Part shown: piece by piece, positions 1 to 64,000 of the stretch
Position numbering within the stretch: position 1 is the first letter of the stretch
How the letters are laid out: each line of letters starts with the position of its first letter
Virus record (IMG/VR): IMGVR_UViG_3300021368_000004
Coordinates: 22,747-86,746 of that record
DNA length: 64,000 bases
Direction: 5' to 3' (one strand)
Origin: a virus
Made by a program: the position numbers and the translations under genes
The notes under the pieces: model-generated
The model's database searches: none
What the model saw: the letters and a program-made list of their open reading frames with translations, nothing else
What the model was told of the DNA's origin: nothing

Positions 1-66
1 CAATCTTCTATTACGAAAAAAATCTAAAATATAATCATCTATTGTATTAAAGTTCGACTTTACCAT
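1..66 (-). CDS. Partial CDS, unknown (N-terminus only)
   Basis: An open frame starts at the ATG whose complement ends at 66 and runs off the left edge (first residues MVKSNFNTIDDYI). A purine-rich AAAGAGATC precedes the ATG. It overlaps the last 20 bases of the preceding dioxygenase-like gene, in keeping with the overlaps elsewhere in this cassette. Too little is visible to assign a family. Confidence 0.45.
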   Translation of the reverse strand, partial: MVKSNFNTIDDYILDFFRNRRL

Positions 67-712
67 GATCTCTTTCATAGCTTTCAATAATATTTTGCTT
101 CGTTATATCAGATGCATAGCCATGTATGATAAAGTGAAATCTATTTTCTTTAGAATTATTAGCTGCTTCATGCATAATTCTATTATCATAATAAAACATT
201 TTTGTAGGTTCGAAAGGTACTTCTTCTTTTGTATCACTGCGCCTTAAATAACAATCTTTTGGTTGAGTCAAACAAACATTAATTGCAGATCTAATATTTC
301 TTCCTTCACCATCACTATGTGACGTTATAAATCCACCTGGTTCTAATAACATAAACCGAGATCTACGCATTACAGAACAATCAAAATTATCCATTAAAAA
401 TTCTTTTGTTCTAGGTGCTATTTCTTCTAATTCTGTCCAACCATAGGTAGCTTCTTCTTCTGTAAATCCGTAACCACTTGGATTCATAGTTCGATAATAT
501 TCTGCCCTATCACCTATTCCCCATCCATGCAGAGCACACGAATGCCAACCCTGGCTATCACCGCCTCTATGAGGTACAAAGAAACCTTCTTCATGTACTT
601 GATGTACTTCATCTATTGATTCTTTAGGAAATGTCAAAGTACTTTCTAAATACCATATATCTTTTTCTGCGCATTCTTTTTGAACTTGTATTACTTTTTT
701 ATTGATTGTCAT
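47..712 (-). CDS. Aspartyl/asparaginyl beta-hydroxylase-like Fe(II)/2-oxoglutarate dioxygenase
   Basis: 221 residues. Residues about 118-200 carry the pattern of the Asp/Asn beta-hydroxylase branch of the double-stranded beta-helix dioxygenases: H132-S-D134, then H181 and R191 followed by HFIIHG. The HxD...H triad would bind Fe(II), and the arginine would bind 2-oxoglutarate. Such enzymes hydroxylate protein or small-molecule substrates; the substrate here is unknown. It directly follows a methyltransferase-like, a glycosyltransferase and a sulfotransferase-like gene next to the tail-fibre genes. That suggests modification of a surface polymer or of a virion protein, which is an inference. 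Confidence 0.7.
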   Translation of the reverse strand: MTINKKVIQVQKECAEKDIWYLESTLTFPKESIDEVHQVHEEGFFVPHRGGDSQGWHSCALHGWGIGDRAEYYRTMNPSGYGFTEEEATYGWTELEEIAPRTKEFLMDNFDCSVMRRSRFMLLEPGGFITSHSDGEGRNIRSAINVCLTQPKDCYLRRSDTKEEVPFEPTKMFYYDNRIMHEAANNSKENRFHFIIHGYASDITKQNIIESYERDHGKVEL

Positions 713-1336
713 CTATTTACCTATAACCATAAATCTCTTCATGCCATTATTTAAAACTTTAGTTCCCATATAATATGCATTATTTATTCCAGCTTGTTCG
801 GCCAATTCTTCTGGACTTTTTACACAATTGATATGATCTTCGTATTTGTCTTCGTCTGTTGATTGTAACACACATAGGGGTACATCTAGTATTTGCTCTA
901 ATATTTTTTGTCTCATGTGTTTCATCGGAAACATATGCTCACAAGAAGTATTTACTATTAATTCTATATGACCTTTTTTTAAATGATGAGAACAAAGCTT
1001 TTCTATATTTAAGTCTTTTTTAGATGCATCAAATTTTTCACTTTGGTATCTATTAAATGTTTTAGATATTTGAACAGCATCTGGATCTATTTCATAGTTA
1101 CACATATAATCAGTATGTTCTGATAAAGCGTAAGCTAAATATTGACAAAACCATCCACCTACAATAGCAGTATTTTCAAAATGCATACCTAAATCATATA
1201 GTTTTTCTTTAATCCAAAGCTTGCCTTCTGCGTGCTGTAATGTTAAAGACACATCTAATCTATCTGCTATGTAAGGATATCTTTCTTTACATAGAGAAAG
1301 GCTGTTAAACCAGCATGCTAAACGTTCTGCTTCCAT
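713..1336 (-). CDS. Probable class I SAM-dependent methyltransferase-like protein
   Basis: 207 residues. Around residues 55-70 a hydrophobic strand leads into a glycine-containing turn (AIVGGWFCQYLAYAL), then an acidic strand end (NYEIDPDAV) about 25 residues later, as in the first two strands of a Rossmann methyltransferase. A later LIVNTSCEHM may be the motif after strand 4. The glycine motif is degenerate, so an inactive or divergent member is possible. The start overlaps the upstream glycosyltransferase by 19 bases, and the stop abuts the dioxygenase-like gene, so the genes are probably co-translated. Confidence 0.5.
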   Translation of the reverse strand: MEAERLACWFNSLSLCKERYPYIADRLDVSLTLQHAEGKLWIKEKLYDLGMHFENTAIVGGWFCQYLAYALSEHTDYMCNYEIDPDAVQISKTFNRYQSEKFDASKKDLNIEKLCSHHLKKGHIELIVNTSCEHMFPMKHMRQKILEQILDVPLCVLQSTDEDKYEDHINCVKSPEELAEQAGINNAYYMGTKVLNNGMKRFMVIGK

Positions 1337-2046
1337 ACTTCTTCAATCGCTTTATCATCTTCAATAGTATTATTATTAAATAAACAAACTATATGGTCTT
1401 TTCTTAATATGTTAGTTTCCATATCATCTGGAAATATATTGCCTTTATACCAAGAATATATTTTATTCTTTTCAAATAAATTAAACGTTTTTGATTGATC
1501 ATTTTGAATATCATACCATACTCTATTAAGATAATTATCTATTGTTTTATAAGTAAAGAAAATATATTCTGCATTATTTTTTATATGATTATATACATCT
1601 AATAGCTGGCCTCTATTCCATCTTATCACTGAAGAATTTATCAAAGGCGAAACACCTTTATTATAATTTTTTTTACACACTTCTATATCGTTCCACCAAC
1701 CTCTAACGATCCATGGTTTGCTCATTTCTAATTCAAAAAAATAATCTATGCTATTATGAAAAATTACATCTAGATCGAAAAATAAAAACTCGTCACCTTT
1801 TATATTAGGAAATAATTCTTCATTGAACATATATAATTTTCTATATGCCCAAAAATGATTTTTATCTGGAATAAAATGTTTATTCCATTTCATCGGCAAA
1901 GGTATATCGTATTCTTTTTCGGGATTAGTTGTTAAACAATAAAAATTAAAATCGTACGAACAGCGTTTTTCTAGTTGTTGTTTTAATTTTTCTACATATT
2001 CTGTAGAGTATTTATTGCCCCACTTGACACATAATATATTTTTCAT
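1318..2046 (-). CDS. Glycosyltransferase with DxD motif
   Basis: 242 residues. The segment FLFFDLDVIF (D91-x-D93) is a DxD nucleotide-sugar/metal-binding motif preceded by a hydrophobic strand. Upstream HFWAYRKLYMF is typical of phage glycosyltransferases that find the end of a sugar acceptor. Predicted to transfer a sugar from a nucleotide-sugar donor, in the cytoplasm. It overlaps the sulfotransferase-like gene by 35 bases and the methyltransferase-like gene by 19 bases. Acceptor and sugar cannot be told from sequence. Confidence 0.7.
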   Translation of the reverse strand: MKNILCVKWGNKYSTEYVEKLKQQLEKRCSYDFNFYCLTTNPEKEYDIPLPMKWNKHFIPDKNHFWAYRKLYMFNEELFPNIKGDEFLFFDLDVIFHNSIDYFFELEMSKPWIVRGWWNDIEVCKKNYNKGVSPLINSSVIRWNRGQLLDVYNHIKNNAEYIFFTYKTIDNYLNRVWYDIQNDQSKTFNLFEKNKIYSWYKGNIFPDDMETNILRKDHIVCLFNNNTIEDDKAIEEVWKQNV

Positions 2047-2563
2047 TCATTTGTAGCTTTTCATAAAGTTGTTTATAATTTTTTACCTGTTTTTTATTGT
2101 TTTCAAAATTTGCCAGACTTGTTTTATTATAAAGTTTATCAAAATTATAACGTATATCGATACGCCAGTCAAGCATATTTTCTTTAGTAGGCTTCATGCG
2201 TTTAAAATATTTATCAACAAGGTTGATGTCTATATTTGAAGGTATGTCTTCTTTACAAAAATCTATGTTTCCAGTAGCCATAGTAATTATAGAACTTAAA
2301 AATATGTGTTCCTCATCTCTATCAATATGCACAATTTTGTAATTTTCTTCGATATGTTTCTTATATTCTTGTTTTAACAAATGAACTGTGTGCCAATGAG
2401 CATGTAATATCCAATCATTTTCAGTCAATTCTTGATATGTTAAACAATAACTTGGTACACTTTTTGCATGATGCAAATAACCAATTGGCAATCCTGTTGT
2501 TTCACTATATTTTTGAGCTAATGCTCTTGAGCCAGATCGTGGATAAGATATTACAGCATACAC
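2012..2563 (-). CDS. Sulfotransferase-like P-loop protein
   Basis: 183 residues. The N-terminus VISYPRSGSRALAQKY matches the 5'-phosphosulfate loop of PAPS-dependent sulfotransferases (consensus YPKSGT at the end of strand 1). Residues near IVHIDRDEEHIFLSSII resemble the 3'-phosphate-binding R...S element. It is shorter than typical sulfotransferases (about 250-300 residues), so the C-terminal cap is reduced. Its stop lies inside the glycosyltransferase gene and its start overlaps the 166-residue gene upstream. Sulfation of a glycan is the simplest role; this is inferred. Confidence 0.6.
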   Translation of the reverse strand: MYAVISYPRSGSRALAQKYSETTGLPIGYLHHAKSVPSYCLTYQELTENDWILHAHWHTVHLLKQEYKKHIEENYKIVHIDRDEEHIFLSSIITMATGNIDFCKEDIPSNIDINLVDKYFKRMKPTKENMLDWRIDIRYNFDKLYNKTSLANFENNKKQVKNYKQLYEKLQMNEKYIMCQVGQ

Positions 2564-3063
2564 TAGAAGTCCAAGAATTTTTTAAATGCTTCTTTTAATG
2601 TTTTAGCTTTTCGAAGATCAGCTTTTTTCTTTCTATTAGTACTTTTCTGAACAGCTTCATTTTCAAATAAACCCAATTTAAATGTAAATAATTCTTGTTC
2701 ATTAAAATCTTTATTTAAAAATTTCTGTACTACATTAATTATATTTTTAGCACTTGTTTCAGCAGATATTGTAGTTAATTCATTATTTTGTTCTGCAATT
2801 TTAACTACAGCTTTTTCAAATGCCTTTCTTTCTTCTCTAAATTTATTTACAGTTCTTTCATGTAATTCGTCTTCACTCACTTTTTTCAAAAGAGCTTTAT
2901 AATCTGGATTTTTTTTATCTGCAGGAATTGTATATAAAAATACATTTAATGTAGATTCAGGTGTTTCGTGATCGTCTGGACTCACTAACTCAACTGTTAT
3001 AGTATCTCTTTCTTCATTAGTAAAATATGCTTCATATACTTCGTGATCTTTAATTATACTCAT
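2563..3063 (-). CDS. Conserved phage protein of unknown function, next to tail fibres
   Basis: 166 residues. The N-terminal third is beta-rich (YEAYFTNEERDTITVELVS); the rest is helical and charged, ending in a lysine-rich KKKADLRKAKTLKEAFKKF. No catalytic motif is seen. The layout recalls proteins encoded beside tail-fibre genes in other marine T4-like phages. Position between a structural gene and the modification cassette would suit a fibre-assembly factor, but that is only a guess from context. Confidence 0.6.
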   Translation of the reverse strand: MSIIKDHEVYEAYFTNEERDTITVELVSPDDHETPESTLNVFLYTIPADKKNPDYKALLKKVSEDELHERTVNKFREERKAFEKAVVKIAEQNNELTTISAETSAKNIINVVQKFLNKDFNEQELFTFKLGLFENEAVQKSTNRKKKADLRKAKTLKEAFKKFLDF

Positions 3064-3987
3064 TTAAGCCTCAAACATTCTTAAGTAATAGGTATTTTGT
3101 GTGACAGCAGAACCATTTGGAAAATTTTGTGATCGATAGTCATCACCACCTGCTTGAAAGGTATTGTATGATCCGCCGCCATTCAAGATGGTATTATTTA
3201 TACCAGATCCTAATATGACTGCAGATGACGATGTACCTAATGAATATCGAATTTTAGAACCTGCTTCTTCACTTGCTACGTGTCTCATACAATTTTCTAA
3301 TATAGCATCGATTGCAGTCTGACTATATTCTTGTAAGTTTTTATCAGAGTTTCTTACAAATAGCATTTCTTCCATTGTTGGTGCTGAAATATTATTTGCT
3401 TGTAATAGATAGTAATTAGTTATAGTAGTCGGTTGATCTTGTGTTTCTGGTATATCAGCTGCAGCATATGCACCAGCATTAGCTCTTGTATCAGAAAAGA
3501 CCACGCTACTACTAACTGCTGAGTAACCAGATAACGATGTACCTGTATGAATACGATAAGTACCTGGCTGACCAACAGCACTTAATATTGTATCAATTGC
3601 TGGAAAAATAAACGTATCATACATATCTTGTAATGACATAGTTTGAATATTAGAACCATTATAATATATAGGAAATGCAATAGCGTTTGTATCTACTGAT
3701 GCTGTTGTATTAGCAGCTGATTCTGTTATTGTGGCATAGTTAACTGTTATTGTAGAAATATTAGGTGCTGTTTGAAAACTACTTACATGAGTTGTAGATG
3801 CACCAGCTTGTTTACGAGTATCTGATATTGTGCCTAAATTACCACCACTAGATACTCGTGATAATGTAACAGATGGATTAGCACCATACAAATATCTACA
3901 TCTATCTTTAACAGCATCAATTTGTGCATCAGTCATTTCTATCAGGTCGTTACTACCTGTTAGAATTAAAGGTCGTACTACTGCCAT
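3064..3987 (-). CDS. Virion structural protein, probably tail-fibre or baseplate associated
   Basis: 307 residues. It starts MAVVRPLILTGSNDLIEM, a start seen in structural proteins of marine T4-like phages, followed by long Ser/Thr/Asn-rich beta-type sequence with few charged residues, typical of fibre proteins. The last 30 residues are glycine- and asparagine-rich and end in YYLRMFEA, which could be a trimerisation tip. No enzyme motif is present. It lies in a run of five fibre-type genes with almost no intergenic space. Confidence 0.65.
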   Translation of the reverse strand: MAVVRPLILTGSNDLIEMTDAQIDAVKDRCRYLYGANPSVTLSRVSSGGNLGTISDTRKQAGASTTHVSSFQTAPNISTITVNYATITESAANTTASVDTNAIAFPIYYNGSNIQTMSLQDMYDTFIFPAIDTILSAVGQPGTYRIHTGTSLSGYSAVSSSVVFSDTRANAGAYAAADIPETQDQPTTITNYYLLQANNISAPTMEEMLFVRNSDKNLQEYSQTAIDAILENCMRHVASEEAGSKIRYSLGTSSSAVILGSGINNTILNGGGSYNTFQAGGDDYRSQNFPNGSAVTQNTYYLRMFEA

Positions 3988-3990
3988 AAT

Positions 3991-4512
3991 TTATACCCAC
4001 GGGTTAGTTGCGAATGTTGCTGCGCTATCGTGATCAAAAATTGCTGGTCCGTATATTTTTCTTATTTCATCACCAACTGAATTATGTATTTTTAAAACAG
4101 TCATAGCTTCAAATTTAGCACCAAAGATTGCTGAGTCTTTTAAATGATCAGAGTCAATTGATCCTACTATAATATGATCTGAATCAACTTGATTATCTGC
4201 AATCATATGATTTAAAACTGAATCAGAATCTAATGCTATACCTGGAATCATAGCTGAGTCAATATTACCATCGCTATCTACGATTCTGTTAATAGCATCT
4301 ACAAGAGTTAAGAATGTACCGGCCGATTCTTTATAATGTAGATCTGCTTGGCGACCCATGTCACTGTCAAGAGAATTTATAGATGATACTGTATTACTAT
4401 CACCACCTGATGTATCGAGTAATGCTGTATCTCCTACTTGTAACGCTAACGTGTTTGTCTTTACACGAAAACTGTTAATCGTATCTGTAAGATTTACCTG
4501 AATAATAGCCAT
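3991..4512 (-). CDS. Small structural/fibre protein with repeated D-S-D motifs
   Basis: 173 residues, rich in Asp, Ser and Ile. The tripeptide DSD occurs repeatedly (LDSDM, VDSDGN, LDSDSV, VDSDHI, IDSDHL), spaced through the middle of the protein as in a short beta-repeat or ion-binding fibre segment. Similar DSDG elements occur in the 322-residue protein at 11118, so the two may be related fibre parts. No catalytic motif is seen. Confidence 0.55.
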   Translation of the reverse strand: MAIIQVNLTDTINSFRVKTNTLALQVGDTALLDTSGGDSNTVSSINSLDSDMGRQADLHYKESAGTFLTLVDAINRIVDSDGNIDSAMIPGIALDSDSVLNHMIADNQVDSDHIIVGSIDSDHLKDSAIFGAKFEAMTVLKIHNSVGDEIRKIYGPAIFDHDSAATFATNPWV

Positions 4513-4513
4513 T

Positions 4514-4732
4514 TTATAACTTCTCTTTTATGGTTAATAGCAACTCTTTAATATCTGACATATCTTCTTTTAACATTTCAACGTCAGCTATTAGTTGCTT
4601 TTTTCTTTCTTCCTCTTGGGCCATCGCGATCTTACGTGCCTTAGCAGCACGTATCTCAGCCCTATTTATATTCAATATTGCACCTGACCTTGGATCACGT
4701 GCTAGTCCAGGTTTTCCTTCTACTGGTATCAT
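4514..4732 (-). CDS. Small conserved protein with C-terminal coiled coil
   Basis: 72 residues. The N-terminus (MIPVEGKPGLARDPRSGAI) is a compact motif found in short marine T4-like phage proteins coded beside the large fibre gene. Residues 30-72 form a probable coiled coil with heptad-spaced Ile/Leu. Its start overlaps the end of the 1673-residue gene (4729-4732, ATGA), so translation is probably coupled. A chaperone or linker role for the fibre is possible but unproven. Confidence 0.6.
   Translation of the reverse strand: MIPVEGKPGLARDPRSGAILNINRAEIRAAKARKIAMAQEEERKKQLIADVEMLKEDMSDIKELLLTIKEKL
4663..4670 (-). promoter_or_regulatory. Possible late promoter octamer inside a gene
   Basis: TATAAATA on the minus strand, inside the 72-residue gene and about 150 bases before the 173-residue gene. 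Octamer identity is exact, but the coding context makes chance occurrence possible. Confidence 0.25.
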
Positions 4733-7700
4733 GTAGCCATCGCTATAGCTCGTATATCTCTAATAACTGGCACTTTACATGAGTTAGTGGATCTAAATAC
4801 GATCTTAAGTTGGAATGCAGTAAACGCATCGCTTGTACCACCTGTGCCACCAGGTAAATATGAATATTCTCTAAATACATCTGGATTATCATCAGTTGGT
4901 ATTTGCTCTTCTTTAGTCAATGGTGAATATTGAGCTGTTAATACAGAATCTGTAGCACCGTCGTGTACCCGCATTAACACATCAAAGTCTGTACCTGATG
5001 GACGATTGGCTGCAATAAGTATTTTCATTCCGACAGCTTCTTCGGCAAGTGTTACAGGTATTGTTATATGTTTTGATAACATAGATCCATTACCTAATGG
5101 ATCAGTTTCTGCAACATAATTCAATGGTACGTTTTTACCTGTTGTTAAGACTGAAGCCTGATCATCAACCATATTATGAGTCAGTACAAGAGATGTTCTT
5201 TGTGTATCAACAATAGGTGATACTTTTGTAGATGAAGTATCTAGCTTGACTCTATAAGTAGTCGACTTTGTTCCTGCCGCTAAGTTTACTACTTCGTTTG
5301 CACTATTTGCAACCATCTTAGGAAATTCAAAACCAGTCAATGCATTGTTAGTCATTGGAATCCAATTAGCATCTTTACCGTATGTGGTTTCTGTTCCTGC
5401 TAATGAATTACCAGATATGAATTTTGCTTGATGGGTTGTTAATGTTTTTGGCGGTACTAGAGTTTCAACAATAGGATAAACAGCATCGAACATATAGTTT
5501 GGAATGATTGATACGGCATCGCCTCCACCAAATACAGTTGATGTTGCCGCTGCACCTGCCGTAAATCTAAATCCATAACCGTCAACTGCAGTAATAGTTC
5601 TATTACCATTTATGTTATTAGCTGTGATACCACCAGTATCTACTGCTCCACTAATCATCACTAGATCGCCAACTCTAAGTCCATGGCCTAATGCTTGAGC
5701 TTCAACAGTTGTAGATGTGTTTGTAGTTAACAATCCATCAGTATCTAAAATAAACTTAGGTACTTCTCTGTTTTCAAGAACTACATATGATGTAGCAGTT
5801 GAAAACTCTGCTCTTTGAATTGTAAATGTCAAATCACGTTCTTGATCTGGTGTCCATGTACGTGCGTTTTGTGATAAGAACAATGAACCAAGTGAAGGTT
5901 GTTTTGCAACCCTTGCTTCAGTTGAATTAATCTGTAATCCACCTGCACGTGCAACATACACATTATATGCGGTTGTATCAGCAAGTAGAACAATTGCATA
6001 TTCTGTATTGCCATTCAAATATACTGGCTCATCAAATTCAAAATTAGTAATCGCTGTTGCATCTGTACTAGTAGTTACACTTGATGGTGATAATACTTTT
6101 GTACCATTTGGCACAAGATCATCAGATGATGGTATACCATTTACTGTTGGTCGAATCTGACATGCGACTGGTACGACAGAATCTTTAGATTGAAATCTTA
6201 CACCAATCTTCGTGATGAATACACCTTCTTCGTCGTCTACCATGAATGACTGCGCTAGTGGGTCTACCCTACGACGACGTCTGCGGTTTTCTGTACCACC
6301 AATAGTTACCACTCGAGTATTATTATATTCACGTTGCCGTGTCTCTAAAATACCTGTACTTGTAAATGGTGCAGTCGCAATCGACGTTGAGTTCTCATCA
6401 TTCGGTAAACTAATATCAAGAAGTTTAAACTCACGTGTACCAGTTCTAAATCTTTCTGTAGATGTAGATGGTATGAAGAATGAACCAGAAACATATCCTT
6501 CAGTATTTGTAGTCAGTGTTGAACTACCTGATGGATGTGATGTTGCTCGAGCATGTTCAGTACCAATATCAGTACTTTCATTTGCTATACGTTGAAACGT
6601 TTCTGCTCTTACCCAATTTGCAACTGGTTTATTATCGAAGAATGCAAACACTTGAGTTGATGGTTTTAGACCAAATGCACGGAAGTAAACCTTACGTGAA
6701 CGCATATATGGAATAAAGACCTGATCGATCAAATGATCACGTACTAATACACGATCTGAACGATCACCGATAACACGGTCTGTTTGTGTTACTCTATCTC
6801 TACCCTGATCAAATGTTCGTGTTCCAACTTCTTGGCCCATTCGAAGATTTACTTGTTGACCAGTCCAGTTAAAAATAAAATCATTAAACAGTAACGGTCG
6901 TTGTGTAGTTGAAGGAATAACCCGTGTTTGTTGTGGATTATCTTTATCTGCAAGATATCGTCGTTCTACCCAGCTATCATTTGTTGGTGATAATTCTAAT
7001 AGACCTTCATTTATAACAACAGCAAATGGGTTAATATTTTCTGTTTCTGTTGCAAATGGCTGCTCAATATAATTTACATGGCTATATGTCTTATATACTG
7101 TATCGCCTTTGAGAATTGTGTTTGTAGATTTATCTGAATCATACTTAAGGTTAATATTATTTTGTGCCTGCCATGGACGTACAACTTTTTCTACTAAGTC
7201 AATACCAGCCTGATAATTCTCATCTTCTACAAATGAACGCGATTGATCTGTAAAGTTATCAACAAAGAAACCAGCTTTGAGTCTGTTATTATTGTTTGCA
7301 TCAAGAACTGCTAAAGTTTCTGTTGATACTTCAAGTAAGTTAAGAGCTGTAGTCTCTTCGAGATTATCAATACGGCTTTCTAACTTACCGATATCTGCCA
7401 TTGTAAATCGTTTAGCAGGTATACGTTCTTTACTTAAATCAGAATCATGGATAGTATATGGATTCATCTCAACTCTATATAGTTCCATTGAGTTTGCAGG
7501 AACAGGTGGGAATTGAGGATTCAGATCTGGCTCTGATTCTAGTACGCTTACATTATTGAATCGGTCAATAACAACTCGTGCATTCTTACCCTGATAGTAT
7601 GACACATCAAACTGAGTTGTATCTCTATCGCGTGGTAGTTCATTAATACGTGCACCAGTTGAGTAATCACCTGGGAATGTAGAACCAGGATTTACAGATG

Positions 7701-9750
7701 AACGAAAGTCTAATACATTACGTAACTCATATTTAATACCATTCGTTGCTGTATAAGTTGGAATATCGTTATAATCCACTTGACCAGTATATGAGTTAAC
7801 CGCAAAGAAATCACCACCAGCTTGGTGTGCAAAATACTTATATCGTACAAATATATTACCAGCAGGTGTTGTCTGACCTGGTTTTTTCTGCATTTTACCA
7901 CGTTGATAATGAGTATCACGTTGACCATTATCTAATGTGTAACGAGGACTAACATCTGTACCGTCTGAATCTACTGTTGTTAATCTTAAGACTTCGTAGA
8001 TATCAGGAAAATTAAGTTCTAAGTGACCATCTGCATTTGCAGTTACTGTTTCAGTTGTTTCAGTTAAAACTTTATTTCTTACTGATGCTTGTGCTTTATT
8101 GACATAATATGCAACTCCAACTGTTGCACCACCAGGACCGCCGCCAATCTGAGCAGCCGTACCGCCATTACCACCTGAAATAATTGAAGGAGCAAATGCA
8201 TTAGCTGCTGTTGTAGAAGCTACCCATAAATCATCATCCGCAAATGTTTCACCTGGAGATGATAAGGCAGTAAGTGTACCTTGACCTGAACCGTTAAGAA
8301 CAACGTTTTCTCTACGTTGTACAGTTAATGAAATATCTGATACAGCTTGTGGTCTGTCATTTGGTACTGGAAATAACATTACATCGTTTGCAGTTTCTCT
8401 AAATGCAGCTTGGCTATTATCTAGAATTACATTAAAATAGTTCGTACCACTTGTACCAATTGAACGAGTGTTTTGTCTATTATTACCTGGACTCATTTGT
8501 AAATCAAAGAGATAAATTCTATAATTAGAACCATCTTCTGTAATTGCTCTTACACGTGCAGTACCAATAGTAGAACCACCATGTCCTGTAGCGCTTCTAA
8601 GATTTAATTTTTCAAATACACTGAGATTAGGTACACCTCTATTTCCGCTGACTTCTAGATAATTACCATAGTCTACTGATACGACATTATTATTAGATGC
8701 GATAGTTGTTCGTGGTTTAGAAATCGGTATACTAATTGGAGCGTCTACGATTGATCTATAACCATCTACATATGCAACACCACGACTTACTTTAAAATCT
8801 AATTTAGTAGCGTCAGAGTCATTTGTTTCAAATGCTAGTTCAAATCGTTTTGCGATATAATTACCAGACTCTTCTTGTGTTCTTAGTGCAAGAATATCAT
8901 TTACTTTATTATAGTCTTCTATTCCTGTAACTTGCGTAGCAATAGCACCATTCTGTATTTTTGCCACATATACAAAGTTATCACTAGCGGTCAAATCAGC
9001 CTTATTAGCAATTGTTAATGTTATACGATATCGGTCTGCGCCAGGGCTCGACGTATTTGGTGAGACTCCTTGGTTATCAAATAGTGCATTTGTATCTGCG
9101 GTTGTAATAATATCTTCAGTTACTTTAAAACCGATTGTAGCATCAGGTGTTCCGCTATATTTAGAAAGAATAAAACTTTGAGCTTTTGCGAATACAAATC
9201 TATCAATTGCAAAGAAGTCACCTTCTGCAATAGAGACTTTAGTACCAACACCTGTACATGGATTCGCTACTGTATCTGTAGTTTGAACTTGTACTACCGC
9301 GGGCCCACCTGTAAGAGTTTCACCGGCAGATACACGAACGGGTGTGGTACCTGCTGTACCACCTGTTGTAGATGTATACCTAACAAATAATGTGGGTGGA
9401 TCTGATCCTTGAGCATCTATTGCTTCTAGAACTTCCATACCAATAGAATTTGTACCAGATGTAAGTGTCGCCCCTACAAAATTACCAGAAGGTAATGCTG
9501 CATCTTGAAGTTTTACAAACTCATATGCATTATTAATATTTACTGAGCCTGGATTGACTGCCGCACCTTGATTAAATAAATGTTTACCCAACCGACCTAT
9601 TTCGGTTTGAGTAATTGTTTGCATTTGAGTCAGCTCACGTGCTTGAAGTGCCCGTCCTGAATTAAAGAGAATTCGATGATAGTTAGCACTATCTGCAAAA
9701 TCGTCTTTATATGTCGTTGCAAAAGTATTTTTGTTAAATATATTGGGCAT
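4729..9750 (-). CDS. Giant virion structural protein with DUF4815-type N-terminus (tail fibre/baseplate)
   Basis: 1673 residues, the largest gene here. The first ~100 residues (NYHRILFNSGRALQARELTQ, then GKHLFNQGAAVNPGSV) match the DUF4815 head of phage tail and baseplate proteins. The rest is a long series of beta-rich segments with NGSGQGT, GGTAGTTPV and similar turns, then a basic RRRRRVDPLAQSFMVDD stretch near residue 1130 that precedes a second globular region. The DPLAQSF motif recurs in cyanophage fibre proteins. It is probably a fibre or peripheral baseplate component involved in host contact. It is coupled by ATGA to the small downstream gene. Confidence 0.75.
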   Translation of the reverse strand: MPNIFNKNTFATTYKDDFADSANYHRILFNSGRALQARELTQMQTITQTEIGRLGKHLFNQGAAVNPGSVNINNAYEFVKLQDAALPSGNFVGATLTSGTNSIGMEVLEAIDAQGSDPPTLFVRYTSTTGGTAGTTPVRVSAGETLTGGPAVVQVQTTDTVANPCTGVGTKVSIAEGDFFAIDRFVFAKAQSFILSKYSGTPDATIGFKVTEDIITTADTNALFDNQGVSPNTSSPGADRYRITLTIANKADLTASDNFVYVAKIQNGAIATQVTGIEDYNKVNDILALRTQEESGNYIAKRFELAFETNDSDATKLDFKVSRGVAYVDGYRSIVDAPISIPISKPRTTIASNNNVVSVDYGNYLEVSGNRGVPNLSVFEKLNLRSATGHGGSTIGTARVRAITEDGSNYRIYLFDLQMSPGNNRQNTRSIGTSGTNYFNVILDNSQAAFRETANDVMLFPVPNDRPQAVSDISLTVQRRENVVLNGSGQGTLTALSSPGETFADDDLWVASTTAANAFAPSIISGGNGGTAAQIGGGPGGATVGVAYYVNKAQASVRNKVLTETTETVTANADGHLELNFPDIYEVLRLTTVDSDGTDVSPRYTLDNGQRDTHYQRGKMQKKPGQTTPAGNIFVRYKYFAHQAGGDFFAVNSYTGQVDYNDIPTYTATNGIKYELRNVLDFRSSVNPGSTFPGDYSTGARINELPRDRDTTQFDVSYYQGKNARVVIDRFNNVSVLESEPDLNPQFPPVPANSMELYRVEMNPYTIHDSDLSKERIPAKRFTMADIGKLESRIDNLEETTALNLLEVSTETLAVLDANNNNRLKAGFFVDNFTDQSRSFVEDENYQAGIDLVEKVVRPWQAQNNINLKYDSDKSTNTILKGDTVYKTYSHVNYIEQPFATETENINPFAVVINEGLLELSPTNDSWVERRYLADKDNPQQTRVIPSTTQRPLLFNDFIFNWTGQQVNLRMGQEVGTRTFDQGRDRVTQTDRVIGDRSDRVLVRDHLIDQVFIPYMRSRKVYFRAFGLKPSTQVFAFFDNKPVANWVRAETFQRIANESTDIGTEHARATSHPSGSSTLTTNTEGYVSGSFFIPSTSTERFRTGTREFKLLDISLPNDENSTSIATAPFTSTGILETRQREYNNTRVVTIGGTENRRRRRRVDPLAQSFMVDDEEGVFITKIGVRFQSKDSVVPVACQIRPTVNGIPSSDDLVPNGTKVLSPSSVTTSTDATAITNFEFDEPVYLNGNTEYAIVLLADTTAYNVYVARAGGLQINSTEARVAKQPSLGSLFLSQNARTWTPDQERDLTFTIQRAEFSTATSYVVLENREVPKFILDTDGLLTTNTSTTVEAQALGHGLRVGDLVMISGAVDTGGITANNINGNRTITAVDGYGFRFTAGAAATSTVFGGGDAVSIIPNYMFDAVYPIVETLVPPKTLTTHQAKFISGNSLAGTETTYGKDANWIPMTNNALTGFEFPKMVANSANEVVNLAAGTKSTTYRVKLDTSSTKVSPIVDTQRTSLVLTHNMVDDQASVLTTGKNVPLNYVAETDPLGNGSMLSKHITIPVTLAEEAVGMKILIAANRPSGTDFDVLMRVHDGATDSVLTAQYSPLTKEEQIPTDDNPDVFREYSYLPGGTGGTSDAFTAFQLKIVFRSTNSCKVPVIRDIRAIAMAT

Positions 9751-9761
9751 TCGTTATAACC

Positions 9762-11108
9762 TTATAACCTAATGATTATTTTGATATCTTCTGTAGCATC
9801 GTCAGATCTTGTAACCGCTGCTCTATTATCTATATAGAGAATCTGGCCTGTAGCTGGATCTACGTCTCTTGCGCTAAGTACATTAGCGCTATCGATAGTT
9901 GCTTCACCTGCTGCGTTTAATTCGTTAATTATTTCACCGTTTTGAAAAGACAAGAATCCAGTCGCTTCATTCTGGTGATAGAAAAGTGAGTTTGCATCTA
10001 ATGTATCGATAACAGCTTTAGCACCAGATGTTTGACCTTCTATTGTTTGGTCTCTTGTAAATGCTGCATTGATACTTGATATGTTCATCATCTTTAGAGC
10101 ATTACCAGTATTTCCGGTATAGATTGTACCGTTTGCTGAGTCTTTGATATTACGTACTAACATAATTTGTCTAAAGTCATTATCAACAACCCAGTCAGAG
10201 TCTTCATCTCCTGCTGGTTTTACGTTAAACATAAGAGCTGTACATTTTAGATCGTCTCGAGGATCAGCACCAAAACCATTCTTAAATGATATAATAGGTT
10301 CGGCAGTTGCATTAGTACCACCGCCACCTGTTAGAGTAACTGATGCAAAGTCATATCCTGTGCCAAATACTTTACTTCCTCCTGATTCAGTCATTTCAAT
10401 CTTAGAAACTGAACCACCATCAATAAACGCTGTTGCCTTAGCACCAGTGCCATTTCCTTGTATAGTAACAGTAGGAGCTGATGTATATCCTGATCCTTGA
10501 TTAGTTAATCTATATCCAACGATCGCACCTGGCGTAGCATTTTGTTGTACGCTAAATTGTGTAGTATCATCAATAGATGATGATGAATCTATAGCATTAA
10601 CTAATTTAACTGGTATAAAATTAGACGCTTGGAATTTACTTTCACGTAGAGCACCAATTGAATATAAGAATTTCCATGTGTATCCATCTGCAGTAATTAA
10701 ATGATCTGCAGTACCAGTAGGCTTGACTGTAGAAGTAACAGGCTGCCCCGCCGCATTTTTACCCTGTTCTAGACAGACATAAACATACTGTTCATCTGTA
10801 TACACATAAAAAGGTTGTGCTGGAATTTGCGTAATATTGTCATCCCATGCTGAATAAACTGATCCAGATGACCAATTATATCGTGGAATACAAAAAGATC
10901 TATCAGTAATAATCTTTACTGATTGCATTGAAAGTTGTGCATTACGAATTTCACGAATGTTTTGAATAGGATCAACGACTGTATCAGCTGAGTCGTAAGG
11001 TTCAGATTTACCAACTGCAACGTGATAACTGACTCCTGCGCTATCTACATCGTTGATCAGAGTATCAATAACTCGTCTTTTAAAATTGTCTGTAACTATT
11101 GCTGGCAT
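9762..11108 (-). CDS. gp8: Baseplate wedge subunit gp8-like
   Basis: 448 residues. The N-terminal region (SYHVAVGKSEPYDSADTVVD ... WKFLYSIG) matches the marine T4-like gp8 family, which also shows the YVCLEQG and WKFLYSI blocks. Residues about 215-280 (GYRLTNQGSGYTSAPTVTI onward) are a glycine-rich beta insert common in phage adhesion proteins. T4 gp8 is 334 residues; marine versions are longer. gp8 forms the wedge with gp6, gp7, gp10, gp11, gp25 and gp53. Its position beside gp6 supports the call. Confidence 0.65.
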   Translation of the reverse strand: MPAIVTDNFKRRVIDTLINDVDSAGVSYHVAVGKSEPYDSADTVVDPIQNIREIRNAQLSMQSVKIITDRSFCIPRYNWSSGSVYSAWDDNITQIPAQPFYVYTDEQYVYVCLEQGKNAAGQPVTSTVKPTGTADHLITADGYTWKFLYSIGALRESKFQASNFIPVKLVNAIDSSSSIDDTTQFSVQQNATPGAIVGYRLTNQGSGYTSAPTVTIQGNGTGAKATAFIDGGSVSKIEMTESGGSKVFGTGYDFASVTLTGGGGTNATAEPIISFKNGFGADPRDDLKCTALMFNVKPAGDEDSDWVVDNDFRQIMLVRNIKDSANGTIYTGNTGNALKMMNISSINAAFTRDQTIEGQTSGAKAVIDTLDANSLFYHQNEATGFLSFQNGEIINELNAAGEATIDSANVLSARDVDPATGQILYIDNRAAVTRSDDATEDIKIIIRL

Positions 11109-11117
11109 TTATCTATC

Positions 11118-12086
11118 CTATTGTTTTGATGCTAGGTGCCAATTAGCACCAGTCCATATCATAAATCCGGCTTGGTTTTGTGTTAAAGTTGTATTTGTGC
11201 CGCCGGCAAAATTTGTTGGTTGTACAGTAACCGTACCTGTACCATTATTTACAAAGTATTTTAATTCACCAATAACTGTACCATCTAGAACAAATGCTGT
11301 CAAAGGTGTAGATGAATTAAATATTGTTAACGGCATTTCTTGGTCTACATTACCATCAGCTGTTTGTGTCGAACTATTTAATGCAACACGTGTATCTAAT
11401 AATACTGCACCATTACCTTTACCACCTAAAGCTAAACTAACATTTGTATCTGCGCCACCTGCATATACTGATGGATTAAAACCTGTTTCTTCATTACCTA
11501 TATCAACAAAGTTGACAGCATTTGGAATTGTACTATAACTTGTTATTGTAGCACCTGCCGTATCCACAATCTGATTAATCTTTGGAAAGTTAAGTGATGC
11601 TGAATCTAATATTTTATTATGTAATGTCTGTGCATGTGTAGTCATAGCAAATGTATCGCTATCACCTAAATTTGGCAAACGTAGTTGTCGGTTAGCAGTC
11701 AATGAACCCGGTACAATTTCGTAATTATGACTCTCGTCATCATCTTTTATTGCCGGAGTTTTTAATTCTGCTGAATCTAATGTTTTCTTACTGAGAGTCT
11801 GTGTGCTACCATCTAAAACAACATTACCACTTGAATCAGGAAAATTAATAAAATTAGCTTGAGTAGGATCTGTTACAGTTACAATAGTCTTAAATGAATT
11901 TACACTACTGCCATTAAAGTGAATACCATCAGAATCTAGGAAAAGATATGGAGTAACTTGATCGCTCTCGCCAAGAAATTGATATAACTCTTGAAAGTTT
12001 TGATTTATCTTTGTACCGGCATTACGTAATGAGTCACCTGTACCGTCGTTTGCGGTAGCGCCAGTATTAATTGTTTGTCTAGCCAT
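11118..12086 (-). CDS. Tail-fibre-like structural protein
   Basis: 322 residues. Starts with ARQTINTGATANDGTGDSLR then NAGTKINQNFQELY, a motif found at the N-terminus of many phage fibre and baseplate-attached proteins. The middle carries alternating DSAELKTPAIKDD and LDSASLNFPKI beta-repeat units; the end (GGTNTTLTQNQAGFMIWTGANW) is a common fibre tip. A perfect late octamer lies 26 bases upstream of the start. Probably a short fibre; the receptor is unknown. Confidence 0.65.
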   Translation of the reverse strand: MARQTINTGATANDGTGDSLRNAGTKINQNFQELYQFLGESDQVTPYLFLDSDGIHFNGSSVNSFKTIVTVTDPTQANFINFPDSSGNVVLDGSTQTLSKKTLDSAELKTPAIKDDDESHNYEIVPGSLTANRQLRLPNLGDSDTFAMTTHAQTLHNKILDSASLNFPKINQIVDTAGATITSYSTIPNAVNFVDIGNEETGFNPSVYAGGADTNVSLALGGKGNGAVLLDTRVALNSSTQTADGNVDQEMPLTIFNSSTPLTAFVLDGTVIGELKYFVNNGTGTVTVQPTNFAGGTNTTLTQNQAGFMIWTGANWHLASKQ

Positions 12087-12111
12087 GTTATCTCTCTTTA
12101 AAAGTTATCAC

Positions 12112-12119
12112 TATTTATA
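12112..12119 (-). promoter_or_regulatory. Late promoter (TATAAATA) for the 322-residue fibre gene
   Basis: Exact T4-type late octamer on the minus strand, in the 39-base gap before the start at 12086. Predicted leader is about 20 bases and contains an AAAGAGAG ribosome-binding stretch. Confidence 0.7.
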
Positions 12120-12125
12120 CTAGTT

Positions 12126-13148
12126 TTAGAAGAAGTCGTTACTAAAATTAAGAAGTAATTGATTATCACTTGACATTCTTGGATATGATGCATCACCAAC
12201 CACATTATCTTCATCGAATGTTTGCGATCCTGCATTTGCACCTTCTGCCAACGTATCAAAGCTTCTATCAAATTCTGTAAGTGTCATATTACCACCTTGA
12301 AATTGTCCTAATTGCAAAGGTGCAAGTGTAAAGGTTTGCTGTGTTGGTAGAATCTGTTGAACAATATGATTAGTTGCATTAAATGCTAATGTAGCAACAT
12401 CTGCTATACCAGCATATATTGGACCTGTAGAATCGGCAATACCCGGAGGCATAATCAAATAATCAGGTTCAGCTATACTAATAATCTGAACTTCACCAGC
12501 AACATACATTCCTGCCGGATGAACGAATAATTTATATATGTCTCTCCATGTATCTATAGGTAATGTAGACTTAATTAGCAAAGCATATTTCTGATATAAT
12601 TTATCATCAGTCAAATATCTTTGTTCGTCAGGTCCGATTCGAGATGCTGATATAGTAATCTCAGGAGCATACGGAGTAATGCCTGCGTTATGATTTTCTT
12701 TTTCTTTTTCTAAATCATGTACATTACCAACAATAAAAACATTTTCTTTAGTATGTTTTACTTCTACAAATGAATTATAGAATACACGAAAGAACTGTTC
12801 GATACTATATTTCGTACCTTTTGATTTATATAGAGTACTTGAATAGTCTGCGGCTTCTCTTTTATTTCTAAATCCTTCGAAGTATTGTTGACCTAATAAT
12901 AATTCGTCTTCTATAAAAGATAACAGGTCTATATCGACCTGTGTAATATCACGATTTAAAAATAATTCATCTATAAGTTTTGTTGGCGATACATCACTAT
13001 CTGCATAATCATAATACGCTTCAAGGAAAGATGCAAATTTTGGATATTCTGCCTGAAAATACTCAGGTAAAATACCACTAACTTGCTTTTTATCTTGAAC
13101 CGATATAGCTCGTCGATTAATATCGCGTAATGTTTTATCTAGTGACAT
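12126..13148 (-). CDS. Baseplate-region structural protein (gp7 position)
   Basis: 340 residues. The signature ILPEYFQAEYPKFASFLEAY near residue 27 is shared by marine T4-like structural proteins; the region up to residue 130 is helical (FIEDELLLGQQYFEGFR, KGTKYSIEQFFRVFY). The C-terminal part is beta-type. It follows gp6 directly, the position held by gp7 in T4, but T4 gp7 is 1032 residues. Homology to gp7 is therefore only positional. Probably a wedge or fibre-attachment component. Confidence 0.6.
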   Translation of the reverse strand: MSLDKTLRDINRRAISVQDKKQVSGILPEYFQAEYPKFASFLEAYYDYADSDVSPTKLIDELFLNRDITQVDIDLLSFIEDELLLGQQYFEGFRNKREAADYSSTLYKSKGTKYSIEQFFRVFYNSFVEVKHTKENVFIVGNVHDLEKEKENHNAGITPYAPEITISASRIGPDEQRYLTDDKLYQKYALLIKSTLPIDTWRDIYKLFVHPAGMYVAGEVQIISIAEPDYLIMPPGIADSTGPIYAGIADVATLAFNATNHIVQQILPTQQTFTLAPLQLGQFQGGNMTLTEFDRSFDTLAEGANAGSQTFDEDNVVGDASYPRMSSDNQLLLNFSNDFF

Positions 13149-13149
13149 A

Positions 13150-14985
13150 TTAGCTCGTTGTAACTATTTCTGCTTGTACGAATGATGGACCATCATCAAA
13201 TACAACAATTTGGTTTTGACCAGGTGAAGATACAGATGCATTTGCTGCATCACCTGATATTTTAATGAAGTTATTTCCACCTATAATACTATCTACTCTA
13301 ATACCTACTAGTTTTACAAGACCTGTAGAAGGTTCATATTCTCCTACATTATCAACAAAAACTGTATCAGTTGCAGTCGCATGCAATTGTAATTTATAAC
13401 TATCTAATTTATTTCTTATTTCAACACGATTACCATCTACAAAAAATGGTGTAGACTTTATGACTGCCTTTTCATCATTTGGTTCTGCAAGTGGCGAAGC
13501 ATATCTAAGGTCTACTGATTCAATAGTGCCGATAAAAGGTACAAATCTTTTTTGTAATTTTAAATCTGCACGTGAAGATAAAACAGATGGATCTACTTCA
13601 TCAACAAGTGCTAACATATTTGATCTACGAAATGACTGATCGAATAATCCTGTATTGTCAGTAAAATATTGTGTAACTACATCATCAACACGATTCTGAA
13701 TCTCTTGAACAGATGATGATGTAAACTTAGGATTAAATTGGAATCTGACTTCTGTTTCTAAGAATGTAATATCAGGATCTTGGAACTTAATATCAAATGT
13801 GATAACCTGCAGCTGGTTTCCTAATGCAATAATATCACCCTTTGTCTTATCAATAGTTGCCTGTGTTACATCATCTTTGAATACAACTGATAAGAACACA
13901 ACTCCATATTCTTTACGTACAGCATCTTCACCGCCATATGCTTGAATATCTTTTATCAGATAACCAAAGTTACGTTTTACAAGTGTTGCATAATCTACTG
14001 CTGTAACCATACGGTTTTGAGATGCATAAGAGAATGGTGCATTTTTACGAATAGATTCTAATGTTTCAACCTCAGATCCAGAAACTGATTTAGTTACTGT
14101 AGTAGTTGTAAGATTAAAAGAATTTGTACCAGCGCCGGTAGTCACATTAACTTGTGCTATGGGTGTAAATGTTGTAGCTCCATTTGCAACTGGACCATTT
14201 GTAGAAAGATATTCTACTACAATTTTATTTCCTGCTGCTGGGGCTTTACCTAATGTATAACCATCACCAAATGATAATTCATAAAAGCCATTAGGAGTTT
14301 CGCGTAAGATATAAACTTTAGATTGATCATCAATAGTATCTGCTTCTTTTAAATCAGTATATGTAGAAAATGTTGTAGTAGTTAGATCATCAAATACACT
14401 TACAAATGCAGTTGTCGTATCGATATTTTTATCAGGTATTACATATGTAGTGTCAATAGAGTTTTCGCTGACGATAAATGTTTTAGTGGTATTAGTACCT
14501 TCTTTAATTGTAATGTCTGCTCTGTCTAAATTGTCTTTAAATACATATAGACCAAAGCCGTCGTCAGTAGCAGTTATAGTTCCTGTTGTCTCAAATGTAT
14601 ATTGTATATCATCAACTGTTGTATTAAACCTTGTTCCTCGAGGAAGAGATAACACAGATGGCCGGCCTGCAAGATTACCGGTATTGACTGATAAATTAAC
14701 TGTTGCAGATGATGCTGCCTTTGATGCAGGCATATAACCAATAGCTTCTGCAAGGGATACGACCGATGATCTAAGTTGAGCTGTTGTCAAATAAGATTCA
14801 TTCAACGCCATATTTGCAATCAATGCATTGTAATGTGTATTGTATGCTAATACGTCAAGAAGATTAGAAAGACCAGAACCCTCATAGTTATAGTCCGCAA
14901 ACTCTGTATTATTTTTTAACGATAGCTTTAGATTATTCTTAATCGTTGTAAAATCTAAGTCAGTCGATCTAATTGTAGTTGCCAT
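13150..14985 (-). CDS. gp6: Baseplate wedge subunit gp6 (baseplate J-like)
   Basis: 611 residues, close to T4 gp6 (660). The N-terminus (LKNNTEFADYNYEGSGLSNL, LDVLAYNTHYNALIANMALN) is the conserved baseplate-J/gp6 signature. A central beta domain (residues 80-290) is followed by the conserved KNAPFSYASQNRMVTAVDY segment. gp6 dimers form the inner ring that joins the six wedges. It abuts gp25 with one base between, matching the wedge operon of T4-like phages. Confidence 0.85.
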   Translation of the reverse strand: MATTIRSTDLDFTTIKNNLKLSLKNNTEFADYNYEGSGLSNLLDVLAYNTHYNALIANMALNESYLTTAQLRSSVVSLAEAIGYMPASKAASSATVNLSVNTGNLAGRPSVLSLPRGTRFNTTVDDIQYTFETTGTITATDDGFGLYVFKDNLDRADITIKEGTNTTKTFIVSENSIDTTYVIPDKNIDTTTAFVSVFDDLTTTTFSTYTDLKEADTIDDQSKVYILRETPNGFYELSFGDGYTLGKAPAAGNKIVVEYLSTNGPVANGATTFTPIAQVNVTTGAGTNSFNLTTTTVTKSVSGSEVETLESIRKNAPFSYASQNRMVTAVDYATLVKRNFGYLIKDIQAYGGEDAVRKEYGVVFLSVVFKDDVTQATIDKTKGDIIALGNQLQVITFDIKFQDPDITFLETEVRFQFNPKFTSSSVQEIQNRVDDVVTQYFTDNTGLFDQSFRRSNMLALVDEVDPSVLSSRADLKLQKRFVPFIGTIESVDLRYASPLAEPNDEKAVIKSTPFFVDGNRVEIRNKLDSYKLQLHATATDTVFVDNVGEYEPSTGLVKLVGIRVDSIIGGNNFIKISGDAANASVSSPGQNQIVVFDDGPSFVQAEIVTTS

Positions 14986-15423
14986 TTACCTTAACCTCGA
15001 TATAGTAGTTTCTAAATCAATAATCTCTCCGGTAGTCATAACTCTAAATGTAAGCCTCACTCTTAGTGTATATGCATCAGGATTACTAACAACATTAATA
15101 TCCATAATCTTTGCACGAGGTTCGTACTTATGCAATGTGGATTTTATATCTCGTTCTATACTCCTGTCCATTTGTGAATGAGCTAGTTCAAATAACATAC
15201 CTGTTATATTAGAACCAAAAGTCATATTAAACGGTTTTTCGTATCGATTCGTAGAAACTATATTTTTTACGGATTGCTTGACCGCATCCGCTTCTAATTT
15301 TTTATAGATGTCTCCGCTAGGTTTTTTATCAAATAACAAGTCTATATCGGAATACTTTTTCACTCTCGATGTAAGTATCGAGCTAGCTAAGTTTCCGTCT
15401 TCTATTGATAGTTGTCTTGACAT
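14986..15423 (-). CDS. gp25: Baseplate wedge subunit gp25
   Basis: 145 residues (T4 gp25: 132). Residues about 50-110 hold the gp25/GPW signature: NRYEKPFNMTFGSNI, then GMLFELAH, and a closing beta hairpin (TLRVRLTFRVMTTGEIIDLE). The protein forms part of the wedge core with gp6 and gp53 and resembles the type VI secretion TssE subunit. A late octamer lies 18 bases upstream of the start and the gene runs straight into gp6. Confidence 0.9.
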   Translation of the reverse strand: MSRQLSIEDGNLASSILTSRVKKYSDIDLLFDKKPSGDIYKKLEADAVKQSVKNIVSTNRYEKPFNMTFGSNITGMLFELAHSQMDRSIERDIKSTLHKYEPRAKIMDINVVSNPDAYTLRVRLTFRVMTTGEIIDLETTISRLR

Positions 15424-15440
15424 CTTAAACCTTTTTCATC

Positions 15441-15448
15441 TATTTATA
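15441..15448 (-). promoter_or_regulatory. Late promoter (TATAAATA) for gp25-gp6
   Basis: Exact octamer on the minus strand, overlapping the last codons of the spike gene that ends at 15444. The predicted start of transcription is about 12 bases before the gp25 start codon. Confidence 0.65.
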
Positions 15449-17441
15449 ACTTTATTTCGACTAATGCATCATTTGATTGCACGTTATTATTGTATAATGT
15501 TTGAACTTGTCGCTTAAACCTAATATCTGTAAATGAAGTAATATCAGGTATCTCTACTATAATTTGTGCATTGAGATCTCCGAATGGATCATATGAGTCA
15601 TAATCTAATGTAAGTTTGTCGAAATAACCTACTTCACTCCATGCCTTAGCTAAATCAAATGATGTGTCTAAATCAATATTACCTGCTTGATCATGTACTT
15701 CGAATACTAAAGCTCTACCTTTATTTCTTAAATCGAGTATACCATTTGCTGTAAGCGTCTCTTCTTGTAGTTTACCGGGTGGTCCGATACCATATGTTTC
15801 TGGACTATAATAACCTTCAACAACTTTAACTGAATAGTTTTCAAATTCAGTAGGTGTATGATTACTATTTGCTATTGTCTTCATCAATTCTGACATAATA
15901 AAGTAATTCTTAGCTATTTGCTGTTTAACAGTATTAGTTAATGCATTGAACTTACCATGATCATCAGTACCAATAAACTTACCTATTGAAGTATTATGGT
16001 TGATAAGAGTACTAGTATTCACCGTACCTAATATATTATTTTTAAATTTAAGTTCAGGTATGATATTCCATTTTACTTTTCTTTCACCTGTTTTAAATTT
16101 TTGTACCTTCGCAACTCCGCCTACTTGGCCGAGCGGATTGACTCCACGTTGTGAGTTTGCCGTTGATGTTACTGCAATTCTACCAAACTCTTTAGGTTGA
16201 CCTTGTGCATAATTAGCATTCAATACACCAGATGCAACTTGATATGCTGTAAATTCACTAAAGTCTCTATTCGTTTGTTCTCTCATTTTTGATCTGACTT
16301 CTTCTGTAGAATAGTCACGTACAAGAAGTTGATTCTTGAGGTAGTCATCAACATCAATATGAATTTTACGTATACCACGATCTCCTACAGTAAGATATGA
16401 ATTAGTCATACCTTCAGTTGGATTTGCGGTAGATGTATGAGTAATGCTACCAGATCCGCTACCTCCACCACCGCTTCCATCTACTAATAAATCGCCAACT
16501 GAATTAAAGATGCTTATTCCTGCACCGCCGCCTAAGCTACCGGCTGTGACTGCATGATCCGCAGTACCTTTTAGATTGCCATGGAATGAAGATCCGTAAT
16601 GTACTGTAGTACCTCCACCGATTGTACCTCTATTACCGGCAACTGCGATATCCGTTGCAACAATATTAATATCAGGAGAAGATAAGTTTATCTGTTGTTC
16701 AGATGTGTATATACTTGGTCCCTTTGATACTATTTCTTGTGAACCTTCGGTTGCTACTACCAGATCCCCTTTCGTAACAAGAGTCTGCGTACCCAAAGTA
16801 AGGTTCGTAGTATTGCCTGCAACACTTTGTACAAACGTACCTGAAACCGAATTACCATAATTTCCAAATACAGACGTCTTCGAATTATTGTCGATTTGCT
16901 CGGTTTTACTGCCTCGAGCATGGACATTATAGTCTCTACAATTGACATTATAATCACCTGTTACATTAAGAGTTAAATTACCTTTGTAGGTTAGGTTTGC
17001 TTCACCTTCTACAATAACTTCATTACTACCATGACATACTTCTACTTTGTTCTTTGTAGATACTACTAAGACCGTACCGTCAGGTCTCAACTCTACGCCA
17101 GCACCAGTTTTATGTCTTAGCATAATTCTTTCACCGCCAGGTGTGTCATTTAATTCTATGACATGACCTGATGCTGTCTCTCGAATATCAGCCATTCCAT
17201 ATTGTGTTGCGGCTGCTGGTTCTACCTCGAGATCTATATTCTTTACAGATCCACCGACAGATAGCTGCTTACCACCGCCACCTCTTGCTGCTTTGTTAAT
17301 AGAAGACTGATTATGATTTGTTTTACGTGGAAATTGACCTGCAGGATCTGTAAAAGCATTATCATTTTTACCTTGTGTATCAGTAAAGCCTTTACCAAAT
17401 CTTAAGATTCGATCTACATAGTCGTCATTTTCTGTACTCAT
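15444..17441 (-). CDS. Central spike protein, gp5 C-terminal (beta-helix) equivalent
   Basis: 665 residues. Residues about 75-300 are short repeating beta strands with alternating polar/hydrophobic residues (EVIVEGEANLTYKGNLTLNV, TLVTKGDLVVATEGSQEIVS), as in the beta-helix needle of T4 gp5. The segment ETASGHVIELNDTPGGERIM is the entry used by gp5/VgrG spikes. A GSGGGGSGSGS linker near 330 leads to a separate C-terminal domain of ~330 residues that I cannot assign. No OB-fold or lysozyme is present: those lie on the two preceding genes, each overlapping the next by 4 bases. It probably forms the membrane-piercing needle. Confidence 0.75.
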   Translation of the reverse strand: MSTENDDYVDRILRFGKGFTDTQGKNDNAFTDPAGQFPRKTNHNQSSINKAARGGGGKQLSVGGSVKNIDLEVEPAAATQYGMADIRETASGHVIELNDTPGGERIMLRHKTGAGVELRPDGTVLVVSTKNKVEVCHGSNEVIVEGEANLTYKGNLTLNVTGDYNVNCRDYNVHARGSKTEQIDNNSKTSVFGNYGNSVSGTFVQSVAGNTTNLTLGTQTLVTKGDLVVATEGSQEIVSKGPSIYTSEQQINLSSPDINIVATDIAVAGNRGTIGGGTTVHYGSSFHGNLKGTADHAVTAGSLGGGAGISIFNSVGDLLVDGSGGGGSGSGSITHTSTANPTEGMTNSYLTVGDRGIRKIHIDVDDYLKNQLLVRDYSTEEVRSKMREQTNRDFSEFTAYQVASGVLNANYAQGQPKEFGRIAVTSTANSQRGVNPLGQVGGVAKVQKFKTGERKVKWNIIPELKFKNNILGTVNTSTLINHNTSIGKFIGTDDHGKFNALTNTVKQQIAKNYFIMSELMKTIANSNHTPTEFENYSVKVVEGYYSPETYGIGPPGKLQEETLTANGILDLRNKGRALVFEVHDQAGNIDLDTSFDLAKAWSEVGYFDKLTLDYDSYDPFGDLNAQIIVEIPDITSFTDIRFKRQVQTLYNNNVQSNDALVEIKL

Positions 17442-18901
17442 GTCACTCTCGCTCTCGCAGCTTCTAATTGTGCTGATGATAATGCTGATGCTGATTGTTT
17501 ACCATTTGTATAAATGTTTTCTTTATTGAATTTATTATATACGTATTGTTGTACGTCAAAGCCAGGATCTACTTTACCTTGATTTGATGTATCATTATGT
17601 CCCCATGCCTGGCCACCCGGCCATACAGTATAGAATGATTCAACAAACATTGCGAATGTATTCCATTGTTCTTCAGTAAAGCTATCAGCTGATGCTAATT
17701 TATCAGTATTTGCGTTTTTCATACCTGATGGAGTATTGAATCCACCTACAAAACAAACACCTATCGAATATCTATTATGGCCATATGCTTTTGAGTGTGC
17801 ACCCACTAAGTTAAGTGGTCGACCCCGTTGTAACTTACCATCTCTTTGTATTACATAATGATAACCACAACCACTAAATTCCCTATCTAAATGCCATCTA
17901 TGAATATCTTCAGCAGTGATATTTTGATTTGTATATGTAGCAGACCAATGTGTGACAAATTCTGTTATATCACGAGGTGATTCTCTAAATTCAGTTATCA
18001 ATTCTTCTTTTGATCCTACTATGTCAAATGTATATGCATTGCCATTTGTAGGCGTATCGCTACCTTCCCAAGACAATTCTTGTTTAGTTAAGTCATAGTC
18101 TTGAGTAGTCTTTTTACCAATAGCTTTTTCTGTTGCTGCGTCAAGAACGTTTTTCTGGCTAATATCTACTGTATTAACTTTTTCTTCAATCTCTGATGCA
18201 CTAAAGTTTTTAGAATTTTTTTCTAATAATTGAGAAGCTTCTCTCTTTCTATCTGCTAATAATAATCTTACTGTCTCATCTTTATCACTTTGAGATATGT
18301 TAGGCGCTACTTCATCTATGATAGGAAATATGCCTGTTTGTATATTCAGAATACAATTAGCAAGTAGCGAGTTAGTAGGTGTGCCTATAATATTATTAAA
18401 TGAACTATTAAAAGTTGATATTGAACTTGACAAACCAACGTGTTCATCAACACCTTTATCGATTATCTTATCAATATCATTGACTGATGATTTAGCATCT
18501 TCAACTGCAATAGTTTTTAATTCATTTCTATATGTACTTGCACTAGTACTTGTCACTGTTGCAAGAGATTGACCGACGGCTTGTGGTGACCCTGATCCGA
18601 TTACAGTATTCAATCGACCGGCCACTGATCTTGTACCAGTGATAAGATTAATATCAGAATCATCTGAATCATTTACACTAGTTGCTGGCAGTATTGTGTC
18701 AAGTTGTGCAATAGACGGAGCAACGTTAATATTAGATATGCTCTTGATACCACTAATAGTCTGATCACTCTCTAGTAATGACTCGGACTGTAGCTTTGTG
18801 GTATTAGCAGCCTGTAATGCTTTCTCTCCTACTATAAGAAAATTAGAGTTCTTAAATGCAGTCAGTAGAGTTAAGTTTATTTCTCGAATATCTACACTCA
18901 T
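17438..18901 (-). CDS. Hub-associated N-acetylmuramoyl-L-alanine amidase
   Basis: 487 residues. Residues about 315-475 form an amidase_2/T7-lysozyme-type domain: FVTHWSAT (first zinc His), GCGYHYVIQRDGKLQRGRPL, GAHSKAYGHNRYSIGVCFVG, and AWGHNDTSNQGKVDPGFD (second zinc His, then K-x-D in place of the T7 K-x-C). It would cut the bond between N-acetylmuramate and L-alanine in peptidoglycan. The first 300 residues are helical, Ser/Asp-rich and unassigned, possibly a hub-binding region. It sits between the OB-fold/lysozyme gene and the needle gene, sharing ATGA overlaps with both. Confidence 0.85.
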   Translation of the reverse strand: MSVDIREINLTLLTAFKNSNFLIVGEKALQAANTTKLQSESLLESDQTISGIKSISNINVAPSIAQLDTILPATSVNDSDDSDINLITGTRSVAGRLNTVIGSGSPQAVGQSLATVTSTSASTYRNELKTIAVEDAKSSVNDIDKIIDKGVDEHVGLSSSISTFNSSFNNIIGTPTNSLLANCILNIQTGIFPIIDEVAPNISQSDKDETVRLLLADRKREASQLLEKNSKNFSASEIEEKVNTVDISQKNVLDAATEKAIGKKTTQDYDLTKQELSWEGSDTPTNGNAYTFDIVGSKEELITEFRESPRDITEFVTHWSATYTNQNITAEDIHRWHLDREFSGCGYHYVIQRDGKLQRGRPLNLVGAHSKAYGHNRYSIGVCFVGGFNTPSGMKNANTDKLASADSFTEEQWNTFAMFVESFYTVWPGGQAWGHNDTSNQGKVDPGFDVQQYVYNKFNKENIYTNGKQSASALSSAQLEAARARVT

Positions 18902-19755
18902 CCATAAGTCTCCAATACTCTTTTAGCGGCTGCAATACGTCTATCCAGATGCGGAACACCTGGCTTTTCATATTTATTGCATATATGTGTAGTCGCTTTA
19001 TCTACATTAGTCATGGCTTTAAATGTATTATAACCATAATAGTTACCCTCTGTAGTAAACTCGTAATGAAAGAATTGTAATTGTGTTTCTAATTTACGAT
19101 AATTTAATTCTCTATCATCAGCATATGCTTGTAGTCTTTGCAATCTACCGGCTGCAGGGTTCCATTGTGCAATACCAAATGATGCTTCACCCGGAACATT
19201 AGATGTAACTTCGGGATCCATACCTGATTCTATTATAAAATTACCACATATCGCAGAGGCCTGTATTTTTGAGTATCCATTACCTACAAGAAAGTTAAAG
19301 GCTTTTTCTGTATTACTATTGCCAATTAAAGTTTGACTTAATCCGTCGACACCTTTAGGTGGAACATCTCTAGATTCTGTTTCATTCGGTACTTCTGATG
19401 CTTCTAGTGCTGGTGCATCAAAATCATCGGGTGGGTATATGTCGTCTGGTCTAACTTCAATGCGTGGAATCGATCCCATAATAACTGGCTGTTGTGATAA
19501 TTGACCATCCATAAAGAATCCGAATACCATTGCACCGGGCTTAAGACCTGGACTTCGCCCTAATCCACTTACACCATCTTCTGTTGTAGGTACAAGGCAC
19601 GACGCCCATGGTAATGCAGACTCGGGTACTGCATCAACGTCGTCATTGTGCACACCATATATTCTAACTCTGCATCTACCTACATGTAATGGATCGGAAT
19701 TGCTTTCAACAATACCAATAAACCATCTTAGTGTATCTCCGTAAAATGTATTCAT
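18898..19755 (-). CDS. Spike OB-fold protein fused to tail lysozyme (gp5 N-terminal equivalent)
   Basis: 285 residues. Residues 1-95 match the gp5/VgrG OB-fold (RWFIGIVESNSDPLHVGRCR, then ALPWASCLVPTTEDGVSG and GAMVFGFFMDGQLSQQPVIM), which docks on the gp27 ring. Residues 150-285 match the phage tail lysozyme family: AFNFLVGNGYSKIQASAICG, then GNFIIESGMDP with the probable catalytic Glu, and FGIAQWN. It would cleave cell-wall glycan during injection. It shares 4-base overlaps with the gp27 gene upstream and the amidase downstream. Confidence 0.85.
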   Translation of the reverse strand: MNTFYGDTLRWFIGIVESNSDPLHVGRCRVRIYGVHNDDVDAVPESALPWASCLVPTTEDGVSGLGRSPGLKPGAMVFGFFMDGQLSQQPVIMGSIPRIEVRPDDIYPPDDFDAPALEASEVPNETESRDVPPKGVDGLSQTLIGNSNTEKAFNFLVGNGYSKIQASAICGNFIIESGMDPEVTSNVPGEASFGIAQWNPAAGRLQRLQAYADDRELNYRKLETQLQFFHYEFTTEGNYYGYNTFKAMTNVDKATTHICNKYEKPGVPHLDRRIAAAKRVLETYG

Positions 19756-21044
19756 AAACTAGTATATCCCTTAGGTCCAACAGCTAGGGTTTTATCTGTG
19801 CTATTTGTTAATTTACTACATGTCATTGCTTGGCTGTATTTATTTTCACTAAACTTATGCTTTACTTCTAATACGACAAAAGGACCACTTGTAACTTTAT
19901 CTAAAATATTACCCGGCCGTGGTAAGTTAATCATTATCTGTTCGCCTACAAATACTGTATCTTTATAAAAATTCAATACGCCAGGTAATATTATATTAAT
20001 TTTCTTTTTATCAAGAGCTTTATGCAATGCATTAGATTTCATTTTGTTAACATGCATTTCTAAATCTTGTTCATCATGATAACCTAATTCATCCATTGTA
20101 GTATGATTGACTATTCGATATAATACATTAGGATCATATTGATCTAAAGTTTTTTCTCTTATTTTAAAATCTTTATTGTATATAGAATCATCTTTTGCAT
20201 CTAATACTTCTGTAATATTGAATCTATTATTTCTATTACGTCTATTAGTACTTAAGTTTAAAACATTATATTGATTTTGTACTGCACCATTCATTAACAT
20301 TTCTGCTGTGTCATTCGTACCAATATCACGCATGTATTCTATATTAGTAAGTTGAGTTTTTCTATCTGGACTATAGTTTTGTGCATTGCTAAATGTAAAA
20401 GGTATTTTATTAATAGGATCAGTCTCTATCATATCTGATAGACTTTTCATTCTAATGCTATCTTCTTTAAGTGTTGCATATACAAAGAATGGATAACCAT
20501 TTCTATCTGACGCTCTTTTACGAATCGTTTCTACAACTGCTAGCGGAGATATAAACGGAGATATGTAAGTGAATGCAGACTGTGCAGATGTTTTACCTAT
20601 CAAGTTTAATTCTTTATCAAACTCTGATGATAATACATTTTTAATAATCTGACTAGGCGTACCTTGATATGCATTGGATACTTTCTTTAGAACATCTAAA
20701 AAGAATATTTCTTCTGCAATGTAAAAATTGTATGCATAACCGGTTTCATCCATTTTAGTTTTACCGACTGTGCGTGTGATAATAAAATTCTTTTTAAACG
20801 TATAGTCATATTCTTGTGCAACTATAGAAAGCTCTAAACGTTCAGTACCATCCATTTTCAATTCTTCAAATGCAAATTGTGTATCTACACAAACCATATT
20901 GCCTGTAATATATGGAATATTTACTGATTCGTATAATGTTAATTCCATTATAGTCGCGCTTATATCAAGTTCGATACCTTTTTCGGGTATACTCAATATA
21001 ACATTATGAAACTGAAATTCACTTTCTGAGGAAACTTGTGACAT
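19752..21044 (-). CDS. gp27: Baseplate central hub, gp27-like
   Basis: 430 residues (T4 gp27: 391). The N-terminal VILSIPEKGIELDISATIME and IPYITGNMVCVDTQFAFEEL start the first tube-like domain; NIEYMRDIGTNDTAEMLM and GPFVVLEVKHKFSENKYSQA near the end fit the closing domain of gp27/VgrG hubs. It would form the trimeric ring between the tail tube and the spike. It lies between gp53 and the OB-fold/lysozyme gene, and its stop overlaps the latter, consistent with joint assembly. Confidence 0.75.
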   Translation of the reverse strand: MSQVSSESEFQFHNVILSIPEKGIELDISATIMELTLYESVNIPYITGNMVCVDTQFAFEELKMDGTERLELSIVAQEYDYTFKKNFIITRTVGKTKMDETGYAYNFYIAEEIFFLDVLKKVSNAYQGTPSQIIKNVLSSEFDKELNLIGKTSAQSAFTYISPFISPLAVVETIRKRASDRNGYPFFVYATLKEDSIRMKSLSDMIETDPINKIPFTFSNAQNYSPDRKTQLTNIEYMRDIGTNDTAEMLMNGAVQNQYNVLNLSTNRRNRNNRFNITEVLDAKDDSIYNKDFKIREKTLDQYDPNVLYRIVNHTTMDELGYHDEQDLEMHVNKMKSNALHKALDKKKINIILPGVLNFYKDTVFVGEQIMINLPRPGNILDKVTSGPFVVLEVKHKFSENKYSQAMTCSKLTNSTDKTLAVGPKGYTSL

Positions 21045-21045
21045 A

Positions 21046-21777
21046 TTATCTCAATGCTTTGTTAAATTCTGAATATATTTGTCCTATAACATCAGGTCTA
21101 ATTATTTTAATTCTTTTGCGATTCTCATTTTCTGCAATAAATCGTTCTGAAAATGTAACAGGAGTTACGACAGACGGTGCAGCTTGTAATGGATCTATAT
21201 CTACATAATTTCCATTTGCATCTTCATAATGATGCACTGCATTATATTGCTTACCAGCGAATTGTACGTTAATAGTATCAGGATTAAAGAAACCAAATCC
21301 AGCTTCAACAACCTCAGCAGCTTGAAAATCAAATGAATTTTCTACATCAACTATAATTTGTCCTAAGTCAGGATGTGTTTGTACAATATTTCCAAATGCG
21401 CCACTCTTTTTACCAGTAGCACGGTTACCTATTTTAAAATCACCCTTGAACCAATTATCAAATGTACGAATAAATTGGTGAGGATAATACTTACCCATCT
21501 GTTCAAATACTTCTTGAGCAGTTAAAGGCCATCCTTCTTCTTTTATTTTATCGTTAATATAATAAAATAACCAGTAATATCTAATATCTCCGTAAAGACG
21601 GTATGAAAGAATATCAGGTCTGTCTCCGTCTAATATAGTATAATCTGTATAAATCGTGATATCATCTTTTACTTGATCGATTATATCTACATATGTACCA
21701 AGGTTTTGTGCAACAACTGGATCTAATTCGTTGCCGAATCTATATAATACTTTAGGATAATTTCTGAAATGTGGCAT
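21046..21777 (-). CDS. gp53: Baseplate wedge subunit gp53
   Basis: 243 residues (T4 gp53: 196). The block RPDILSYRLYGDIRYYWLFY followed by YINDKIKEEGWPLTAQEVFE is the gp53 signature (T4: Y.NP.LYWVLL...N...GW..SQEA). The C-terminal KRIKIIRPDVIGQIYSEFNK also aligns with the T4 end (RQIKIIAKSDI). gp53 stabilises the gp6-gp25 core of each wedge. It shares one base with the gp48-like gene. Confidence 0.85.
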   Translation of the reverse strand: MPHFRNYPKVLYRFGNELDPVVAQNLGTYVDIIDQVKDDITIYTDYTILDGDRPDILSYRLYGDIRYYWLFYYINDKIKEEGWPLTAQEVFEQMGKYYPHQFIRTFDNWFKGDFKIGNRATGKKSGAFGNIVQTHPDLGQIIVDVENSFDFQAAEVVEAGFGFFNPDTINVQFAGKQYNAVHHYEDANGNYVDIDPLQAAPSVVTPVTFSERFIAENENRKRIKIIRPDVIGQIYSEFNKALR

Positions 21778-22901
21778 TATTCAAAATCTCCCATTATATC
21801 ATCAGATGCTAATGCTGATGTTTTATTTAAATAATCTCTTTCTATTAATATGTCATGTTTGTTAAGTGGTCTATATTCGATAAACTTTAAAGACATTGTA
21901 GCATCGTGATATTTACCATTATCATAAAACGACATTGCAGTTGTATTATATGTTACATCGACCGCCTGCAAATATGCTGGCAAAAATCTAGTTATAATCG
22001 GTAATATACGACCATCTTCAGATGTATATGTTGCTTCAATAGTCATTAGATTAGGAAATCTATATGCTAAAGAAACTCCAGTATCACCTGCTCCTAATTC
22101 AACAGGTAATTGTTCCATTCTAAAAAAGTCAATTATGTTTTCTATAGCTATAGATTCTTCTTCACTAGTAGGGATCATTTGAAATGTAAATGACCATTCT
22201 CTAATATTCACTTGTTTAAATATAGATCTTGTATTTGGACTCACCTGAATACGTGTAGCATTAGTTACACCTAATCCTGCAGACGTATTAAGTTTACTCA
22301 CTAATCGATTAGCAAGAAGAGATCCAAACTCTCCACTTACATTACCTGCCATCATATCTCCAATACCACCTAATCCAGCAGATAATGCAGAACCCGCAAT
22401 ACTTGCTAAACTGCCAGTTCCACCCATAATTGCAGCAGACACTGCACCGCCTATAGGACCAAGATTTTCTGGTCCGACAGCTACGTTTTCCATTTGTTGT
22501 ACATTCATAGGTAAAAATAAAGATACGTGTCTATCTTCTAAATCACCAAAATAATCACTATTCTTACCTGTTCTTATAATAGGTTCTAAACCACGAACAG
22601 GATTTGCTTCACCTGCATTAGGTCCATCTGGCGATAAATCTGGAGTTTGTTCATCAGTTTTTTTCTTTATAGCTGTAAAATCTTTAAGATTATCGACTAA
22701 TGCAGTACCTACATTTTCTAATATTTCAGATAAATCTGTATCACCTAGAAAACTACTAACAGTTTGGCCATTTACTTTCATTGGTTGAAAATGCAATGAA
22801 GCTCTATAATTAGATTCATTAAGCATTCCTAGTGATACGTTCGGCGGAAACTCGTACCAATACTTTGCACCTTCAGTTATTTTTTCTCTGTGTGGAGGCA
22901 T
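21777..22901 (-). CDS. gp48: Baseplate tail-tube cap, gp48-like
   Basis: 374 residues (T4 gp48: 364). Starts with a tube-protein-like beta region (KYWYEFPPNVSLGMLNESNY) and holds a Gly/Ala-rich hydrophobic stretch at about 160-205 (GGAVSAAIMGGTGSLASIAG). The second half contains VNIREWSFTFQMIPTSEEES and ATMSLKFIEYRPLNKHDILI, with the fold pattern of tube-cap proteins. Assignment to gp48 rather than gp54 rests on length and neighbours. It is driven by a late octamer 30 bases upstream that faces the gp4 promoter. Confidence 0.65.
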   Translation of the reverse strand: MPPHREKITEGAKYWYEFPPNVSLGMLNESNYRASLHFQPMKVNGQTVSSFLGDTDLSEILENVGTALVDNLKDFTAIKKKTDEQTPDLSPDGPNAGEANPVRGLEPIIRTGKNSDYFGDLEDRHVSLFLPMNVQQMENVAVGPENLGPIGGAVSAAIMGGTGSLASIAGSALSAGLGGIGDMMAGNVSGEFGSLLANRLVSKLNTSAGLGVTNATRIQVSPNTRSIFKQVNIREWSFTFQMIPTSEEESIAIENIIDFFRMEQLPVELGAGDTGVSLAYRFPNLMTIEATYTSEDGRILPIITRFLPAYLQAVDVTYNTTAMSFYDNGKYHDATMSLKFIEYRPLNKHDILIERDYLNKTSALASDDIMGDFE

Positions 22902-22911
22902 ACTAATATCC

Positions 22912-22919
22912 TATAAATA
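22912..22919 (+). promoter_or_regulatory. Late promoter (TATAAATA), plus strand, for gp4 operon
   Basis: Exact late octamer on the plus strand, 28 bases before the gp4 ATG. It faces the minus-strand octamer at 22931-22938 with 11 bases between them. Both predicted starts fall near 22925. Confidence 0.75.
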
Positions 22920-22930
22920 AACATTTACAC

Positions 22931-22938
22931 TATTTATA
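22931..22938 (-). promoter_or_regulatory. Late promoter (TATAAATA), minus strand, for gp48-gp53-hub operon
   Basis: Exact octamer on the minus strand, 29 bases before the gp48 start. It mirrors the plus-strand octamer at 22912-22919, giving a perfect inverted repeat of two promoters. Confidence 0.75.
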
Positions 22939-22947
22939 ACAATTTTC

Positions 22948-23430
22948 ATGGCGTACTCTGGAAAATTCAAACCTAAAAATCCTAAGAAGTATAAAGGCGA
23001 CTTCACTAACATTGTTTTTAGATCGATGTGGGAGAAATATTGTTTTAAATGGTGTGATGAGAATGCAGATGTGAAATCATGGTCTAGTGAAGAGACTGTG
23101 ATACCATACCTATATGAAGTAGATAAGAAGTATCATCGGTACTTCATGGACCTTAAGATTACATTTAAATCAGGCCAAACAATCCTTGTAGAAATTAAAC
23201 CATCAAATCAGACCGTACCGCCCGTGTACCCGGGTAGGAAGACAAAGAGATATATCAGTGAAGGTCTAACATATGTGAAGAATCAAAACAAATGGAAAGC
23301 TGCACAACGATATGCAAAAGACCGTGGTTATGGTTTTCAGATATGGACTGAACATACTCTTGAAAAGATGGGAATCATGCCAAAGTCTAGTAAACCACTT
23401 AAACCATATACACGCAAAAAACGTGTATAA
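22948..23430 (+). CDS. gp4: Head completion protein gp4
   Basis: 160 residues (T4 gp4: 150). Contains the conserved NIVFRSMWEKYCFKWCDENA, then W-SSEETVIPY, the acidic YFMDLKI and VEIKP, arranged like the PD-(D/E)XK/TnsA-type core seen in this family. gp4 acts after packaging to complete the head for tail joining. It is the first gene of the only plus-strand block. No clear ribosome-binding site precedes the ATG. Confidence 0.85.
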   Translation: MAYSGKFKPKNPKKYKGDFTNIVFRSMWEKYCFKWCDENADVKSWSSEETVIPYLYEVDKKYHRYFMDLKITFKSGQTILVEIKPSNQTVPPVYPGRKTKRYISEGLTYVKNQNKWKAAQRYAKDRGYGFQIWTEHTLEKMGIMPKSSKPLKPYTRKKRV

Positions 23431-23433
23431 ATA
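23426..23433 (+). promoter_or_regulatory. Late promoter octamer immediately before a start codon
   Basis: TATAAATAG overlaps the gp4 stop region and ends 5 bases before the ATG at 23439. If used with normal T4 geometry, transcription would begin at or next to that ATG, giving an almost leaderless message, or it may serve the genes further downstream. Confidence 0.5.
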
Positions 23434-23438
23434 GATGC

Positions 23439-23984
23439 ATGGCGACAAGTAATTTATTTTCAGATTTAGAGATTGCAGCATTCCGTGCAGGTATAACACC
23501 ACGGACAAAAGAATCTATTGCATGGTTTAGAAAGAAAGCTACTCAATTAGGTACAGTAACTGGCGGTTCTATCTTTAGAGATGAACAAGTAAAGATGCGA
23601 GCTTCTCTAAGAAATCCAGTAGGTAACATGTATATGTTCTATTATAATGCAAAATATAGAAATACATTGCCATACTTTGATGCGTTTCCACTTGTTGTAA
23701 TAACATCGCTTGCCGAAGGTGGTTTCTATGGTTTAAACTTACATTATCTACCACCTGTTATGAGAGCTAAAGCACTCAATGGATTGTTGGGTAGTGACGG
23801 TTTACCAGCAAAATATTACAAACCTACTATACATAGATACTTAACATCACAAGTACGTAGTAAGTTTGCATTAATTGATAAACCAGAATGGGAAATAGCC
23901 ACGTTTTTACCAGCAGCACAATGGAGAGGTGCAGGTGTTGGTAAAGTATATCAAGATTCAAGGAGCAAAGTAAGAAATGGCTAG
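23439..23984 (+). CDS. Conserved T4-like morphogenesis protein, unassigned
   Basis: 181 residues. The block GNMYMFYYNAKYRNTLPYFD followed by AFPLVVITSLAEGGFYGLNL and HYLPPVMRAKALNGL is well kept in marine T4-like phages. No enzyme motif is seen. It lies between gp4 and a tail-tube-like gene, the area where T4 carries genes 2 and 3 near gene 4. A head or tail completion role is therefore plausible, but I cannot assign either gene by sequence. The start follows gp4 by 8 bases and overlaps a late octamer region. Confidence 0.6.
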   Translation: MATSNLFSDLEIAAFRAGITPRTKESIAWFRKKATQLGTVTGGSIFRDEQVKMRASLRNPVGNMYMFYYNAKYRNTLPYFDAFPLVVITSLAEGGFYGLNLHYLPPVMRAKALNGLLGSDGLPAKYYKPTIHRYLTSQVRSKFALIDKPEWEIATFLPAAQWRGAGVGKVYQDSRSKVRNG

Positions 23985-24621
23985 CATAAATGAAATTAAA
24001 GCGTTAGCATCTCGTAAGGGTGGTTTCGCGCAATCAAGTCAATTTTTAGTAAAGCTTCCAGATATTGGTTTCTATAACACAAGAGATTTGAATATACTTT
24101 GTAAAAATGTAGTTCTGCCAGGTAGACAGATATTAACAAGTGACAGAGTCATAGGTGTTAAGCAAACTAAAGTTGCATATGGATTTGCAACAGGACCCGT
24201 AAGTATGACATTTCAAGTGTTAAATGATTATGGTGTAAAAGAATATTTTGAACTATGGCAAAATAGAATAATTAATAATGGAAATTATGCACCAACATAT
24301 AAAAATACATATGCACGAGATATGCAAATCGTACAATTAAAAAAAGGTGTGGGATTTGATACAGACTTACAACTGGGTCCATTCAGACTAGACATAGATT
24401 TATTCAAGAGCGCTAATGTTGTATATGAATGTACACTTTTAAATGCATTTCCAACTTCTATGGTTGATATAGCATTATCTAATGAAAATGGATTAGTCGA
24501 ATTAACAATGGAATTTGAATATGATAATTGGAAGAGTGCTAGGTTCTACAATGATGCTAGTACTCAAAACTTAAGACTATTAGGAACCCTAATAAATACG
24601 GTTAATAATATTGTAAATTAA
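23977..24621 (+). CDS. Tail-tube-like protein (gp19 fold, probable gp54 equivalent)
   Basis: 214 residues. LPGRQILTSDRVIGVKQTKV, then FATGPVSMTFQVLNDYGVKE and YFELWQNRI follow the T4 tail-tube (gp19) family pattern, which gp54 and gp48 share. Because it lies with baseplate hub genes and not next to a sheath gene, it probably caps or starts the tube, as T4 gp54 does (T4 gp54 is longer, 320 residues). An alternative is that it is the tube subunit itself. It overlaps the upstream gene by 8 bases and is preceded by AAGGAGC. Confidence 0.6.
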   Translation: MASINEIKALASRKGGFAQSSQFLVKLPDIGFYNTRDLNILCKNVVLPGRQILTSDRVIGVKQTKVAYGFATGPVSMTFQVLNDYGVKEYFELWQNRIINNGNYAPTYKNTYARDMQIVQLKKGVGFDTDLQLGPFRLDIDLFKSANVVYECTLLNAFPTSMVDIALSNENGLVELTMEFEYDNWKSARFYNDASTQNLRLLGTLINTVNNIVN

Positions 24622-24633
24622 TGAGGTTATATT

Positions 24634-25338
24634 ATGGCACTGCCAAAACTGAATGATACGCCTAAGTATAGCGTAGATATACCATCAATGAAGAAAACGG
24701 TTAAGTTCAGACCGTTCTTAGTGAAAGAAGAAAAAGTTTTATTATTGGCAATGGAATCTGATGAAGAAGATCAGGTACTCGGAGCAATAATGGATACTAT
24801 TGAATCATGTATTATGGACGATATCAATATCACTCAACTAACTACATATGATATTGAATATTTGTTTACAAAGATACGTGGTAAATCAGTAGGTGAAACA
24901 ACTAGAGTTAAACTTAAATGCGAGACTTGTGAAACAGAGAACGAGGTTGTGATCCCACTAGATGAAATTAAAGTAATTGGAGATGATGTAGATCCAATTA
25001 TTGAACTACAACCTGGTATGCAACTTGAAATGAGACATCCAGCTTATTATGAATTAAAGAATGACGAACATATTCAATCAGGTGAAACAGCTGCGGCTAC
25101 ATTCGCTATGATTAGGCATTGTCTAAAGGCTATAAAAACTGAAGATAGTATTATAAACTTGAAGGATGAGCCAACTAAAGATGTGGATGATTTTATTGAG
25201 AGTATGAATACAGAACAATTTGAAAAGGTCAGAGAGTTTGTAGAAACAATACCGGCCATGAAACATGATGTAGAATTTAATTGCTCATGCGGGCATCATA
25301 ATAAAATAGAATTGAAAGGAATGCAATCTTTTTTCTAG
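24634..25338 (+). CDS. gp26: Baseplate hub subunit gp26-like
   Basis: 234 residues (T4 gp26: 208). The start MALPKLNDTPKYSVDIPSMK, followed by VKFRPFLVKEEKVLLLAMES, is the diagnostic gp26 signature. Two CxxC pairs (CETCETENEVVIP and NCSCGHHNKIEL) at about residues 91-94 and 222-224 could bind zinc. gp26 takes part in hub assembly. A GAGG ribosome-binding site precedes the ATG, and the TAG stop overlaps the GTG of the next gene. Confidence 0.85.
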   Translation: MALPKLNDTPKYSVDIPSMKKTVKFRPFLVKEEKVLLLAMESDEEDQVLGAIMDTIESCIMDDINITQLTTYDIEYLFTKIRGKSVGETTRVKLKCETCETENEVVIPLDEIKVIGDDVDPIIELQPGMQLEMRHPAYYELKNDEHIQSGETAAATFAMIRHCLKAIKTEDSIINLKDEPTKDVDDFIESMNTEQFEKVREFVETIPAMKHDVEFNCSCGHHNKIELKGMQSFF

Positions 25339-25526
25339 TGTGTCTATCTCACACGAGCCTGTTAGATTACTACAACACGGTATTTCAACTAATGCAACAT
25401 CATAAGTATTCGTTGAGTGAGATAGACGGAATGATACCATGGGAAAAAGATGTGTACATTAGTATGTTAGCTGAATTTATAAGAGAACAAAAAGAAGAAA
25501 TGAATAGGCAAAAATACAATGGTTAA
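25338..25526 (+). CDS. gp51: Baseplate hub assembly protein gp51-like
   Basis: 62 residues starting with GTG inside the gp26 stop (TAGTG). The core LMQHHKYSLSEIDGMIPWEK and DVYISMLAEFIREQKEE matches the small helical protein that follows gp26 in T4-like phages and corresponds to T4 gp51, a hub assembly factor. An upstream in-frame ATG is lacking, so coupled GTG initiation is the best reading. Confidence 0.65.
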   Translation: MCLSHTSLLDYYNTVFQLMQHHKYSLSEIDGMIPWEKDVYISMLAEFIREQKEEMNRQKYNG

Positions 25527-27162
25527 AACAACATCACAAGGACCTGAAACAAGATTTGGCACTCTGTCAAATGTTGTAGATCAGCTAAAACAAACTAATC
25601 AGCTTTTAGATAAACAAGGTTCAGCTCTCATTAATTTTATAAAAAGTCAGGAAAAAACAAAAGCTTTAGCTTCTAAAGATGCTTTAGAATCTGGTAGAGA
25701 AGGAAGAGCCGGTGGTGGAAGAATGATGGGTGCAGGCCGAGCTATTTTAAGAGGCGGGGCCGAAATGACAGGTCTACCTGCATTAGGCAGAGGCTTAGGT
25801 ATGTTACTAGCTCCTATCACAGCTGGTATCGGATTCATATTAAAGCCATTAAAATTTTTAGGTAAACTTTTAATAAAAGGTGGACCTATAGGATTATTAA
25901 TAACTGGTATGTATCTATTTTTTAAAGATATAGCAGAAAATCCTACGTTTAATAAAGTCATAGAAAATCTAAAAACAACTTGGAATGACAGTATTGTTCC
26001 AACATTTACAAGTATAAAAGAATCTGTAGATGCAATATTAAGTAATGACGGCGTAAAAGATGCATTTGAATCTATAAAAAAATGGTTTGTTAATTTTAAA
26101 ACACAGATTCAAGACTGGGTTTTAGTTAACCTTGAAATCATTACAAATACTATAGCAGGTGTTCTAAAAGGCGTAGATGATCTATTAAAAGGTGATTGGA
26201 AAGCCGGAATCAGTAAAATAGGTAAATCACTATTTAACGGCATCAAAAATTTCTTCGATAATGCTATGACTAACATATTAGAATTATTTGGCATAGACTT
26301 TGGGGAGGGAGGATCTTTCCTAACTAGTGCAGAGGGTATTATCAATACATTACTTATTAATATGCTTTCTAAATTTAATGATTTTAAACAAGGCATTAAA
26401 GATAGTTTTGCTTCTATGATTAATTTCTTTGTAGGAGAAAACGGTTATGTAATGACTACTATTACTAGTATGAAGCTTAGTATTACTAATAAGTGGAATT
26501 CATTTAAAGAAACTGTCGTATCTACATGGCAAAGAATGGTAGAAGACGTAAAGACTGCATTCACGGATGCAGTAGATAATATAATCTTAAAAAACGTGGC
26601 TAAAATTGTAGGTTTAAAAGATGGTATGATTGAGAAGTGGGGTGAAATAAAAGATAGTTTAATGGAATCTATAGGTGCCGTAGCTATGTGGTTTAAATTT
26701 AAACCAAGAGAATTAGGTCTTTTATTAGAAGAAAAATGGGTTGAGACTAAAGGTGTATTTTTAGAAAAACTAGCTTCATTTGCTGGCACAATCCAAGCAA
26801 TTCCTTCTCAATTAAAATTAGCGTTATTAGAAAATCTCAAAGAAACTCCATTACTAGGAGGATTAGTAACTGATAATATGTTAGCTAATGCTCGAGCAAA
26901 TGTTGATAGTGGAAAAGGTTTTGCTGAAATGCTTATAGCAGATCAAAGGTCTAAAACCCAAGAGGAATTGAAAAGAATACAAAAAGATCGTATTGCTTTA
27001 GGAATGGAAAAGATAAGAGCTGAAAGAGCTATGACGACTGTTTTACAACAAAATACTGGTGGAACAACAGTTAATACAACTAATTTAAATCCTAATTCAG
27101 GATCGGTAGCTGACCCATACGCATCAAGCTATATGGGTCATGCATTACCTGGAGCTTTTTAG
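25519..27162 (+). CDS. gp29: Tail tape-measure-like protein (gp29 position)
   Basis: 547 residues (T4 gp29: 590). After a charged N-terminus, residues 60-135 are glycine/alanine-rich and hydrophobic (MLLAPITAGIGFILKPLKFL, then LIKGGPIGLLITGMYLFF), as in tape measures that carry membrane-interacting parts. Long amphipathic helices follow, with repeated phrases such as FASMINFF and SLMESIGAVAMWF. A Gln/Thr/Asn-rich tail ends the protein. It is the last gene of the plus block and meets gp32 tail to tail with a 4-base overlap. Confidence 0.6.
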   Translation: MVKTTSQGPETRFGTLSNVVDQLKQTNQLLDKQGSALINFIKSQEKTKALASKDALESGREGRAGGGRMMGAGRAILRGGAEMTGLPALGRGLGMLLAPITAGIGFILKPLKFLGKLLIKGGPIGLLITGMYLFFKDIAENPTFNKVIENLKTTWNDSIVPTFTSIKESVDAILSNDGVKDAFESIKKWFVNFKTQIQDWVLVNLEIITNTIAGVLKGVDDLLKGDWKAGISKIGKSLFNGIKNFFDNAMTNILELFGIDFGEGGSFLTSAEGIINTLLINMLSKFNDFKQGIKDSFASMINFFVGENGYVMTTITSMKLSITNKWNSFKETVVSTWQRMVEDVKTAFTDAVDNIILKNVAKIVGLKDGMIEKWGEIKDSLMESIGAVAMWFKFKPRELGLLLEEKWVETKGVFLEKLASFAGTIQAIPSQLKLALLENLKETPLLGGLVTDNMLANARANVDSGKGFAEMLIADQRSKTQEELKRIQKDRIALGMEKIRAERAMTTVLQQNTGGTTVNTTNLNPNSGSVADPYASSYMGHALPGAF

Positions 27163-28076
27163 TCAGCGTTTGCTAACCGAGCGAAGTAGCTCATAGTATC
27201 TTCTTCGTTTTCTTCCGATACTTGCTCAGCAGTTACCGGTTCTTGTGGGATGTGAGGATTCACAGCCGCTGCTGGTTCTTTAGGTGGCGCAACCTCATCT
27301 AGTGATACGGCTGCGGCAACTGTTTGTGGTGCAGTCATTCCAAGAATAGTATTCAACTTAGTCTTTAGTTCATCATATGATTTATAATTCTTTGGATCTG
27401 TCCACTCAGATAGATCATGCATCTGATTATAGATTGTTTCTAAAGCTGCATCATCATCTGCTATTGCACTTTTCGATGCAAATTCAGATTTATCATAGTT
27501 ACGATACCCTTCAACCTGACGAATCTTCAGTTTAAAGTTAGCACCTTCCCACATGTCGAACGGATTCACCGGTTCTTCATCTTGGAATTGTGGTTGCATC
27601 ATATCCATAATCTTATCGAAGATCTTCTTACCATACTGATACATGAATATCTTGCCTTCGTTGGCAGGATTACCTGGATCAGATACAACAAGAATGTTTG
27701 AGACATAATGAAGTCGACGCTTTTGTGTACGTGCTTTATCTTTGTCTGCTTCGATACCAGAATTCCATAGTAGAGAGTTCATCTCACCGACTGGATCATT
27801 CAATCCAATAGATGTTAGTGACTTTTCAATATACCATTGACCTTGTGGACCTTTAAATCCATGATCCCAATATCGGGCCCATGGAACATCTTGTCCTTCT
27901 CCGGCTGGTAGAAAACGAATGACTGCGTAACCATTACCGGCTTTATCAACCGTTGGCTTCCACATTCTTTCGTCTACATAGGATTTTTTTTCTGTATTAC
28001 CGCCACCGACTGCTTCGGCTGCTTGTAATAAATTTGATATTTGATCGCGATTGCGTTTTAAGTTTGCAAAACTCAT
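27159..28076 (-). CDS. gp32: Single-stranded DNA-binding protein gp32, cysteine-free
   Basis: 305 residues (T4: 301). Residues 40-56 (WKPTVDKAGNGYAVIRF), 72-83 (HGFKGPQGQWYI) and 120-160 (RRLHYVSNILVVSDPGNPAN, EGKIFMYQYGKKIFDK) align well with the T4 gp32 OB-fold. An acidic C-terminal tail (EQVSEENEEDTMSYFARLAN) would bind replication partners. T4 gp32 binds zinc through H64, C77, C87 and C90. Here the His is kept (H72) but the CPVC loop reads DPVG and the protein has no cysteine, so the zinc site is lost. It has a GAGGTAAC ribosome-binding site and a TGTACA/TATAAT promoter. Confidence 0.95.
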   Translation of the reverse strand: MSFANLKRNRDQISNLLQAAEAVGGGNTEKKSYVDERMWKPTVDKAGNGYAVIRFLPAGEGQDVPWARYWDHGFKGPQGQWYIEKSLTSIGLNDPVGEMNSLLWNSGIEADKDKARTQKRRLHYVSNILVVSDPGNPANEGKIFMYQYGKKIFDKIMDMMQPQFQDEEPVNPFDMWEGANFKLKIRQVEGYRNYDKSEFASKSAIADDDAALETIYNQMHDLSEWTDPKNYKSYDELKTKLNTILGMTAPQTVAAAVSLDEVAPPKEPAAAVNPHIPQEPVTAEQVSEENEEDTMSYFARLANAD

Positions 28077-28110
28077 ATGTTACCTCATATTGCTGAAATG
28101 TTACTGAAAT

Positions 28111-28139
28111 ATTATACACTGGATAATTCATAATGTACA
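28111..28139 (-). promoter_or_regulatory. TGTACA-class promoter for gp32
   Basis: On the minus strand: TGTACA (28139-28134), 17 bases, TATAAT (28116-28111). It lies 35 bases before the gp32 start. It is one of ten sites with this exact spacing. Confidence 0.75.
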
Positions 28140-28146
28140 TGTATAT

Positions 28147-28383
28147 TTATTCAAAAAAACTATCATCCAGTGAATTTGTTTTAGGCAATAAATTAAGAGA
28201 CATTGCCTCAGCCTCAAGTTTGTCCTTGATAATAGGACTCACAAACTTTCGAACATCTTCTGGTTCGATGTTGTTCTTTTCGCAGATGTCGAGGATTGCA
28301 TCCATATAGGATAGCTTCTTCTGTACAACAGCCTCCTCGATCATCTTGCCAAATTTAGATTTAGTTAGAAACTCTTCGCTCAT
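28147..28383 (-). CDS. gp33: Late transcription coactivator gp33-like
   Basis: 78 residues. The pattern KLSYMDAILDICEKNNIEPE followed by DVRKFVSPIIKDKLEAEAM and LNLL matches the short gp33 of marine T4-like phages (T4 gp33: 112). gp33 links the sliding clamp and host RNA polymerase to late promoters. Its presence fits the TATAAATA promoters in the window. It lies between gp32 and a conserved basic protein and follows GGGAGAT. Confidence 0.7.
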   Translation of the reverse strand: MSEEFLTKSKFGKMIEEAVVQKKLSYMDAILDICEKNNIEPEDVRKFVSPIIKDKLEAEAMSLNLLPKTNSLDDSFFE

Positions 28384-28857
28384 TTAATCTCCCATAGTTA
28401 AGTCATCCCAAACAGTTCCGATGTCTGAGTAGAATACACCATGCGTACGTTTTGCCATACCGTCTTTATCATAGGCAGGCACAACACTACGCCATTTAAT
28501 TTTATTCTGTTGATACTCACCATAGCAATCATCAACATAGTCACCATCACGTAAGTACTTCTCAAGATTACGAATGTAAGCCTGATGATTAGCTACACGT
28601 GCAGGTGCACCTTTTGTATTTGCTCGTAGATCTTTACGAGCGAGTGCTAACTCTTCACGCTGAGTCTTAATCCAACCTTGTATCTTTCGAAAGTGAAAGG
28701 GATCATCCTCAGTCCGTGCAAGCACAGTCTCGTGGATGTATTTGTATTGAGGTGGATTAGCCGCCTGTCTTTTTGCTCTAGCTTTTGCTAGACGTTCACC
28801 AGCTGCTTTGCGCTGTTCTTCTGACATAGGCTTGCGTTTTTTACGAATTTTAACCAT
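28384..28857 (-). CDS. Conserved basic phage protein, unknown
   Basis: 157 residues. A lysine/arginine-rich N-terminus (RKKRKPMSEEQRKAAGERLA) is followed by a helical region and a C-terminal YGEYQQNKIKWRSVVPAYD. Similar proteins are coded beside gp33 in marine T4-like phages. The basic tail suggests nucleic-acid contact; no function is known. The ribosome-binding site is AAGGAG, 9 bases before the ATG. Confidence 0.65.
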   Translation of the reverse strand: MVKIRKKRKPMSEEQRKAAGERLAKARAKRQAANPPQYKYIHETVLARTEDDPFHFRKIQGWIKTQREELALARKDLRANTKGAPARVANHQAYIRNLEKYLRDGDYVDDCYGEYQQNKIKWRSVVPAYDKDGMAKRTHGVFYSDIGTVWDDLTMGD

Positions 28858-28879
28858 ACTATTTCTCCTTCATAATAGT

Positions 28880-28908
28880 ATTCTATCACAGTTTTACGCA
28901 ATTGTACA
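28880..28908 (-). promoter_or_regulatory. TGTACA-class promoter for the gp33 operon
   Basis: On the minus strand: TGTACA (28908-28903), 17 bases, TAGAAT (28885-28880), 23 bases before the start at 28857. A GTGTNACA-type hairpin lies 22 bases further upstream. Confidence 0.7.
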
Positions 28909-28929
28909 CAGTTAAATTTATTTTTTTAT

Positions 28930-28955
28930 GAGGTGTGATAATTATGTTACACCTC
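28930..28955. repeat. Inverted repeat at gene end (GAGGTGT...ACACCTC)
   Basis: Seven-base arms separated by 12 bases, overlapping the stop codon of the gene ending at 28947. No T-run follows it on the minus strand, so it is not a classic intrinsic terminator. It belongs to the TGTNACA family seen upstream of other TGTACA promoters. Confidence 0.6.
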
Positions 28956-29156
28956 TGAATCAGGATGTAAGATAATTTGCTCACCATCCTGATCAATTCC
29001 TGTTTTTAGAAAACCTTTATCAATGAGAATTGTAATAGTCGTATCTATTATTTCGTCAGTCTGACGTTGTGCATATGACTTACCGATCATATACGCAACA
29101 CCTGATGCAACGAATAATAGTATCCACATTAATATCTGATAATCAATACCTGTCAT
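28947..29156 (-). CDS. Small membrane protein, unknown
   Basis: 69 residues with one N-terminal transmembrane helix (ILMWILLFVASGVAYMIG), then a charged region. Its start overlaps the stop of the upstream gene (ATGA). No family recognised. Confidence 0.55.
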   Translation of the reverse strand: MTGIDYQILMWILLFVASGVAYMIGKSYAQRQTDEIIDTTITILIDKGFLKTGIDQDGEQIILHPDSEV

Positions 29157-29407
29157 TCACATACAAAGCTCACTACATTAGAAATCCTAAATGATCTCCA
29201 ACCTTCTTTATTTACATCCCATACAGCAAGAACCTCTTCGTTCAAATCACGAACTTTCTTTTGTGTAATAGGATCTTTAGTCGCTTTTGGAATTACATCT
29301 TCCCTAAGCGTACAAATCATATTACGTTCCTCGCCGTTTAGTTTTGTAAATATCACTCGACACTGTGATGTTTGCAGCATCTCCATCATCTCGTTTCTTG
29401 TAAGCAT
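29153..29407 (-). CDS. SH3/Sm-like small protein, DUF2693-type
   Basis: 84 residues. CRVIFTKLNGEERNMICTLR followed by VWDVNKEGWRSFRISNV is the marker of a small beta-barrel family (DUF2693/WYL-2 type) common in marine T4-like phages. A strong GGAGGTG site lies 5 bases before the ATG at 29407, which fixes the start although it lies inside the preceding gene (86-base overlap). Role unknown; possibly a regulator. Confidence 0.7.
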   Translation of the reverse strand: MLTRNEMMEMLQTSQCRVIFTKLNGEERNMICTLREDVIPKATKDPITQKKVRDLNEEVLAVWDVNKEGWRSFRISNVVSFVCE

Positions 29408-29630
29408 CTTTCACCTCCAATGTGTATGTGCCTTCAGGTAATGTCCAAGCTTTCATTAGCTTGTAATACATTGTTGCAGTCATAGTTATAACGTCAAAGA
29501 ACTGTATTTTTTCATTCCATTGTCGTATATAAACTAAGTCGTCATATATGAGCACAGAAACATCCTCACCACCTAAGTCATTTAAAATGGTGATCAGTGT
29601 TTCATCCATATCATTTTCGATAGTAAACAT
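29322..29630 (-). CDS. Hypothetical protein, overlaps downstream gene
   Basis: 102 residues, beta-rich in the middle (VSVLIYDDLVYIRQWNEKIQ), with a basic end (YKTKRRGT). The last 86 bases overlap the DUF2693-type gene in another frame. The start ATG overlaps the stop of the 53-residue gene (TAATG). No known family. Confidence 0.5.
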   Translation of the reverse strand: MFTIENDMDETLITILNDLGGEDVSVLIYDDLVYIRQWNEKIQFFDVITMTATMYYKLMKAWTLPEGTYTLEVKDAYKKRDDGDAANITVSSDIYKTKRRGT

Positions 29631-29791
29631 TAGTCTATCATAATCTCTTCTTCCGGTTCATATTCGATAAACATCTTTAATGTTCCGCCGTCATCTTGTA
29701 AATCAAATTGTACAGCAGTTACATTATTTCTTACAAGCTGTCTACCATTATTATCTATAACTTCAATTCGTTCAATCTTTTCCCAGTCCAT
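29630..29791 (-). CDS. Small acidic protein (53 residues), unknown
   Basis: Short open frame, start MDWEKIERIEVIDNNGRQLV, end EYEPEEEIMID. It fills the 160-base gap between two neighbours. Its start lies 20 bases inside the upstream gene end, and its TAA overlaps the next ATG. Acidic, probably a beta-hairpin domain. Confidence 0.6.
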   Translation of the reverse strand: MDWEKIERIEVIDNNGRQLVRNNVTAVQFDLQDDGGTLKMFIEYEPEEEIMID

Positions 29792-30116
29792 ACTCAAATC
29801 CAATCACTATACCAGGTTCAATATTACCATTTACATCTTCAGCTGCTGGACTAATAAAAAAGTTTTTATATGTTGCTCTCATAAAAGGAACAACATCATT
29901 GAGTTCGTCGTATCCAGTAGAGATTCCTATCTCAGCACCAAAGTCTTTATATTCATATCTATAGCCGGCATACAGACTCATTCTGTCCATACTATTATAA
30001 TATGCACCAGCAATTTTACCGTCATCTTGCCATCTCACGTGTGGGTGTATCTGATTATAATCGCCTTCTAATCCTACGTGAAGTGATAAGCCTATGGCAA
30101 GTGCGAGACTACTCAT
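29772..30116 (-). CDS. Probable outer-membrane-type beta protein or small exported protein
   Basis: 114 residues. The start MSSLALAIGLSLHVGLEGDY is weakly signal-like, and the rest alternates aromatic and polar residues (RMSLYAGYRYEYKDFGAEIG, PGIVIGFEYGLG) as in small beta-barrel proteins. The pattern suggests a porin-like or lipocalin-like fold in the envelope, but this is inferred from residue alternation only. Its start overlaps the upstream stop (ATGA). Confidence 0.5.
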   Translation of the reverse strand: MSSLALAIGLSLHVGLEGDYNQIHPHVRWQDDGKIAGAYYNSMDRMSLYAGYRYEYKDFGAEIGISTGYDELNDVVPFMRATYKNFFISPAAEDVNGNIEPGIVIGFEYGLGKD

Positions 30117-30454
30117 CGCCTCATCTTTGCCATAGCTTCTGCATCTTTCTTACGTGTAACAGGTACACTATTAGATTTATGCATAGTGCCTATACCAATG
30201 ATATAGTCACCTGTGTATTGATTTGCCTTGCCCTTTGGACAAGTGCCAGGTATGGCATCAGAAGTCTTAACGCCTGAATCTCCATCATTTCTATATGTAG
30301 GTATTTCTGATCTAACATCTGATGCCTTACCCTTTACGCCCATCTTCTTTAGAAAGGCTTCGTGATGTGCCATGGCTTCTTTCCATCCAGGTTTACGTTT
30401 AACCTTACGACGGCTACCATGAACTTGTACACCACGAATCATATGCATACTCAT
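30113..30454 (-). CDS. Small basic protein, unknown
   Basis: 113 residues from the ATG at 30454, chosen because AAGGAG lies 6 bases upstream; an in-frame start further upstream would lack one and would read through a hairpin. Rich in Lys/Arg (GSRRKVKRKPGWKEAMAHHE) with a later TYRNDGDSGVKTSDAIPG and CPKGKANQYTGDYIIGIGTM. No family recognised; nucleic-acid binding is possible. Confidence 0.55.
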   Translation of the reverse strand: MSMHMIRGVQVHGSRRKVKRKPGWKEAMAHHEAFLKKMGVKGKASDVRSEIPTYRNDGDSGVKTSDAIPGTCPKGKANQYTGDYIIGIGTMHKSNSVPVTRKKDAEAMAKMRR

Positions 30455-30471
30455 AATAATCTCCTTGTCAA

Positions 30472-30500
30472 TTGGAGGGGCTTCTCGAGTGCCCCTCCAA
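30472..30500 (-). terminator. 10-bp hairpin in the leader of the 113-residue gene
   Basis: Perfect arms TTGGAGGGGC / GCCCCTCCAA with a 9-base loop. No T-run follows it on the minus strand. It lies just upstream of the AAGGAG site of the next gene, so it may stop transcription from upstream, protect the RNA 5' end after processing, or regulate translation. Confidence 0.5.
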
Positions 30501-30649
30501 CCTATCTGCATTTAACGTATGCAGCAACCGACTGAGTTTATCGGTACCAGTGACTAAACCGACCTAAATGCCCTGTACAGGAACTTTCAATTACATCTAG
30601 GCTTTTTTGGGTACGTTTGGCGTAATTGCCAGGCTTTCCCCTTTGCCTA
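30501..30649. other. Unusually long gap (149 bases) without a supported gene
   Basis: Most gaps here are under 40 bases. This one holds short palindromes (GGCAATTACGCC-type, CCTGTACAGG) and an open minus-strand frame without an ATG (reading NRQRGKPGNYAKRTQKSL and onward) that continues in a different frame from the end of the upstream gene. It could be a small RNA, or the frameshifted tail of the 87-residue gene. Confidence 0.4.
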
Positions 30650-30913
30650 TTAGTCCCAATCGTTATCGTAACGAGTGGTTTCGTACATGGTTTCACCATA
30701 GTACTCTTTTGCATAACTAGATGCATCTGTGTATTGATAGATGTTAGTCTCTTTAGGCAAAGGCATGTCTTTCAGATTCTTAGACTTTTTAATCTGAGGT
30801 TTAAGAGCACGTGTTTTACGCTTGATAGCGTCCATTCTCTTTTTACGATTAAGATGATCAGCTGCTTTTTTGATAAGAGCCATACGTTCGTCATAAGTAG
30901 TTGCTATAGTCAT
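30650..30913 (-). CDS. Small basic protein (87 residues), unknown
   Basis: Strong GGAGGTC ribosome-binding site before the ATG. Lys/Arg-rich helical first half (LIKKAADHLNRKKRMDAIKR), tyrosine-rich end (YQYTDASSYAKEYYGETMYE). First gene after a TGTACA promoter. Function unknown. Confidence 0.6.
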   Translation of the reverse strand: MTIATTYDERMALIKKAADHLNRKKRMDAIKRKTRALKPQIKKSKNLKDMPLPKETNIYQYTDASSYAKEYYGETMYETTRYDNDWD

Positions 30914-30935
30914 GTGACCTCCATAATATAATTTG

Positions 30936-30964
30936 ATCCTACACTATTGGTAGGTATTTGTACA
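30936..30964 (-). promoter_or_regulatory. TGTACA-class promoter
   Basis: On the minus strand: TGTACA (30964-30959), 17 bases, TAGGAT (30941-30936), before the 87-residue gene. The inverted repeat at 30965-30981 abuts its -35 element. Confidence 0.65.
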
Positions 30965-30981
30965 TGTGACAGGATGTCACA
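30965..30981. repeat. Palindrome TGTGACA-3-TGTCACA
   Basis: Perfect 7-base arms around a 3-base centre, directly between the stop of the HAD-type gene (30983) and a promoter. Could be an operator or an RNA hairpin. Confidence 0.65.
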
Positions 30982-30982
30982 C

Positions 30983-31510
30983 CTAATCGTAGCACATCCT
31001 GCCATCATGCATTCTGAATACATCAGTCAACTGATCATCGAGATATTCTAGATCATCTTTGTTGCACTGAAACCTAATGCCGATTCCACCTGCATTTTCC
31101 CATGCAATGATGTTTGAAGGCTTATCATCAATTAAGATGTTAGGTTTACCAGACAATCGACTGATTGCATACTTATGCTTATTAGAAGTAAAGATAAGCT
31201 TCTCAAGATCATCAGGCATAAAACCGTGAATTGTAAGCCACTTACGTTTCCAAAAAGCAGAGTTGTAATGATCATCTCGTAGAGGTGAAGAACAGATTCC
31301 CCAATCTCCATCTGAATGTTCTTTTACAATCTCAACGATATCGGCAGCTTCAGCAAAAGCAGGAATCTGATAAAAGAAATCTGTATTGCGAATCTCATTC
31401 AAGCATCGCTCGATATTCTTTATATCTTTCCAGTGATCAGCACCGAAATCATCTTCTAGTTTTCCAAAGAAGTCAGCAATGACTCCATCCATATCTAAAT
31501 ATACTGTCAT
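30983..31510 (-). CDS. HAD-type 5'(3')-deoxyribonucleotidase-like phosphatase
   Basis: 175 residues. D6-M-D8-G-V is the catalytic motif I of the haloacid dehalogenase family; GICSSPLRDD gives motif II, and LIDDKPSNIIAW motif IV. Length and layout match the C-type 5'-nucleotidases (NT5C-like), which dephosphorylate deoxynucleotides. A role in nucleotide recycling would fit with the phage ribonucleotide reductase. Its ATG overlaps the TAA of the upstream gene. Confidence 0.8.
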   Translation of the reverse strand: MTVYLDMDGVIADFFGKLEDDFGADHWKDIKNIERCLNEIRNTDFFYQIPAFAEAADIVEIVKEHSDGDWGICSSPLRDDHYNSAFWKRKWLTIHGFMPDDLEKLIFTSNKHKYAISRLSGKPNILIDDKPSNIIAWENAGGIGIRFQCNKDDLEYLDDQLTDVFRMHDGRMCYD

Positions 31511-31749
31511 TACACACCAAACCTATCTGCTATTTCATCTAGCGCTTCTTGTCCGCCTGATGATAGCCTATCCCAATCGAAATATAAATCTTCGATTAAT
31601 TTTTTCACAAGAGTAGCACTCCATCCTTCAACAGTCAAAGCCTTTATATCAGCTATGTAGTCTAGAGTTGCTTTTCCACTAGATGACATTCGATAATAAT
31701 CGAAATATAAGTCATCAATTAATTCTTTATTTTTTTCAGAAACACCCAT
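31510..31749 (-). CDS. Small protein made of two copies of one module
   Basis: 79 residues. Residues 10-34 (LIDDLYFDYYRMSSSGKATL...) and 51-75 (LIEDLYFDWDRLSSGGQEAL...) are clearly the same unit, so the gene arose by internal duplication. Each unit is an acidic helix pair. Start and stop both overlap neighbours (TAATG). Function unknown. Confidence 0.65.
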   Translation of the reverse strand: MGVSEKNKELIDDLYFDYYRMSSSGKATLDYIADIKALTVEGWSATLVKKLIEDLYFDWDRLSSGGQEALDEIADRFGV

Positions 31750-32147
31750 TAAGCAGCCTCCTCTTCCATCGCTTTTGCAATGATCATGTTTGAGCGATAA
31801 TGAATACCGAACTGCTCAACCGCTGCTAACTTAATAATCCTACGAAACTCAGGAGCTATTGTGTCTTCACAATATTCCCAGTTGATTTTTGCATCAAAAG
31901 CAAGTTGACTACGAACAGTAGGAACAGGTACCTCAGCATAGTTCATGCCAAAGATAGAAGCAAATTCTTTACGACGATTTGCTAAACCATTGTTGAAGCA
32001 GTCATACACAGCATTCTGAGCTTTACGAAATCTCTCAAGATACTTGTTAGCTGAACGAGGTGATTCTACTGAACCTTCAAGAGGAATTAATTCATTCAAC
32101 TTGTCAATTACTGTCTCTAGATCGCCAAGACTTTTTTGCATAAACAT
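31749..32147 (-). CDS. Hypothetical protein (132 residues)
   Basis: Start taken at the ATG at 32147 because AAGGAGATTATT precedes it; a second in-frame ATG lies directly before that site. All-helical, with LERFRKAQNAVYDCFNNGLA and a C-terminal QFGIHYRSNMIIAKAMEEEA. First gene of a short operon under a TGTACA promoter. No family recognised. Confidence 0.55.
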   Translation of the reverse strand: MFMQKSLGDLETVIDKLNELIPLEGSVESPRSANKYLERFRKAQNAVYDCFNNGLANRRKEFASIFGMNYAEVPVPTVRSQLAFDAKINWEYCEDTIAPEFRRIIKLAAVEQFGIHYRSNMIIAKAMEEEAA

Positions 32148-32173
32148 AATAATCTCCTTCATGTTATATTAAT

Positions 32174-32202
32174 AATCTAACATGTTTCATATCAAATGTA
32201 CA
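32174..32202 (-). promoter_or_regulatory. TGTACA-class promoter
   Basis: On the minus strand: TGTACA (32202-32197), 17 bases, TAGATT (32179-32174), before the gene starting at 32147. A terminator hairpin ends directly upstream. Confidence 0.6.
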
Positions 32203-32232
32203 TAAAAAAATGCGCATAAAGCGCACTTTTTT
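32203..32232. terminator. Intrinsic terminator (works on either strand)
   Basis: TGCGC-ATAAA-GCGCA hairpin flanked by an A-run at 32203-32210 and a T-run at 32227-32232, giving T-tails in both directions. It would end transcription of the coiled-coil gene at 32267. Confidence 0.65.
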
Positions 32233-32248
32233 CATTTTATTTAGTTAT

Positions 32249-32266
32249 TGTGACATTTATGTCACA
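32249..32266. repeat. 18-base palindrome TGTGACAT-TT-ATGTCACA
   Basis: Perfect 8-base arms directly after the stop of the coiled-coil gene at 32267. It is the cleanest member of the TGTNACA dyad family. Confidence 0.7.
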
Positions 32267-32929
32267 CTATTGTGATAATGGATTATCTAATGCTTCTTGT
32301 AGTCTTTCGAATATTTCTTTATCTAATGCCTTCATATCAGTTCGTATATCTTTATCTAATAGCCTTGCACTAGCTTCTATTTCACGTATAGATGCGGTAA
32401 CATCTTTCTGTTGTTCATTCATATCATTTCGTATAGATTCTAATGTATTACCTATACTAGCTTGTGTAGCTTTAATTCGTGCTTCTGATTCCTCAAGGTT
32501 GGTACTGATCTTATCTCTCAGATCTGCCATCGTGTCTTGATTATCTTTCAGAGTAATTCTAAATCTCTCTTCAAATGTATCAAGCTTTGTATATACGTCA
32601 TTACGTAGTTTACGTACAGTTGCTTCTGCTCTTTGTACTTGTTCTTCTAAAAGGACTATTTGTCCTTCTAGTCGTGAAACATCATTGGCTAAGTCTTGTC
32701 TGATCTCTGTCGTATATGCTATAGCATCGTTTAGTTTTTGTAATTGTAAATCATTAGCGGCCGCTATCTCATCTACATCGACATTCTGAACAATCTCTCT
32801 CATGTCCATATAGTCTTTGTAGAATTCGAATCCTCCCCATGCAGCACCACCTAATGTAGATAATGCAGTAAGAATCACCATCATCTTACCGCCTCTAAAA
32901 GTCATGCCTCCGAATTCCATCTCAGCCAT
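32267..32929 (-). CDS. Membrane-anchored coiled-coil protein
   Basis: 220 residues. One N-terminal transmembrane helix (MMVILTALSTLGGAAWGGF) followed by about 170 residues of coiled coil (heptads through LEGQIVLLEEQVQRAEATVR and NTLESIRNDMNEQQKDV). A long periplasmic or cytoplasmic rod is predicted. It overlaps the small membrane protein upstream. It could be a spanin-like or envelope-spacer protein; there is no direct support. Confidence 0.6.
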   Translation of the reverse strand: MAEMEFGGMTFRGGKMMVILTALSTLGGAAWGGFEFYKDYMDMREIVQNVDVDEIAAANDLQLQKLNDAIAYTTEIRQDLANDVSRLEGQIVLLEEQVQRAEATVRKLRNDVYTKLDTFEERFRITLKDNQDTMADLRDKISTNLEESEARIKATQASIGNTLESIRNDMNEQQKDVTASIREIEASARLLDKDIRTDMKALDKEIFERLQEALDNPLSQ

Positions 32930-33110
32930 TGATCAGTCCTTGTAGTTGTGGACCAAAACTACCAACAGCCCATAGCATGATAACTAAAGCGATTACTCCG
33001 ATTAATACCCATTTCATCTTGAAATCATCTACTGTCATTTTAAATGCAAACAATTCGTTACCTAACACACGAATTGCCATTTCTAATTTGCCTTCTGGTT
33101 CATCTGCCAT
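32922..33110 (-). CDS. Small single-pass membrane protein
   Basis: 62 residues. The C-terminal half is a transmembrane helix (WVLIGVIALVIMLWAVGSFG). GAGGAAT ribosome-binding site formed by the end of the upstream gene. Together with the 220-residue coiled-coil protein it may form a membrane complex (inference). Confidence 0.55.
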   Translation of the reverse strand: MADEPEGKLEMAIRVLGNELFAFKMTVDDFKMKWVLIGVIALVIMLWAVGSFGPQLQGLING

Positions 33111-33112
33111 AT

Positions 33113-33514
33113 CTATTCCTCAAATTGTAATTCTTTGAGAGATTGAATTTCTTTTCTTAGTTGTTCCAACTCTAAAGATTTCTTTTGCAATTCTAATTCA
33201 TATAATCTATTACAGTCAATTCTTTTCTTTGGTTTAGATCCGAGTGGTATTACTATCCGACTATAAACACCGATACTGCCAACATCTTTCTCATTTATCC
33301 AATTGTTCATCGAATCATATCTACCACCATCTATGAGTCCGGTTACACCAAACTCTAATGTGGTTGCAGAACCGATTGCATTCGAACAATCCATTTGACC
33401 TGATTTAAATTTATCTGATTGATAACTACCAGGTGCACTTGGTAATTGTAGGTTTAGAGATTCTGCATAAGCAGAACCAGCCATCATACAAATAACCAAA
33501 ATAATATATCGCAT
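33113..33514 (-). CDS. Exported protein with signal peptide, unknown
   Basis: 133 residues. Signal peptide MRYIILVICMMAGSAYA with predicted cleavage after AYA. The mature part holds Gly/Ser-rich beta segments, then a basic helix (LYELELQKKSLELEQLRKEI) forming a C-terminal coiled coil. Two cysteines (DCSNAI, IDCNRL) could form a disulfide in the periplasm. Part of the exported-protein block. Confidence 0.6.
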   Translation of the reverse strand: MRYIILVICMMAGSAYAESLNLQLPSAPGSYQSDKFKSGQMDCSNAIGSATTLEFGVTGLIDGGRYDSMNNWINEKDVGSIGVYSRIVIPLGSKPKKRIDCNRLYELELQKKSLELEQLRKEIQSLKELQFEE

Positions 33515-33521
33515 TATAATC

Positions 33522-33893
33522 TCACTTAACTCTGGAGCAAATCCTCGATCTAACTCCCGTACCTGTCACTTCAGATTTTAAATGCTTTGATGTAGTGCAA
33601 ATAAACTCTATTCGTTCAAGGTCTTGTTTTCTGATATTGACGTCAAAATCTGCATGTTCTAGATGCTCTAGTTTCATTATCTTATTTTTCGAATGAAATG
33701 GTATTTTATTCCATTCCTCATCATGTACAGATACTTCATAATATTTTACATCCTCACGTCTGTTCCACATATGTAACTTAGCAAAGTATACACCATCAAC
33801 AATATGTGGTTTAAACTCAGGATATGTCGGCGTCAGTTCATGGGCTGCAGCGCTACTCGTAAATAACACCGCAGCCATTAATAATTTCCACAT
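33522..33893 (-). CDS. Exported protein with signal peptide, unknown
   Basis: 123 residues. Signal peptide MWKLLMAAVLFTSSAAA, mature protein starts HELTPTYPEFKPHIV. A beta-rich domain with DVKYYEVSVHDEEWNKIPF and a cysteine pair (FICTTSK, SRICSRV) suggests a disulfide-stabilised immunoglobulin- or pilus-like fold. GGGAG ribosome-binding site. Substrate or partner unknown. Confidence 0.6.
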   Translation of the reverse strand: MWKLLMAAVLFTSSAAAHELTPTYPEFKPHIVDGVYFAKLHMWNRREDVKYYEVSVHDEEWNKIPFHSKNKIMKLEHLEHADFDVNIRKQDLERIEFICTTSKHLKSEVTGTGVRSRICSRVK

Positions 33894-33917
33894 CGCGTGT
33901 CTCCCTTTTAGAGGGTA

Positions 33918-34412
33918 TTAGTCGGCAACACACGTAGCTGTAACCATAGCTTTGTACTCGCCACCTGGAAATGGTTTACCTTCACCATATGTGACTTCTG
34001 ATTCAATTTTAAACCATGCACTTCCGGCTTGTGATAGTGCAAATTCTGTCCACTCGTTGTATTCAGTTTTTGCATCTTCATAACCTGACATAGCTGTAAC
34101 TGTACCAGATGAATATGTTGTTTCACCATCCCAATTCACAGCATCAGTTAAATTAGGTGATGTTGTAAACTCAGTTGGCCAACCAATCTTAGCGGTATAA
34201 GCATCTGCAAGAGTCACGTCGTAACGTACCATCGCGTCAATACCACCATCTGCAGCTTTAGTACTCAACTCATCGGCTGTTGGGTTACCATATACACCTG
34301 CAGTAGATGTGTAAACGGAACACTTAGACGATACGGTACCAGATATCTCAGTCGCCCAAGCACCAGTAGTCGCAAGTCCAATTGCTCCAAGGGTTAAAAT
34401 AGTTCTGAACAT
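33918..34412 (-). CDS. Exported beta-rich protein with signal peptide
   Basis: 164 residues from the ATG at 34412 (GGAG 5 bases upstream; another in-frame ATG at 34424 overlaps the upstream stop). Signal peptide MFRTILTLGAIGLATTGAWA. Mature part has Thr/Gly-rich strands and two cysteines (SSKCSVY, TATCVAD) at the two ends, as in small fimbrial-type domains. Function unknown. Confidence 0.6.
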   Translation of the reverse strand: MFRTILTLGAIGLATTGAWATEISGTVSSKCSVYTSTAGVYGNPTADELSTKAADGGIDAMVRYDVTLADAYTAKIGWPTEFTTSPNLTDAVNWDGETTYSSGTVTAMSGYEDAKTEYNEWTEFALSQAGSAWFKIESEVTYGEGKPFPGGEYKAMVTATCVAD

Positions 34413-34423
34413 TTGTTTCTCCA

Positions 34424-35329
34424 TTATCGTTCATACTGTGAGCGAACCATAGTTCTGTGATTAGCATCAGATGCTAAATTTCTCAACGCTCGTCTATTAT
34501 CTGGATAATCTGTAGTCGGTAACTTAACTGTTTCCTCATACACACCACCCGGCAATGATGTAGCATAATATTGATTGAGTTTCGGCACTTGCGCTAATTC
34601 TGCAAGTATCGAGGCCTGCTCACTTGTATCAACCATGGCTTCCAAACTGTTGTCAGCTCCTAGTTGTTCCTCCAGGCTTTCTTCTTCTCTTTCCTCTTCT
34701 TCAACTTCAAGTTCTTCTTCTTCTTTTGGCTTCTCAGCTTCTTCTGCAAGATTAGCTTGAACCCATTCATCATAAAAAGGATCATCGACTTCAGGTGCTT
34801 CAAGATTAGCAATGTAATCTGATAAAGCAGCTTCATAACCAGGACATATTGGATCTGCAAGAGGTGTTAAATAACACTTTTCCAATGTCTCATCAATGAC
34901 CATTTTATAATTATATATTACAAACGGATCTTCTATAGATCCTTCACCTTCAACTTGTAATGAACCATCTCCCCATCGATTCGCATTTGTATATCCAAAT
35001 CTAAAAAACTTTTGTATCGTGCCACCGTACTGATTACTCCAATCATCTGTATGCTCAAATACTTTTTCACCAGGATTTGCAAGATCTTCATGTGACAAAG
35101 TTACAGTTGCATCGTCCTCTTGTTCTTTCACCATTGTATATCTATAATACAAACCATTAATCTCAACAGTCATAAATGGCTGAGAGAAATCAGGCAATAT
35201 ATTTTTCATAGCCCAAGCAAGTCCATCTCGAGCTGCATTATTAGTTGATGCGTAGGTAGTGTCAGAGTAGCAGTAAGAGTAAGAGGCCACCCACAAAACC
35301 GCCGCCCATGAGAGTCGACTTAGTTTCAT
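34424..35329 (-). CDS. Exported acidic protein with signal peptide
   Basis: 301 residues from the ATG at 35329, chosen because AGGG lies 9 bases upstream and it gives a good signal peptide (MKLSRLSWAAVLWVASYSYC). A folded N-terminal half (PFMTVEINGLYYRYTMVKEQ) is followed by a strongly acidic linker of Glu (near residues 195-220) and a C-terminal region. It overlaps the upstream gene by 68 bases. Unknown role, probably in the periplasm. Confidence 0.6.
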   Translation of the reverse strand: MKLSRLSWAAVLWVASYSYCYSDTTYASTNNAARDGLAWAMKNILPDFSQPFMTVEINGLYYRYTMVKEQEDDATVTLSHEDLANPGEKVFEHTDDWSNQYGGTIQKFFRFGYTNANRWGDGSLQVEGEGSIEDPFVIYNYKMVIDETLEKCYLTPLADPICPGYEAALSDYIANLEAPEVDDPFYDEWVQANLAEEAEKPKEEEELEVEEEEREEESLEEQLGADNSLEAMVDTSEQASILAELAQVPKLNQYYATSLPGGVYEETVKLPTTDYPDNRRALRNLASDANHRTMVRSQYER

Positions 35330-35831
35330 CGTCCATATCCCTAATAATATTCTTCTGTGGTTCTTCAGGCTGACGTTCACTATCTGCCAACCAAGCAGCT
35401 TTTGCTGCATCACCTATCATACCATCATAAGGACAAGGTGTACCTGCATCCATCATCGCATCAAATACGCGAGGATCTTGACACATAACTGAAACCGCTG
35501 CTACTTTCATACCCATATCATATAAGGTCTTTGCGTTCTTCAGTTTCTCACAATTCATATCCCGTACTGTCTTGCCAGCCGAGATACCTAAAATCTGTGT
35601 TTGTACTGCACCAGAAACTCCAACTGTACATAAATCTGAATTTGCTGAATTGATTGATGGTGCAATAGCGGAAGGGGGCGGTGATTTAACCGTTGTAGTA
35701 GATGTGCTTGTACTATCAACTGTAGATGTGTTAATGTTATCAGTTTTGATTACATCTTCGGGGGCTTCTTGGCCTAAAGATGCCGTGGCGATAAAAATCA
35801 TAACCACTAGTAAACCTAGTTGTCTGAGCAT
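35262..35831 (-). CDS. Exported protein conserved in marine T4-like phages
   Basis: 189 residues from the ATG at 35831. Signal peptide MLRQLGLLVVMIFIATASLG, a Ser/Thr linker (STVDSTSTSTTTVKSPPPSA), then a conserved cysteine-rich core (DLCTVGVSGAVQTQILGISA, VRDMNCEKLKNAKTLYDMG, VSVMCQDPRVFDAMMDAG) and a C-terminal membrane segment of leucines. The core is one I recognise from cyanophage genomes, without known function. A late octamer lies 30 bases upstream of the start. Confidence 0.7.
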   Translation of the reverse strand: MLRQLGLLVVMIFIATASLGQEAPEDVIKTDNINTSTVDSTSTSTTTVKSPPPSAIAPSINSANSDLCTVGVSGAVQTQILGISAGKTVRDMNCEKLKNAKTLYDMGMKVAAVSVMCQDPRVFDAMMDAGTPCPYDGMIGDAAKAAWLADSERQPEEPQKNIIRDMDDETKSTLMGGGFVGGLLLLLLL

Positions 35832-35861
35832 ATTAAAATCCAAAATAATTTATATATGCTG

Positions 35862-35869
35862 TATTTATA
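35862..35869 (-). promoter_or_regulatory. Late promoter (TATAAATA) for the exported-protein block
   Basis: Exact octamer on the minus strand in the 38-base gap before the start at 35831. It indicates that at least the downstream exported genes are transcribed late. Confidence 0.7.
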
Positions 35870-36103
35870 CTAAAGTTTACTTTCAGCGCCTAGCCATGCA
35901 AAACATTTTGCGTCAATTGGTTCATATTTTAAACCTAATTGAGTTTCTGTTAATAGCTGTGCCATTTGAGCATTGATTGTTGCCCAACATTGTTCTTCTG
36001 TCATAAACTTCATTCTAGAATTTGCAATCTCACATGAAGTAAAACTATGTGGCTGTCCTATAAGGCACCACATTACGGCTGCCGTAAATATTCCAGAGCC
36101 CAT
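35870..36103 (-). CDS. Small exported or membrane protein
   Basis: 77 residues from the ATG at 36103 (AAGGAAAAT upstream). N-terminal hydrophobic segment (GIFTAAVMWCLIGQPHSF), then three further cysteines (SCEIANS, EQCWATI, AKCFAWL). Probably exported with disulfides. Confidence 0.55.
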   Translation of the reverse strand: MGSGIFTAAVMWCLIGQPHSFTSCEIANSRMKFMTEEQCWATINAQMAQLLTETQLGLKYEPIDAKCFAWLGAESKL

Positions 36104-36104
36104 A

Positions 36105-36371
36105 TTATTTTCCTTTATAAATTTTTTGTAGATGAGTTTCAAACTCTTCTACTTTTGCAAGTCTATTAGGCCACAGAATATATTCTTTCTGTGGATTCTT
36201 CTTAAGGTTATTTAATAATGGTACTATCGCATTATATAAGTCGTCTAATTGCTTTTGATTAGACTTAGCAGTCTCACCAATTGTGGCTGCCTTCTCTTGT
36301 TCTTTTTGTACTGCTTCAAGTTCGTTTTCATCAACTGCTGTGAAACCGAAATCAAATAAATCCTGGCTCAT
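36105..36371 (-). CDS. Small conserved helical phage protein
   Basis: 88 residues from the ATG at 36371 (GGAG 6 bases upstream). MSQDLFDFGFTAVDENELEA followed by a helix and the block KNPQKEYILWPNRLAKVEEF is conserved in marine T4-like phages. No known function; cytoplasmic. Confidence 0.65.
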   Translation of the reverse strand: MSQDLFDFGFTAVDENELEAVQKEQEKAATIGETAKSNQKQLDDLYNAIVPLLNNLKKNPQKEYILWPNRLAKVEEFETHLQKIYKGK

Positions 36372-37002
36372 TTCTATCTCCGTAAACAAATGGTGTCATT
36401 ACACCATCTTTAAAATGCGAGTACATATTACCTTCTTCTGTTGGTGGTCCAAAATTAAAACGCTGTGCCAACAATTGTCTTTGTCTTGTTCCCTCTTCCA
36501 CTGACGATGTAGTCCATGTCTTCCAGTCTTTATCGCCATATGGATATACTACTATTGTGGCTTCACCCTCTTCACTCAAACCACCATATGTACTATTCTC
36601 TATATCGTTCCGTGTCTTTTTCATCCATTTATAGAGAGACTTTAATCTTGTTGTGATTGCAATCTCATGAATAGGAGTAGGACATCTAAACTGAAAACCT
36701 AACTCGTAGACCGGTGTGTTATGTTCAAACTTGATATCTTTCATCAGTTCATACATATTTATCTTTAATTCAGGCAGTTTAACGCCTTGTTCTATGTCAT
36801 CTTGAAATGCCGTATAGACATAGCTATCTTTGTTTTTATACGGCGTTATAAATTGAATATAGTCCGCCGAAAAGTTACCTGATACTATTGTATCAAGTTT
36901 TTCGACAGACTCAGGAGAAAATTCTAAGGGCTCTTCCCTATTAATATTTACATCTTTTAAATAATCATAAAAGATACTAGCGTACTTCGGATTCTTTTTC
37001 AC
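36352..37002 (-). CDS. Hypothetical protein (216 residues)
   Basis: Mixed alpha/beta protein with IQFITPYKNKDSYVYTAFQD and PVYELGFQFRCPTPIHEIAI. No signal peptide and no recognised motif. It overlaps the small gene at 36977 by 26 bases and the next gene by 20 bases, in keeping with dense packing. Confidence 0.5.
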   Translation of the reverse strand: MKKNPKYASIFYDYLKDVNINREEPLEFSPESVEKLDTIVSGNFSADYIQFITPYKNKDSYVYTAFQDDIEQGVKLPELKINMYELMKDIKFEHNTPVYELGFQFRCPTPIHEIAITTRLKSLYKWMKKTRNDIENSTYGGLSEEGEATIVVYPYGDKDWKTWTTSSVEEGTRQRQLLAQRFNFGPPTEEGNMYSHFKDGVMTPFVYGDRNEPGFI

Positions 37003-37075
37003 GTTCTTTCTTTAGCTTCCATAACATCCATTCGTAGTATCGAATAGGTTCATCATCTTCAGTCGAGTGTGACAT
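36977..37075 (-). CDS. Micro-gene (32 residues), unknown
   Basis: Open frame MSHSTEDDEPIRYYEWMLWK then LKKEREKESEVR, preceded by GAGGG. It bridges the gene ending at 37059 and the one starting at 37002, overlapping both. Trp/Tyr-rich with a charged helix. Confidence 0.45.
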   Translation of the reverse strand: MSHSTEDDEPIRYYEWMLWKLKKEREKESEVR

Positions 37076-37388
37076 ATTCCCTCAAATTAATTAATTGCTC
37101 TCTTAGACTGTTATTTTGAATTTGCAATTTTCGTACTTGTTCTTCAAGTACTGCAATACGTCCACCATCACCAGCTTGAATAGTACCTAATTCTATACGA
37201 ATGTCTTGATCCATTGCAGCTGCTTCGGCAAAGCCTTCTAATGTTGCTGATTCAAGATCGTTCATCTGATATTCTAATGACATGATTTCAGTTTGAGCAT
37301 ATACAAGATCGTCTTGTACAGTTTCAATCTGATCAGCAGTATGACCATTCATTAATGCACCTATAATAAGTGCAATTATAGTTTCCAT
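37059..37388 (-). CDS. Small coiled-coil protein with N-terminal hydrophobic helix
   Basis: 109 residues. Starts METIIALIIGALMNGHTADQ (membrane anchor or signal), then heptad repeats to the end (AVLEEQVRKLQIQNNSLREQ). AGGAG ribosome-binding site. It lies directly after the glycine-zipper protein and may pair with it. Confidence 0.55.
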   Translation of the reverse strand: METIIALIIGALMNGHTADQIETVQDDLVYAQTEIMSLEYQMNDLESATLEGFAEAAAMDQDIRIELGTIQAGDGGRIAVLEEQVRKLQIQNNSLREQLINLREYVTLD

Positions 37389-37397
37389 TTTTTTCTC

Positions 37398-37877
37398 CTA
37401 CTTTTCAAATCTTAATACATATCGTTTGCCATCAACATAGAATCGAATTGTAGAATGACTATAAACATCTACTAACTGACTACTAACCGAAGTAACATCA
37501 TTACATACTAATTTCTTCTCATAACCAACAATAGTCTGAGTTTGCTTAGGTTGTGCACCCTTATCAGCGCCTACTAAGCCACCCATTATTGCACCAATAG
37601 CTGCACCTTTGTCATCGCCTGTTACAGCTTTGCCACCTGCGGCACCTAATAGCATACCTATCAAAGCTCCGCCTGATGCATTGCCTTGACGAGTTGTTGT
37701 ACCATAAATTGGTACATTCATATTTTCACAGACTCGTTGAGTAGTCGGTGTGTCTACACGCATAGTCTTTGTATGATCATAGACTCTTACGTCTTTTACC
37801 TCAGCAGCAGCGGCCGTCGCAATTCCCATTGCAAGGATCGCCCCACTCGCAGAGGCACTTAGGCTTCTTAGATTCAT
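37398..37877 (-). CDS. Exported glycine-zipper protein (17-kDa antigen type)
   Basis: 159 residues. Signal peptide MNLRSLSASASGAILAMGIA then AAAA. Residues about 70-105 (GGALIGMLLGAAGGKAVTGD, KGAAIGAIMGGLVGADKG) are a double glycine zipper, found in outer-membrane 17-kDa antigen and SlyB-type proteins. It would insert in the outer membrane of a Gram-negative host. The nearest GGAG lies 11 bases before the ATG; a second ATG in another frame is nearer to it. Confidence 0.7.
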   Translation of the reverse strand: MNLRSLSASASGAILAMGIATAAAAEVKDVRVYDHTKTMRVDTPTTQRVCENMNVPIYGTTTRQGNASGGALIGMLLGAAGGKAVTGDDKGAAIGAIMGGLVGADKGAQPKQTQTIVGYEKKLVCNDVTSVSSQLVDVYSHSTIRFYVDGKRYVLRFEK

Positions 37878-37883
37878 GTCTCA

Positions 37884-38006
37884 TTAATCTCCAATCCAAA
37901 TGTTAATAATAGCTAAATTTCCGTCAATACTATTTATTGACCACTCAAAGCCGCTACTTCTCAATAGCGACTTTAATTCTTCTAATCTACTAGCTTCGAC
38001 TATCAT
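37884..38006 (-). CDS. Micro-gene (40 residues), unknown
   Basis: MIVEASRLEELKSLLRSSGF followed by EWSINSIDGNLAIINIWIGD. The start overlaps the upstream TGA (ATGA), a sign of coupling. Helix-strand-strand pattern, no family. Confidence 0.55.
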   Translation of the reverse strand: MIVEASRLEELKSLLRSSGFEWSINSIDGNLAIINIWIGD

Positions 38007-38257
38007 ATCCGGCCTGCTGTATGCAAGATGGTATTCCACATTTTGCGTGCACCATCGTCGTCAGCAAATCCTTCATCACTAGCAAAATCCATGCTTGAAG
38101 ATCCGTAAACTACATTAGCAATGCCATACTTTTCGATTAGCTCAACGCCATCTACAATTGTATCAGCTCGTCTGCCAATTTCACCTTCAGGTGTACCAAT
38201 AGTAAAACTAATTCCACCTTCACTTGCACTTAAATAATTAATTCCTAAAGTAGCCAT
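38003..38257 (-). CDS. Hypothetical protein (84 residues)
   Basis: Starts MATLGINYLSASEGGISFTI with a GGAGTGAG ribosome-binding site; a GYG-containing core and an acidic FASDEGFADDDGARKMW. First gene after a TGTACA promoter. Function unknown. Confidence 0.6.
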   Translation of the reverse strand: MATLGINYLSASEGGISFTIGTPEGEIGRRADTIVDGVELIEKYGIANVVYGSSSMDFASDEGFADDDGARKMWNTILHTAGRI

Positions 38258-38286
38258 ATCTCACTCCATTCATTTTCTATAATACT

Positions 38287-38315
38287 AATATAATACTTTT
38301 CACATGGAATGTACA
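38287..38315 (-). promoter_or_regulatory. TGTACA-class promoter
   Basis: On the minus strand: TGTACA (38315-38310), 17 bases, TATATT (38292-38287), before the start at 38257. A GTGACA...GTAACAC dyad lies 35 bases upstream. Confidence 0.6.
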
Positions 38316-38349
38316 TAGTTATTTCACATTTTTTTAAAAAAAGTTAAAT

Positions 38350-38368
38350 GTGTTACTTTTTTGTCACA
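38350..38368. repeat. Imperfect dyad GTGTTAC...GTCACAG at gene end
   Basis: Straddles the stop codon of the ligase-like gene ending at 38353. A variant of the TGTNACA dyad family. Confidence 0.45.
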
Positions 38369-38736
38369 GCTGTCTGTCTTATATTATCTACTGCATCAGC
38401 TACGCGTGACGGATATTCTCCTAAAAAGGTTCCTGCTTTTAGATCATCTATTTTGATGTGATCCTTGTGGAAATGCTCTATTGTGTCCCAACTTTCAATC
38501 ATCTTCTTTGAAAGACGATCGAATACCCCATCCGACACCAGTGGATCATCTTCCACGTAATACGCGTAAGATGTCATAAGATACCACGGAACCATCATGT
38601 TCGGATTCCGGTCTGTCACTTCTAGCATTATTTTCTCTATCATCATTCGATCTTTTTCTTGTTGTCGTGGGGAGGTTGTGGACATTGCTTGACCAATCAT
38701 CACACGGATCATCACCTGCATGAGCTTGACGCTCAT
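38353..38736 (-). CDS. Small protein resembling the N-terminal (Ia) domain of NAD-dependent DNA ligase
   Basis: 127 residues at most. PWYLMTSYAYYVEDDPLVSD followed by GVFDRLSKKMIESWD resembles the YY..D.P.ISD.EYD.L pattern of the LigA Ia domain, which recognises NAD+. Adenylation and later domains are absent, so this is a domain relative, not a ligase. The start is uncertain: 38736 has no ribosome-binding site, 38685 (MSTTSPRQQ) neither, while an AAAGGACAG site precedes an ATG in another frame at 38749. Confidence 0.5.
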   Translation of the reverse strand: MSVKLMQVMIRVMIGQAMSTTSPRQQEKDRMMIEKIMLEVTDRNPNMMVPWYLMTSYAYYVEDDPLVSDGVFDRLSKKMIESWDTIEHFHKDHIKIDDLKAGTFLGEYPSRVADAVDNIRQTAVTKK

Positions 38737-38780
38737 CAGATAATACCATATGTCTGTCCTTTAATTGTTATCTCATATAA

Positions 38781-38788
38781 TATTTATA
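38781..38788 (-). promoter_or_regulatory. Late promoter (TATAAATA) for the ligase-domain gene
   Basis: Exact octamer on the minus strand in the gap after the gene that ends at 38789. Predicted transcript start is near 38775. Confidence 0.6.
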
Positions 38789-39388
38789 TTAATAGACCTT
38801 TATGTCGACATTTTTTCCTTTATTAAATTTTAAATTGTCGTGTTTGTCCATGTGTAATACTATCTGCACATCTGAAAATTCTTCAAACATTTTTTCCCAG
38901 ATTTTACGCCAATTATTTGTGAGACGAGTATTGTTATTATCGCCTCGGTCTGATTGTAAATAAAAGTCTGTGGCTGAAGATAAATCAAAGTTAAACATAG
39001 AATCGAATCCATATAGATGTGCAGTTTTAGGTTTAAACTTTGTAATGCCATAATGAGTTGCTACGTGTCCACAATTAAAATCTGTATATCCGGCAACATA
39101 CTTAGGTAGGTGTGTATAAAATTCTCTAATAATAGGTGCTTTTTTCATATAGAATGATTGGTGCTTTTGCATATATTGCTTTGGTCTCCAACCTAATACC
39201 CATGGCTGAGGCGGAATTACACCATCTTTATTGATTGCATTCATCATTTTAAAATCAACCATAACAGTTGCATATGCATCAGGTATTGGAAGATGTGGAA
39301 TATTACAAGTTAATTTTCTACCAGGCGAACCTTGCTTATAAAGTGTAGCTGATGGTCCATTACCAATCACATGAAGTATATCATTCAT
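38789..39388 (-). CDS. Glycan-cluster protein, possible sialyltransferase/DUF115-type
   Basis: 199 residues. The N-terminus ILHVIGNGPSATLYKQGSPG resembles the nucleotide-sugar loop of CST/DUF115-type glycosyltransferases (GNGPS). Later YGFDSMFNFDLSSATDFYLQ and LHMDKHDN fit the end of that fold. The call is tentative. It overlaps the upstream glycosyltransferase by 4 bases. Confidence 0.5.
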   Translation of the reverse strand: MNDILHVIGNGPSATLYKQGSPGRKLTCNIPHLPIPDAYATVMVDFKMMNAINKDGVIPPQPWVLGWRPKQYMQKHQSFYMKKAPIIREFYTHLPKYVAGYTDFNCGHVATHYGITKFKPKTAHLYGFDSMFNFDLSSATDFYLQSDRGDNNNTRLTNNWRKIWEKMFEEFSDVQIVLHMDKHDNLKFNKGKNVDIKVY

Positions 39389-39999
39389 TTCATCATCTCT
39401 CGTATTTTATCTTTGCCTTTTGCTCCAGTCCAGTGAATAATCTTTGGATTTGGTGGTGCTGTATTATCTAGAAGATCAAGTCTTAATGTATTATATATTC
39501 TAGGTAATTCATTAATATGCGTGAGCTCACGTAGAGGATCGCCGCCTAACATCCAATTTAAAACTTCTTGATCTCCAACTTCTTTGTGTTTCTTTTCCCA
39601 TATGATCCGAGCCCATTCACGTAAGACTGCTGGTCTTCCTGTATATGCAACTACACCTGAGTTAAACCATCTACCCCGCTCGGGCCTACGTGTGGACCAT
39701 GGTTGATCAACCGCAATAGTAATCTTACCTTCTTGTACATAATCAAATATGCCATTTAGATTACCACGAATCTCACAATCAGTATCAATCCAACATACTT
39801 TATCTGCCCATTGAGATGCTTCTAGCATAATCTGTGGTTTTTTAAACCAACCATCTAGCTCAGGATAACCTTGATCAAAGTCTACAATGTATAAATCATT
39901 TTCGTCGCCATGATACTTTTCAAAGTTTTCTATAATCCATGGTAACATCCATTTATTTTTCTCATCACAACCAGTTACAAATATATTAGATGATTTCAT
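39385..39999 (-). CDS. Glycosyltransferase (GT8-like, DxD)
   Basis: 204 residues from the ATG at 39999 (GGAG 8 bases upstream; a GTG nine bases earlier is possible). KVCWIDTDCEIRGNL holds the D-x-D donor site; RWFNSGVVAYTGRPAVL and KIIHWTGAKGKDKIREMM match the closing blocks of GT8-type enzymes. Donor sugar unknown. Part of an eight-gene glycan cluster. Confidence 0.75.
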   Translation of the reverse strand: MKSSNIFVTGCDEKNKWMLPWIIENFEKYHGDENDLYIVDFDQGYPELDGWFKKPQIMLEASQWADKVCWIDTDCEIRGNLNGIFDYVQEGKITIAVDQPWSTRRPERGRWFNSGVVAYTGRPAVLREWARIIWEKKHKEVGDQEVLNWMLGGDPLRELTHINELPRIYNTLRLDLLDNTAPPNPKIIHWTGAKGKDKIREMMK

Positions 40000-40630
40000 A
40001 TTCGTCACTCCAGTTATGTTTAGCTAAGCAACCTGCTTCTTTTTGTATTGTAGTAAATGAGTCTTTACATGTGACAGGCCATGGATGATATTCTTCTAAC
40101 CATGGAAACCAATGCTTATTTAAATATACATCAGTCGGTTTTGCATTCTTAATTCCGTTGATGAGTAAGTCAGCTCCTTGTTTATTCAAACGATAAGCAT
40201 GAGCACCAGGAAAATATGGTTTTGATATAAGAGGACCAATGCCTCCATATAGAGGCTGAACCCATTTTCCATACGATGGTTCACCAAGATTTACACAACC
40301 AAAATAAAAGAGTGGATCTGGAATAGGACCTAAAACATATGCATCATGCTCAAAGACTGTGACTTCTATATTTTCTTTTGATGCAATTTCCCAGCAACTA
40401 TAATGTGATAGGAAAGCTGCCATACAATTTTCTAATCGAGAATACTTTTCTACGAATCCCTCTTCAGGAATCCCACGTTCGACAAATGCTTTTTTGATAT
40501 CTGTATTTTCTGGTGTACATGCTGGAAAATGTTCTATTTCTAATCCATGTGCTTTACCAGATAATATGCAACGTTTAGCTGCTTCAACGGACTTCTCGTT
40601 GTCCATAATAGTAATTACATAATTTTTCAT
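39986..40630 (-). CDS. Glycosyltransferase family 25-like
   Basis: 214 residues. ENCMAAFLSHYSCWEIASKE and VTVFEHDAYVLGPIP are the family 25 (lipooligosaccharide galactosyltransferase-type) blocks; PGAHAYRLNKQGADLLINGI is the conserved third. It lacks the full EDD motif of the family (EHDA here), a change shared by its neighbour. Cytoplasmic. Confidence 0.75.
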   Translation of the reverse strand: MKNYVITIMDNEKSVEAAKRCILSGKAHGLEIEHFPACTPENTDIKKAFVERGIPEEGFVEKYSRLENCMAAFLSHYSCWEIASKENIEVTVFEHDAYVLGPIPDPLFYFGCVNLGEPSYGKWVQPLYGGIGPLISKPYFPGAHAYRLNKQGADLLINGIKNAKPTDVYLNKHWFPWLEEYHPWPVTCKDSFTTIQKEAGCLAKHNWSDEYEII

Positions 40631-41319
40631 GTTGTAGTGCTGGGTAAACCTTGTACTCTTGTATAGTGATGTTTAGTTACACCCATTCCTCTCACTAGTT
40701 GTTTACACATTATTGCGTCGTTTGGCCAAAGACCATATTTAAATACGGCTGACATGCATCTCTCTGCACCCTCTGGTGTTATTATATATGCTGAGTTTCC
40801 GGCTATGCCTTGTGGTATATTGAACTCATCGATAGATGGTACATTCTGTACAAAGTTAGGATCTAATTCGATTAGTCTCTTAAACTCTCGTGCTTTTCTT
40901 GTAGCTCCGAGTGGATCGTTTATACCAATAATCTGATAATCCCATTCTAAAATTACATCAATAGGAATCTGTTTAATAAAATATGCATCGTGTTCTAATA
41001 TAAGAAATGTTTCTTTTGTCTCAAAGCATTCTGCCCATAATCTAAAATGACTCATAGCACAAGCGATTCTTGCCTTAGGATCTCTACCAACATATGCGCG
41101 CTTTATCAGTCCAGTTGCGAAGTCACTAACTTGGCCTTCCCATGGATAATTCCATGTGATATCAAAATCTACCATTTCTGATTCTGCTGTCCACGGGGTA
41201 GAAGCTTCGAAGTTACCGATAGAAAACTCTTGCTCAGTATCTTTATAGCTTTTTAGTAAACGATTAAATCCTAATTCGGATGTCTCATTACCCGGTATTA
41301 CTATTACTTGGGCTCTCAT
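40627..41319 (-). CDS. Glycosyltransferase family 25-like
   Basis: 230 residues from the ATG at 41319 (AAGGAAAAA upstream). ACAMSHFRLWAECFETKETF and LILEHDAYFIKQIPID match the family; GNSAYIITPEGAERCMSAVF is the third block. It resembles the adjacent 214-residue protein, so the pair may have arisen by duplication. Confidence 0.75.
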   Translation of the reverse strand: MRAQVIVIPGNETSELGFNRLLKSYKDTEQEFSIGNFEASTPWTAESEMVDFDITWNYPWEGQVSDFATGLIKRAYVGRDPKARIACAMSHFRLWAECFETKETFLILEHDAYFIKQIPIDVILEWDYQIIGINDPLGATRKAREFKRLIELDPNFVQNVPSIDEFNIPQGIAGNSAYIITPEGAERCMSAVFKYGLWPNDAIMCKQLVRGMGVTKHHYTRVQGLPSTTT

Positions 41320-41894
41320 TTTTTCCTTGCAGCGTAGATAGTACAATTTACCCCATGGGTTGTGTTGTAAAACTCATCTACGAATTCTAATCCACCATGT
41401 TTTAATATGTCCATTACTTCTTTTCTGCTTTCAATTTTCAATGGATCACTTGGTCTGGATACATTAATTTTACGATCAGTAGACATTTCCAAAAATGCCC
41501 ATCCGCCTTGTTTTAGTTGATCTCCCCATGTCTTAATACATTTCCATGGGTCGTATGAATGATCAAAAGAATTAGAATATAGAATATCAAAATGATTTAC
41601 CCATTCTTTCTTTTGTTCATGAAAGTCATGTTGTACAGTCATATTGAATTGTGTAGCAGTTTCAGATATTTCTGTACCTATAATTTCTACGTTTTCACCA
41701 TAAATTTGTTGAAAATAATTTTGCTCAGATCCATTGCGTGTACCATGACATATAATTGCTTTAGGATATAAAACTCTTGAAGCAATTTTATCTAATGTAC
41801 TTTTTTGTACCCAAACACTTGCAAGCTTTACTTTGTTAGCTTTTGTTTGTTCATCTACATATTCGTCATAATTTTTATATTCATAAATTTTCAT
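41316..41894 (-). CDS. Class I SAM-dependent methyltransferase
   Basis: 192 residues. KAIICHGTRNGSEQNYF (motif I, with GTRNG), EIIGTEISETA (acidic end of strand 2) and HFDILYSNSFDHSYDPWKCI (post-strand 4), then GGWAFLEM match the small-molecule methyltransferase fold. Likely modifies a sugar or nucleotide sugar in this cluster. Confidence 0.7.
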   Translation of the reverse strand: MKIYEYKNYDEYVDEQTKANKVKLASVWVQKSTLDKIASRVLYPKAIICHGTRNGSEQNYFQQIYGENVEIIGTEISETATQFNMTVQHDFHEQKKEWVNHFDILYSNSFDHSYDPWKCIKTWGDQLKQGGWAFLEMSTDRKINVSRPSDPLKIESRKEVMDILKHGGLEFVDEFYNTTHGVNCTIYAARKK

Positions 41895-42502
41895 TTTACA
41901 TCATTGTATTCAACTGGAATACGTTCCTCTCTTTTAATTACTGTATAACCGACACTATGTGTATAGTGATCAATAATAGTCCATGATTGTTCTACCTCAG
42001 TGATATAATCAACAATTGTTCTTAATATACCTGAATTAGATCCATAATTTGCTGTATCGTGAAATACAATATATTTTTTTACAGATGGTGCATGAAGCCT
42101 TAATTCATTCATTAAATGATTAGGTACGTGTAAACTATCTATATGTAGTAAATCACAATTACTAACTGACCCTTTGTCTATACTAGATTTTACAACATAG
42201 TTATATACTATGCCTTGCTTCTTTGCATATTCTTCAAATAAATGTGCATAAGGTTCATAGTAATCTGGTTGTATATCATAACCAGTTAATTGATACGGAT
42301 TTGCTAACATCATAGCAGCGAGTGTACCGCCTTGACAAACACCTAGCTCTTTTACCATATTTACATCTTCATCTTGTATACAAGTTCTCAATGCTTCATG
42401 ATGTGCAATATATTCTCTGCCGTGTGCAAGTGCTTGTTTTTCAGAAATCTCTTTATAAAATTGTTCAAGGGTTTCACAATGTGTTAAGTCTGGTCTAATC
42501 AT
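41891..42502 (-). CDS. Class I methyltransferase / cephalosporin-hydroxylase-like (CmcI) protein
   Basis: 203 residues. VKELGVCQGGTLAAMMLANP is motif I; LTGYDIQPDYYEPYA motif II; SNCDLLHIDSLHVPNHLMNE motif III with an acidic metal-binding site (HIDS..H) as in CmcI-type methyltransferases. Predicted to methylate a sugar or small molecule. Confidence 0.7.
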   Translation of the reverse strand: MIRPDLTHCETLEQFYKEISEKQALAHGREYIAHHEALRTCIQDEDVNMVKELGVCQGGTLAAMMLANPYQLTGYDIQPDYYEPYAHLFEEYAKKQGIVYNYVVKSSIDKGSVSNCDLLHIDSLHVPNHLMNELRLHAPSVKKYIVFHDTANYGSNSGILRTIVDYITEVEQSWTIIDHYTHSVGYTVIKREERIPVEYNDVK

Positions 42503-42611
42503 CTTTCATTCTCTTCATAGCTTTACGAATTCCATACCAAAACCATATCTTCCAAAATATTTTAGCCCATGGATCTGTATACATTATATAATGCTGAATC
42601 TTTTTTATCAT
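42495..42611 (-). CDS. Micro-gene (38 residues), Trp-rich basic peptide
   Basis: MIKKIQHYIMYTDPWAKIFW followed by KIWFWYGIRKAMKRMKDD. The start overlaps the TAA of the glycosyltransferase upstream (TAATG) and the stop overlaps the methyltransferase start. Amphipathic, with a short Trp/Ile-rich membrane-prone segment. Confidence 0.5.
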   Translation of the reverse strand: MIKKIQHYIMYTDPWAKIFWKIWFWYGIRKAMKRMKDD

Positions 42612-43393
42612 TATATCATATTCATTAGGTCTTGTACATTCTCTCCGCGATTAGGTAATTTATCTTTGAGAAAGAAATGTACAAAATTGCATTCTTTAAT
42701 ATTCGTATTTGCTGTAAACAATCCATTCCATTTCCAGTCTAAATTGTTTACAAGCATTCGTTCTTTCTTTACCCAATAATTAAGTAAAGTCTGGTCTGTT
42801 GACCATTTCCATGGTCCCATGCCATCAACAAAAGCTTTAAACTCTGGTCGACGGATAAATTGTTCGGGTGTTTGACCTCGCAGATATTTACTAATAGATT
42901 TATTGATAACCATCATACCCATATTGTAAAAGTCTGCACCTAAATTATTCCAATCGAATAATTCAGATATTCTGTTATGTGCATATTGCATTCTACTATA
43001 GTTGTGAATCTTTGCCTGATATTCAGGCGTGATTGCCATAGTTCGTTCTATAACTCCAGCAAAATCACAATCAGTGCCACTAGCGCTAAAAACACATTCG
43101 TCACAATCAGGCCGTATAAAAATATCAGCGTCAATAATAGCAATTTGATCGTACGAATCGAGGTAAGCGAAAGCATTTTCTTTTTCATAGATTGGAAGGA
43201 ATCCACCATATTTTTCATATGACTCTCTACTCCTATTTGTTGTAAAAATATCCGGCGCAATGCATAGAATAGGCTCACGTTGAATTAGATAATGTGCGCC
43301 TATTCTATCTGCATATTCTTTCACACTTTGTGTACAGTGATCATATAAAGCTGATCGCTTGCCGGTGTACACTTGGTAAATCAATCTTTTCAT
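42611..43393 (-). CDS. Glycosyltransferase (GT8-like, DxD)
   Basis: 260 residues. YDQIAIIDADIFIRPDC carries D-x-D at the end of a hydrophobic strand; DFYNMGMMVINKSISKYLRG and NLDWKWNGL, then NFVHFFLKDKLPNRGENVQD, are the acceptor blocks. It heads the glycan cluster. Confidence 0.7.
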   Translation of the reverse strand: MKRLIYQVYTGKRSALYDHCTQSVKEYADRIGAHYLIQREPILCIAPDIFTTNRSRESYEKYGGFLPIYEKENAFAYLDSYDQIAIIDADIFIRPDCDECVFSASGTDCDFAGVIERTMAITPEYQAKIHNYSRMQYAHNRISELFDWNNLGADFYNMGMMVINKSISKYLRGQTPEQFIRRPEFKAFVDGMGPWKWSTDQTLLNYWVKKERMLVNNLDWKWNGLFTANTNIKECNFVHFFLKDKLPNRGENVQDLMNMI

Positions 43394-43407
43394 AATAATA
43401 CTTATCT

Positions 43408-43824
43408 TTATTTTTTATCGGTTGGCTTATCTTTCTTGGCGTAAGCTTGTGCACCAAAGAATGCCGCTACTAAACCGGCAATTGCCACAAAATATGTGGG
43501 TGCGATGTTACTAATAAGCTGGGCCGCTGTTTCTTGACCTAAGAATGATGTAACAAGGATTACTACTGGATATAGTAGCATTCCCCAAAGAGCAAACCAT
43601 GCCATGGCACGTATCTGATCTTCTTTTGCATCTTCATTCTCAAATCTTACTTTTTCTTGTTCGAGCCTCATCATCTCTTCAGCTTGCTTCATCTCTTCAT
43701 CAGTAATTACGCCATCACCATCTGTATCAAATTGTGCGTAAATTGAATCGGATTGAAGTACCTTTTCTTTTTTATTTGGCTTCACCTTTTGCTCGACGCC
43801 GAACTTGTTCTTTTTCGTCGCCAT
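43408..43824 (-). CDS. EF-hand membrane protein with two transmembrane helices
   Basis: 138 residues. DTDGDGVITDEEM at about residues 33-45 is a canonical calcium-binding EF-hand loop. Residues 72-95 and 103-125 are membrane helices (ALWGMLLYPVVILVTSF, FVAIAGLVAAFFGAQAYA). Soluble charged N-terminus and lysine-rich C-terminus. The topology would suit a holin or a calcium-sensing membrane protein; both are inferences. GGAG ribosome-binding site. Confidence 0.65.
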   Translation of the reverse strand: MATKKNKFGVEQKVKPNKKEKVLQSDSIYAQFDTDGDGVITDEEMKQAEEMMRLEQEKVRFENEDAKEDQIRAMAWFALWGMLLYPVVILVTSFLGQETAAQLISNIAPTYFVAIAGLVAAFFGAQAYAKKDKPTDKK

Positions 43825-44023
43825 AAACTTCTCCCAGTATTTGTTTTGATAGTTCCATCACGGGTTTATAATTTTTACGGAACCTATTTTTCTTATAGCC
43901 TTCTTCTACGAAGTACTCGATGTTATTTATAGTACCATTAAGGTCTGGCAAATTAAAGCCACGGCCTTTCTGCACTAGTTCCTCCCATTGGCTTCTCATA
44001 TTCAGGACTGTAAAGAAATTCAT
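43772..44023 (-). CDS. Hypothetical protein (83 residues)
   Basis: Contains RSQWEELVQKGRGFNLPDLN and FVEEGYKKNRFRKNYKPVME; basic C-terminus. Start could also be the ATG at 43999 (MRSQWEEL), which has no ribosome-binding site. Overlaps both neighbours. Confidence 0.45.
   Translation of the reverse strand: MNFFTVLNMRSQWEELVQKGRGFNLPDLNGTINNIEYFVEEGYKKNRFRKNYKPVMELSKQILGEVYGDEKEQVRRRAKGEAK
43924..43931 (-). promoter_or_regulatory. Possible late promoter octamer within a gene
   Basis: Exact TATAAATA on the minus strand, about 100 bases before the EF-hand gene start. It lies in coding sequence, so use is uncertain. Confidence 0.35.
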
Positions 44024-44279
44024 GTGTGTATTTTCCTTTCACTAAACGGATATCTTTTGTTGTTTTCCAGTATAACCAACTCATCATACAATGATCTCTA
44101 TCAAAGAATATAACCATGTCAATTAGCCATACGCAATTTGATTGACCATCTCTTTTCCTCTCATACTGGCGAGCAGAAAAAGTTTGATTAGATGCACCAC
44201 CTAAAATTACATTAAACAATACAGAAAGTGCAATTCCAATTCTTTTAAAATATTTACGCAGGAGCGGTACGTACCTCAT
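43953..44279 (-). CDS. Small membrane-associated conserved phage protein
   Basis: 108 residues if it starts at 44279 (MRYVPLLRKYFKRIGIALSV). FNVILGGASNQTFSARQYER and VWLIDMVIFFDRDHCMMSWL are kept in many phages as a short membrane protein. No function is known. It overlaps the nuclease gene by 26 bases. Confidence 0.55.
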   Translation of the reverse strand: MRYVPLLRKYFKRIGIALSVLFNVILGGASNQTFSARQYERKRDGQSNCVWLIDMVIFFDRDHCMMSWLYWKTTKDIRLVKGKYTHEFLYSPEYEKPMGGTSAERPWL

Positions 44280-44931
44280 GACGGTACGCTTCGATTGCTT
44301 TGAGTAAATCATCAGTCCAATTATCCCTATGTTCTTTGAACAACAACGGACGTTCGTTATCAACATCCATAATCGTTACTAGGTTCACTATAGGCATACC
44401 TGTTCTTTCTTCCCACATAATTGCATAAGCAGCTTCTTGCATAAAGTAATTTGTGATTTTATCTTTTGTCTTTATCCTCTTAGAAGTTTTAAAGTCAATA
44501 ATAGATGGTACGCCATCAAATACTCCAACACAATCGACGCGTCCAGCTACACCTAAATGTTTAGAATATAATGGACACTCTTGTTCATATATTTTGTCGA
44601 TTCTGTGGAGATAAGGTTTGAGGTTCTCCAAAGATGCTAAGATATCTGGAGTCCATTTTTTAGGATCATGTTCATTATCTAGGTACTGTTCAACTATCTC
44701 GTGTACTTTAGTGCCACGTGTAGATGCTCGGTAAGAAACCTTATTGGCCTCTTCTTCGCCTACTCTTTCTCTCCAGGCTCTGATTGCATCGCGAGAAAGT
44801 AAGCTAAGCACAGTGGTGATACTTGGATATCTACTACCATCCGGGGCTTTATAAACACGACCGGAGTCGGTTGTGTCTGCGTCGAGATTGTCATATCCTA
44901 GATCTATCTTTTCGTGTATAAATTGTTTCAT
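44254..44931 (-). CDS. PD-(D/E)XK exonuclease, RecB-type
   Basis: 225 residues. GTKVHEIVEQYL, then GRVDCVGVFDG (D133), IIDFKTSK (D146-x-K148) and FMQEAAYAIMWEE (Q165) match the RecB/Cas4-type nuclease core with its QxxxY motif. Such proteins trim DNA ends in recombination or degrade host DNA. It overlaps the 57-residue gene upstream by 41 bases. Confidence 0.8.
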   Translation of the reverse strand: MKQFIHEKIDLGYDNLDADTTDSGRVYKAPDGSRYPSITTVLSLLSRDAIRAWRERVGEEEANKVSYRASTRGTKVHEIVEQYLDNEHDPKKWTPDILASLENLKPYLHRIDKIYEQECPLYSKHLGVAGRVDCVGVFDGVPSIIDFKTSKRIKTKDKITNYFMQEAAYAIMWEERTGMPIVNLVTIMDVDNERPLLFKEHRDNWTDDLLKAIEAYRHEVRTAPA

Positions 44932-45064
44932 CTTCTTTCACATCATTCATAATCTTATCATACTCTTTTTCAGAAAATTTTATCTTAGGTTCGTTACTCA
45001 GATAATTATTCTTGTTTCGACCTTTCTTTTTATTACGCGGGTCGAACCGAGCATATTTAGCCAT
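44891..45064 (-). CDS. Small conserved basic protein (57 residues)
   Basis: Starts MAKYARFDPRNKKKGRNKNN; the DPRNKKKG block is one I recognise from other marine T4-like phages. Lys/Asn-rich first half, charged helix after. It fills the gap between PhoH and the nuclease, and its stop lies inside the nuclease gene. Confidence 0.7.
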   Translation of the reverse strand: MAKYARFDPRNKKKGRNKNNYLSNEPKIKFSEKEYDKIMNDVKEDETIYTRKDRSRI

Positions 45065-45068
45065 GACA

Positions 45069-45764
45069 TTATCCTTTTCTCATGTACATTTCTTTTGCCA
45101 TTATATAATCACGGACAACTCCGGATCTTACAATATCTTCCCATCCAAATTCAACATGGGTAAAGTCTTTGAGTTGTTCCGCAATCTGTATAAAATTTAT
45201 CAGTCCGTTTTTTTCATCATCATATTTAAAGTCGGATTGATGATAATCTCCACAAAAAATAATCTTACAGTTTCTACCAATACGTGTTATAACTGAATCT
45301 AGTTCGTGAAAGTTTAGATTCTGCATTTCATCAACAACAATAATTGTATCATTGAATGTTACGCCACGTATGAATGAAGTTGATTCGAAGTTAAGAAGTT
45401 TTTGTTGTTCAAGTTTGAACCATGCTTCTTTATCGTTGAAAAGCTCTTGTAAGATACTTTTGTATGGCGAGGTATAGGCTTCCTCCTTTTCGTTTTTAGA
45501 TCCTGGCAAGTAACCGATTTCACGTGTCGGCACTATAGATCTAACTAGTGTTACATTATCATATACGGTTTCTCGATCTAGCACCTCTTCTAAAGCAAGG
45601 TGTAAACCAAGAAAAGTTTTGCCGGTTCCTGGTGAACCTGACATGATAATGTTGTCTCCGTCATCCCACGCATTACACACTTCTTCTTGCGCTGGAGTCA
45701 TCGGCTCTAGTGGAAACAAATTTTCAAGTTTTACCATAGAGCTCTTAGTAGTTCTTCTAGACAT
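45069..45764 (-). CDS. phoH: PhoH-family ATPase
   Basis: 231 residues. Walker A GSPGTGKT at 43-50 and Walker B TIIVVDEMQN at 140-149, followed by ITRIGRNCKIIFCGDYHQSD, are diagnostic of PhoH. PhoH is a cytoplasmic ATPase often carried by marine phages. Cellular phoH is part of the phosphate-starvation response, but its phage role is not settled. With pstS at the right edge this makes two phosphate-linked genes. Confidence 0.9.
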   Translation of the reverse strand: MSRRTTKSSMVKLENLFPLEPMTPAQEEVCNAWDDGDNIIMSGSPGTGKTFLGLHLALEEVLDRETVYDNVTLVRSIVPTREIGYLPGSKNEKEEAYTSPYKSILQELFNDKEAWFKLEQQKLLNFESTSFIRGVTFNDTIIVVDEMQNLNFHELDSVITRIGRNCKIIFCGDYHQSDFKYDDEKNGLINFIQIAEQLKDFTHVEFGWEDIVRSGVVRDYIMAKEMYMRKG

Positions 45765-45993
45765 TAATGTTGTTACGCCGACCGCTGTTTTTCTTTACTT
45801 CTTTCAACACATCTCTCCAACCTTCACCGGCTTTTGAAATATTTGATTGACCTGCATTAGCCGCAATCTTTATTGGTTTTATTACATGTCTTAATTTTCT
45901 ATCTTTGTTCAAAGTAATTTTAAGCTGCTCATAACTCATGTTGACTTCCCAAGTCTCTTGAGTCTCTTTATTTTCTAGCGTATAGATCGGCAT
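45757..45993 (-). CDS. Small conserved protein, FmdB-like relative without zinc ribbon
   Basis: 78 residues. MPIYTLENKETQETWEVNMS resembles the start of short phage proteins with an FmdB zinc ribbon, but CxxC pairs are absent. The end GEGWRDVLKEVKKNSGRRNN matches the typical tail. AGGGAAAT ribosome-binding site. Function unknown. Confidence 0.55.
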   Translation of the reverse strand: MPIYTLENKETQETWEVNMSYEQLKITLNKDRKLRHVIKPIKIAANAGQSNISKAGEGWRDVLKEVKKNSGRRNNINV

Positions 45994-46022
45994 AATATTT
46001 CCCTATAAAAAAATATATATAA

Positions 46023-46577
46023 TTACGCTACGTTGAACCATTCAGGTACATCACGCTTTGTCCATACCATTTTGAATCTATCTTGTTTTGTTTGATAGTA
46101 TTCTCTGTATGACCTGATCGTTTGACCTTCGTGCATGCATTGTGGTTCATGCGTCATAGCAAGTTTAAAATCTGTAAATGGTACTTGCGGAATATTTTTT
46201 GGAGGCTTGACTAGCCAAAACTTTAGTCTCTCTGTACTATGTGATTTACCATAACGATAAGTATACTCGTCTAGCAATGCACAAAAATGATCGTAATGCC
46301 AACGATAATTGTAAACTGATTCCATAGTCCATACAGTACATGGATGTCCATGATGTACGGCTTTGTAGAGTACATCTTCCATCTCTTGTCGTGGATGTAC
46401 CCAGTAATTAATCATTCTCTTACCAGATTTTGACGGACGTTTTTCGACGTAACCATCCAGCATCCGATGAGCTGTTGATAACATTTGAGCTGACTCTACA
46501 ATCATTTTGACAACGTGCTTGTCGCATTGTAATTGAGCAGCAATCTTGGGGTTATGGTCTAACACAAAAATATTCAT
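46023..46577 (-). CDS. Conserved phage protein, possible pyrimidine-dimer-glycosylase-like
   Basis: 184 residues. NIFVLDHNPKIAAQLQCDKH and VVKMIVESAQMLSTAHRML, then HPCTVWTMESVYNYRWHYDH, are kept in many phages. The arrangement resembles uncharacterised relatives of pyrimidine-dimer DNA glycosylases, but no T4 DenV catalytic residues can be placed. GGAGGAG ribosome-binding site. Confidence 0.6.
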   Translation of the reverse strand: MNIFVLDHNPKIAAQLQCDKHVVKMIVESAQMLSTAHRMLDGYVEKRPSKSGKRMINYWVHPRQEMEDVLYKAVHHGHPCTVWTMESVYNYRWHYDHFCALLDEYTYRYGKSHSTERLKFWLVKPPKNIPQVPFTDFKLAMTHEPQCMHEGQTIRSYREYYQTKQDRFKMVWTKRDVPEWFNVA

Positions 46578-46608
46578 AGTATACTCCTCCGCTTCATAGC
46601 GATAATTT

Positions 46609-46637
46609 ATTATACACAGATTTGGCGGAGAAGTACA
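46609..46637 (-). promoter_or_regulatory. TGTACA-class promoter variant (TGTACT)
   Basis: On the minus strand: TGTACT (46637-46632), 17 bases, TATAAT (46614-46609), 32 bases before the gene at 46577. The preceding TTAACTG is shared with the promoters at 28880 and 49108. Confidence 0.65.
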
Positions 46638-46651
46638 CAGTTAATTTCCTC

Positions 46652-46813
46652 CTAACCTACTTTTTTTAGTTCAGCAATGTGGTAATCTAAAAAGTCTTTA
46701 CGTTTCCTAACCTTGTTGGCAATGTCATGTTTGCCTTTGTTAACCAGTTTATGTACATAATTTTCTAACTCTCGTGAATCCCTCTTCAATCTTTCGATCT
46801 TTGCTGATATCAT
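46652..46813 (-). CDS. Small helical protein (53 residues)
   Basis: ATG at 46813 chosen because of AGGAGA 8 bases upstream. MISAKIERLKRDSRELENYV with HKLVNKGKHDIANKVRKRKD is a basic helical hairpin. Function unknown. Confidence 0.55.
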   Translation of the reverse strand: MISAKIERLKRDSRELENYVHKLVNKGKHDIANKVRKRKDFLDYHIAELKKVG

Positions 46814-46832
46814 ACTTGTCTTTCTCCTAAGT

Positions 46833-46864
46833 AAAAAAACCACCGAAGCCGGAGCTCAGTGGTT
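46833..46864 (-). terminator. Intrinsic terminator
   Basis: On the minus strand, AACCACTGAG / CTTCGGTGGTT-type hairpin (about 10 pairs, two wobble) followed by TTTTTTT. It ends the operon that finishes with the DUF6433-type gene at 46895. Confidence 0.7.
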
Positions 46865-46894
46865 CAATTTAGTTTGTTAGAATGAATCGCCGCA

Positions 46895-47314
46895 TTAGCC
46901 TTCGTCCTGTAATAATCCTGGAAAAGCCTCATCGATAACCGGTCGACTAATACCCTCAGGTTTTTCTTTACTTACCATTGAAATGACCAATTTGGCATCT
47001 TCGGGGTGAATACCTTCTAAAAGCTGAATAAATCGTTTCTCTCGTTCGAAATTTTTTAGGTTGTCGCCTGGACCTCCTTTTACGAACCATCGAAAATCTT
47101 TATTTCTTTTTTGAAGGTTGGTCGGTGCGCTTTCAGCCGGTGAAGGAGTATATGGAGGTGCTCCTGCCGGTACATTAAAAGCAATAGTAGTGTCAGTCGA
47201 TCCAAGCAAGATATCTTTCAAAGCCCACGATTCGTTGTCTCTTAGAACTTTAATTTTGTCAGCCTTTGCTCGTTTCTTACGTGCTTCTTCTAACACTTCA
47301 TAAACAAGTTTCAT
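46895..47314 (-). CDS. DUF6433-type conserved phage protein
   Basis: 139 residues from the ATG at 47314 (AGGAG upstream). KLVYEVLEEARKKRAKADKI, then LKDILLGSTDTTIAFNVPAG, PPYTPSPAESAPTNLQKRNK and EGIHPEDAKLVISMVSKEKP are typical of this T4-like family. Its function is unknown; it follows RNase H and shares a TAATG overlap with it. Confidence 0.7.
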   Translation of the reverse strand: MKLVYEVLEEARKKRAKADKIKVLRDNESWALKDILLGSTDTTIAFNVPAGAPPYTPSPAESAPTNLQKRNKDFRWFVKGGPGDNLKNFEREKRFIQLLEGIHPEDAKLVISMVSKEKPEGISRPVIDEAFPGLLQDEG

Positions 47315-48156
47315 TAAATAAATTCTCCTACACATTCAATCAATAATTTACATCGTTTTTGAACTAGATAAGGAAACACTTTAGGCCTATTGCCCCATGG
47401 ATCCTGCTGTTCAAAATTATTTATAATACTTTCTTTTACAGACTCTGGACAATTTGTCAGATCTATAAGTTGCTGATTCCTCTGATAATTGCGGTATATT
47501 TCATCACCAAGAGCGCGTGGATCATCCAGTAATGCCGCTTTCTTTTTGGCGGATAATATACCTTGTCTTCTGCCGTCTACAAAAACATTATCATCAGATA
47601 ATACATTTGGTATACCATCACCCGCATCACCTTTGAGAATATGCTCAGCAAGATACGTACGAGGATTAGGTTCTACTACAAGTTTTTTTGTCATAGGTGA
47701 AAACTGCTTGACATTCTTATGTACTTGTAATTGTTTGAAGTCACCATCTGCTGAGACAATCATAACAGGTTCGTATTTACCGAACTCTTGTGTCTCGAGT
47801 GCTAACTGTGCAATCACATCATCAGCTTCACATCCATTTTCGTGCATAACTTTATAAGGAAAGTTATCTTGTATCTCTTCACGTACCATATTAATAATAC
47901 GAAATACTTCATTCCAATCAGTACTAGATTCTTGACGTTTCTTTTTACGCAAAGCTTTGTATTGTGGAAAAACCTTTTTACGCCAATTGTCTGTACCATC
48001 AGCTATAATAACCATTTCACCATATTCTTTGTGAAATCTTTTCCGATACATACGAATTGAATTAAGTATCATATGGCGGATCAGACCTTCGTCTGCCGCC
48101 AATCTTTGTACAGCTACATTGCCTATAGCAATAGCATTATAATCTAATAGTATCAT
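47314..48156 (-). CDS. rnh: RNase H (T4 rnh-type 5'-3' flap nuclease)
   Basis: 280 residues (T4 RNase H: 305). MILLDYN (D5), MVIIADGTDNWRKKVFPQYK, ENGCEADDVIAQLA and IVSADGDFKQLQVHKNVKQF supply the acidic metal-binding motifs of the FEN-1/T4 RNase H family. It removes RNA primers from Okazaki fragments. It heads a small operon with the DUF6433-type gene. Confidence 0.85.
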   Translation of the reverse strand: MILLDYNAIAIGNVAVQRLAADEGLIRHMILNSIRMYRKRFHKEYGEMVIIADGTDNWRKKVFPQYKALRKKKRQESSTDWNEVFRIINMVREEIQDNFPYKVMHENGCEADDVIAQLALETQEFGKYEPVMIVSADGDFKQLQVHKNVKQFSPMTKKLVVEPNPRTYLAEHILKGDAGDGIPNVLSDDNVFVDGRRQGILSAKKKAALLDDPRALGDEIYRNYQRNQQLIDLTNCPESVKESIINNFEQQDPWGNRPKVFPYLVQKRCKLLIECVGEFI

Positions 48157-48462
48157 CTACCATTCCTTAAAGTCCTGTTCGACATTCTGATTGTAAGAAA
48201 ATCCTGCATGATATGCATCTATTTCTTCTTCACTCATTTGTGCTTCGTTAACACGATCTGAAGTACCAGTATTACCAACATAAAAATGAGGGTCTCTACC
48301 GCTACGATAGTAACTATCAGCCATTCCACGATCGAATGGACCACCGTGGCGCCGATCTCTCGAACCAATGTTAGTGTCGTAGAGTTTTCCACCATAATAA
48401 TATGTTCCTTCTATAGGGGGATGGACTGTGATAAATCCATCATCTTCAATAACTGGTGACAT
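48157..48462 (-). CDS. Small conserved protein with GPFDRGxADSYY motif
   Basis: 101 residues from the ATG at 48462 (GGAGGTCGC upstream). The motif HGGPFDRGMADSYYRSGRDP then HFYVG is shared by small marine phage proteins, and the end EEEIDAYHAGFSYNQN resembles ribosome modulation factor-like repeats. Function unproven. Confidence 0.55.
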   Translation of the reverse strand: MSPVIEDDGFITVHPPIEGTYYYGGKLYDTNIGSRDRRHGGPFDRGMADSYYRSGRDPHFYVGNTGTSDRVNEAQMSEEEIDAYHAGFSYNQNVEQDFKEW

Positions 48463-48653
48463 TACGCGACCTCCTTGTTTGCCCATGCTTCTTCTATTTT
48501 TTTCGTCGAGACCATAGAATATTTTAGATTTCCATCTACGTCTCGTTCAGTCCAGAGGTTCGAATGCTTTGCATCCGCCTCGAAAGGACAATTGAAAACT
48601 TCTTGGTAAAAACCACCACGAGCATTTGTTGCTCTAACTCTCCATACACCCAT
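48462..48653 (-). CDS. Small hypothetical protein (63 residues)
   Basis: GGAGATA ribosome-binding site. GVWRVRATNARGGFYQEVFN then CPFEADAKHSNLWTER. Stop overlaps the next start (TAATG). Unknown. Confidence 0.55.
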   Translation of the reverse strand: MGVWRVRATNARGGFYQEVFNCPFEADAKHSNLWTERDVDGNLKYSMVSTKKIEEAWANKEVA

Positions 48654-48655
48654 AA

Positions 48656-49081
48656 TTATATCTCCACTCTTTCAACACCGTATGAACGAGTTTCTCCATC
48701 TTTAAGAAACTCAACTAAAGTCATTGTGTACTTGAATTCAAATCCCATCATAGCACACTCATAAACTTCACCTTGCTCGCTATGTGACCAAGCATTGTCA
48801 CTGTGCACGATGAAGTGATCACCCATCATAGAAGAACGTAAACCATAAAGCTCACCGTCAATTTCATGTAAAGGTGCAAGAACACGAACATTGTCGTTAT
48901 TGTCAGGATTGTCATAGAACTTCTTGCTCCATGAACCCATGATGTTTTGTGTCCATCTGTAAGCATATTCACAAGCTTCTGACTCTGATTTAATTTCAGC
49001 AGGAATTGTAACTTCTGCAACTCGAACTGCTTCTGATTCTGTGTCAGCAGGGTGGGGCATATGGATTACTGTAACTTTCAT
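48656..49081 (-). CDS. Hypothetical protein (141 residues)
   Basis: ATG at 49081 chosen because of AAGGAG 6 bases upstream (an in-frame ATG lies before the site). MKVTVIHMPHPADTESEAVR, then a helical part with Trp residues, then EVYECAMMGFEFKYTMTLVE. No family recognised. First gene after a TGTACA promoter. Confidence 0.55.
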   Translation of the reverse strand: MKVTVIHMPHPADTESEAVRVAEVTIPAEIKSESEACEYAYRWTQNIMGSWSKKFYDNPDNNDNVRVLAPLHEIDGELYGLRSSMMGDHFIVHSDNAWSHSEQGEVYECAMMGFEFKYTMTLVEFLKDGETRSYGVERVEI

Positions 49082-49107
49082 GTTTTTCTCCTTCATGATA
49101 TAATTAT

Positions 49108-49136
49108 ATACTACACTAATCCTTATCAAATGTACA
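49108..49136 (-). promoter_or_regulatory. TGTACA-class promoter
   Basis: On the minus strand: TGTACA (49136-49131), 17 bases, TAGTAT (49113-49108), with the upstream TTAACTG element. Confidence 0.65.
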
Positions 49137-49181
49137 CAGTTAATTTGCGGTTTTGCGCATTTTTTTTATATTTTAGTAAAT

Positions 49182-49201
49182 GTGTTACATTTTTGTCACA
49201 C
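49182..49201. repeat. Imperfect dyad GTGTTACA...TGTCACAC at gene end
   Basis: Straddles the stop codon of the gene at 49185; arms of 8 with one mismatch. Another TGTNACA dyad 45 bases upstream of a TGTACA promoter. Confidence 0.55.
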
Positions 49202-49385
49202 GTTCATTCCACTCCTTTTCAAAGCGTTCTCTACTATAAACCATTCTTTCATGGTTTCCCCATAGTCTTTTAAGATATGAATCTTTTATTTGTCTGACAG
49301 TTTCGTCAGAATAATTAGGATTTATTAAATGTCCTTTTACTGCGTAATGTAACTCATTCGCAAATTTCCTCTCTTCTTCGTCCAT
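49185..49385 (-). CDS. Small helical protein (66 residues)
   Basis: AGGAG ribosome-binding site. MDEEERKFANELHYAVKGHL and RLWGNHERMVYSRERFEKEW; charged helices. Overlaps the upstream nuclease-like gene. Unknown. Confidence 0.5.
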   Translation of the reverse strand: MDEEERKFANELHYAVKGHLINPNYSDETVRQIKDSYLKRLWGNHERMVYSRERFEKEWNERVTKM

Positions 49386-49797
49386 TGCTCGCTCCTAAAT
49401 GTTTCGAGTGGACCTTCAGACCTATGAACTCATTATAATACATGGGATCAAATAGAACATCTCTATCAAATTGTTCTTTAGCTTCATAATAAGATAATTC
49501 ACCCTTAGACTTGCATAACCGCAATACTCTTCGAATGAACCTGTCGCCTCCATGAGCTTCGACTAAATTCTTTACTTCATCATTACTGCCATAGTAATCT
49601 TTCCAGTCAGATTCTTTTATTTGTGTTCGCTTACGTTTCTTACCTTTAAGTGGTGGCAATTTACGTTTTGACCACAATAACTTTTTACCGATGTATTTCT
49701 TACCATTGGATTTATCTTCTAGCTCATAAACAAAACCGACCCACGACGAGAGTTCATCGTGAGTCGGCTCAAATTTTTTATTATTAAAATACCACAT
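49354..49797 (-). CDS. GIY-YIG-like putative endonuclease
   Basis: 147 residues. WVGFVYELEDKSNGKKYIGK has the shape of the GIY...YIG core (here GFVY and KKYIGK), followed by WSKRKLPPLKGKKRKRTQIK, YYGSNDEVKNLVEAHGGDRF and YYEAKEQFDRDVLFDPMYYN (a glutamate in the position of the catalytic one). Family recognised from marine T4-like phages; activity is not certain because the first motif is altered. Confidence 0.6.
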   Translation of the reverse strand: MWYFNNKKFEPTHDELSSWVGFVYELEDKSNGKKYIGKKLLWSKRKLPPLKGKKRKRTQIKESDWKDYYGSNDEVKNLVEAHGGDRFIRRVLRLCKSKGELSYYEAKEQFDRDVLFDPMYYNEFIGLKVHSKHLGASNGRRREEICE

Positions 49798-49805
49798 GGT
49801 TCTAT

Positions 49806-49952
49806 TTATTCTTCGTCAAAGTACTCCTCATCGAGATCTATTGGAGCTCCACAAAGTGGGCAATGCTCTGGTATTTCATCTGAATTTAAAACTTCTACTA
49901 CTGTTCGACCGTCACAGACGGGGCACTCAATGTCATGATTTCTTTTTGGCAC
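49806..49952 (-). CDS. Small zinc-ribbon protein (48 residues, GTG start)
   Basis: GTG codon at 49952, with GAGG 9 bases upstream and 3 bases after the nrdA stop. Sequence MPKRNHDIECPVCDGRTVVE and EIPEHCPLCGAPIDLDEEYF: two CxxC pairs form a clear zinc ribbon, and the tail is acidic. Such small zinc ribbons are common in marine T4-like phages. It may act as a regulator or partner of the adjacent ribonucleotide reductase (inference). Confidence 0.75.
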   Translation of the reverse strand: MPKRNHDIECPVCDGRTVVEVLNSDEIPEHCPLCGAPIDLDEEYFDEE

Positions 49953-49955
49953 TTT

Positions 49956-51602
49956 TTATGCCTCACACGCTGCACAGTTCATGATGTCACGAACTAGCTC
50001 CTGTGCGGGGTTAGCTGATCGCTGATAATAAAAAGTCTTCACACCTAGTTTCCATCCTTCGATGAGCAATGCGTTTACGTCTTTTGCTGATACATCTGGA
50101 TGGATTAATATATTGAGAGACTGTGCTTGATCAATGTGTTTTTGGCGAGCAGCTGCCTGTTGTACAATAATTAGTGGTGATATTTCAGAGAATGTTTTAA
50201 ATACATTCTTCTCATCTTCTGTTAGAAAGTCAAGATGCTGGACTGAACCACCACGCTTGAGAATAGAAACCCATGTTTCCTCATTGTCTTGTTCATACTT
50301 TGCAAGTACATCTTTGAGATATGGATTGCGATATGTGAATTTACCCTTAGCTAAATCTTTTGTAAAATAATTAGATGCAAGTGGTTCGATCGAAGGTGAC
50401 ACTTGACCTAGGATAAAAGATGACGATGTTGTGGGCGCAATGGCGGCGACCGTGAGGTTCCTCAGGCCATATCCTTTCATACCCTCGGGTTCGCCATACT
50501 TCTGTGCCATATCTTGAGATGCTTTAATAGATCGTTCTTTGATTGTCTTTGCAATCTCTGTATTCAACAACATTGCCTCAAATGATTCGAAAGCAATACC
50601 TTTTGATTGTAGATATGAATGCCAACCTAGTTGACCTAATCCGAGGGCACGCCAGCGTACGGCAAAGTTATGTGATGATTCCATAAACTGAATACCACGT
50701 GTCTTACGAATATATTCAGTCATAACGGCATCGAGAAATGTGATCATTGTCTCAACGGCATCAGTAAGTTTCCATTCATCATATGTCAATAGATTCATTG
50801 ATGCAAGGTTACAAACAAATGATTCATCTTCGGCTGATGGCAATGCAATCTCGGAACAGAGATTCGATGCCCAAATCGTACGTTCTTTATCTTTAAGTAC
50901 CTGAGGCTTATTGTTATTTACTGTATCTTTAAAAAACAAGTATGGATAACCAGACTCACGACGCTTACGTAAGACTCGTGCCCATATAGTTCGTTTGTCT
51001 GCATCTCCATCAATCATCGATTGCATCCACTCATCACTAATAGTAACTCCGAGTGATAGGTTCTGAATAGTTGAACCTTCTTCTCGTGTATCTAAAAACT
51101 CTAAAATGTCTGGTGATTCGATGTCTAGATATACAGCACAAGATCCTCGTCTCACATTACCCTGTGCAATAATATCTACTGTTGTTTCTAAGAGATTTGC
51201 AAAATGGACTGGACCGTCTGCCGTACCACCTGTATTGATTGCACTTCCACGTGAGCGGAGTGAACCAAGATACGCTGATGTACCAGCACCCATTTTTGTT
51301 TGCATACCAATCTCAGCAGTTTTGCCTAGGATCGATTCCATTCGATCTTCTACATAAACTCCATTACATGAGATAGGTAAACCCTTTGATGTACCAAAGT
51401 TAGACCACACAGGACTAGAAAGAGAATAGTATCCTCTTGCCATATAGTTATAAAATTTATCTGCGAAGTCATAATCGTTTAAAATATCAGCGGCTGCTTC
51501 TGCAATATCGCTAATACGTCTTTCGGCGGTCTTATCGCCATCGATGTACCCTCGGCTGAGAAAAGTGCGCGAGTCATCGTTAAGCCAAAAAAAGTCTTCC
51601 AT
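49956..51602 (-). CDS. nrdA: Ribonucleotide reductase class I, large subunit NrdA
   Basis: 548 residues, shorter than E. coli NrdA because the N-terminal ATP-cone is absent. SSPVWSNFGTSKGLPISCNG supplies the first redox Cys, NLCSEIALP the radical Cys with its N and E partners, VCNLASMNL the second redox Cys and TFYYQRSA the Tyr pair of the radical path. The tail ends CAACEA, the shuttle cysteines. It turns ribonucleotides into deoxyribonucleotides for phage DNA. Lacking the cone suggests loss of dATP overall inhibition (inference). Confidence 0.92.
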   Translation of the reverse strand: MEDFFWLNDDSRTFLSRGYIDGDKTAERRISDIAEAAADILNDYDFADKFYNYMARGYYSLSSPVWSNFGTSKGLPISCNGVYVEDRMESILGKTAEIGMQTKMGAGTSAYLGSLRSRGSAINTGGTADGPVHFANLLETTVDIIAQGNVRRGSCAVYLDIESPDILEFLDTREEGSTIQNLSLGVTISDEWMQSMIDGDADKRTIWARVLRKRRESGYPYLFFKDTVNNNKPQVLKDKERTIWASNLCSEIALPSAEDESFVCNLASMNLLTYDEWKLTDAVETMITFLDAVMTEYIRKTRGIQFMESSHNFAVRWRALGLGQLGWHSYLQSKGIAFESFEAMLLNTEIAKTIKERSIKASQDMAQKYGEPEGMKGYGLRNLTVAAIAPTTSSSFILGQVSPSIEPLASNYFTKDLAKGKFTYRNPYLKDVLAKYEQDNEETWVSILKRGGSVQHLDFLTEDEKNVFKTFSEISPLIIVQQAAARQKHIDQAQSLNILIHPDVSAKDVNALLIEGWKLGVKTFYYQRSANPAQELVRDIMNCAACEA

Positions 51603-51611
51603 AATATTTCC

Positions 51612-52595
51612 TTAAAATAAGTCGTCGGCTGATATACCTTGACCTTTTGCATATTCAACAGGACGCTTCTGAAAGAAGTCAGTCATGTTGGCACCATATA
51701 GTTCTTCATCAAACCAGAACGTTTTATCTATGTGTGCCTGATCATATACAATCTCACTATTGTCAAAGCCAATCTGATCTAGCGAATCCGCCATACGCTT
51801 GGCAATGAATGATTTCAAAATAGGTGCACTTAAACCATCAACCTCATAATCTCCCATGATCCAGTCAATTACTTTGCTTTCGGCTTTTAGTGATTCAATA
51901 CACTCATGTTGAATGCGATCCTGAAGTTCTTGATCGAACAACTCAGGATATTCTTCACGTAATGTCTGAATCAGTTTGATGCCAACTTGAGCATGTAACA
52001 TTTCTTCATTACGTGTATATTGTACTTGTTGAGCACAATCTTTCATGACAGCTTTATTGCGGTTCATATGCATGATGATATAAAACTGACTGAATAGACT
52101 TACGTTCTCAACGAACAATGTGAATAGAATAATAGAATAGACGTATTGCTTCTTGTCATCTTCGTAATGCTTCTCAAGATATTTACGTAGATAATCTACA
52201 CGCCCGCGGATCACCTTTTCGTTTAGGTTCTCTTCGAATACATGTGTTAAATGCAATACTTCTAAAATCTTTTCGTATGCCAAGTTATGGATAACTTCTG
52301 AGTTAGCCATGGCATAACCAAGATCTTTAATTGATGGGTGAGGTAAATGTTTACCAACGTCTGCCCAAAAACTTTTCACCGCAATCTCAATCTGTCCAAT
52401 AGCAGACATAGTCTTTACTATTACTTCTTGTTCTTGTTTAGTTAAGTCTGTTTTAAATTGAGAATAGTCTGAACGGAAATTAAATTCGTCGGGTGTCCAG
52501 AACCCTTTCCAGATTGCATCGATGAACTGCTTCGTCCACGGATAGAGATCTGGTTTGCGTGCGATCTGTTCTTGAAATAGCATGCGATACTCCAT
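51612..52595 (-). CDS. nrdB: Ribonucleotide reductase class I, small subunit NrdB
   Basis: 327 residues. SEVIHNLAYEKIL has E-x2-H-x3-Y, equal to the E115/H118/Y122 site of E. coli; LFVENVSLFSQF and RNEEMLHAQVG give the other metal ligands. The radical Tyr is therefore kept. It lies 10 bases before nrdA in the operon. Its leader carries a large hairpin and a consensus promoter. Confidence 0.92.
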   Translation of the reverse strand: MEYRMLFQEQIARKPDLYPWTKQFIDAIWKGFWTPDEFNFRSDYSQFKTDLTKQEQEVIVKTMSAIGQIEIAVKSFWADVGKHLPHPSIKDLGYAMANSEVIHNLAYEKILEVLHLTHVFEENLNEKVIRGRVDYLRKYLEKHYEDDKKQYVYSIILFTLFVENVSLFSQFYIIMHMNRNKAVMKDCAQQVQYTRNEEMLHAQVGIKLIQTLREEYPELFDQELQDRIQHECIESLKAESKVIDWIMGDYEVDGLSAPILKSFIAKRMADSLDQIGFDNSEIVYDQAHIDKTFWFDEELYGANMTDFFQKRPVEYAKGQGISADDLF

Positions 52596-52605
52596 CTAAG
52601 CATAA

Positions 52606-52645
52606 GGAATTGCCCCCGCAAAATCGGCCGATTAAGCGGCATTCC
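52606..52645 (-). promoter_or_regulatory. Stem-loop in the nrdB leader
   Basis: On the RNA strand the segment starts GGAATGCCGC and ends GGGGGCAATTCC, able to pair as GGAAT/ATTCC plus GCC/GGC with an inner near-palindrome (CCGCTTAATCGG / CCGATTTTGCGG, 10 of 12). It ends about 10 bases before the nrdB ATG, which lacks a clear Shine-Dalgarno sequence. Confidence 0.5.
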
Positions 52646-52673
52646 AGGTTTTAATTGTTTTTGATTATGTGAT

Positions 52674-52702
52674 ATTATATATCAGATTGCAAATCTTGTA
52701 AA
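52674..52702 (-). promoter_or_regulatory. Promoter for nrdB-nrdA (TTTACA / TATAAT)
   Basis: On the minus strand: TTTACA (52702-52697), 17 bases, TATAAT (52679-52674). Same spacing as the TGTACA sites, with a sequence close to the host sigma-70 consensus. Confidence 0.7.
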
Positions 52703-52721
52703 CAGCTAAATCTAGCTGTTT
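52700..52721. repeat. Inverted repeat AAACAGCTA / TAGCTGTTT
   Basis: Perfect 9-base arms and a 4-base loop, overlapping the -35 element of the nrdB promoter. It could be an operator or the terminator hairpin after the spanin genes, although the following T-run on the minus strand is short. Confidence 0.5.
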
Positions 52722-52756
52722 TGAAAAAAAATATACATTATTTTGTAAAAAAAATT

Positions 52757-53134
52757 TTATTCTTTTTCTTCTTCTACCGGTTCAGGTTCGGTAGGAGTTA
52801 CGGCTTCTTCGTAATATGCAATGATAGATTGTTGTTGCTTAATGTAACGACGTAGATCGCCAATGCCTATGGAAAGATTCTCATAACCTTTAGGTGTGAT
52901 AGCAATAAATACTACGTTGCCGGTTTTCTCACGAACCTCGGCAAGTTTCTCTTCTAGGTTTTCTTCTGTAATGACAAACCAATCGACAGGTGGCATTTCA
53001 ACTTTAGCAGGACGTTCTTGAACCGGTATGGTCTTCTCAACGTACTCAGTCGTTACCACTACCTCCGGCTCCACTGTCCTCCCCAGACACCCCGCCAGTA
53101 GTATCGGGCTCATCAGAAGGACGGGTAGTTTCAT
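52757..53134 (-). CDS. Outer-membrane lipoprotein, probable o-spanin (Rz1-like)
   Basis: 125 residues from the ATG at 53134. Signal MKLPVLLMSPILLAGC has a lipobox (LAGC) with the acylated Cys at residue 16. The mature part includes VDWFVITEENLEEKLAEVRE and an acidic tail (PTEPEPVEEEKE). The start lies 89 bases inside the upstream gene in another frame, as in overlapping Rz/Rz1 pairs. No strong ribosome-binding site. Family is common in marine T4-like phages; spanin role is inferred. Confidence 0.65.
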   Translation of the reverse strand: MKLPVLLMSPILLAGCLGRTVEPEVVVTTEYVEKTIPVQERPAKVEMPPVDWFVITEENLEEKLAEVREKTGNVVFIAITPKGYENLSIGIGDLRRYIKQQQSIIAYYEEAVTPTEPEPVEEEKE

Positions 53135-53495
53135 TTTCGATACGATCGATGAGCCTACCAACTGCTCTGTCAATTCTATCTTCGAGTCCTTGTGCATCTG
53201 TTAATGCCTCCATAGTCAAATCAATTTTAGCAAAGACACCACGTAATTTGTTCAAATGTTCATTTGATGCTTGTAGTCTCTTTGATAAATCTCTGTTAAG
53301 TTTTTCGTTCTTCTCAGCATCAGCCTTCATAGTGTTTACAGTATTCTGTAATGTCTCAGCAGCTGATTTTAGCTTTACATTGTTTTCTCTCAATGTATTC
53401 ATAGTTTCTTGTGACCATAGGTAATAGCTATAACCACCATAGCCTACGCCACCGAGTAAAGAAACAAGTATAAAAAATAAATAAATCTTAGCCAT
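53046..53495 (-). CDS. Inner-membrane coiled-coil protein, probable i-spanin (Rz-like)
   Basis: 149 residues. One N-terminal transmembrane helix (IYLFFILVSLLGGVGYGGYS), then periplasmic coiled coil (LRENNVKLKSAAETLQNTVN onward), then a Gly/Ser-rich end (DTTGGVSGEDSGAGGSGND). Topology is that of a Rz-type spanin. It overlaps the lipoprotein gene by 89 bases in another frame. Together they would fuse the host membranes in lysis. Confidence 0.65.
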   Translation of the reverse strand: MAKIYLFFILVSLLGGVGYGGYSYYLWSQETMNTLRENNVKLKSAAETLQNTVNTMKADAEKNEKLNRDLSKRLQASNEHLNKLRGVFAKIDLTMEALTDAQGLEDRIDRAVGRLIDRIENETTRPSDEPDTTGGVSGEDSGAGGSGND

Positions 53496-53670
53496 TTTGT
53501 TGATGTATATAGTCTCTAAAACGTTTTAGTAAGACTGTCCTTTTCTTTGATCGTCTATCAGTTACGTTAATAGGTTTGAAAGCTTTACGAGCATGTGGTG
53601 CTAAGTCTACTCCACCGTGCGCTACTGAATTAGTAGGTGCATCTTCTTCCATTTCTTTTTTCTTCTTCAT
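53488..53670 (-). CDS. Small basic protein (60 residues)
   Basis: MKKKKEMEEDAPTNSVAHGG and a C-terminal KKRTVLLKRFRDYIHQQNG. Short, basic, helical end; similar short proteins occur in marine T4-like phages. Overlaps both neighbours. Function unknown. Confidence 0.55.
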   Translation of the reverse strand: MKKKKEMEEDAPTNSVAHGGVDLAPHARKAFKPINVTDRRSKKRTVLLKRFRDYIHQQNG

Positions 53671-54224
53671 TTCGATATCTCCGAAACAGTAAAGTATATT
53701 TTTCTTTGAGTACGCTGATGTACACCTTCATAGATATCCAGTCCGGCAACATCTCCTACTGGAAAGCAATCATCTAAAATACGAATCTTATCTTTTCTTT
53801 TTACAAGCATTTCATGAGATTCGTTTAGCATTTTATCATTTAACACATGATAAACGCCTGGTGATATTTGTTTTTCGTCTAGCATAAACCACTGAGAATT
53901 TTCGTTGATTAGGTCCAATGGATCGATACCTGATTCTTCGAGAGCTCTCTCAGGGTTTACGCCATACTTTTCTTTTAATAAGAACAGAGCGGAAGCGAAG
54001 GAACCGACTTTACCGCCTGGTATTAATTTTTTTATATTATAAACTAGTCTATGGAATAATGTATACGCACCTTTTTCTGCTGATGTTTCGGGACTTCTTA
54101 ATTTTTTACCCTTAGCATCGATAAGACCCATCTTAAACGCCTTGGTCTTATCAAACGAAGTCGTTAAAAGTTTTAAAAATCTAATCGTATATACCAGATC
54201 TCCGGCACGTGTCAATATGGGCAT
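53667..54224 (-). CDS. Conserved phage protein, unknown (185 residues)
   Basis: GDLVYTIRFLKLLTTSFDKT and AFKMGLIDAKGKKLRSPETS, then EKGAYTLFHRLVYNIKKLI, are conserved across marine T4-like phages without known function. Helical first half, beta second half. AAGGAAAAT ribosome-binding site. Confidence 0.7.
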   Translation of the reverse strand: MPILTRAGDLVYTIRFLKLLTTSFDKTKAFKMGLIDAKGKKLRSPETSAEKGAYTLFHRLVYNIKKLIPGGKVGSFASALFLLKEKYGVNPERALEESGIDPLDLINENSQWFMLDEKQISPGVYHVLNDKMLNESHEMLVKRKDKIRILDDCFPVGDVAGLDIYEGVHQRTQRKIYFTVSEISK

Positions 54225-54586
54225 CAGATTTTCCTTAACGCTTCGATTGCATTCTTATCCATTTTAATATCTACCATCTGAGTATCCGTTATATGTCTAA
54301 GGAATACTAAGAATGGTTTTATTACTTCTAGTTGTTCTTTATTCATCTTAAATAATAAAATATTCAAGGCTGCTTCGATACCAAATACGTTGAAGATAAC
54401 TATAACATGATTTAGTATCAAGCGATCAGATAATTGACCTGTTTCTAAGTATCGGTTAACTAACCGCTTGATGTATTTAAACCTGTTAAGGTCCTCGTTA
54501 AACTCTTCAGCATCTATTCCTAATGGACTATAATAATTCTTGGCCGCATATAGGAACAAGTTCGCATCATTTAATTCAATTTTCAT
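54224..54586 (-). CDS. DUF7207-type conserved phage protein
   Basis: 120 residues. NDANLFLYAAKNYYSPLGID then FKYIKRLVNRYLETGQLSDR and LILNHVIVIFNVFGIEAALN are the family signature. All-helical. No function known. Overlaps its neighbour by one base. Confidence 0.7.
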   Translation of the reverse strand: MKIELNDANLFLYAAKNYYSPLGIDAEEFNEDLNRFKYIKRLVNRYLETGQLSDRLILNHVIVIFNVFGIEAALNILLFKMNKEQLEVIKPFLVFLRHITDTQMVDIKMDKNAIEALRKI

Positions 54587-54589
54587 TTT

Positions 54590-54901
54590 CTACGTCTTTT
54601 TCAATATACCTTTCATTGTATTTATTAACGTAGTTTTTGTTTTACGGCGGTCTAGTTCTACACCATTTTCTCGACCAAGTTCTTCTAGTTCCACTTTAGT
54701 CATGCTTTCTAGATCGCCTTCGTTTAATGTTTCAAGTGTTGGGGCTGGAGCCGGATCGGCTTCGGTCAACGTTTGTTCACCTTGCGCTGCTGTCCACTCA
54801 TCGATTTCTTCTTGAGTAAAATCCCAACGCACCATAATCCGACCATCTTCCCGCATCCACCCTCGTAGCGTGGGTACGCAATCTGCTGGTCCTGATATCA
54901 T
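54590..54901 (-). CDS. Small protein with SAP/HeH-like C-terminal helices
   Basis: 103 residues. Residues 67-97 (MTKVELEELGRENGVELDRR, then KTKTTLINTM) match the SAP/LEM-type helix-extended-helix DNA-binding motif. An acidic Pro/Ala linker precedes it. Start overlaps the upstream stop (TAATG). Confidence 0.6.
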   Translation of the reverse strand: MISGPADCVPTLRGWMREDGRIMVRWDFTQEEIDEWTAAQGEQTLTEADPAPAPTLETLNEGDLESMTKVELEELGRENGVELDRRKTKTTLINTMKGILKKT

Positions 54902-55716
54902 TATTTGTCCTCTACTTTTTTCATAGTTTCGGCTTTAGCAGCCTTTTTATTTACTTCGTCTTTTGCCTGATTAGGCACAGTTCTCATAAGATCTTGTTGA
55001 TTCTTAGCAACAACCTTTGCAGCATCAACTGCATCATCAGGTACTTGATTACCTTCATGATCTTTAATCCATTGAGCAGCGGCTGCAGAAATATGATCTT
55101 GACTTTGATTTACCGTATCAGCTGTATCGTCTTTTAATTTCTTATCTGCAGGAATCATTTGCTCAGGTGGAACGGCATTCTGATTAACCACATTCTTTTC
55201 CATGATTCGCTGATAGATCGGCCATTTAGTTTCTTCATTTTTATGCATCATTTCACGTGTACACTTCTTGACCTCAGAAACACTGCAACCATATTTCTCA
55301 GCAGCCATTTCATACGAACACTTTGAGTCATTCATATACATCTTAGCAGCTTTAATAATATGAGCACCGTATCCTTCTTGAGCCATATTACTATCTGAGC
55401 TCATAGCTTTTTCACCTTTTTCCTTTTTCTTCTTAGGATTCATAACCACTTCTTCATCTTCATTTTGGGATTTTTTCTCTTTCATGTGATAGCCTTTGTT
55501 ATCACAATGATCACATCCCTCACCTTTACATTTTGGACATTCAACCTTATCATGGCTGTCTTCGTCCATCTTTTTCTTTTTGCGCATCATAGCGAAATCA
55601 GTTCCGTCGATGTCACCATCTCCGTCTTTGTCTAATTTCTTCTGACCACCTTTTAATTTTTCTTGGACTTGCTGGTAAGCCTGCCCAATGCTTTCGATAT
55701 ATTTTTTATTTTCCAT
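54901..55716 (-). CDS. Head-region protein with EF-hand and DnaJ-like zinc motif
   Basis: 271 residues. DKDGDGDIDGTDF near residue 30 is an EF-hand loop. CPKCKGEGCDHCDNKGYH near 60-77 is a CxxCxGxxC-type zinc motif as in DnaJ. The rest is Lys/Glu-rich and helical, a composition seen in core or scaffold proteins. It lies in the block of lysine-rich proteins. A prohead-core role is plausible but unproven. AGGAAGGA ribosome-binding site. Confidence 0.6.
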   Translation of the reverse strand: MENKKYIESIGQAYQQVQEKLKGGQKKLDKDGDGDIDGTDFAMMRKKKKMDEDSHDKVECPKCKGEGCDHCDNKGYHMKEKKSQNEDEEVVMNPKKKKEKGEKAMSSDSNMAQEGYGAHIIKAAKMYMNDSKCSYEMAAEKYGCSVSEVKKCTREMMHKNEETKWPIYQRIMEKNVVNQNAVPPEQMIPADKKLKDDTADTVNQSQDHISAAAAQWIKDHEGNQVPDDAVDAAKVVAKNQQDLMRTVPNQAKDEVNKKAAKAETMKKVEDK

Positions 55717-55729
55717 TGGTTCCTTCCTT

Positions 55730-56008
55730 TTACATCCATATTTGGGCGGCTATGGCGCCGGCGGCTGCCACTATGGCAATCCAGAATAATTTATTTATAA
55801 CACGAATTGTGTGAGCGTTATCACCAACCGTTTTTTCTATTGCATCTAACTTTTCTGAAAACTTATTCATACGTTCCCATGAGTTAGTACGATACTCATT
55901 ATAAGTATCCATCTTCTCTTCAAACCTGGCAATAGCAACAAGTGCTTCACCTAGTTTATCTAATTTTTGTTCTATGCGATCAAGTCGCTTACCAGTTGCT
56001 TCGGCCAT
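55730..56008 (-). CDS. Coiled-coil protein with C-terminal membrane helix (XhlA-like)
   Basis: 92 residues from the ATG at 56008, which overlaps the upstream TAA (a GTG 12 bases earlier is possible). RLDRIEQKLDKLGEALVAIA then a second coiled-coil segment, ending in a transmembrane helix (LFWIAIVAAAGAIAAQIWM). This is the layout of XhlA/haemolysin-type proteins. The role in this phage is unknown. Confidence 0.55.
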   Translation of the reverse strand: MAEATGKRLDRIEQKLDKLGEALVAIARFEEKMDTYNEYRTNSWERMNKFSEKLDAIEKTVGDNAHTIRVINKLFWIAIVAAAGAIAAQIWM

Positions 56009-56628
56009 TAGCACTTCCACCTTCTTCGTGCAGCTTTACCTCTTTCACCTGTCCAACCCCGTGATCTAGCACAGAAAGACTTACGTCTCTTTGCATCCTT
56101 ACTACCGCGTTTTACTTTACCGGTTACTGCTGTTTGTAATTTACTTCCAGGGTTTTTTGCACGGAAAGCTGCGACTCCCTTTTTAGTCATACCAGCGCCG
56201 TCTTTAGTCGATAGAAAGTTACCACTCTTTTTAGAAGTGCTAATAGGATTTGAGTCTCTATCTTCTTTACGAATTAGTTTATTATCATTTCTTGAAATGC
56301 GATGTAACTGAGCTGTACCTTTCTTAGATCGAACTATATGTACAGGCTTCTTTTCTTTATCTTCGTTCTTCTTATCAAGTTTCTTACGAAGATCTTTTAA
56401 ACTCATCTTCAATTTATCTTTATCTACACCAACGTTCTTATTAATACCAGTCTTTGTAATATTCTTCATGCTTAATGAAAGTTCATCAAGATCACCTTCT
56501 TTGATACCAACTTTTTTCATAAGCATCCCCATTGCTTTTTCCATATCTTTATTATCAAGCTTTTTATCAAGCTTGGCTACTTCTTTATCGAGAGCGGCTA
56601 TTTGATCTGGATTCAGTGACTTTGGCAT
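56008..56628 (-). CDS. DUF6321-type basic head-region protein
   Basis: 206 residues from the ATG at 56628. The C-terminal 60 residues (GAGMTKKGVAAFRAKNPGSK, LQTAVTGKVKRGSKDAKRRK, SFCARSRGWTGERGKAARRR) match the DUF6321 family. The middle is Lys/Asp-rich and helical. Such proteins cluster with lysine-rich, probably head-located proteins in marine phages. DNA binding in the capsid is plausible. Confidence 0.65.
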   Translation of the reverse strand: MPKSLNPDQIAALDKEVAKLDKKLDNKDMEKAMGMLMKKVGIKEGDLDELSLSMKNITKTGINKNVGVDKDKLKMSLKDLRKKLDKKNEDKEKKPVHIVRSKKGTAQLHRISRNDNKLIRKEDRDSNPISTSKKSGNFLSTKDGAGMTKKGVAAFRAKNPGSKLQTAVTGKVKRGSKDAKRRKSFCARSRGWTGERGKAARRRWKC

Positions 56629-56629
56629 A

Positions 56630-57481
56630 TTATTTCTTCTTATCGTAACCGTGGAATTTACGGAACTGACGAACACCTTTTCTATCTGACATTGCCATAC
56701 CCGCTGCTCTTTTACGAAGAGTATTCTTTTCTTTATCTATGTCATCACCCTTACCACGTACAATCTTAGCTGTAGCAGAGTTACGAGCTCTATCCATTGA
56801 GTACTTAGCTTTTTGACGATAGCTCATATGATCCTTATCTTTATCAAGAACTTCGTTTTTCTCAGGTGGTTTCTTTTTAAATGTATCTAAACCTTTACCA
56901 GCCATACGATCAGGCTTACTAGACTGAGATGTCGCAATACGTTTCATTGCTCCTTCATTCTTCATATCATCTTTAGATGGTATTCTGAATGGTGCTTTCT
57001 TCAGAGTAACGGCTTTCTTACCTTTTTCAGATGATTGTGCAGACTTTGCAAGTTTCTTCATCAAAGCAGCGTTTTGATTTTCATTCTTAGGTACACAATT
57101 AGGTACCATCTTGCCACCTTTTTTCTTCATTCCAACCTGCTTATGAGTATCCCAACATGCTTCGTTAGGACCTGGATTAGTAGACTTCTTAGCAACTGCT
57201 TTATCTCTTTTAAGCATCTTTGCAATTTTTGCCAGCTTTTCTTTATCATTATCTTTCATTTTAAAGTCTTTAGGCGTAATGATAGTACCTTCTTTATTCA
57301 TCTTCTTTACCTCGTCTGCTTTAGCTGTAGCGGCACCATGTCGGTACTTAATTTGGTGGGGCATTTTATTATGTGGCTTTACGTTTACACGACCATCTTT
57401 ATGTACGTGTATTACTTTATGAGCATCACCTTTATGTGGTCCTCGTGTAACTGTAACAGTATCCCCTACCTTATGTGCCAT
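56630..57481 (-). CDS. Basic head-region protein with KOW motif
   Basis: 283 residues. Residues 4-36 (VGDTVTVTRGPHKGDAHKVI, HVHKDGRVNVKP) form a KOW domain. The block CWDTHKQVGMKKKGGKMVPN is shared by many head proteins of this group. Very Lys-rich overall. Located between DUF6321 and DUF5824-type genes; likely to bind DNA or RNA. Confidence 0.65.
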   Translation of the reverse strand: MAHKVGDTVTVTRGPHKGDAHKVIHVHKDGRVNVKPHNKMPHQIKYRHGAATAKADEVKKMNKEGTIITPKDFKMKDNDKEKLAKIAKMLKRDKAVAKKSTNPGPNEACWDTHKQVGMKKKGGKMVPNCVPKNENQNAALMKKLAKSAQSSEKGKKAVTLKKAPFRIPSKDDMKNEGAMKRIATSQSSKPDRMAGKGLDTFKKKPPEKNEVLDKDKDHMSYRQKAKYSMDRARNSATAKIVRGKGDDIDKEKNTLRKRAAGMAMSDRKGVRQFRKFHGYDKKK

Positions 57482-57484
57482 TTT

Positions 57485-57727
57485 TTATCCCTTTACCTTT
57501 GCCGCAAGGTCTTTATCTGCTCCGCCCCACGTTCCTGATGATTTTGTTGTGAATGAATTAACTCTAGCCATAGCCCACTGTTGTGGAGTAGTGCCCGGTC
57601 TGTGACCTGTTTTCCATGCAGCCATACCTCTATTGTATACCTGCTTTAGTACACTCAATGGCATGCCTGTTTTCTTAGCTTTATTCTTCAAGCCTTCGTT
57701 TTCAGTGATGTACTGGCTAAACTTAAT
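57485..57727 (-). CDS. DUF5824-type basic protein with capsid-targeting-like N-terminus
   Basis: 80 residues from the ATG at 57727 (AAGGGC upstream), chosen because it gives the N-terminus MIKFSQYITEN shared with neighbours and because translation is coupled to the gene before (overlap). The rest, KKTGMPLSVLKQVYNRGMAA then WKTGHRPGTTPQQWAMARVN and TWGGADKDLA, is the DUF5824 family. Predicted cleavage after ITE. Confidence 0.7.
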   Translation of the reverse strand: MKFSQYITENEGLKNKAKKTGMPLSVLKQVYNRGMAAWKTGHRPGTTPQQWAMARVNSFTTKSSGTWGGADKDLAAKVKG

Positions 57728-57941
57728 CATTTTTGCCCTTACGCTTATTGTCTGGATGACCTCTACCGCCATCTGCTTTGTTTGCCCATACTGCTTTACG
57801 CTGTGCAGCTGATACATAACCTTCTTCTTTTTCTTTTTCGGCTTCTTTTTCAGCTTTAGATTTGCCAAATTTATCTTTCATGGGAGTCATTGAGCGTGCA
57901 ATCTCTTGAAGATTCTCCCGTAACTCGAAATAACTTTTCAT
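57723..57941 (-). CDS. Small basic protein with capsid-targeting-like N-terminus
   Basis: 72 residues. N-terminus MKSYFELRENLQEIA parallels its neighbours; the second half YVSAAQRKAVWANKADGGRG then HPDNKRKGKND is a motif shared by marine phage structural proteins. Strongly basic. Confidence 0.65.
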   Translation of the reverse strand: MKSYFELRENLQEIARSMTPMKDKFGKSKAEKEAEKEKEEGYVSAAQRKAVWANKADGGRGHPDNKRKGKND

Positions 57942-59044
57942 TAGTCGTCTCCAAACATTTGTTTAAATTTCTTAGTATGTTTACTAGGTTTAGTTTTTGC
58001 ACCAGCGTCACCAGGAGCTGGCTTATATGATTTAGGATCTCCGTCTGGCATCTTAGCTTGACGCTTGAATTGTGCATCACGCTTTACCTTTGTAGACTTT
58101 TTCAATCCCTTATGATATGCAGCCGGCTGAGAACCGTCACGATCTTTAATTTCTGGATCCTGAGATTCTTTAGGTGCAAATTTCTTTTTTATATCTTTCA
58201 CTGATGCATCGGTACCATAATCGTAAACCTTCTCAACAGCATTTAACCATTGGCGAGTCTTGTTGCCATTTGCTTCAACGATCACATAGTTGGTACCACA
58301 AACTGTAATGGTACCAACTTCATTCGTCTCTTTTATAATGACCTCATCACCCTCACTAAATAGTTGTCCCTCTACATAAGCTTCACGCTCTGGAGAGACT
58401 GAGTCAAATTGTATCATATTTTTAAATTCTTTTGTTTCTTTGAGTCCGAGTCCTTTTCGAACATCATTAAATAATTTCTTAGCATCGTTATTAGACATTG
58501 CATTAGGTAAACCTTGTGCAAATTTAGAGAAATCATTGTCAGTTGCATACTTACGCTGCTTAGTGCCTGATGCACCTTCAGCTCCTTCAGCATCTGGATC
58601 TCTTTGACCAGCCGATACTATCTTAATTCCGTCTTTAAAGTTATAAAATCCATGCCGGCCTTTCTTGCCGTTATACATGTTTAACCTTTTACTATATTCG
58701 TTCACACGATCAGAACCAGCAACCATTACTACGCTGTTAAATCCTTCATCGTATAATGCAGATAGTGCTGCAAAAGGTGTTTTAGCTTTCTTGTTCATCA
58801 TTACCTGACGAGCATGCTTAGGAAACATCTTGCGCACATACTTAATTTTTGAATTGTATGGGATTGGATTTTTCTTATCATTTGATAGTGATAAGAATAC
58901 ACGGTATGGATTGCGTCCTGATGCAGACGCAAGTTTATCTAATAACTTACCATGACCTATAGTGGGAGGATTCATTCTACCGAAGGTAAAATAAACTGTT
59001 TTTTCCTCCTCAACCAGAAATTGAGAAAAACTATTAATAGGCAT
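57941..59044 (-). CDS. Nucleotidylyltransferase-fold protein, probably packaged in the head
   Basis: 367 residues. INSFSQFLVEEEK forms a capsid-targeting-like start; then FGRMNPPTIGHGKLL (T28-x-G-H31) and VVMVAGSDRVNEYSKRL (about 105-121) are the two signature motifs of the cytidylyltransferase/NMN-adenylyltransferase superfamily. Residues about 230-275 (LFSEGDEVIIKETNEVGTIT) look KOW-like, and the last 80 residues are a basic tail. It would bind a nucleotide. Fusion to a basic tail suggests a virion-carried protein. Confidence 0.65.
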   Translation of the reverse strand: MPINSFSQFLVEEEKTVYFTFGRMNPPTIGHGKLLDKLASASGRNPYRVFLSLSNDKKNPIPYNSKIKYVRKMFPKHARQVMMNKKAKTPFAALSALYDEGFNSVVMVAGSDRVNEYSKRLNMYNGKKGRHGFYNFKDGIKIVSAGQRDPDAEGAEGASGTKQRKYATDNDFSKFAQGLPNAMSNNDAKKLFNDVRKGLGLKETKEFKNMIQFDSVSPEREAYVEGQLFSEGDEVIIKETNEVGTITVCGTNYVIVEANGNKTRQWLNAVEKVYDYGTDASVKDIKKKFAPKESQDPEIKDRDGSQPAAYHKGLKKSTKVKRDAQFKRQAKMPDGDPKSYKPAPGDAGAKTKPSKHTKKFKQMFGDD

Positions 59045-59410
59045 TTACTTACCGCGTTTCCTTTGTAACTCTTGTTTACGCTTGTCTTTTCGCATACGTT
59101 TACCTAAATTTGCAATACGACCTGCAATTTTATCTAAACGTTTTTCAAGCGCTCCTTTTTGAGCTGCGGATAACTCGGACTTTGCTCTGCCTTTAGATAT
59201 CTTTTTACCTACATCTTTACGTGCTTGTCTCTGAGCACGACGATCTAGGCGTTTCTTATCGGCGATTTTGAACTTCAATCGCTTCTTGCCAATAGCAAGC
59301 TTAGCTTTGTTCTTCTTCATCATGACTTTTGCCCTACGTCTCTGCGCAGGAGTCCATGCTCGCTCATCTAATTCATCGTAGTTCTCTACGAATTCTCTGA
59401 ATTTTAACAT
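59045..59410 (-). CDS. Lys/Arg-rich protein with capsid-targeting-like N-terminus
   Basis: 121 residues, about 35% Lys+Arg. Starts MLKFREFVENYDELDERAW, then histone-like basic helices (RRRAKVMMKKNKAKLAIGKK and so on). Likely packed with the DNA. No known family. Confidence 0.6.
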   Translation of the reverse strand: MLKFREFVENYDELDERAWTPAQRRRAKVMMKKNKAKLAIGKKRLKFKIADKKRLDRRAQRQARKDVGKKISKGRAKSELSAAQKGALEKRLDKIAGRIANLGKRMRKDKRKQELQRKRGK

Positions 59411-60640
59411 TTAGTTCCGTCCCGGTTTATCCCATCCCTTTAATATATTGGGTGAAAAGTTGTTGTATGAAAATTCCATACGGTCAACGAGTTTCACTGC
59501 ATCACCACCAAGTTTATCAATAGCAACAAAGCCTTCGGCACCTGTTACTTTGAATCCATTCTTTGTCTTCACAAAAGATTTAACTTTCTGTAATGTATTA
59601 AGCTTATTTATAAGTTTTAATTTCGCTACTACAATTAATTTTTGCAGTTCGAACATTTTTATTAGATTTGCCTTGTTTTGTGGCGAAAAGAACGACAGCA
59701 TCTGCTGCTTAGCATCTCTTTGAGACTGCTTGCCCTTCTCTGATTTGCGTTTAGCTTCTTCTTTACCATACTTGAGGCCAATCCATTTGATCAGCATGTC
59801 AGTATGACGTCTTGTATTTTGTACTACCTGTCCTTTACGAACATATTTATTGTTAAATTGTTCTATCATCTGTGCAAGTTTTTGGTTGCCCTGCAGTTCT
59901 CGCAGTGTCGAACCTGCAATCTGATTGAATAATTTACCAGCTTGTGACAATGATTTGTTTACATCGTCAGTTTCTTTCTTAGTCATCAAAAGATTGGTAT
60001 GATCTCGCAACATTGCGTCTTGAGACCATACCGCTTTTGACTTTTTCATTCCTCTAACGTTGACACCGTAACTGGCTCTGAGGGAATCGAAACTATTTCC
60101 ACTATATGACGTGTGCCAGACGATCCCAATGGTAGCGCGTGTGATATCACGAGCAGCATCGTTATCAGCAGGAACAGCATAAACAATGGTGTTTGGATGA
60201 AACGTGACATATTTATTTCCTTTTATGGTTTCTTTCTTTACATCACCAGGGCCAAACAAGAAGTCGCCTTGAACAATCCCTTTAATTCCAAGTTTGGGCA
60301 ATTCACGTAAAGCAGACTTAAGCTTAATAGCAAGGTCGCCACTAGTATCACTATCAACATCAGCAGCGGTCTTATAAATTTTGGGGTTCTTATTGAAGAT
60401 CCCTTTTTTCGCAACGAAGAATACTCCGTCCGAAGGATCAGTACCAGCAAAAATAGCAGGGGCACCATCCCACTTAACAGATACGTTACCATCTTGCTCA
60501 CCTTTCAACATATCGCGTAAAGATCGTAATGCATTAATTGCTTGTCGAGTACCCTCAACTCCACCATAGAGAATCTTATCCTCTATGTGTGTCATGTGAG
60601 TATTCTTTTGCTCGGTTAATGTTTCTTTAAACGATATCAT
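59411..60640 (-). CDS. DUF6267 protein with a ligase-type KxDG motif
   Basis: 409 residues. N-terminus MISFKETLTEQKNTHM is capsid-targeting-like. VKWDGAPAIF (K56-W-D-G59) matches motif I of covalent nucleotidyltransferases (DNA/RNA ligases, mRNA capping enzymes); DGVFFVAKKG (71-80) resembles motif III, and IVQGDFLF (122-129) motif IV. Family is DUF6267 in marine T4-like phages, with no known activity. The C-terminal half is helical and basic. First gene of the block, with its own TGTACA promoter and AGGG ribosome-binding site. Confidence 0.65.
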   Translation of the reverse strand: MISFKETLTEQKNTHMTHIEDKILYGGVEGTRQAINALRSLRDMLKGEQDGNVSVKWDGAPAIFAGTDPSDGVFFVAKKGIFNKNPKIYKTAADVDSDTSGDLAIKLKSALRELPKLGIKGIVQGDFLFGPGDVKKETIKGNKYVTFHPNTIVYAVPADNDAARDITRATIGIVWHTSYSGNSFDSLRASYGVNVRGMKKSKAVWSQDAMLRDHTNLLMTKKETDDVNKSLSQAGKLFNQIAGSTLRELQGNQKLAQMIEQFNNKYVRKGQVVQNTRRHTDMLIKWIGLKYGKEEAKRKSEKGKQSQRDAKQQMLSFFSPQNKANLIKMFELQKLIVVAKLKLINKLNTLQKVKSFVKTKNGFKVTGAEGFVAIDKLGGDAVKLVDRMEFSYNNFSPNILKGWDKPGRN

Positions 60641-60668
60641 CTTATTTCCCTGAATGTCGTACCGGTAT

Positions 60669-60697
60669 ATTATACCACGTTCTGTATTAATTGTACA
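60669..60697 (-). promoter_or_regulatory. TGTACA-class promoter with extended -10
   Basis: On the minus strand: TGTACA (60697-60692), 17 bases, TGG-TATAAT (60674-60669). It drives the ligase-like and nucleotidylyltransferase-like gene block. Confidence 0.75.
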
Positions 60698-60699
60698 CC

Positions 60700-60921
60700 T
60701 TAATGATTATCCCAATAAGATTTACTTATCTCACCACGGTTTGCATCATTTGCATCACCTGTTTTACGCACTTGTACATAAACAGACGTTGCGCCTATTG
60801 TACGAACACCATTAGATGATAATGCCCATAGTTTTCTTTGCTGTGGTAAACCTGCACCAGGATCTGCTGGTGCATTCTGATATTCCCATCCACTCAGATT
60901 AGGTATAGCTACCCATGCCAT
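60700..60921 (-). CDS. Small virion-type protein (73 residues), unknown
   Basis: MAWVAIPNLSGWEYQNAPAD with a GGAG ribosome-binding site; the N-terminal WVAIPN.. and ..P.DPGAG block is seen in short structural proteins of marine phages. Beta-rich. Overlaps the nuclease gene stop (TAATG). Confidence 0.6.
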   Translation of the reverse strand: MAWVAIPNLSGWEYQNAPADPGAGLPQQRKLWALSSNGVRTIGATSVYVQVRKTGDANDANRGEISKSYWDNH

Positions 60922-61418
60922 TAGTCTGGTTCTCCCATTAATATGTCATATTCATTCTGATCTACAACACCTTCGCGCAATAGCTTTTCACGATTTGCCA
61001 TATGCTTCATTTGAATCTCTTCTTTTGATCCACCGAAGTAAGCCACTGCATGGCCTTCTTCAATCATAATACTTGTTAAGCGTCTTATTTCATATGAATT
61101 GTCTTTGTTTTTATATTCTATATCGAAATCGCCAAGGATACGGCCGAACTTGCCTTTCATATCCTCACCTTTTTTATTTTCTTCTGTAATAAGCTTTACA
61201 TGTTCGCTTTTAAATAGTTCTTTGACTCTTGCCTTTGCAGCTTCGCCAAATAGATCTTCTATTTTATCTCTTGTTCGTGACTCGGGTGTGTCAATACCCA
61301 TGATACGCACTCTTTCATCATGTAACCATATACCAAATCCTAAATCAATATCAACATCTACCGTATCACCGTCAACGACCTTAATTAATTTTACGTCGTA
61401 TTTGTTTTCGGTTGTCAT
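60921..61418 (-). CDS. Thermonuclease-like (SNase) protein
   Basis: 165 residues. KVVDGDTVDVDIDLGFGIWL, then ERVRIMGIDTPESRTRDK and KGKFGRILGDF, match the staphylococcal nuclease fold and its catalytic Arg/Glu/Arg set (E in TPES, R in GRILG). Cuts DNA and RNA with calcium. No signal peptide is seen. AGGAAAAA ribosome-binding site. Confidence 0.85.
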   Translation of the reverse strand: MTTENKYDVKLIKVVDGDTVDVDIDLGFGIWLHDERVRIMGIDTPESRTRDKIEDLFGEAAKARVKELFKSEHVKLITEENKKGEDMKGKFGRILGDFDIEYKNKDNSYEIRRLTSIMIEEGHAVAYFGGSKEEIQMKHMANREKLLREGVVDQNEYDILMGEPD

Positions 61419-61423
61419 TTTTC

Positions 61424-62488
61424 CTACCTGTATTTAAAATCACACATGAGTCGAGAAGGATAACCATCTTTACCTTGTGTATCTCTGAGATTTAATTTAA
61501 AAATATATGTCGGAGATGCCATCTCAATGTCGATACGTTTACCTTTACCGCCTTTACCACCATAATAAATCTTTGGTGCCCCAACTTGAGCAGCCTTCTT
61601 CATAGCTGCTTTACTCATTTCTTTTGATAGTATCCTACCAGTTAGTTTGTGTATAATATGATAATTAAAACCAATACCAGACTGCAATAAGTGTTGCAGT
61701 GCTCTGCGATCGTAACGTGGTCTATTGTCTACTGAACCTTTATGTTCGCCATTAAAGACTTCACAAAATTTCATTTCATCAATACCAAACATTTTTAATA
61801 ATTTTTTACCATCACGATTTCTAATATTAGAATTTTGAATATCATTTTTAGTTAATATTGTTTTTACGCCTACATTAAAGAATGTAGTTGTTCCACCAAG
61901 CTTAAGTGAAAGAAATACTTTTTTCTTACCTGGTTCTAAGTTTAATGTAATATCTGTAACAGATGCGCCTACATCAAATCCACTACCTTTTGGATTAGTC
62001 AATTGTATTCTAGGCGAAAAAACTAATGGTCTACGTGTATTTTCTCCACCTACTACATCTACTGTCAAATCTTTATAGTTTGATATATCGTACGTGTCAT
62101 TTAAATGCTTAATAGCATTTAACATATTTTTATCATTTACATCTTCACCTGACCACCATGCTCGCATTGCATCAGCAAATTGTGGTTCAAATAAATTACC
62201 TCGGTTATTTGCACCACGATTACCTGACGATCCATTACCAAATTTCATTTTAAGTGTAGATACACCAGCTTTTGATTTAATTTCAGTAATAGACATATCA
62301 TCTTGTATTGTTCTAGATATGTTTACATCTCTAGGTTTCTTTAAATCAAAGTTTATAGGTGTCTTATCACGTCTTTTTAATAGTGATAATAGATTCTTTG
62401 CATCGCTAATTGCTTCGGCAGAAAATCCTGCTTTTGACAATGTAGTTTCGATTTCAGGTAAATCTTTAGGAAAAAAGGTATATGCCAT
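61424..62488 (-). CDS. Probable restriction-endonuclease-like protein, unknown
   Basis: 354 residues. ANNRGNLFEPQFADAMRAWW is followed by KKKVFLSLKLGGTTTFFNVG, a pattern (glutamate-containing helix, then a strand with S-L-K) often seen in PD-(D/E)XK-like nucleases, although the motif is not canonical. RGRA..RPRYDRRALQHLL near 260 is basic. Conserved in marine T4-like phages. A late octamer lies 22 bases upstream. Confidence 0.55.
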   Translation of the reverse strand: MAYTFFPKDLPEIETTLSKAGFSAEAISDAKNLLSLLKRRDKTPINFDLKKPRDVNISRTIQDDMSITEIKSKAGVSTLKMKFGNGSSGNRGANNRGNLFEPQFADAMRAWWSGEDVNDKNMLNAIKHLNDTYDISNYKDLTVDVVGGENTRRPLVFSPRIQLTNPKGSGFDVGASVTDITLNLEPGKKKVFLSLKLGGTTTFFNVGVKTILTKNDIQNSNIRNRDGKKLLKMFGIDEMKFCEVFNGEHKGSVDNRPRYDRRALQHLLQSGIGFNYHIIHKLTGRILSKEMSKAAMKKAAQVGAPKIYYGGKGGKGKRIDIEMASPTYIFKLNLRDTQGKDGYPSRLMCDFKYR

Positions 62489-62509
62489 CTTACTCTCAAT
62501 GTTTTACTC

Positions 62510-62517
62510 TATTTATA
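62510..62517 (-). promoter_or_regulatory. Late promoter (TATAAATA), next to the tRNA gene
   Basis: Exact octamer on the minus strand, between the 3' end of tRNA-Pro and the gene at 62488. Predicted leader is about 16 bases. Confidence 0.6.
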
Positions 62518-62526
62518 TATTTTTTT

Positions 62527-62603
62527 TGGTCAGGGTGGTAGGATTCGAACCTACGATCTCTCGGATCCAAACCGAGCACTTTACCAGACTAAGCTACACC
62601 CTG
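62527..62603 (-). tRNA. tRNA-Pro (anticodon TGG)
   Basis: 77 bases with encoded CCA. Acceptor arms CAGGGTG / CACCCTG pair fully; anticodon stem CTCGG / CCGAG encloses TTTGGAT (anticodon TGG); T arm GTAGG-TTCGAAT-CCTAC; D stem closes with one G-T pair. Discriminator base A. Confidence 0.9.
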
Positions 62604-62607
62604 TCAT

Positions 62608-62632
62608 AAAAAAAAGGCGGCACAAGGCCGCC
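62608..62632 (-). terminator. Intrinsic terminator
   Basis: On the minus strand GGCGGC...GCCGCC (6 bp, 5-base loop) followed by eight T residues. It ends the operon of the genes at 62660 and 62917, directly before the tRNA. Confidence 0.75.
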
Positions 62633-62659
62633 GAGTTTGGGAGGGAGGAAAAATCCGTC

Positions 62660-62917
62660 TCAGCGACGGTAGATGTACGCATCTACCTTTGATGCATACT
62701 TAAGCGGGAGTTCATTACGATATTTGTAAACGCCTTGACGATGTCCTCGTCCATGAGCTTTAACATAATATCGATAATCATATCCCATATTCTTTAAATC
62801 TTTATTTAGGTTTGAAACCATACGACGAATGGATTCAAGCTCAGTTTGATCTTGATCATCCATTCCGAATGTACCTACGTACGAATCGCTACGTAGTTTT
62901 GTTTTATCATAATACAT
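62660..62917 (-). CDS. Small hypothetical protein (85 residues)
   Basis: SIRRMVSNLNKDLKNMGYDY and RYYVKAHGRGHRQGVYKYRN; basic, Tyr-rich. Its ATG overlaps the stop of the upstream gene. Unknown. Confidence 0.55.
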   Translation of the reverse strand: MYYDKTKLRSDSYVGTFGMDDQDQTELESIRRMVSNLNKDLKNMGYDYRYYVKAHGRGHRQGVYKYRNELPLKYASKVDAYIYRR

Positions 62918-63324
62918 TATTCATACTCCCATTCTTTAAATGTAACGATGTTACAGATTTCCTTGACAACAGTTCTGCCAAGTTCCGTGAATAAAAATCC
63001 ACGATTGTAAACCCAATGCTCGACGCATTGCTCATGAGAAAACTCATCTTGCTGAGTCATCCAACGAAGAGCATCTTCACGTGTCTTTGCACCTAGAAGA
63101 TGATAGTACTCAACTTCTTTGTTGAAGTCAGCAATAGCTTTCTTCTCAGCCGCAGCTTCTGCAGCCATGACTTCATCACAAGCCTTAGAGATGCGGTCAG
63201 CTTCTCTTTCGAGTTCAGCCATTGACATTGAATCAAAGTCATAATGACGACCTTTGACACCGAACGCAGTCTTGTGTGCGTCGTAAATAAAGTCACATAA
63301 ATCTTGTCTATTCATTTTTTCCAT
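62917..63324 (-). CDS. Hypothetical helical protein (135 residues)
   Basis: GAGGGA lies 5 bases before the ATG. RQDLCDFIYDAHKTAFGVKG and an Ala/Glu-rich helix (DEVMAAEAAAEKKAIADFNK). No known family. First gene after a TGTACA promoter. Confidence 0.55.
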   Translation of the reverse strand: MEKMNRQDLCDFIYDAHKTAFGVKGRHYDFDSMSMAELEREADRISKACDEVMAAEAAAEKKAIADFNKEVEYYHLLGAKTREDALRWMTQQDEFSHEQCVEHWVYNRGFLFTELGRTVVKEICNIVTFKEWEYE

Positions 63325-63348
63325 AATATTCCCTCATTTGATAAGTAT

Positions 63349-63377
63349 ATACTAACATAAAAAGGGGTGCTTGTACA
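63349..63377 (-). promoter_or_regulatory. TGTACA-class promoter overlapping a terminator
   Basis: On the minus strand: TGTACA (63377-63372), 17 bases, TAGTAT (63354-63349). The -35 element lies in the loop and right arm of the hairpin at 63359-63386. Confidence 0.6.
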
Positions 63378-63386
63378 CCCCTTTTT
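63359..63386. terminator. Intrinsic terminator hairpin
   Basis: AAAAGGGGTG-CTTGTA-CACCCCTTTT: a 10-bp stem with A/T ends, giving a T-tail on either strand. It lies after pstS (stop at 63415) on the minus strand. Confidence 0.75.
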
Positions 63387-63414
63387 TCACTTTTTTTACA
63401 TTTTATTAAAAGTG

Positions 63415-64000
63415 TTACATATTTGATACAGCTTCTTGAGTTGTCTCAAGCTCTGGATCTGCTACTAAACCATAATCTGCTAAAGGACCATCAGGACCTG
63501 CAATATCATCTGATACGAAAAATTCAATATATTCTTTCATACCTGGAACAGATTCTATATGAGCATGCTTTACATAGAATTGTAATGGACGAGAAACTGG
63601 ATATTCACCAGTTGCAATCGATTCTGTAGTTGGATATACGCCATTAATATTTGCAGCATATAATTTATCAGTGTTATTTACTAGGAAACTTAATCCAAAT
63701 ACACCAACGCCTTCAACATTAGCATCTAAGCTTGCTAGTGTTTCAGTATAATCTCCATCGATATCTACTGATGCACCGTCTGTTCGTACTTTATAACAAC
63801 CTTTTTTACCTAATGTTTCATATTCGCCAGCTGCTTTACAACCAACTCCCATTACTTTCTTTTCAAATACTTCACGTGTACCGTGTTTAGTACCTGGAAT
63901 GAATGCTTTGATTTTTACATCTGGTAGAGAAGGATCTACATCAGACCATGTTTTTGCAGTTGAACCTTTCTTTAACGCTTGAAAGATTTGTAGTGGTGTT
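63415..64000 (-). CDS. pstS: Phosphate-binding protein PstS (C-terminal part, runs off the edge)
   Basis: At least 194 residues from the window edge. IKAFIPGTKHGTREVFEKKV, then VYPTTESIATGEYPVSRPLQ and FYVKHAHIESVPGMKEYIEF, match the C-terminal lobe of phosphate ABC transporter substrate-binding proteins. In hosts PstS captures phosphate in the periplasm. Phage copies are known as metabolic genes in marine T4-like phages. The N-terminus is outside the window. Frame continues through 63853-64000 with no stop, so a start at 63852 would be false. Confidence 0.85.
   Translation of the reverse strand, partial: TPLQIFQALKKGSTAKTWSDVDPSLPDVKIKAFIPGTKHGTREVFEKKVMGVGCKAAGEYETLGKKGCYKVRTDGASVDIDGDYTETLASLDANVEGVGVFGLSFLVNNTDKLYAANINGVYPTTESIATGEYPVSRPLQFYVKHAHIESVPGMKEYIEFFVSDDIAGPDGPLADYGLVADPELETTQEAVSNM

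What the first reader, a model, noticed from the sequence alone, without database searches (positions are those of the whole stretch)
57485..60640. Five adjacent genes share a capsid-targeting-like N-terminus: candidate virion-packaged protein cassette
The starts MIKFSQYITEN, MKSYFELREN, (MP)INSFSQFLVEE, MLKFREFVEN and MISFKETLTEQ follow one pattern: Met-x-x-[FY]-x-x-[FYL]-[ILV]-x-Glu, then a new segment (one residue shorter in MKSYFELRE). T4 internal proteins and Alt carry a capsid-targeting sequence of this kind, cut after Glu by the gp21 protease. Two of the five are enzyme-like (nucleotidylyltransferase fold; ligase-type KxDG), the others are basic. This suggests a set of proteins packaged with the genome and injected, with possible enzymatic effects in the host.
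Basis: partly seen in the sequence, partly recalled or inferred. Interest (0 to 1): 0.85.

Follow-up and report, generated by a model that had tools for sequence, protein, structure and literature searches.

The report
Head-packaging tags on marine phage genes
Five neighbouring genes of a T4-like marine phage begin with variants of the short tag that T4 uses to load proteins into its head, and published particle analyses of related phages already find several tagged relatives inside the particle, so this cassette probably makes proteins that are carried into the host together with the DNA.

Summary
Chance is still excluded: about one loose match is expected in the whole 64 kb, and all five consecutive genes match. 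The best evidence is comparative. Orthologues keep the tag (DUF6267 33 of 42, cytidyltransferase 35 of 46, DUF5824 half 26 of 36 distinct N-termini), and the same tag sits on at least ten unrelated proteins in relatives. The tag matches T4 IPII/IPIII (MKTYQEFIAEA) at residues 4, 7, 8 and 10, which govern targeting and cutting in T4. Its end resembles the capsid protein cut site of relatives (FLTE, FLSE, LLTE). gp21 protease is present in 7 of 8 related records. In phage S-CREM2 the only three strict tag bearers found in 135 kb (SAM hydrolase, kinase, cytidylyltransferase) are all virion proteins by published mass spectrometry. In S-SCSM1 the syntenic block of five genes is all virion protein. 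Not shown: cleavage, injection, cargo activity, or gp21 in this incomplete record. This is a new variant of the T4 capsid-targeting system.

The parts
59411..60640 (-). Gene 1: DUF6267 protein, 409 aa, ligase/capping-type nucleotidyltransferase-like by motif (KWDG, GDF, EGFV, VKLVDR); tag MISFKETLTE at 60640-60611
   Evidence: Pfam PF19782 E=2e-102, phrog_455; K56, D58, G59, D126, E369, G370, K383 at least 90% kept in 25 diverse members
59045..59410 (-). Gene 2: basic Lys/Arg-rich protein, 121 aa; short tag form MLKFREFVE at 59410-59384
   Evidence: C48C1 orthologue begins MLSFKQFVSEV; tag not generally conserved
57941..59044 (-). Gene 3: cytidyltransferase/NMNAT-like nucleotidyltransferase, 367 aa, with first half of DUF5824 at its C-terminus; tag MPINSFSQFLVE at 59044-59009
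   Evidence: phrog_3041 E=6e-67, phrog_395 E=2e-57; GRMNPPTIGH motif kept; relatives found in virions of S-SM1, S-CREM2, S-SCSM1
57723..57941 (-). Gene 4: 72 aa protein; Glu-9 tag MKSYFELRE at 57941-57915
   Evidence: the same MK[ST]YFELRE[NSG]LQE stands before different bodies of 73, 108 and 188-195 aa in relatives
57485..57730 (-). Gene 5: second half of DUF5824, 81 aa; tag MIKFSQYITE at 57730-57701
   Evidence: PF19141 E=3e-20, profile 56-117; Glu-10 tag in 26/36 distinct orthologue N-termini
61427..62488 (-). Associated: gene of the variable slot upstream of DUF6267, 354 aa, untagged here; in relatives the slot holds unrelated proteins, several tagged
   Evidence: phrog_8438 E=4e-75; slot families; S-SCSM1 slot protein ORF90 (another family, phrog_1462) is a virion protein
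60921..61418 (-). Associated: staphylococcal-nuclease homologue, 165 aa, no tag
   Evidence: PF00565 E=1.4e-10, phrog_452
56630..57481 (-). Associated: Lys-rich KOW-like protein, 283 aa; phrog_38880 match shared with S-SCSM1 ORF92, a virion protein

Best explanation
The five genes form a cassette of proteins carried in the phage head. Each N-terminus is a 9-12 residue capsid-targeting sequence of the T4 internal-protein type. During prohead assembly it docks the protein in the scaffold core; the gp21-type protease then cuts after the Glu; the mature proteins stay with the packaged DNA and enter the host with it. The cargo includes two nucleotidyltransferase-type proteins (cytidyltransferase/NMNAT-like, and a ligase/capping-like DUF6267) and small basic or Lys-rich proteins. 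Most likely they act in the first minutes, on nucleic-acid ends, NAD-type cofactors or host defence. Shown: shared conserved tag on unrelated proteins, match to T4 and to capsid cut sites, gp21 in relatives, virion presence of tagged relatives. Inferred: targeting, cleavage and injection here. Speculative: the cargo's task.
For: T4 control: IPII/IPIII MKTYQEFIAEA; residues 4 and 7 govern targeting, 8 and 10 processing, gp21 cuts L/I-x-E (PMC9026906). Phage C48C1: in 156 kb (1,026 starts) the strict form hits six genes, five of them in one 11 kb cassette (expected in that 41 kb locus 0.08), the sixth uvsW; a Glu-9 form (GTG start) also begins a small ORF just before gp21. 80 related loci: loose pattern 198 hits at + strand ATGs, 1 on the - strand, on more than ten unrelated proteins. 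Orthologue conservation. S-CREM2: strict hits in 135 kb are exactly SAM hydrolase MKDFDSFLEE, kinase VKRFDAFLTE and cytidylyltransferase MKNFSSFLTEA, all in the virion table; Cas9-like gp12 carries LRFASFMAEA at residue 17. S-SM1 virion protein GC190 starts MKKFSAFLNEA. S-SCSM1 NMNAT starts MKSFLQFLKEA and ORF89-93 are all virion proteins. S-CRM01 kinase, cited as a virion protein in PMC10665884, starts MISFDQFLSE. gp21 and capsid cut sites.
Against: No measured N-terminus after the Glu. The window's record lacks the head genes. Two of five window tags are the Glu-9 form and one lacks the aromatic residue 7; the basic gene's tag is poorly conserved. P1' here is Asn/Glu/Gln, not the Ala of T4 IPII/III. 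Some cassette virion proteins in S-SCSM1 (ORF89, 90, 92, 93) have no such tag, so the tag is not the only route. Untagged cytidyltransferases exist (HTVC008M, P-HM1, jumbo phages).
Confidence: 0.85

Rival explanations
1. The tag is a docking peptide for some other partner (replication complex, membrane, host protein), and the proteins seen in virion preparations are carry-over of abundant proteins.
For: The S-CREM2 authors themselves raise carry-over (PMC10665884); several S-SCSM1 cassette virion proteins lack the tag.
Against: Match to T4 at the functional residues and to the capsid cut site; all strict-tag proteins found in S-CREM2 are in particles while its untagged DUF6267 protein gp87 is not listed; several separate cyanophage studies report the cytidyltransferase/NMNAT (PMC3037559, PMC10665884, PMC9602691, and S-CBWM1 as cited there).
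Confidence: 0.08
2. The shared N-terminus is a leftover of common descent or chance in AT-rich genes.
Against: Shuffling expectation of about one loose match per 64 kb and clustering in one cassette; tag kept while bodies change; the proteins fall in different families.
Confidence: 0.03
3. The proteins are prohead-core or scaffold components that help build the head and are degraded or lost, with no role in the host.
For: Basic and Lys-rich members; T4 core proteins gp22, gp67, gp68 are also cut by gp21 (PMC9026906); a Glu-9 tag sits next to gp21 in C48C1.
Against: Cargo keeps catalytic motifs; mature particles of relatives still contain it; the upstream slot varies like injected effectors.
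Confidence: 0.12

Closest known systems
T4 internal proteins IPI, IPII, IPIII and Alt with their capsid-targeting sequence and gp21 protease
   Same: 10-residue N-terminal tag with aromatic residues at 4 and 7, aliphatic at 8, Glu at 10; tag constant while bodies differ; gp21 and a like capsid cut site in relatives
   Different: Tags here vary more and include a 9-residue form; cargo includes nucleotidyltransferase-type proteins in a conserved operon; P1' is often not Ala; the family searches showed no IP or Alt relative
Virion-associated cytidylyltransferase/NMNAT, kinase and SAM hydrolase of cyanophages S-SM1, S-CREM2, S-SCSM1 (PMC3037559, PMC10665884, PMC9602691)
   Same: Homologous cytidyltransferase and syntenic cassette; tagged members are in particles
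   Different: In the passages read, those papers report presence and propose no targeting signal; here the enzyme is split into separately tagged pieces with a tagged DUF6267 partner
Ejection proteins and prohead propeptides of giant phages (SPN3US, phiKZ; PMC5694885)
   Same: Propeptide cut after Glu by a gp21-like protease, proteins packaged and ejected
   Different: Most propeptides there exceed 100 residues; here about 10

Membership tests
T4-type capsid-targeting sequence | Tag within the first 10 or so residues, key residues 4 and 7 (targeting), 8 and 10 (processing) | tested here: met
   Met strictly by gene 5 and by gene 3 with offset; genes 1, 2, 4 are variants; met strictly by most orthologues of genes 1, 3, 5
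T4-type capsid-targeting sequence | Same tag on otherwise unrelated proteins of one phage | tested here: met
T4-type capsid-targeting sequence | gp21-family protease encoded by the same phage | tested here: inconclusive
   None in the 86.7 kb record, which also lacks gp20/22/23; present in 7 of 8 related records
T4-type capsid-targeting sequence | Tag end resembles the protease site of the major capsid protein | tested here: met
   In relatives: FLSE/AP, ALNE/AA, MLSE/AP, FLTE/TG, LLTE/AP; T4 FLTE/AE; sites inferred by comparison with T4
T4-type capsid-targeting sequence | Tagged protein present in mature virions | tested here: met
   For relatives only, from published proteomics: S-SM1, S-CREM2, S-SCSM1
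T4-type capsid-targeting sequence | Tag removed after the Glu | not testable with these tools
   Needs N-terminal peptides from purified particles
T4-type capsid-targeting sequence | Cargo enters the host with the DNA | not testable with these tools
   Inferred only
Cytidyltransferase/NMNAT-like nucleotidyltransferase (gene 3) | (T/H)xGH motif and SxSKxR/SGTKxR-type second motif | tested here: met
   GRMNPPTIGH and GASGTKQRK in the window; G30, H31, S159, R164 invariant in 33 sequences; phrog_3041, phrog_395; Pfam PF01467 only 16.9 bits, below its 21-bit cut-off
Ligase/capping-type covalent nucleotidyltransferase (gene 1) | KxDG, acidic motif III, EGxV motif IV, Lys in motif V | tested here: met
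   K56-D58-G59, D126, E369-G370-V372, K383 kept in most of 25 members
Ligase/capping-type covalent nucleotidyltransferase (gene 1) | Detectable profile or fold similarity to a known ligase | tested here: inconclusive
   No ligase among PDB sequence matches; low-confidence model (pLDDT 66) and no fold match; hhalign to T4 RnlB aligns only 20 columns at the EGYV motif, probability 0.2%

The most novel reading that the evidence does not exclude
Kyanoviridae and related marine and freshwater T4-like phages use a T4-style N-terminal tag as a general loading system for a changeable set of enzymes (nucleotidyltransferases, kinases, SAM hydrolase, a Cas9-like nuclease, unknown slot proteins) that are cut by gp21 and injected, so that injected proteins can be predicted from sequence in hundreds of phages.
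Probability: 0.65. Interest if true: 0.8.

Novelty: new variant of a known kind. Interest (0 to 1): 0.66.

Why it matters
It offers a signal-based rule for which proteins of abundant marine T4-like phages travel inside the head. It would explain why nucleotidyltransferases, kinases and a SAM hydrolase turn up in cyanophage virion proteomes, where the authors could not exclude carry-over. It would let one predict injected proteins in hundreds of genomes (552-560 phage records hold the cytidyltransferase), and it points to a variable slot as a source of new counter-defence or takeover proteins.

Tried and rejected
Search for gp21 and gp23 in the window's own record: none, but the record is a fragment and the control genomes did not ring, so not evidence of absence. 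DUF6267 as a ligase by structure: model too poor, Foldseek and hhalign uninformative; kept as a motif-level inference. The PDB hit of the DUF6267 profile to gamma-SNAP (E=1e-4) lies in a helical stretch and is taken as spurious. PD-(D/E)xK nuclease reading of the slot protein 61427-62488: the confident model (pLDDT 87.7) has no match in solved structures, so not claimed. Pfam matches Rab3-GAP, Dockerin, TerB and the like are below cut-off and ignored. No paper was found naming DUF6267 or DUF5824. Only one paper held both 'capsid targeting sequence' and 'cyanophage', a T4 review; subscription papers are not in the library, so an earlier description cannot be excluded. Supplementary proteomics tables (S-SM1 Table S8) could not be read. 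My Glu-9 pattern also picks up an ordinary conserved domain (M.FDELNEDN...), so Glu-9 hits alone are weak evidence.
Full report
WHAT IS THERE. The window is part of an 86,746-base virus record that encodes T4-like baseplate genes, gp4, gp32 and ribonucleotide reductase, but no gp20-gp23. The nearest named phage by the cytidyltransferase is Phage C48C1, Kyanoviridae (57.8% identity), then Melnitz, Pelagibacter phage HTVC008M and many cyanophages; 554 phage records match. The five genes run head to tail on the minus strand at 60640-57485: DUF6267 protein, basic protein, cytidyltransferase, a 72-aa protein and the second half of DUF5824. PHROG profiles show the same domains fused elsewhere (phrog_455 holds DUF6267 plus nucleotidyltransferase; phrog_3041 holds nucleotidyltransferase plus DUF5824), and the cytidyltransferase and DUF5824 are indeed fused in HTVC008M and Melnitz.

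IS THE MOTIF REAL. Patterns wide enough for all five are expected about once by chance in the whole window, and the five genes are consecutive. The independent test is in relatives. In 80 related contigs the loose pattern occurs 198 times at ATGs of the coding strand and once on the other strand (more ATGs were tested on the coding strand, 6,774 against 988). Distinct orthologue N-termini with the Glu-10 form: DUF6267 33 of 42, cytidyltransferase 35 of 46, DUF5824 half 26 of 36, basic protein 2 of 44 plus 8 Glu-9. The tag also begins unrelated proteins, for example MLRFRTFLLEKD, MKRFSTFMAEN, MIKFKNYILEE, MQGFKTFLSEA, MQRFVDFVNEG, MEKFSKFIAEK and MLSFKSFMEEK. MK[ST]YFELRE[NSG]LQE stands before different bodies. 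In the complete genome of C48C1 five of the six strict hits lie within 11 kb around the cytidyltransferase; the annotators' start for that gene misses the tag.

WHAT IT MATCHES. T4 IPII and IPIII begin MKTYQEFIAEA. In T4, residues 4 and 7 of this tag govern capsid targeting, 8 and 10 govern processing, and gp21 cuts after L/I-x-E (PMC9026906). The T4 internal proteins are described as highly diverse proteins with only the tag conserved (PMC3012670). The marine tags have the same four positions; the cyanophage versions are closest: MKKFSAFLNEA (S-SM1), MKKFSAFLSEA (syn9), MKKFSDFLTEA (S-SSM6b), MKSFFQFLSEA (S-SM2). Capsid proteins of relatives carry FLSE/AP, ALNE/AA, MLSE/AP, FLTE/TG and LLTE/AP where T4 has FLTE/AE (positions by comparison, not measured). 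gp21 is found in 7 of 8 related records that hold the cassette or its slot gene.

INDEPENDENT EXPERIMENTAL DATA. S-CREM2 (PMC10665884, Table 3): I scanned 135 kb of its 175 kb. Strict tag hits were exactly SAM hydrolase gp6, kinase gp14 and cytidylyltransferase gp154, against 0.3 expected, and all three are in the virion table. If 52 of 221 proteins are virion proteins, three of three has a chance of about 0.012 (my arithmetic). The Cas9-like virion protein gp12 carries LRFASFMAEA starting at residue 17, and virion protein gp13 starts MKDLHSFLTE; these two were noticed after the fact. The S-CREM2 DUF6267 protein has no tag and is not in the table. A word search of that paper found no mention of a capsid-targeting or N-terminal signal. 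S-SCSM1 (PMC9602691): its NMNAT is a virion protein starting MKSFLQFLKEA, and the syntenic genes ORF89-93 are all flagged virion protein; ORF90 belongs to the slot family phrog_1462, and ORF92 shares phrog_38880 with window gene 56630-57481. S-SM1: the cytidyltransferase GC190 was detected in virions, as was gp21 (PMC3037559), and SSM1_190, annotated GC 190, starts with the tag. These data support packaging of the family; they do not show cutting. Untagged S-SCSM1 members show that the tag is not the only way in.

WHAT THE CARGO MAY DO. The cytidyltransferase keeps GRxNPPTxGH and the second S-x-S-K/SGTK motif, so it is probably an active nucleotidyltransferase; other authors read it as NMNAT-like, which I did not test. 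DUF6267 keeps KWDG, an acidic motif III, EGxV and a motif-V-like Lys, as covalent ligases and capping enzymes do (established knowledge of that superfamily), but no profile or fold method confirmed this. A role on nucleic-acid ends, on NAD metabolism or against host defence in the first minutes is inference.

VERDICT. What works like the T4 capsid-targeting system here is very probably that system, carried by a divergent branch of the T4 superfamily and loaded with a conserved set of enzyme-like proteins plus a changeable slot. Membership is held back only by the untestable features (cleavage, injection) and by the missing part of this genome.

Noticed in passing
window 61427-62488; L005-L084 upstream of DUF6267: The gene just upstream of DUF6267 is a variable slot: about twelve groups without BLAST similarity to each other in relatives, several tagged. 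The window's version (354 aa) gives a confident model (pLDDT 87.7) without a match in solved structures.
   Followed up: partly
L088:20257, L091:4764, L093:4728, L096:4701, L098 gp12 and gp14, L181 g128: Behind the tag, cyanophage cytidyltransferases, a kinase, a Cas9-like protein and S-CRM01 g128 share a module of about 35 residues (LGL..dGhG.w.D..gkvva.t..GeL), possibly a second packaging element.
   Followed up: partly
window 57485-59044; L004:14968, L065:5716, L081:5992, L090:7001: DUF5824 is split between the end of the cytidyltransferase and a separate tagged gene; where it is fused, an Ile/Leu-x-Glu often lies near the joint, and L081 keeps a tag-like KAFQDFITD inside, as if a cut replaced the gene break.
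   Followed up: partly
L085:14434-14631 (C48C1): A small ORF with a GTG start between the portal region and gp21 begins MRTFKELREA, the Glu-9 tag form, in the head module itself.
   Followed up: no
L085:19419 (C48C1 uvsW helicase): The UvsW-type helicase begins MKDYSHFMVEA, a strict tag match outside the cassette; chance or a packaged helicase.
   Followed up: no
L148:4114-5079 and S-CREM2 gp156 (L099:14013-14726): A tagged protein with a polymerase-beta-type nucleotidyltransferase signature (GSVGKKPMSGDIDLGID); the S-CREM2 virion protein gp156 has a similar one (TGGNANYNYTPYSDIDL) but no tag.
   Followed up: no
window 60921-61418: A staphylococcal-nuclease homologue sits inside the cassette between the slot gene and DUF6267, without a tag.
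   Followed up: no
C48C1 cytidyltransferase, L003:20064 annotated start: The deposited start lies 22 codons downstream of the GTG that gives the tag MIKNFSQYLLEEE, so annotations of this family may hide tags.
   Followed up: yes
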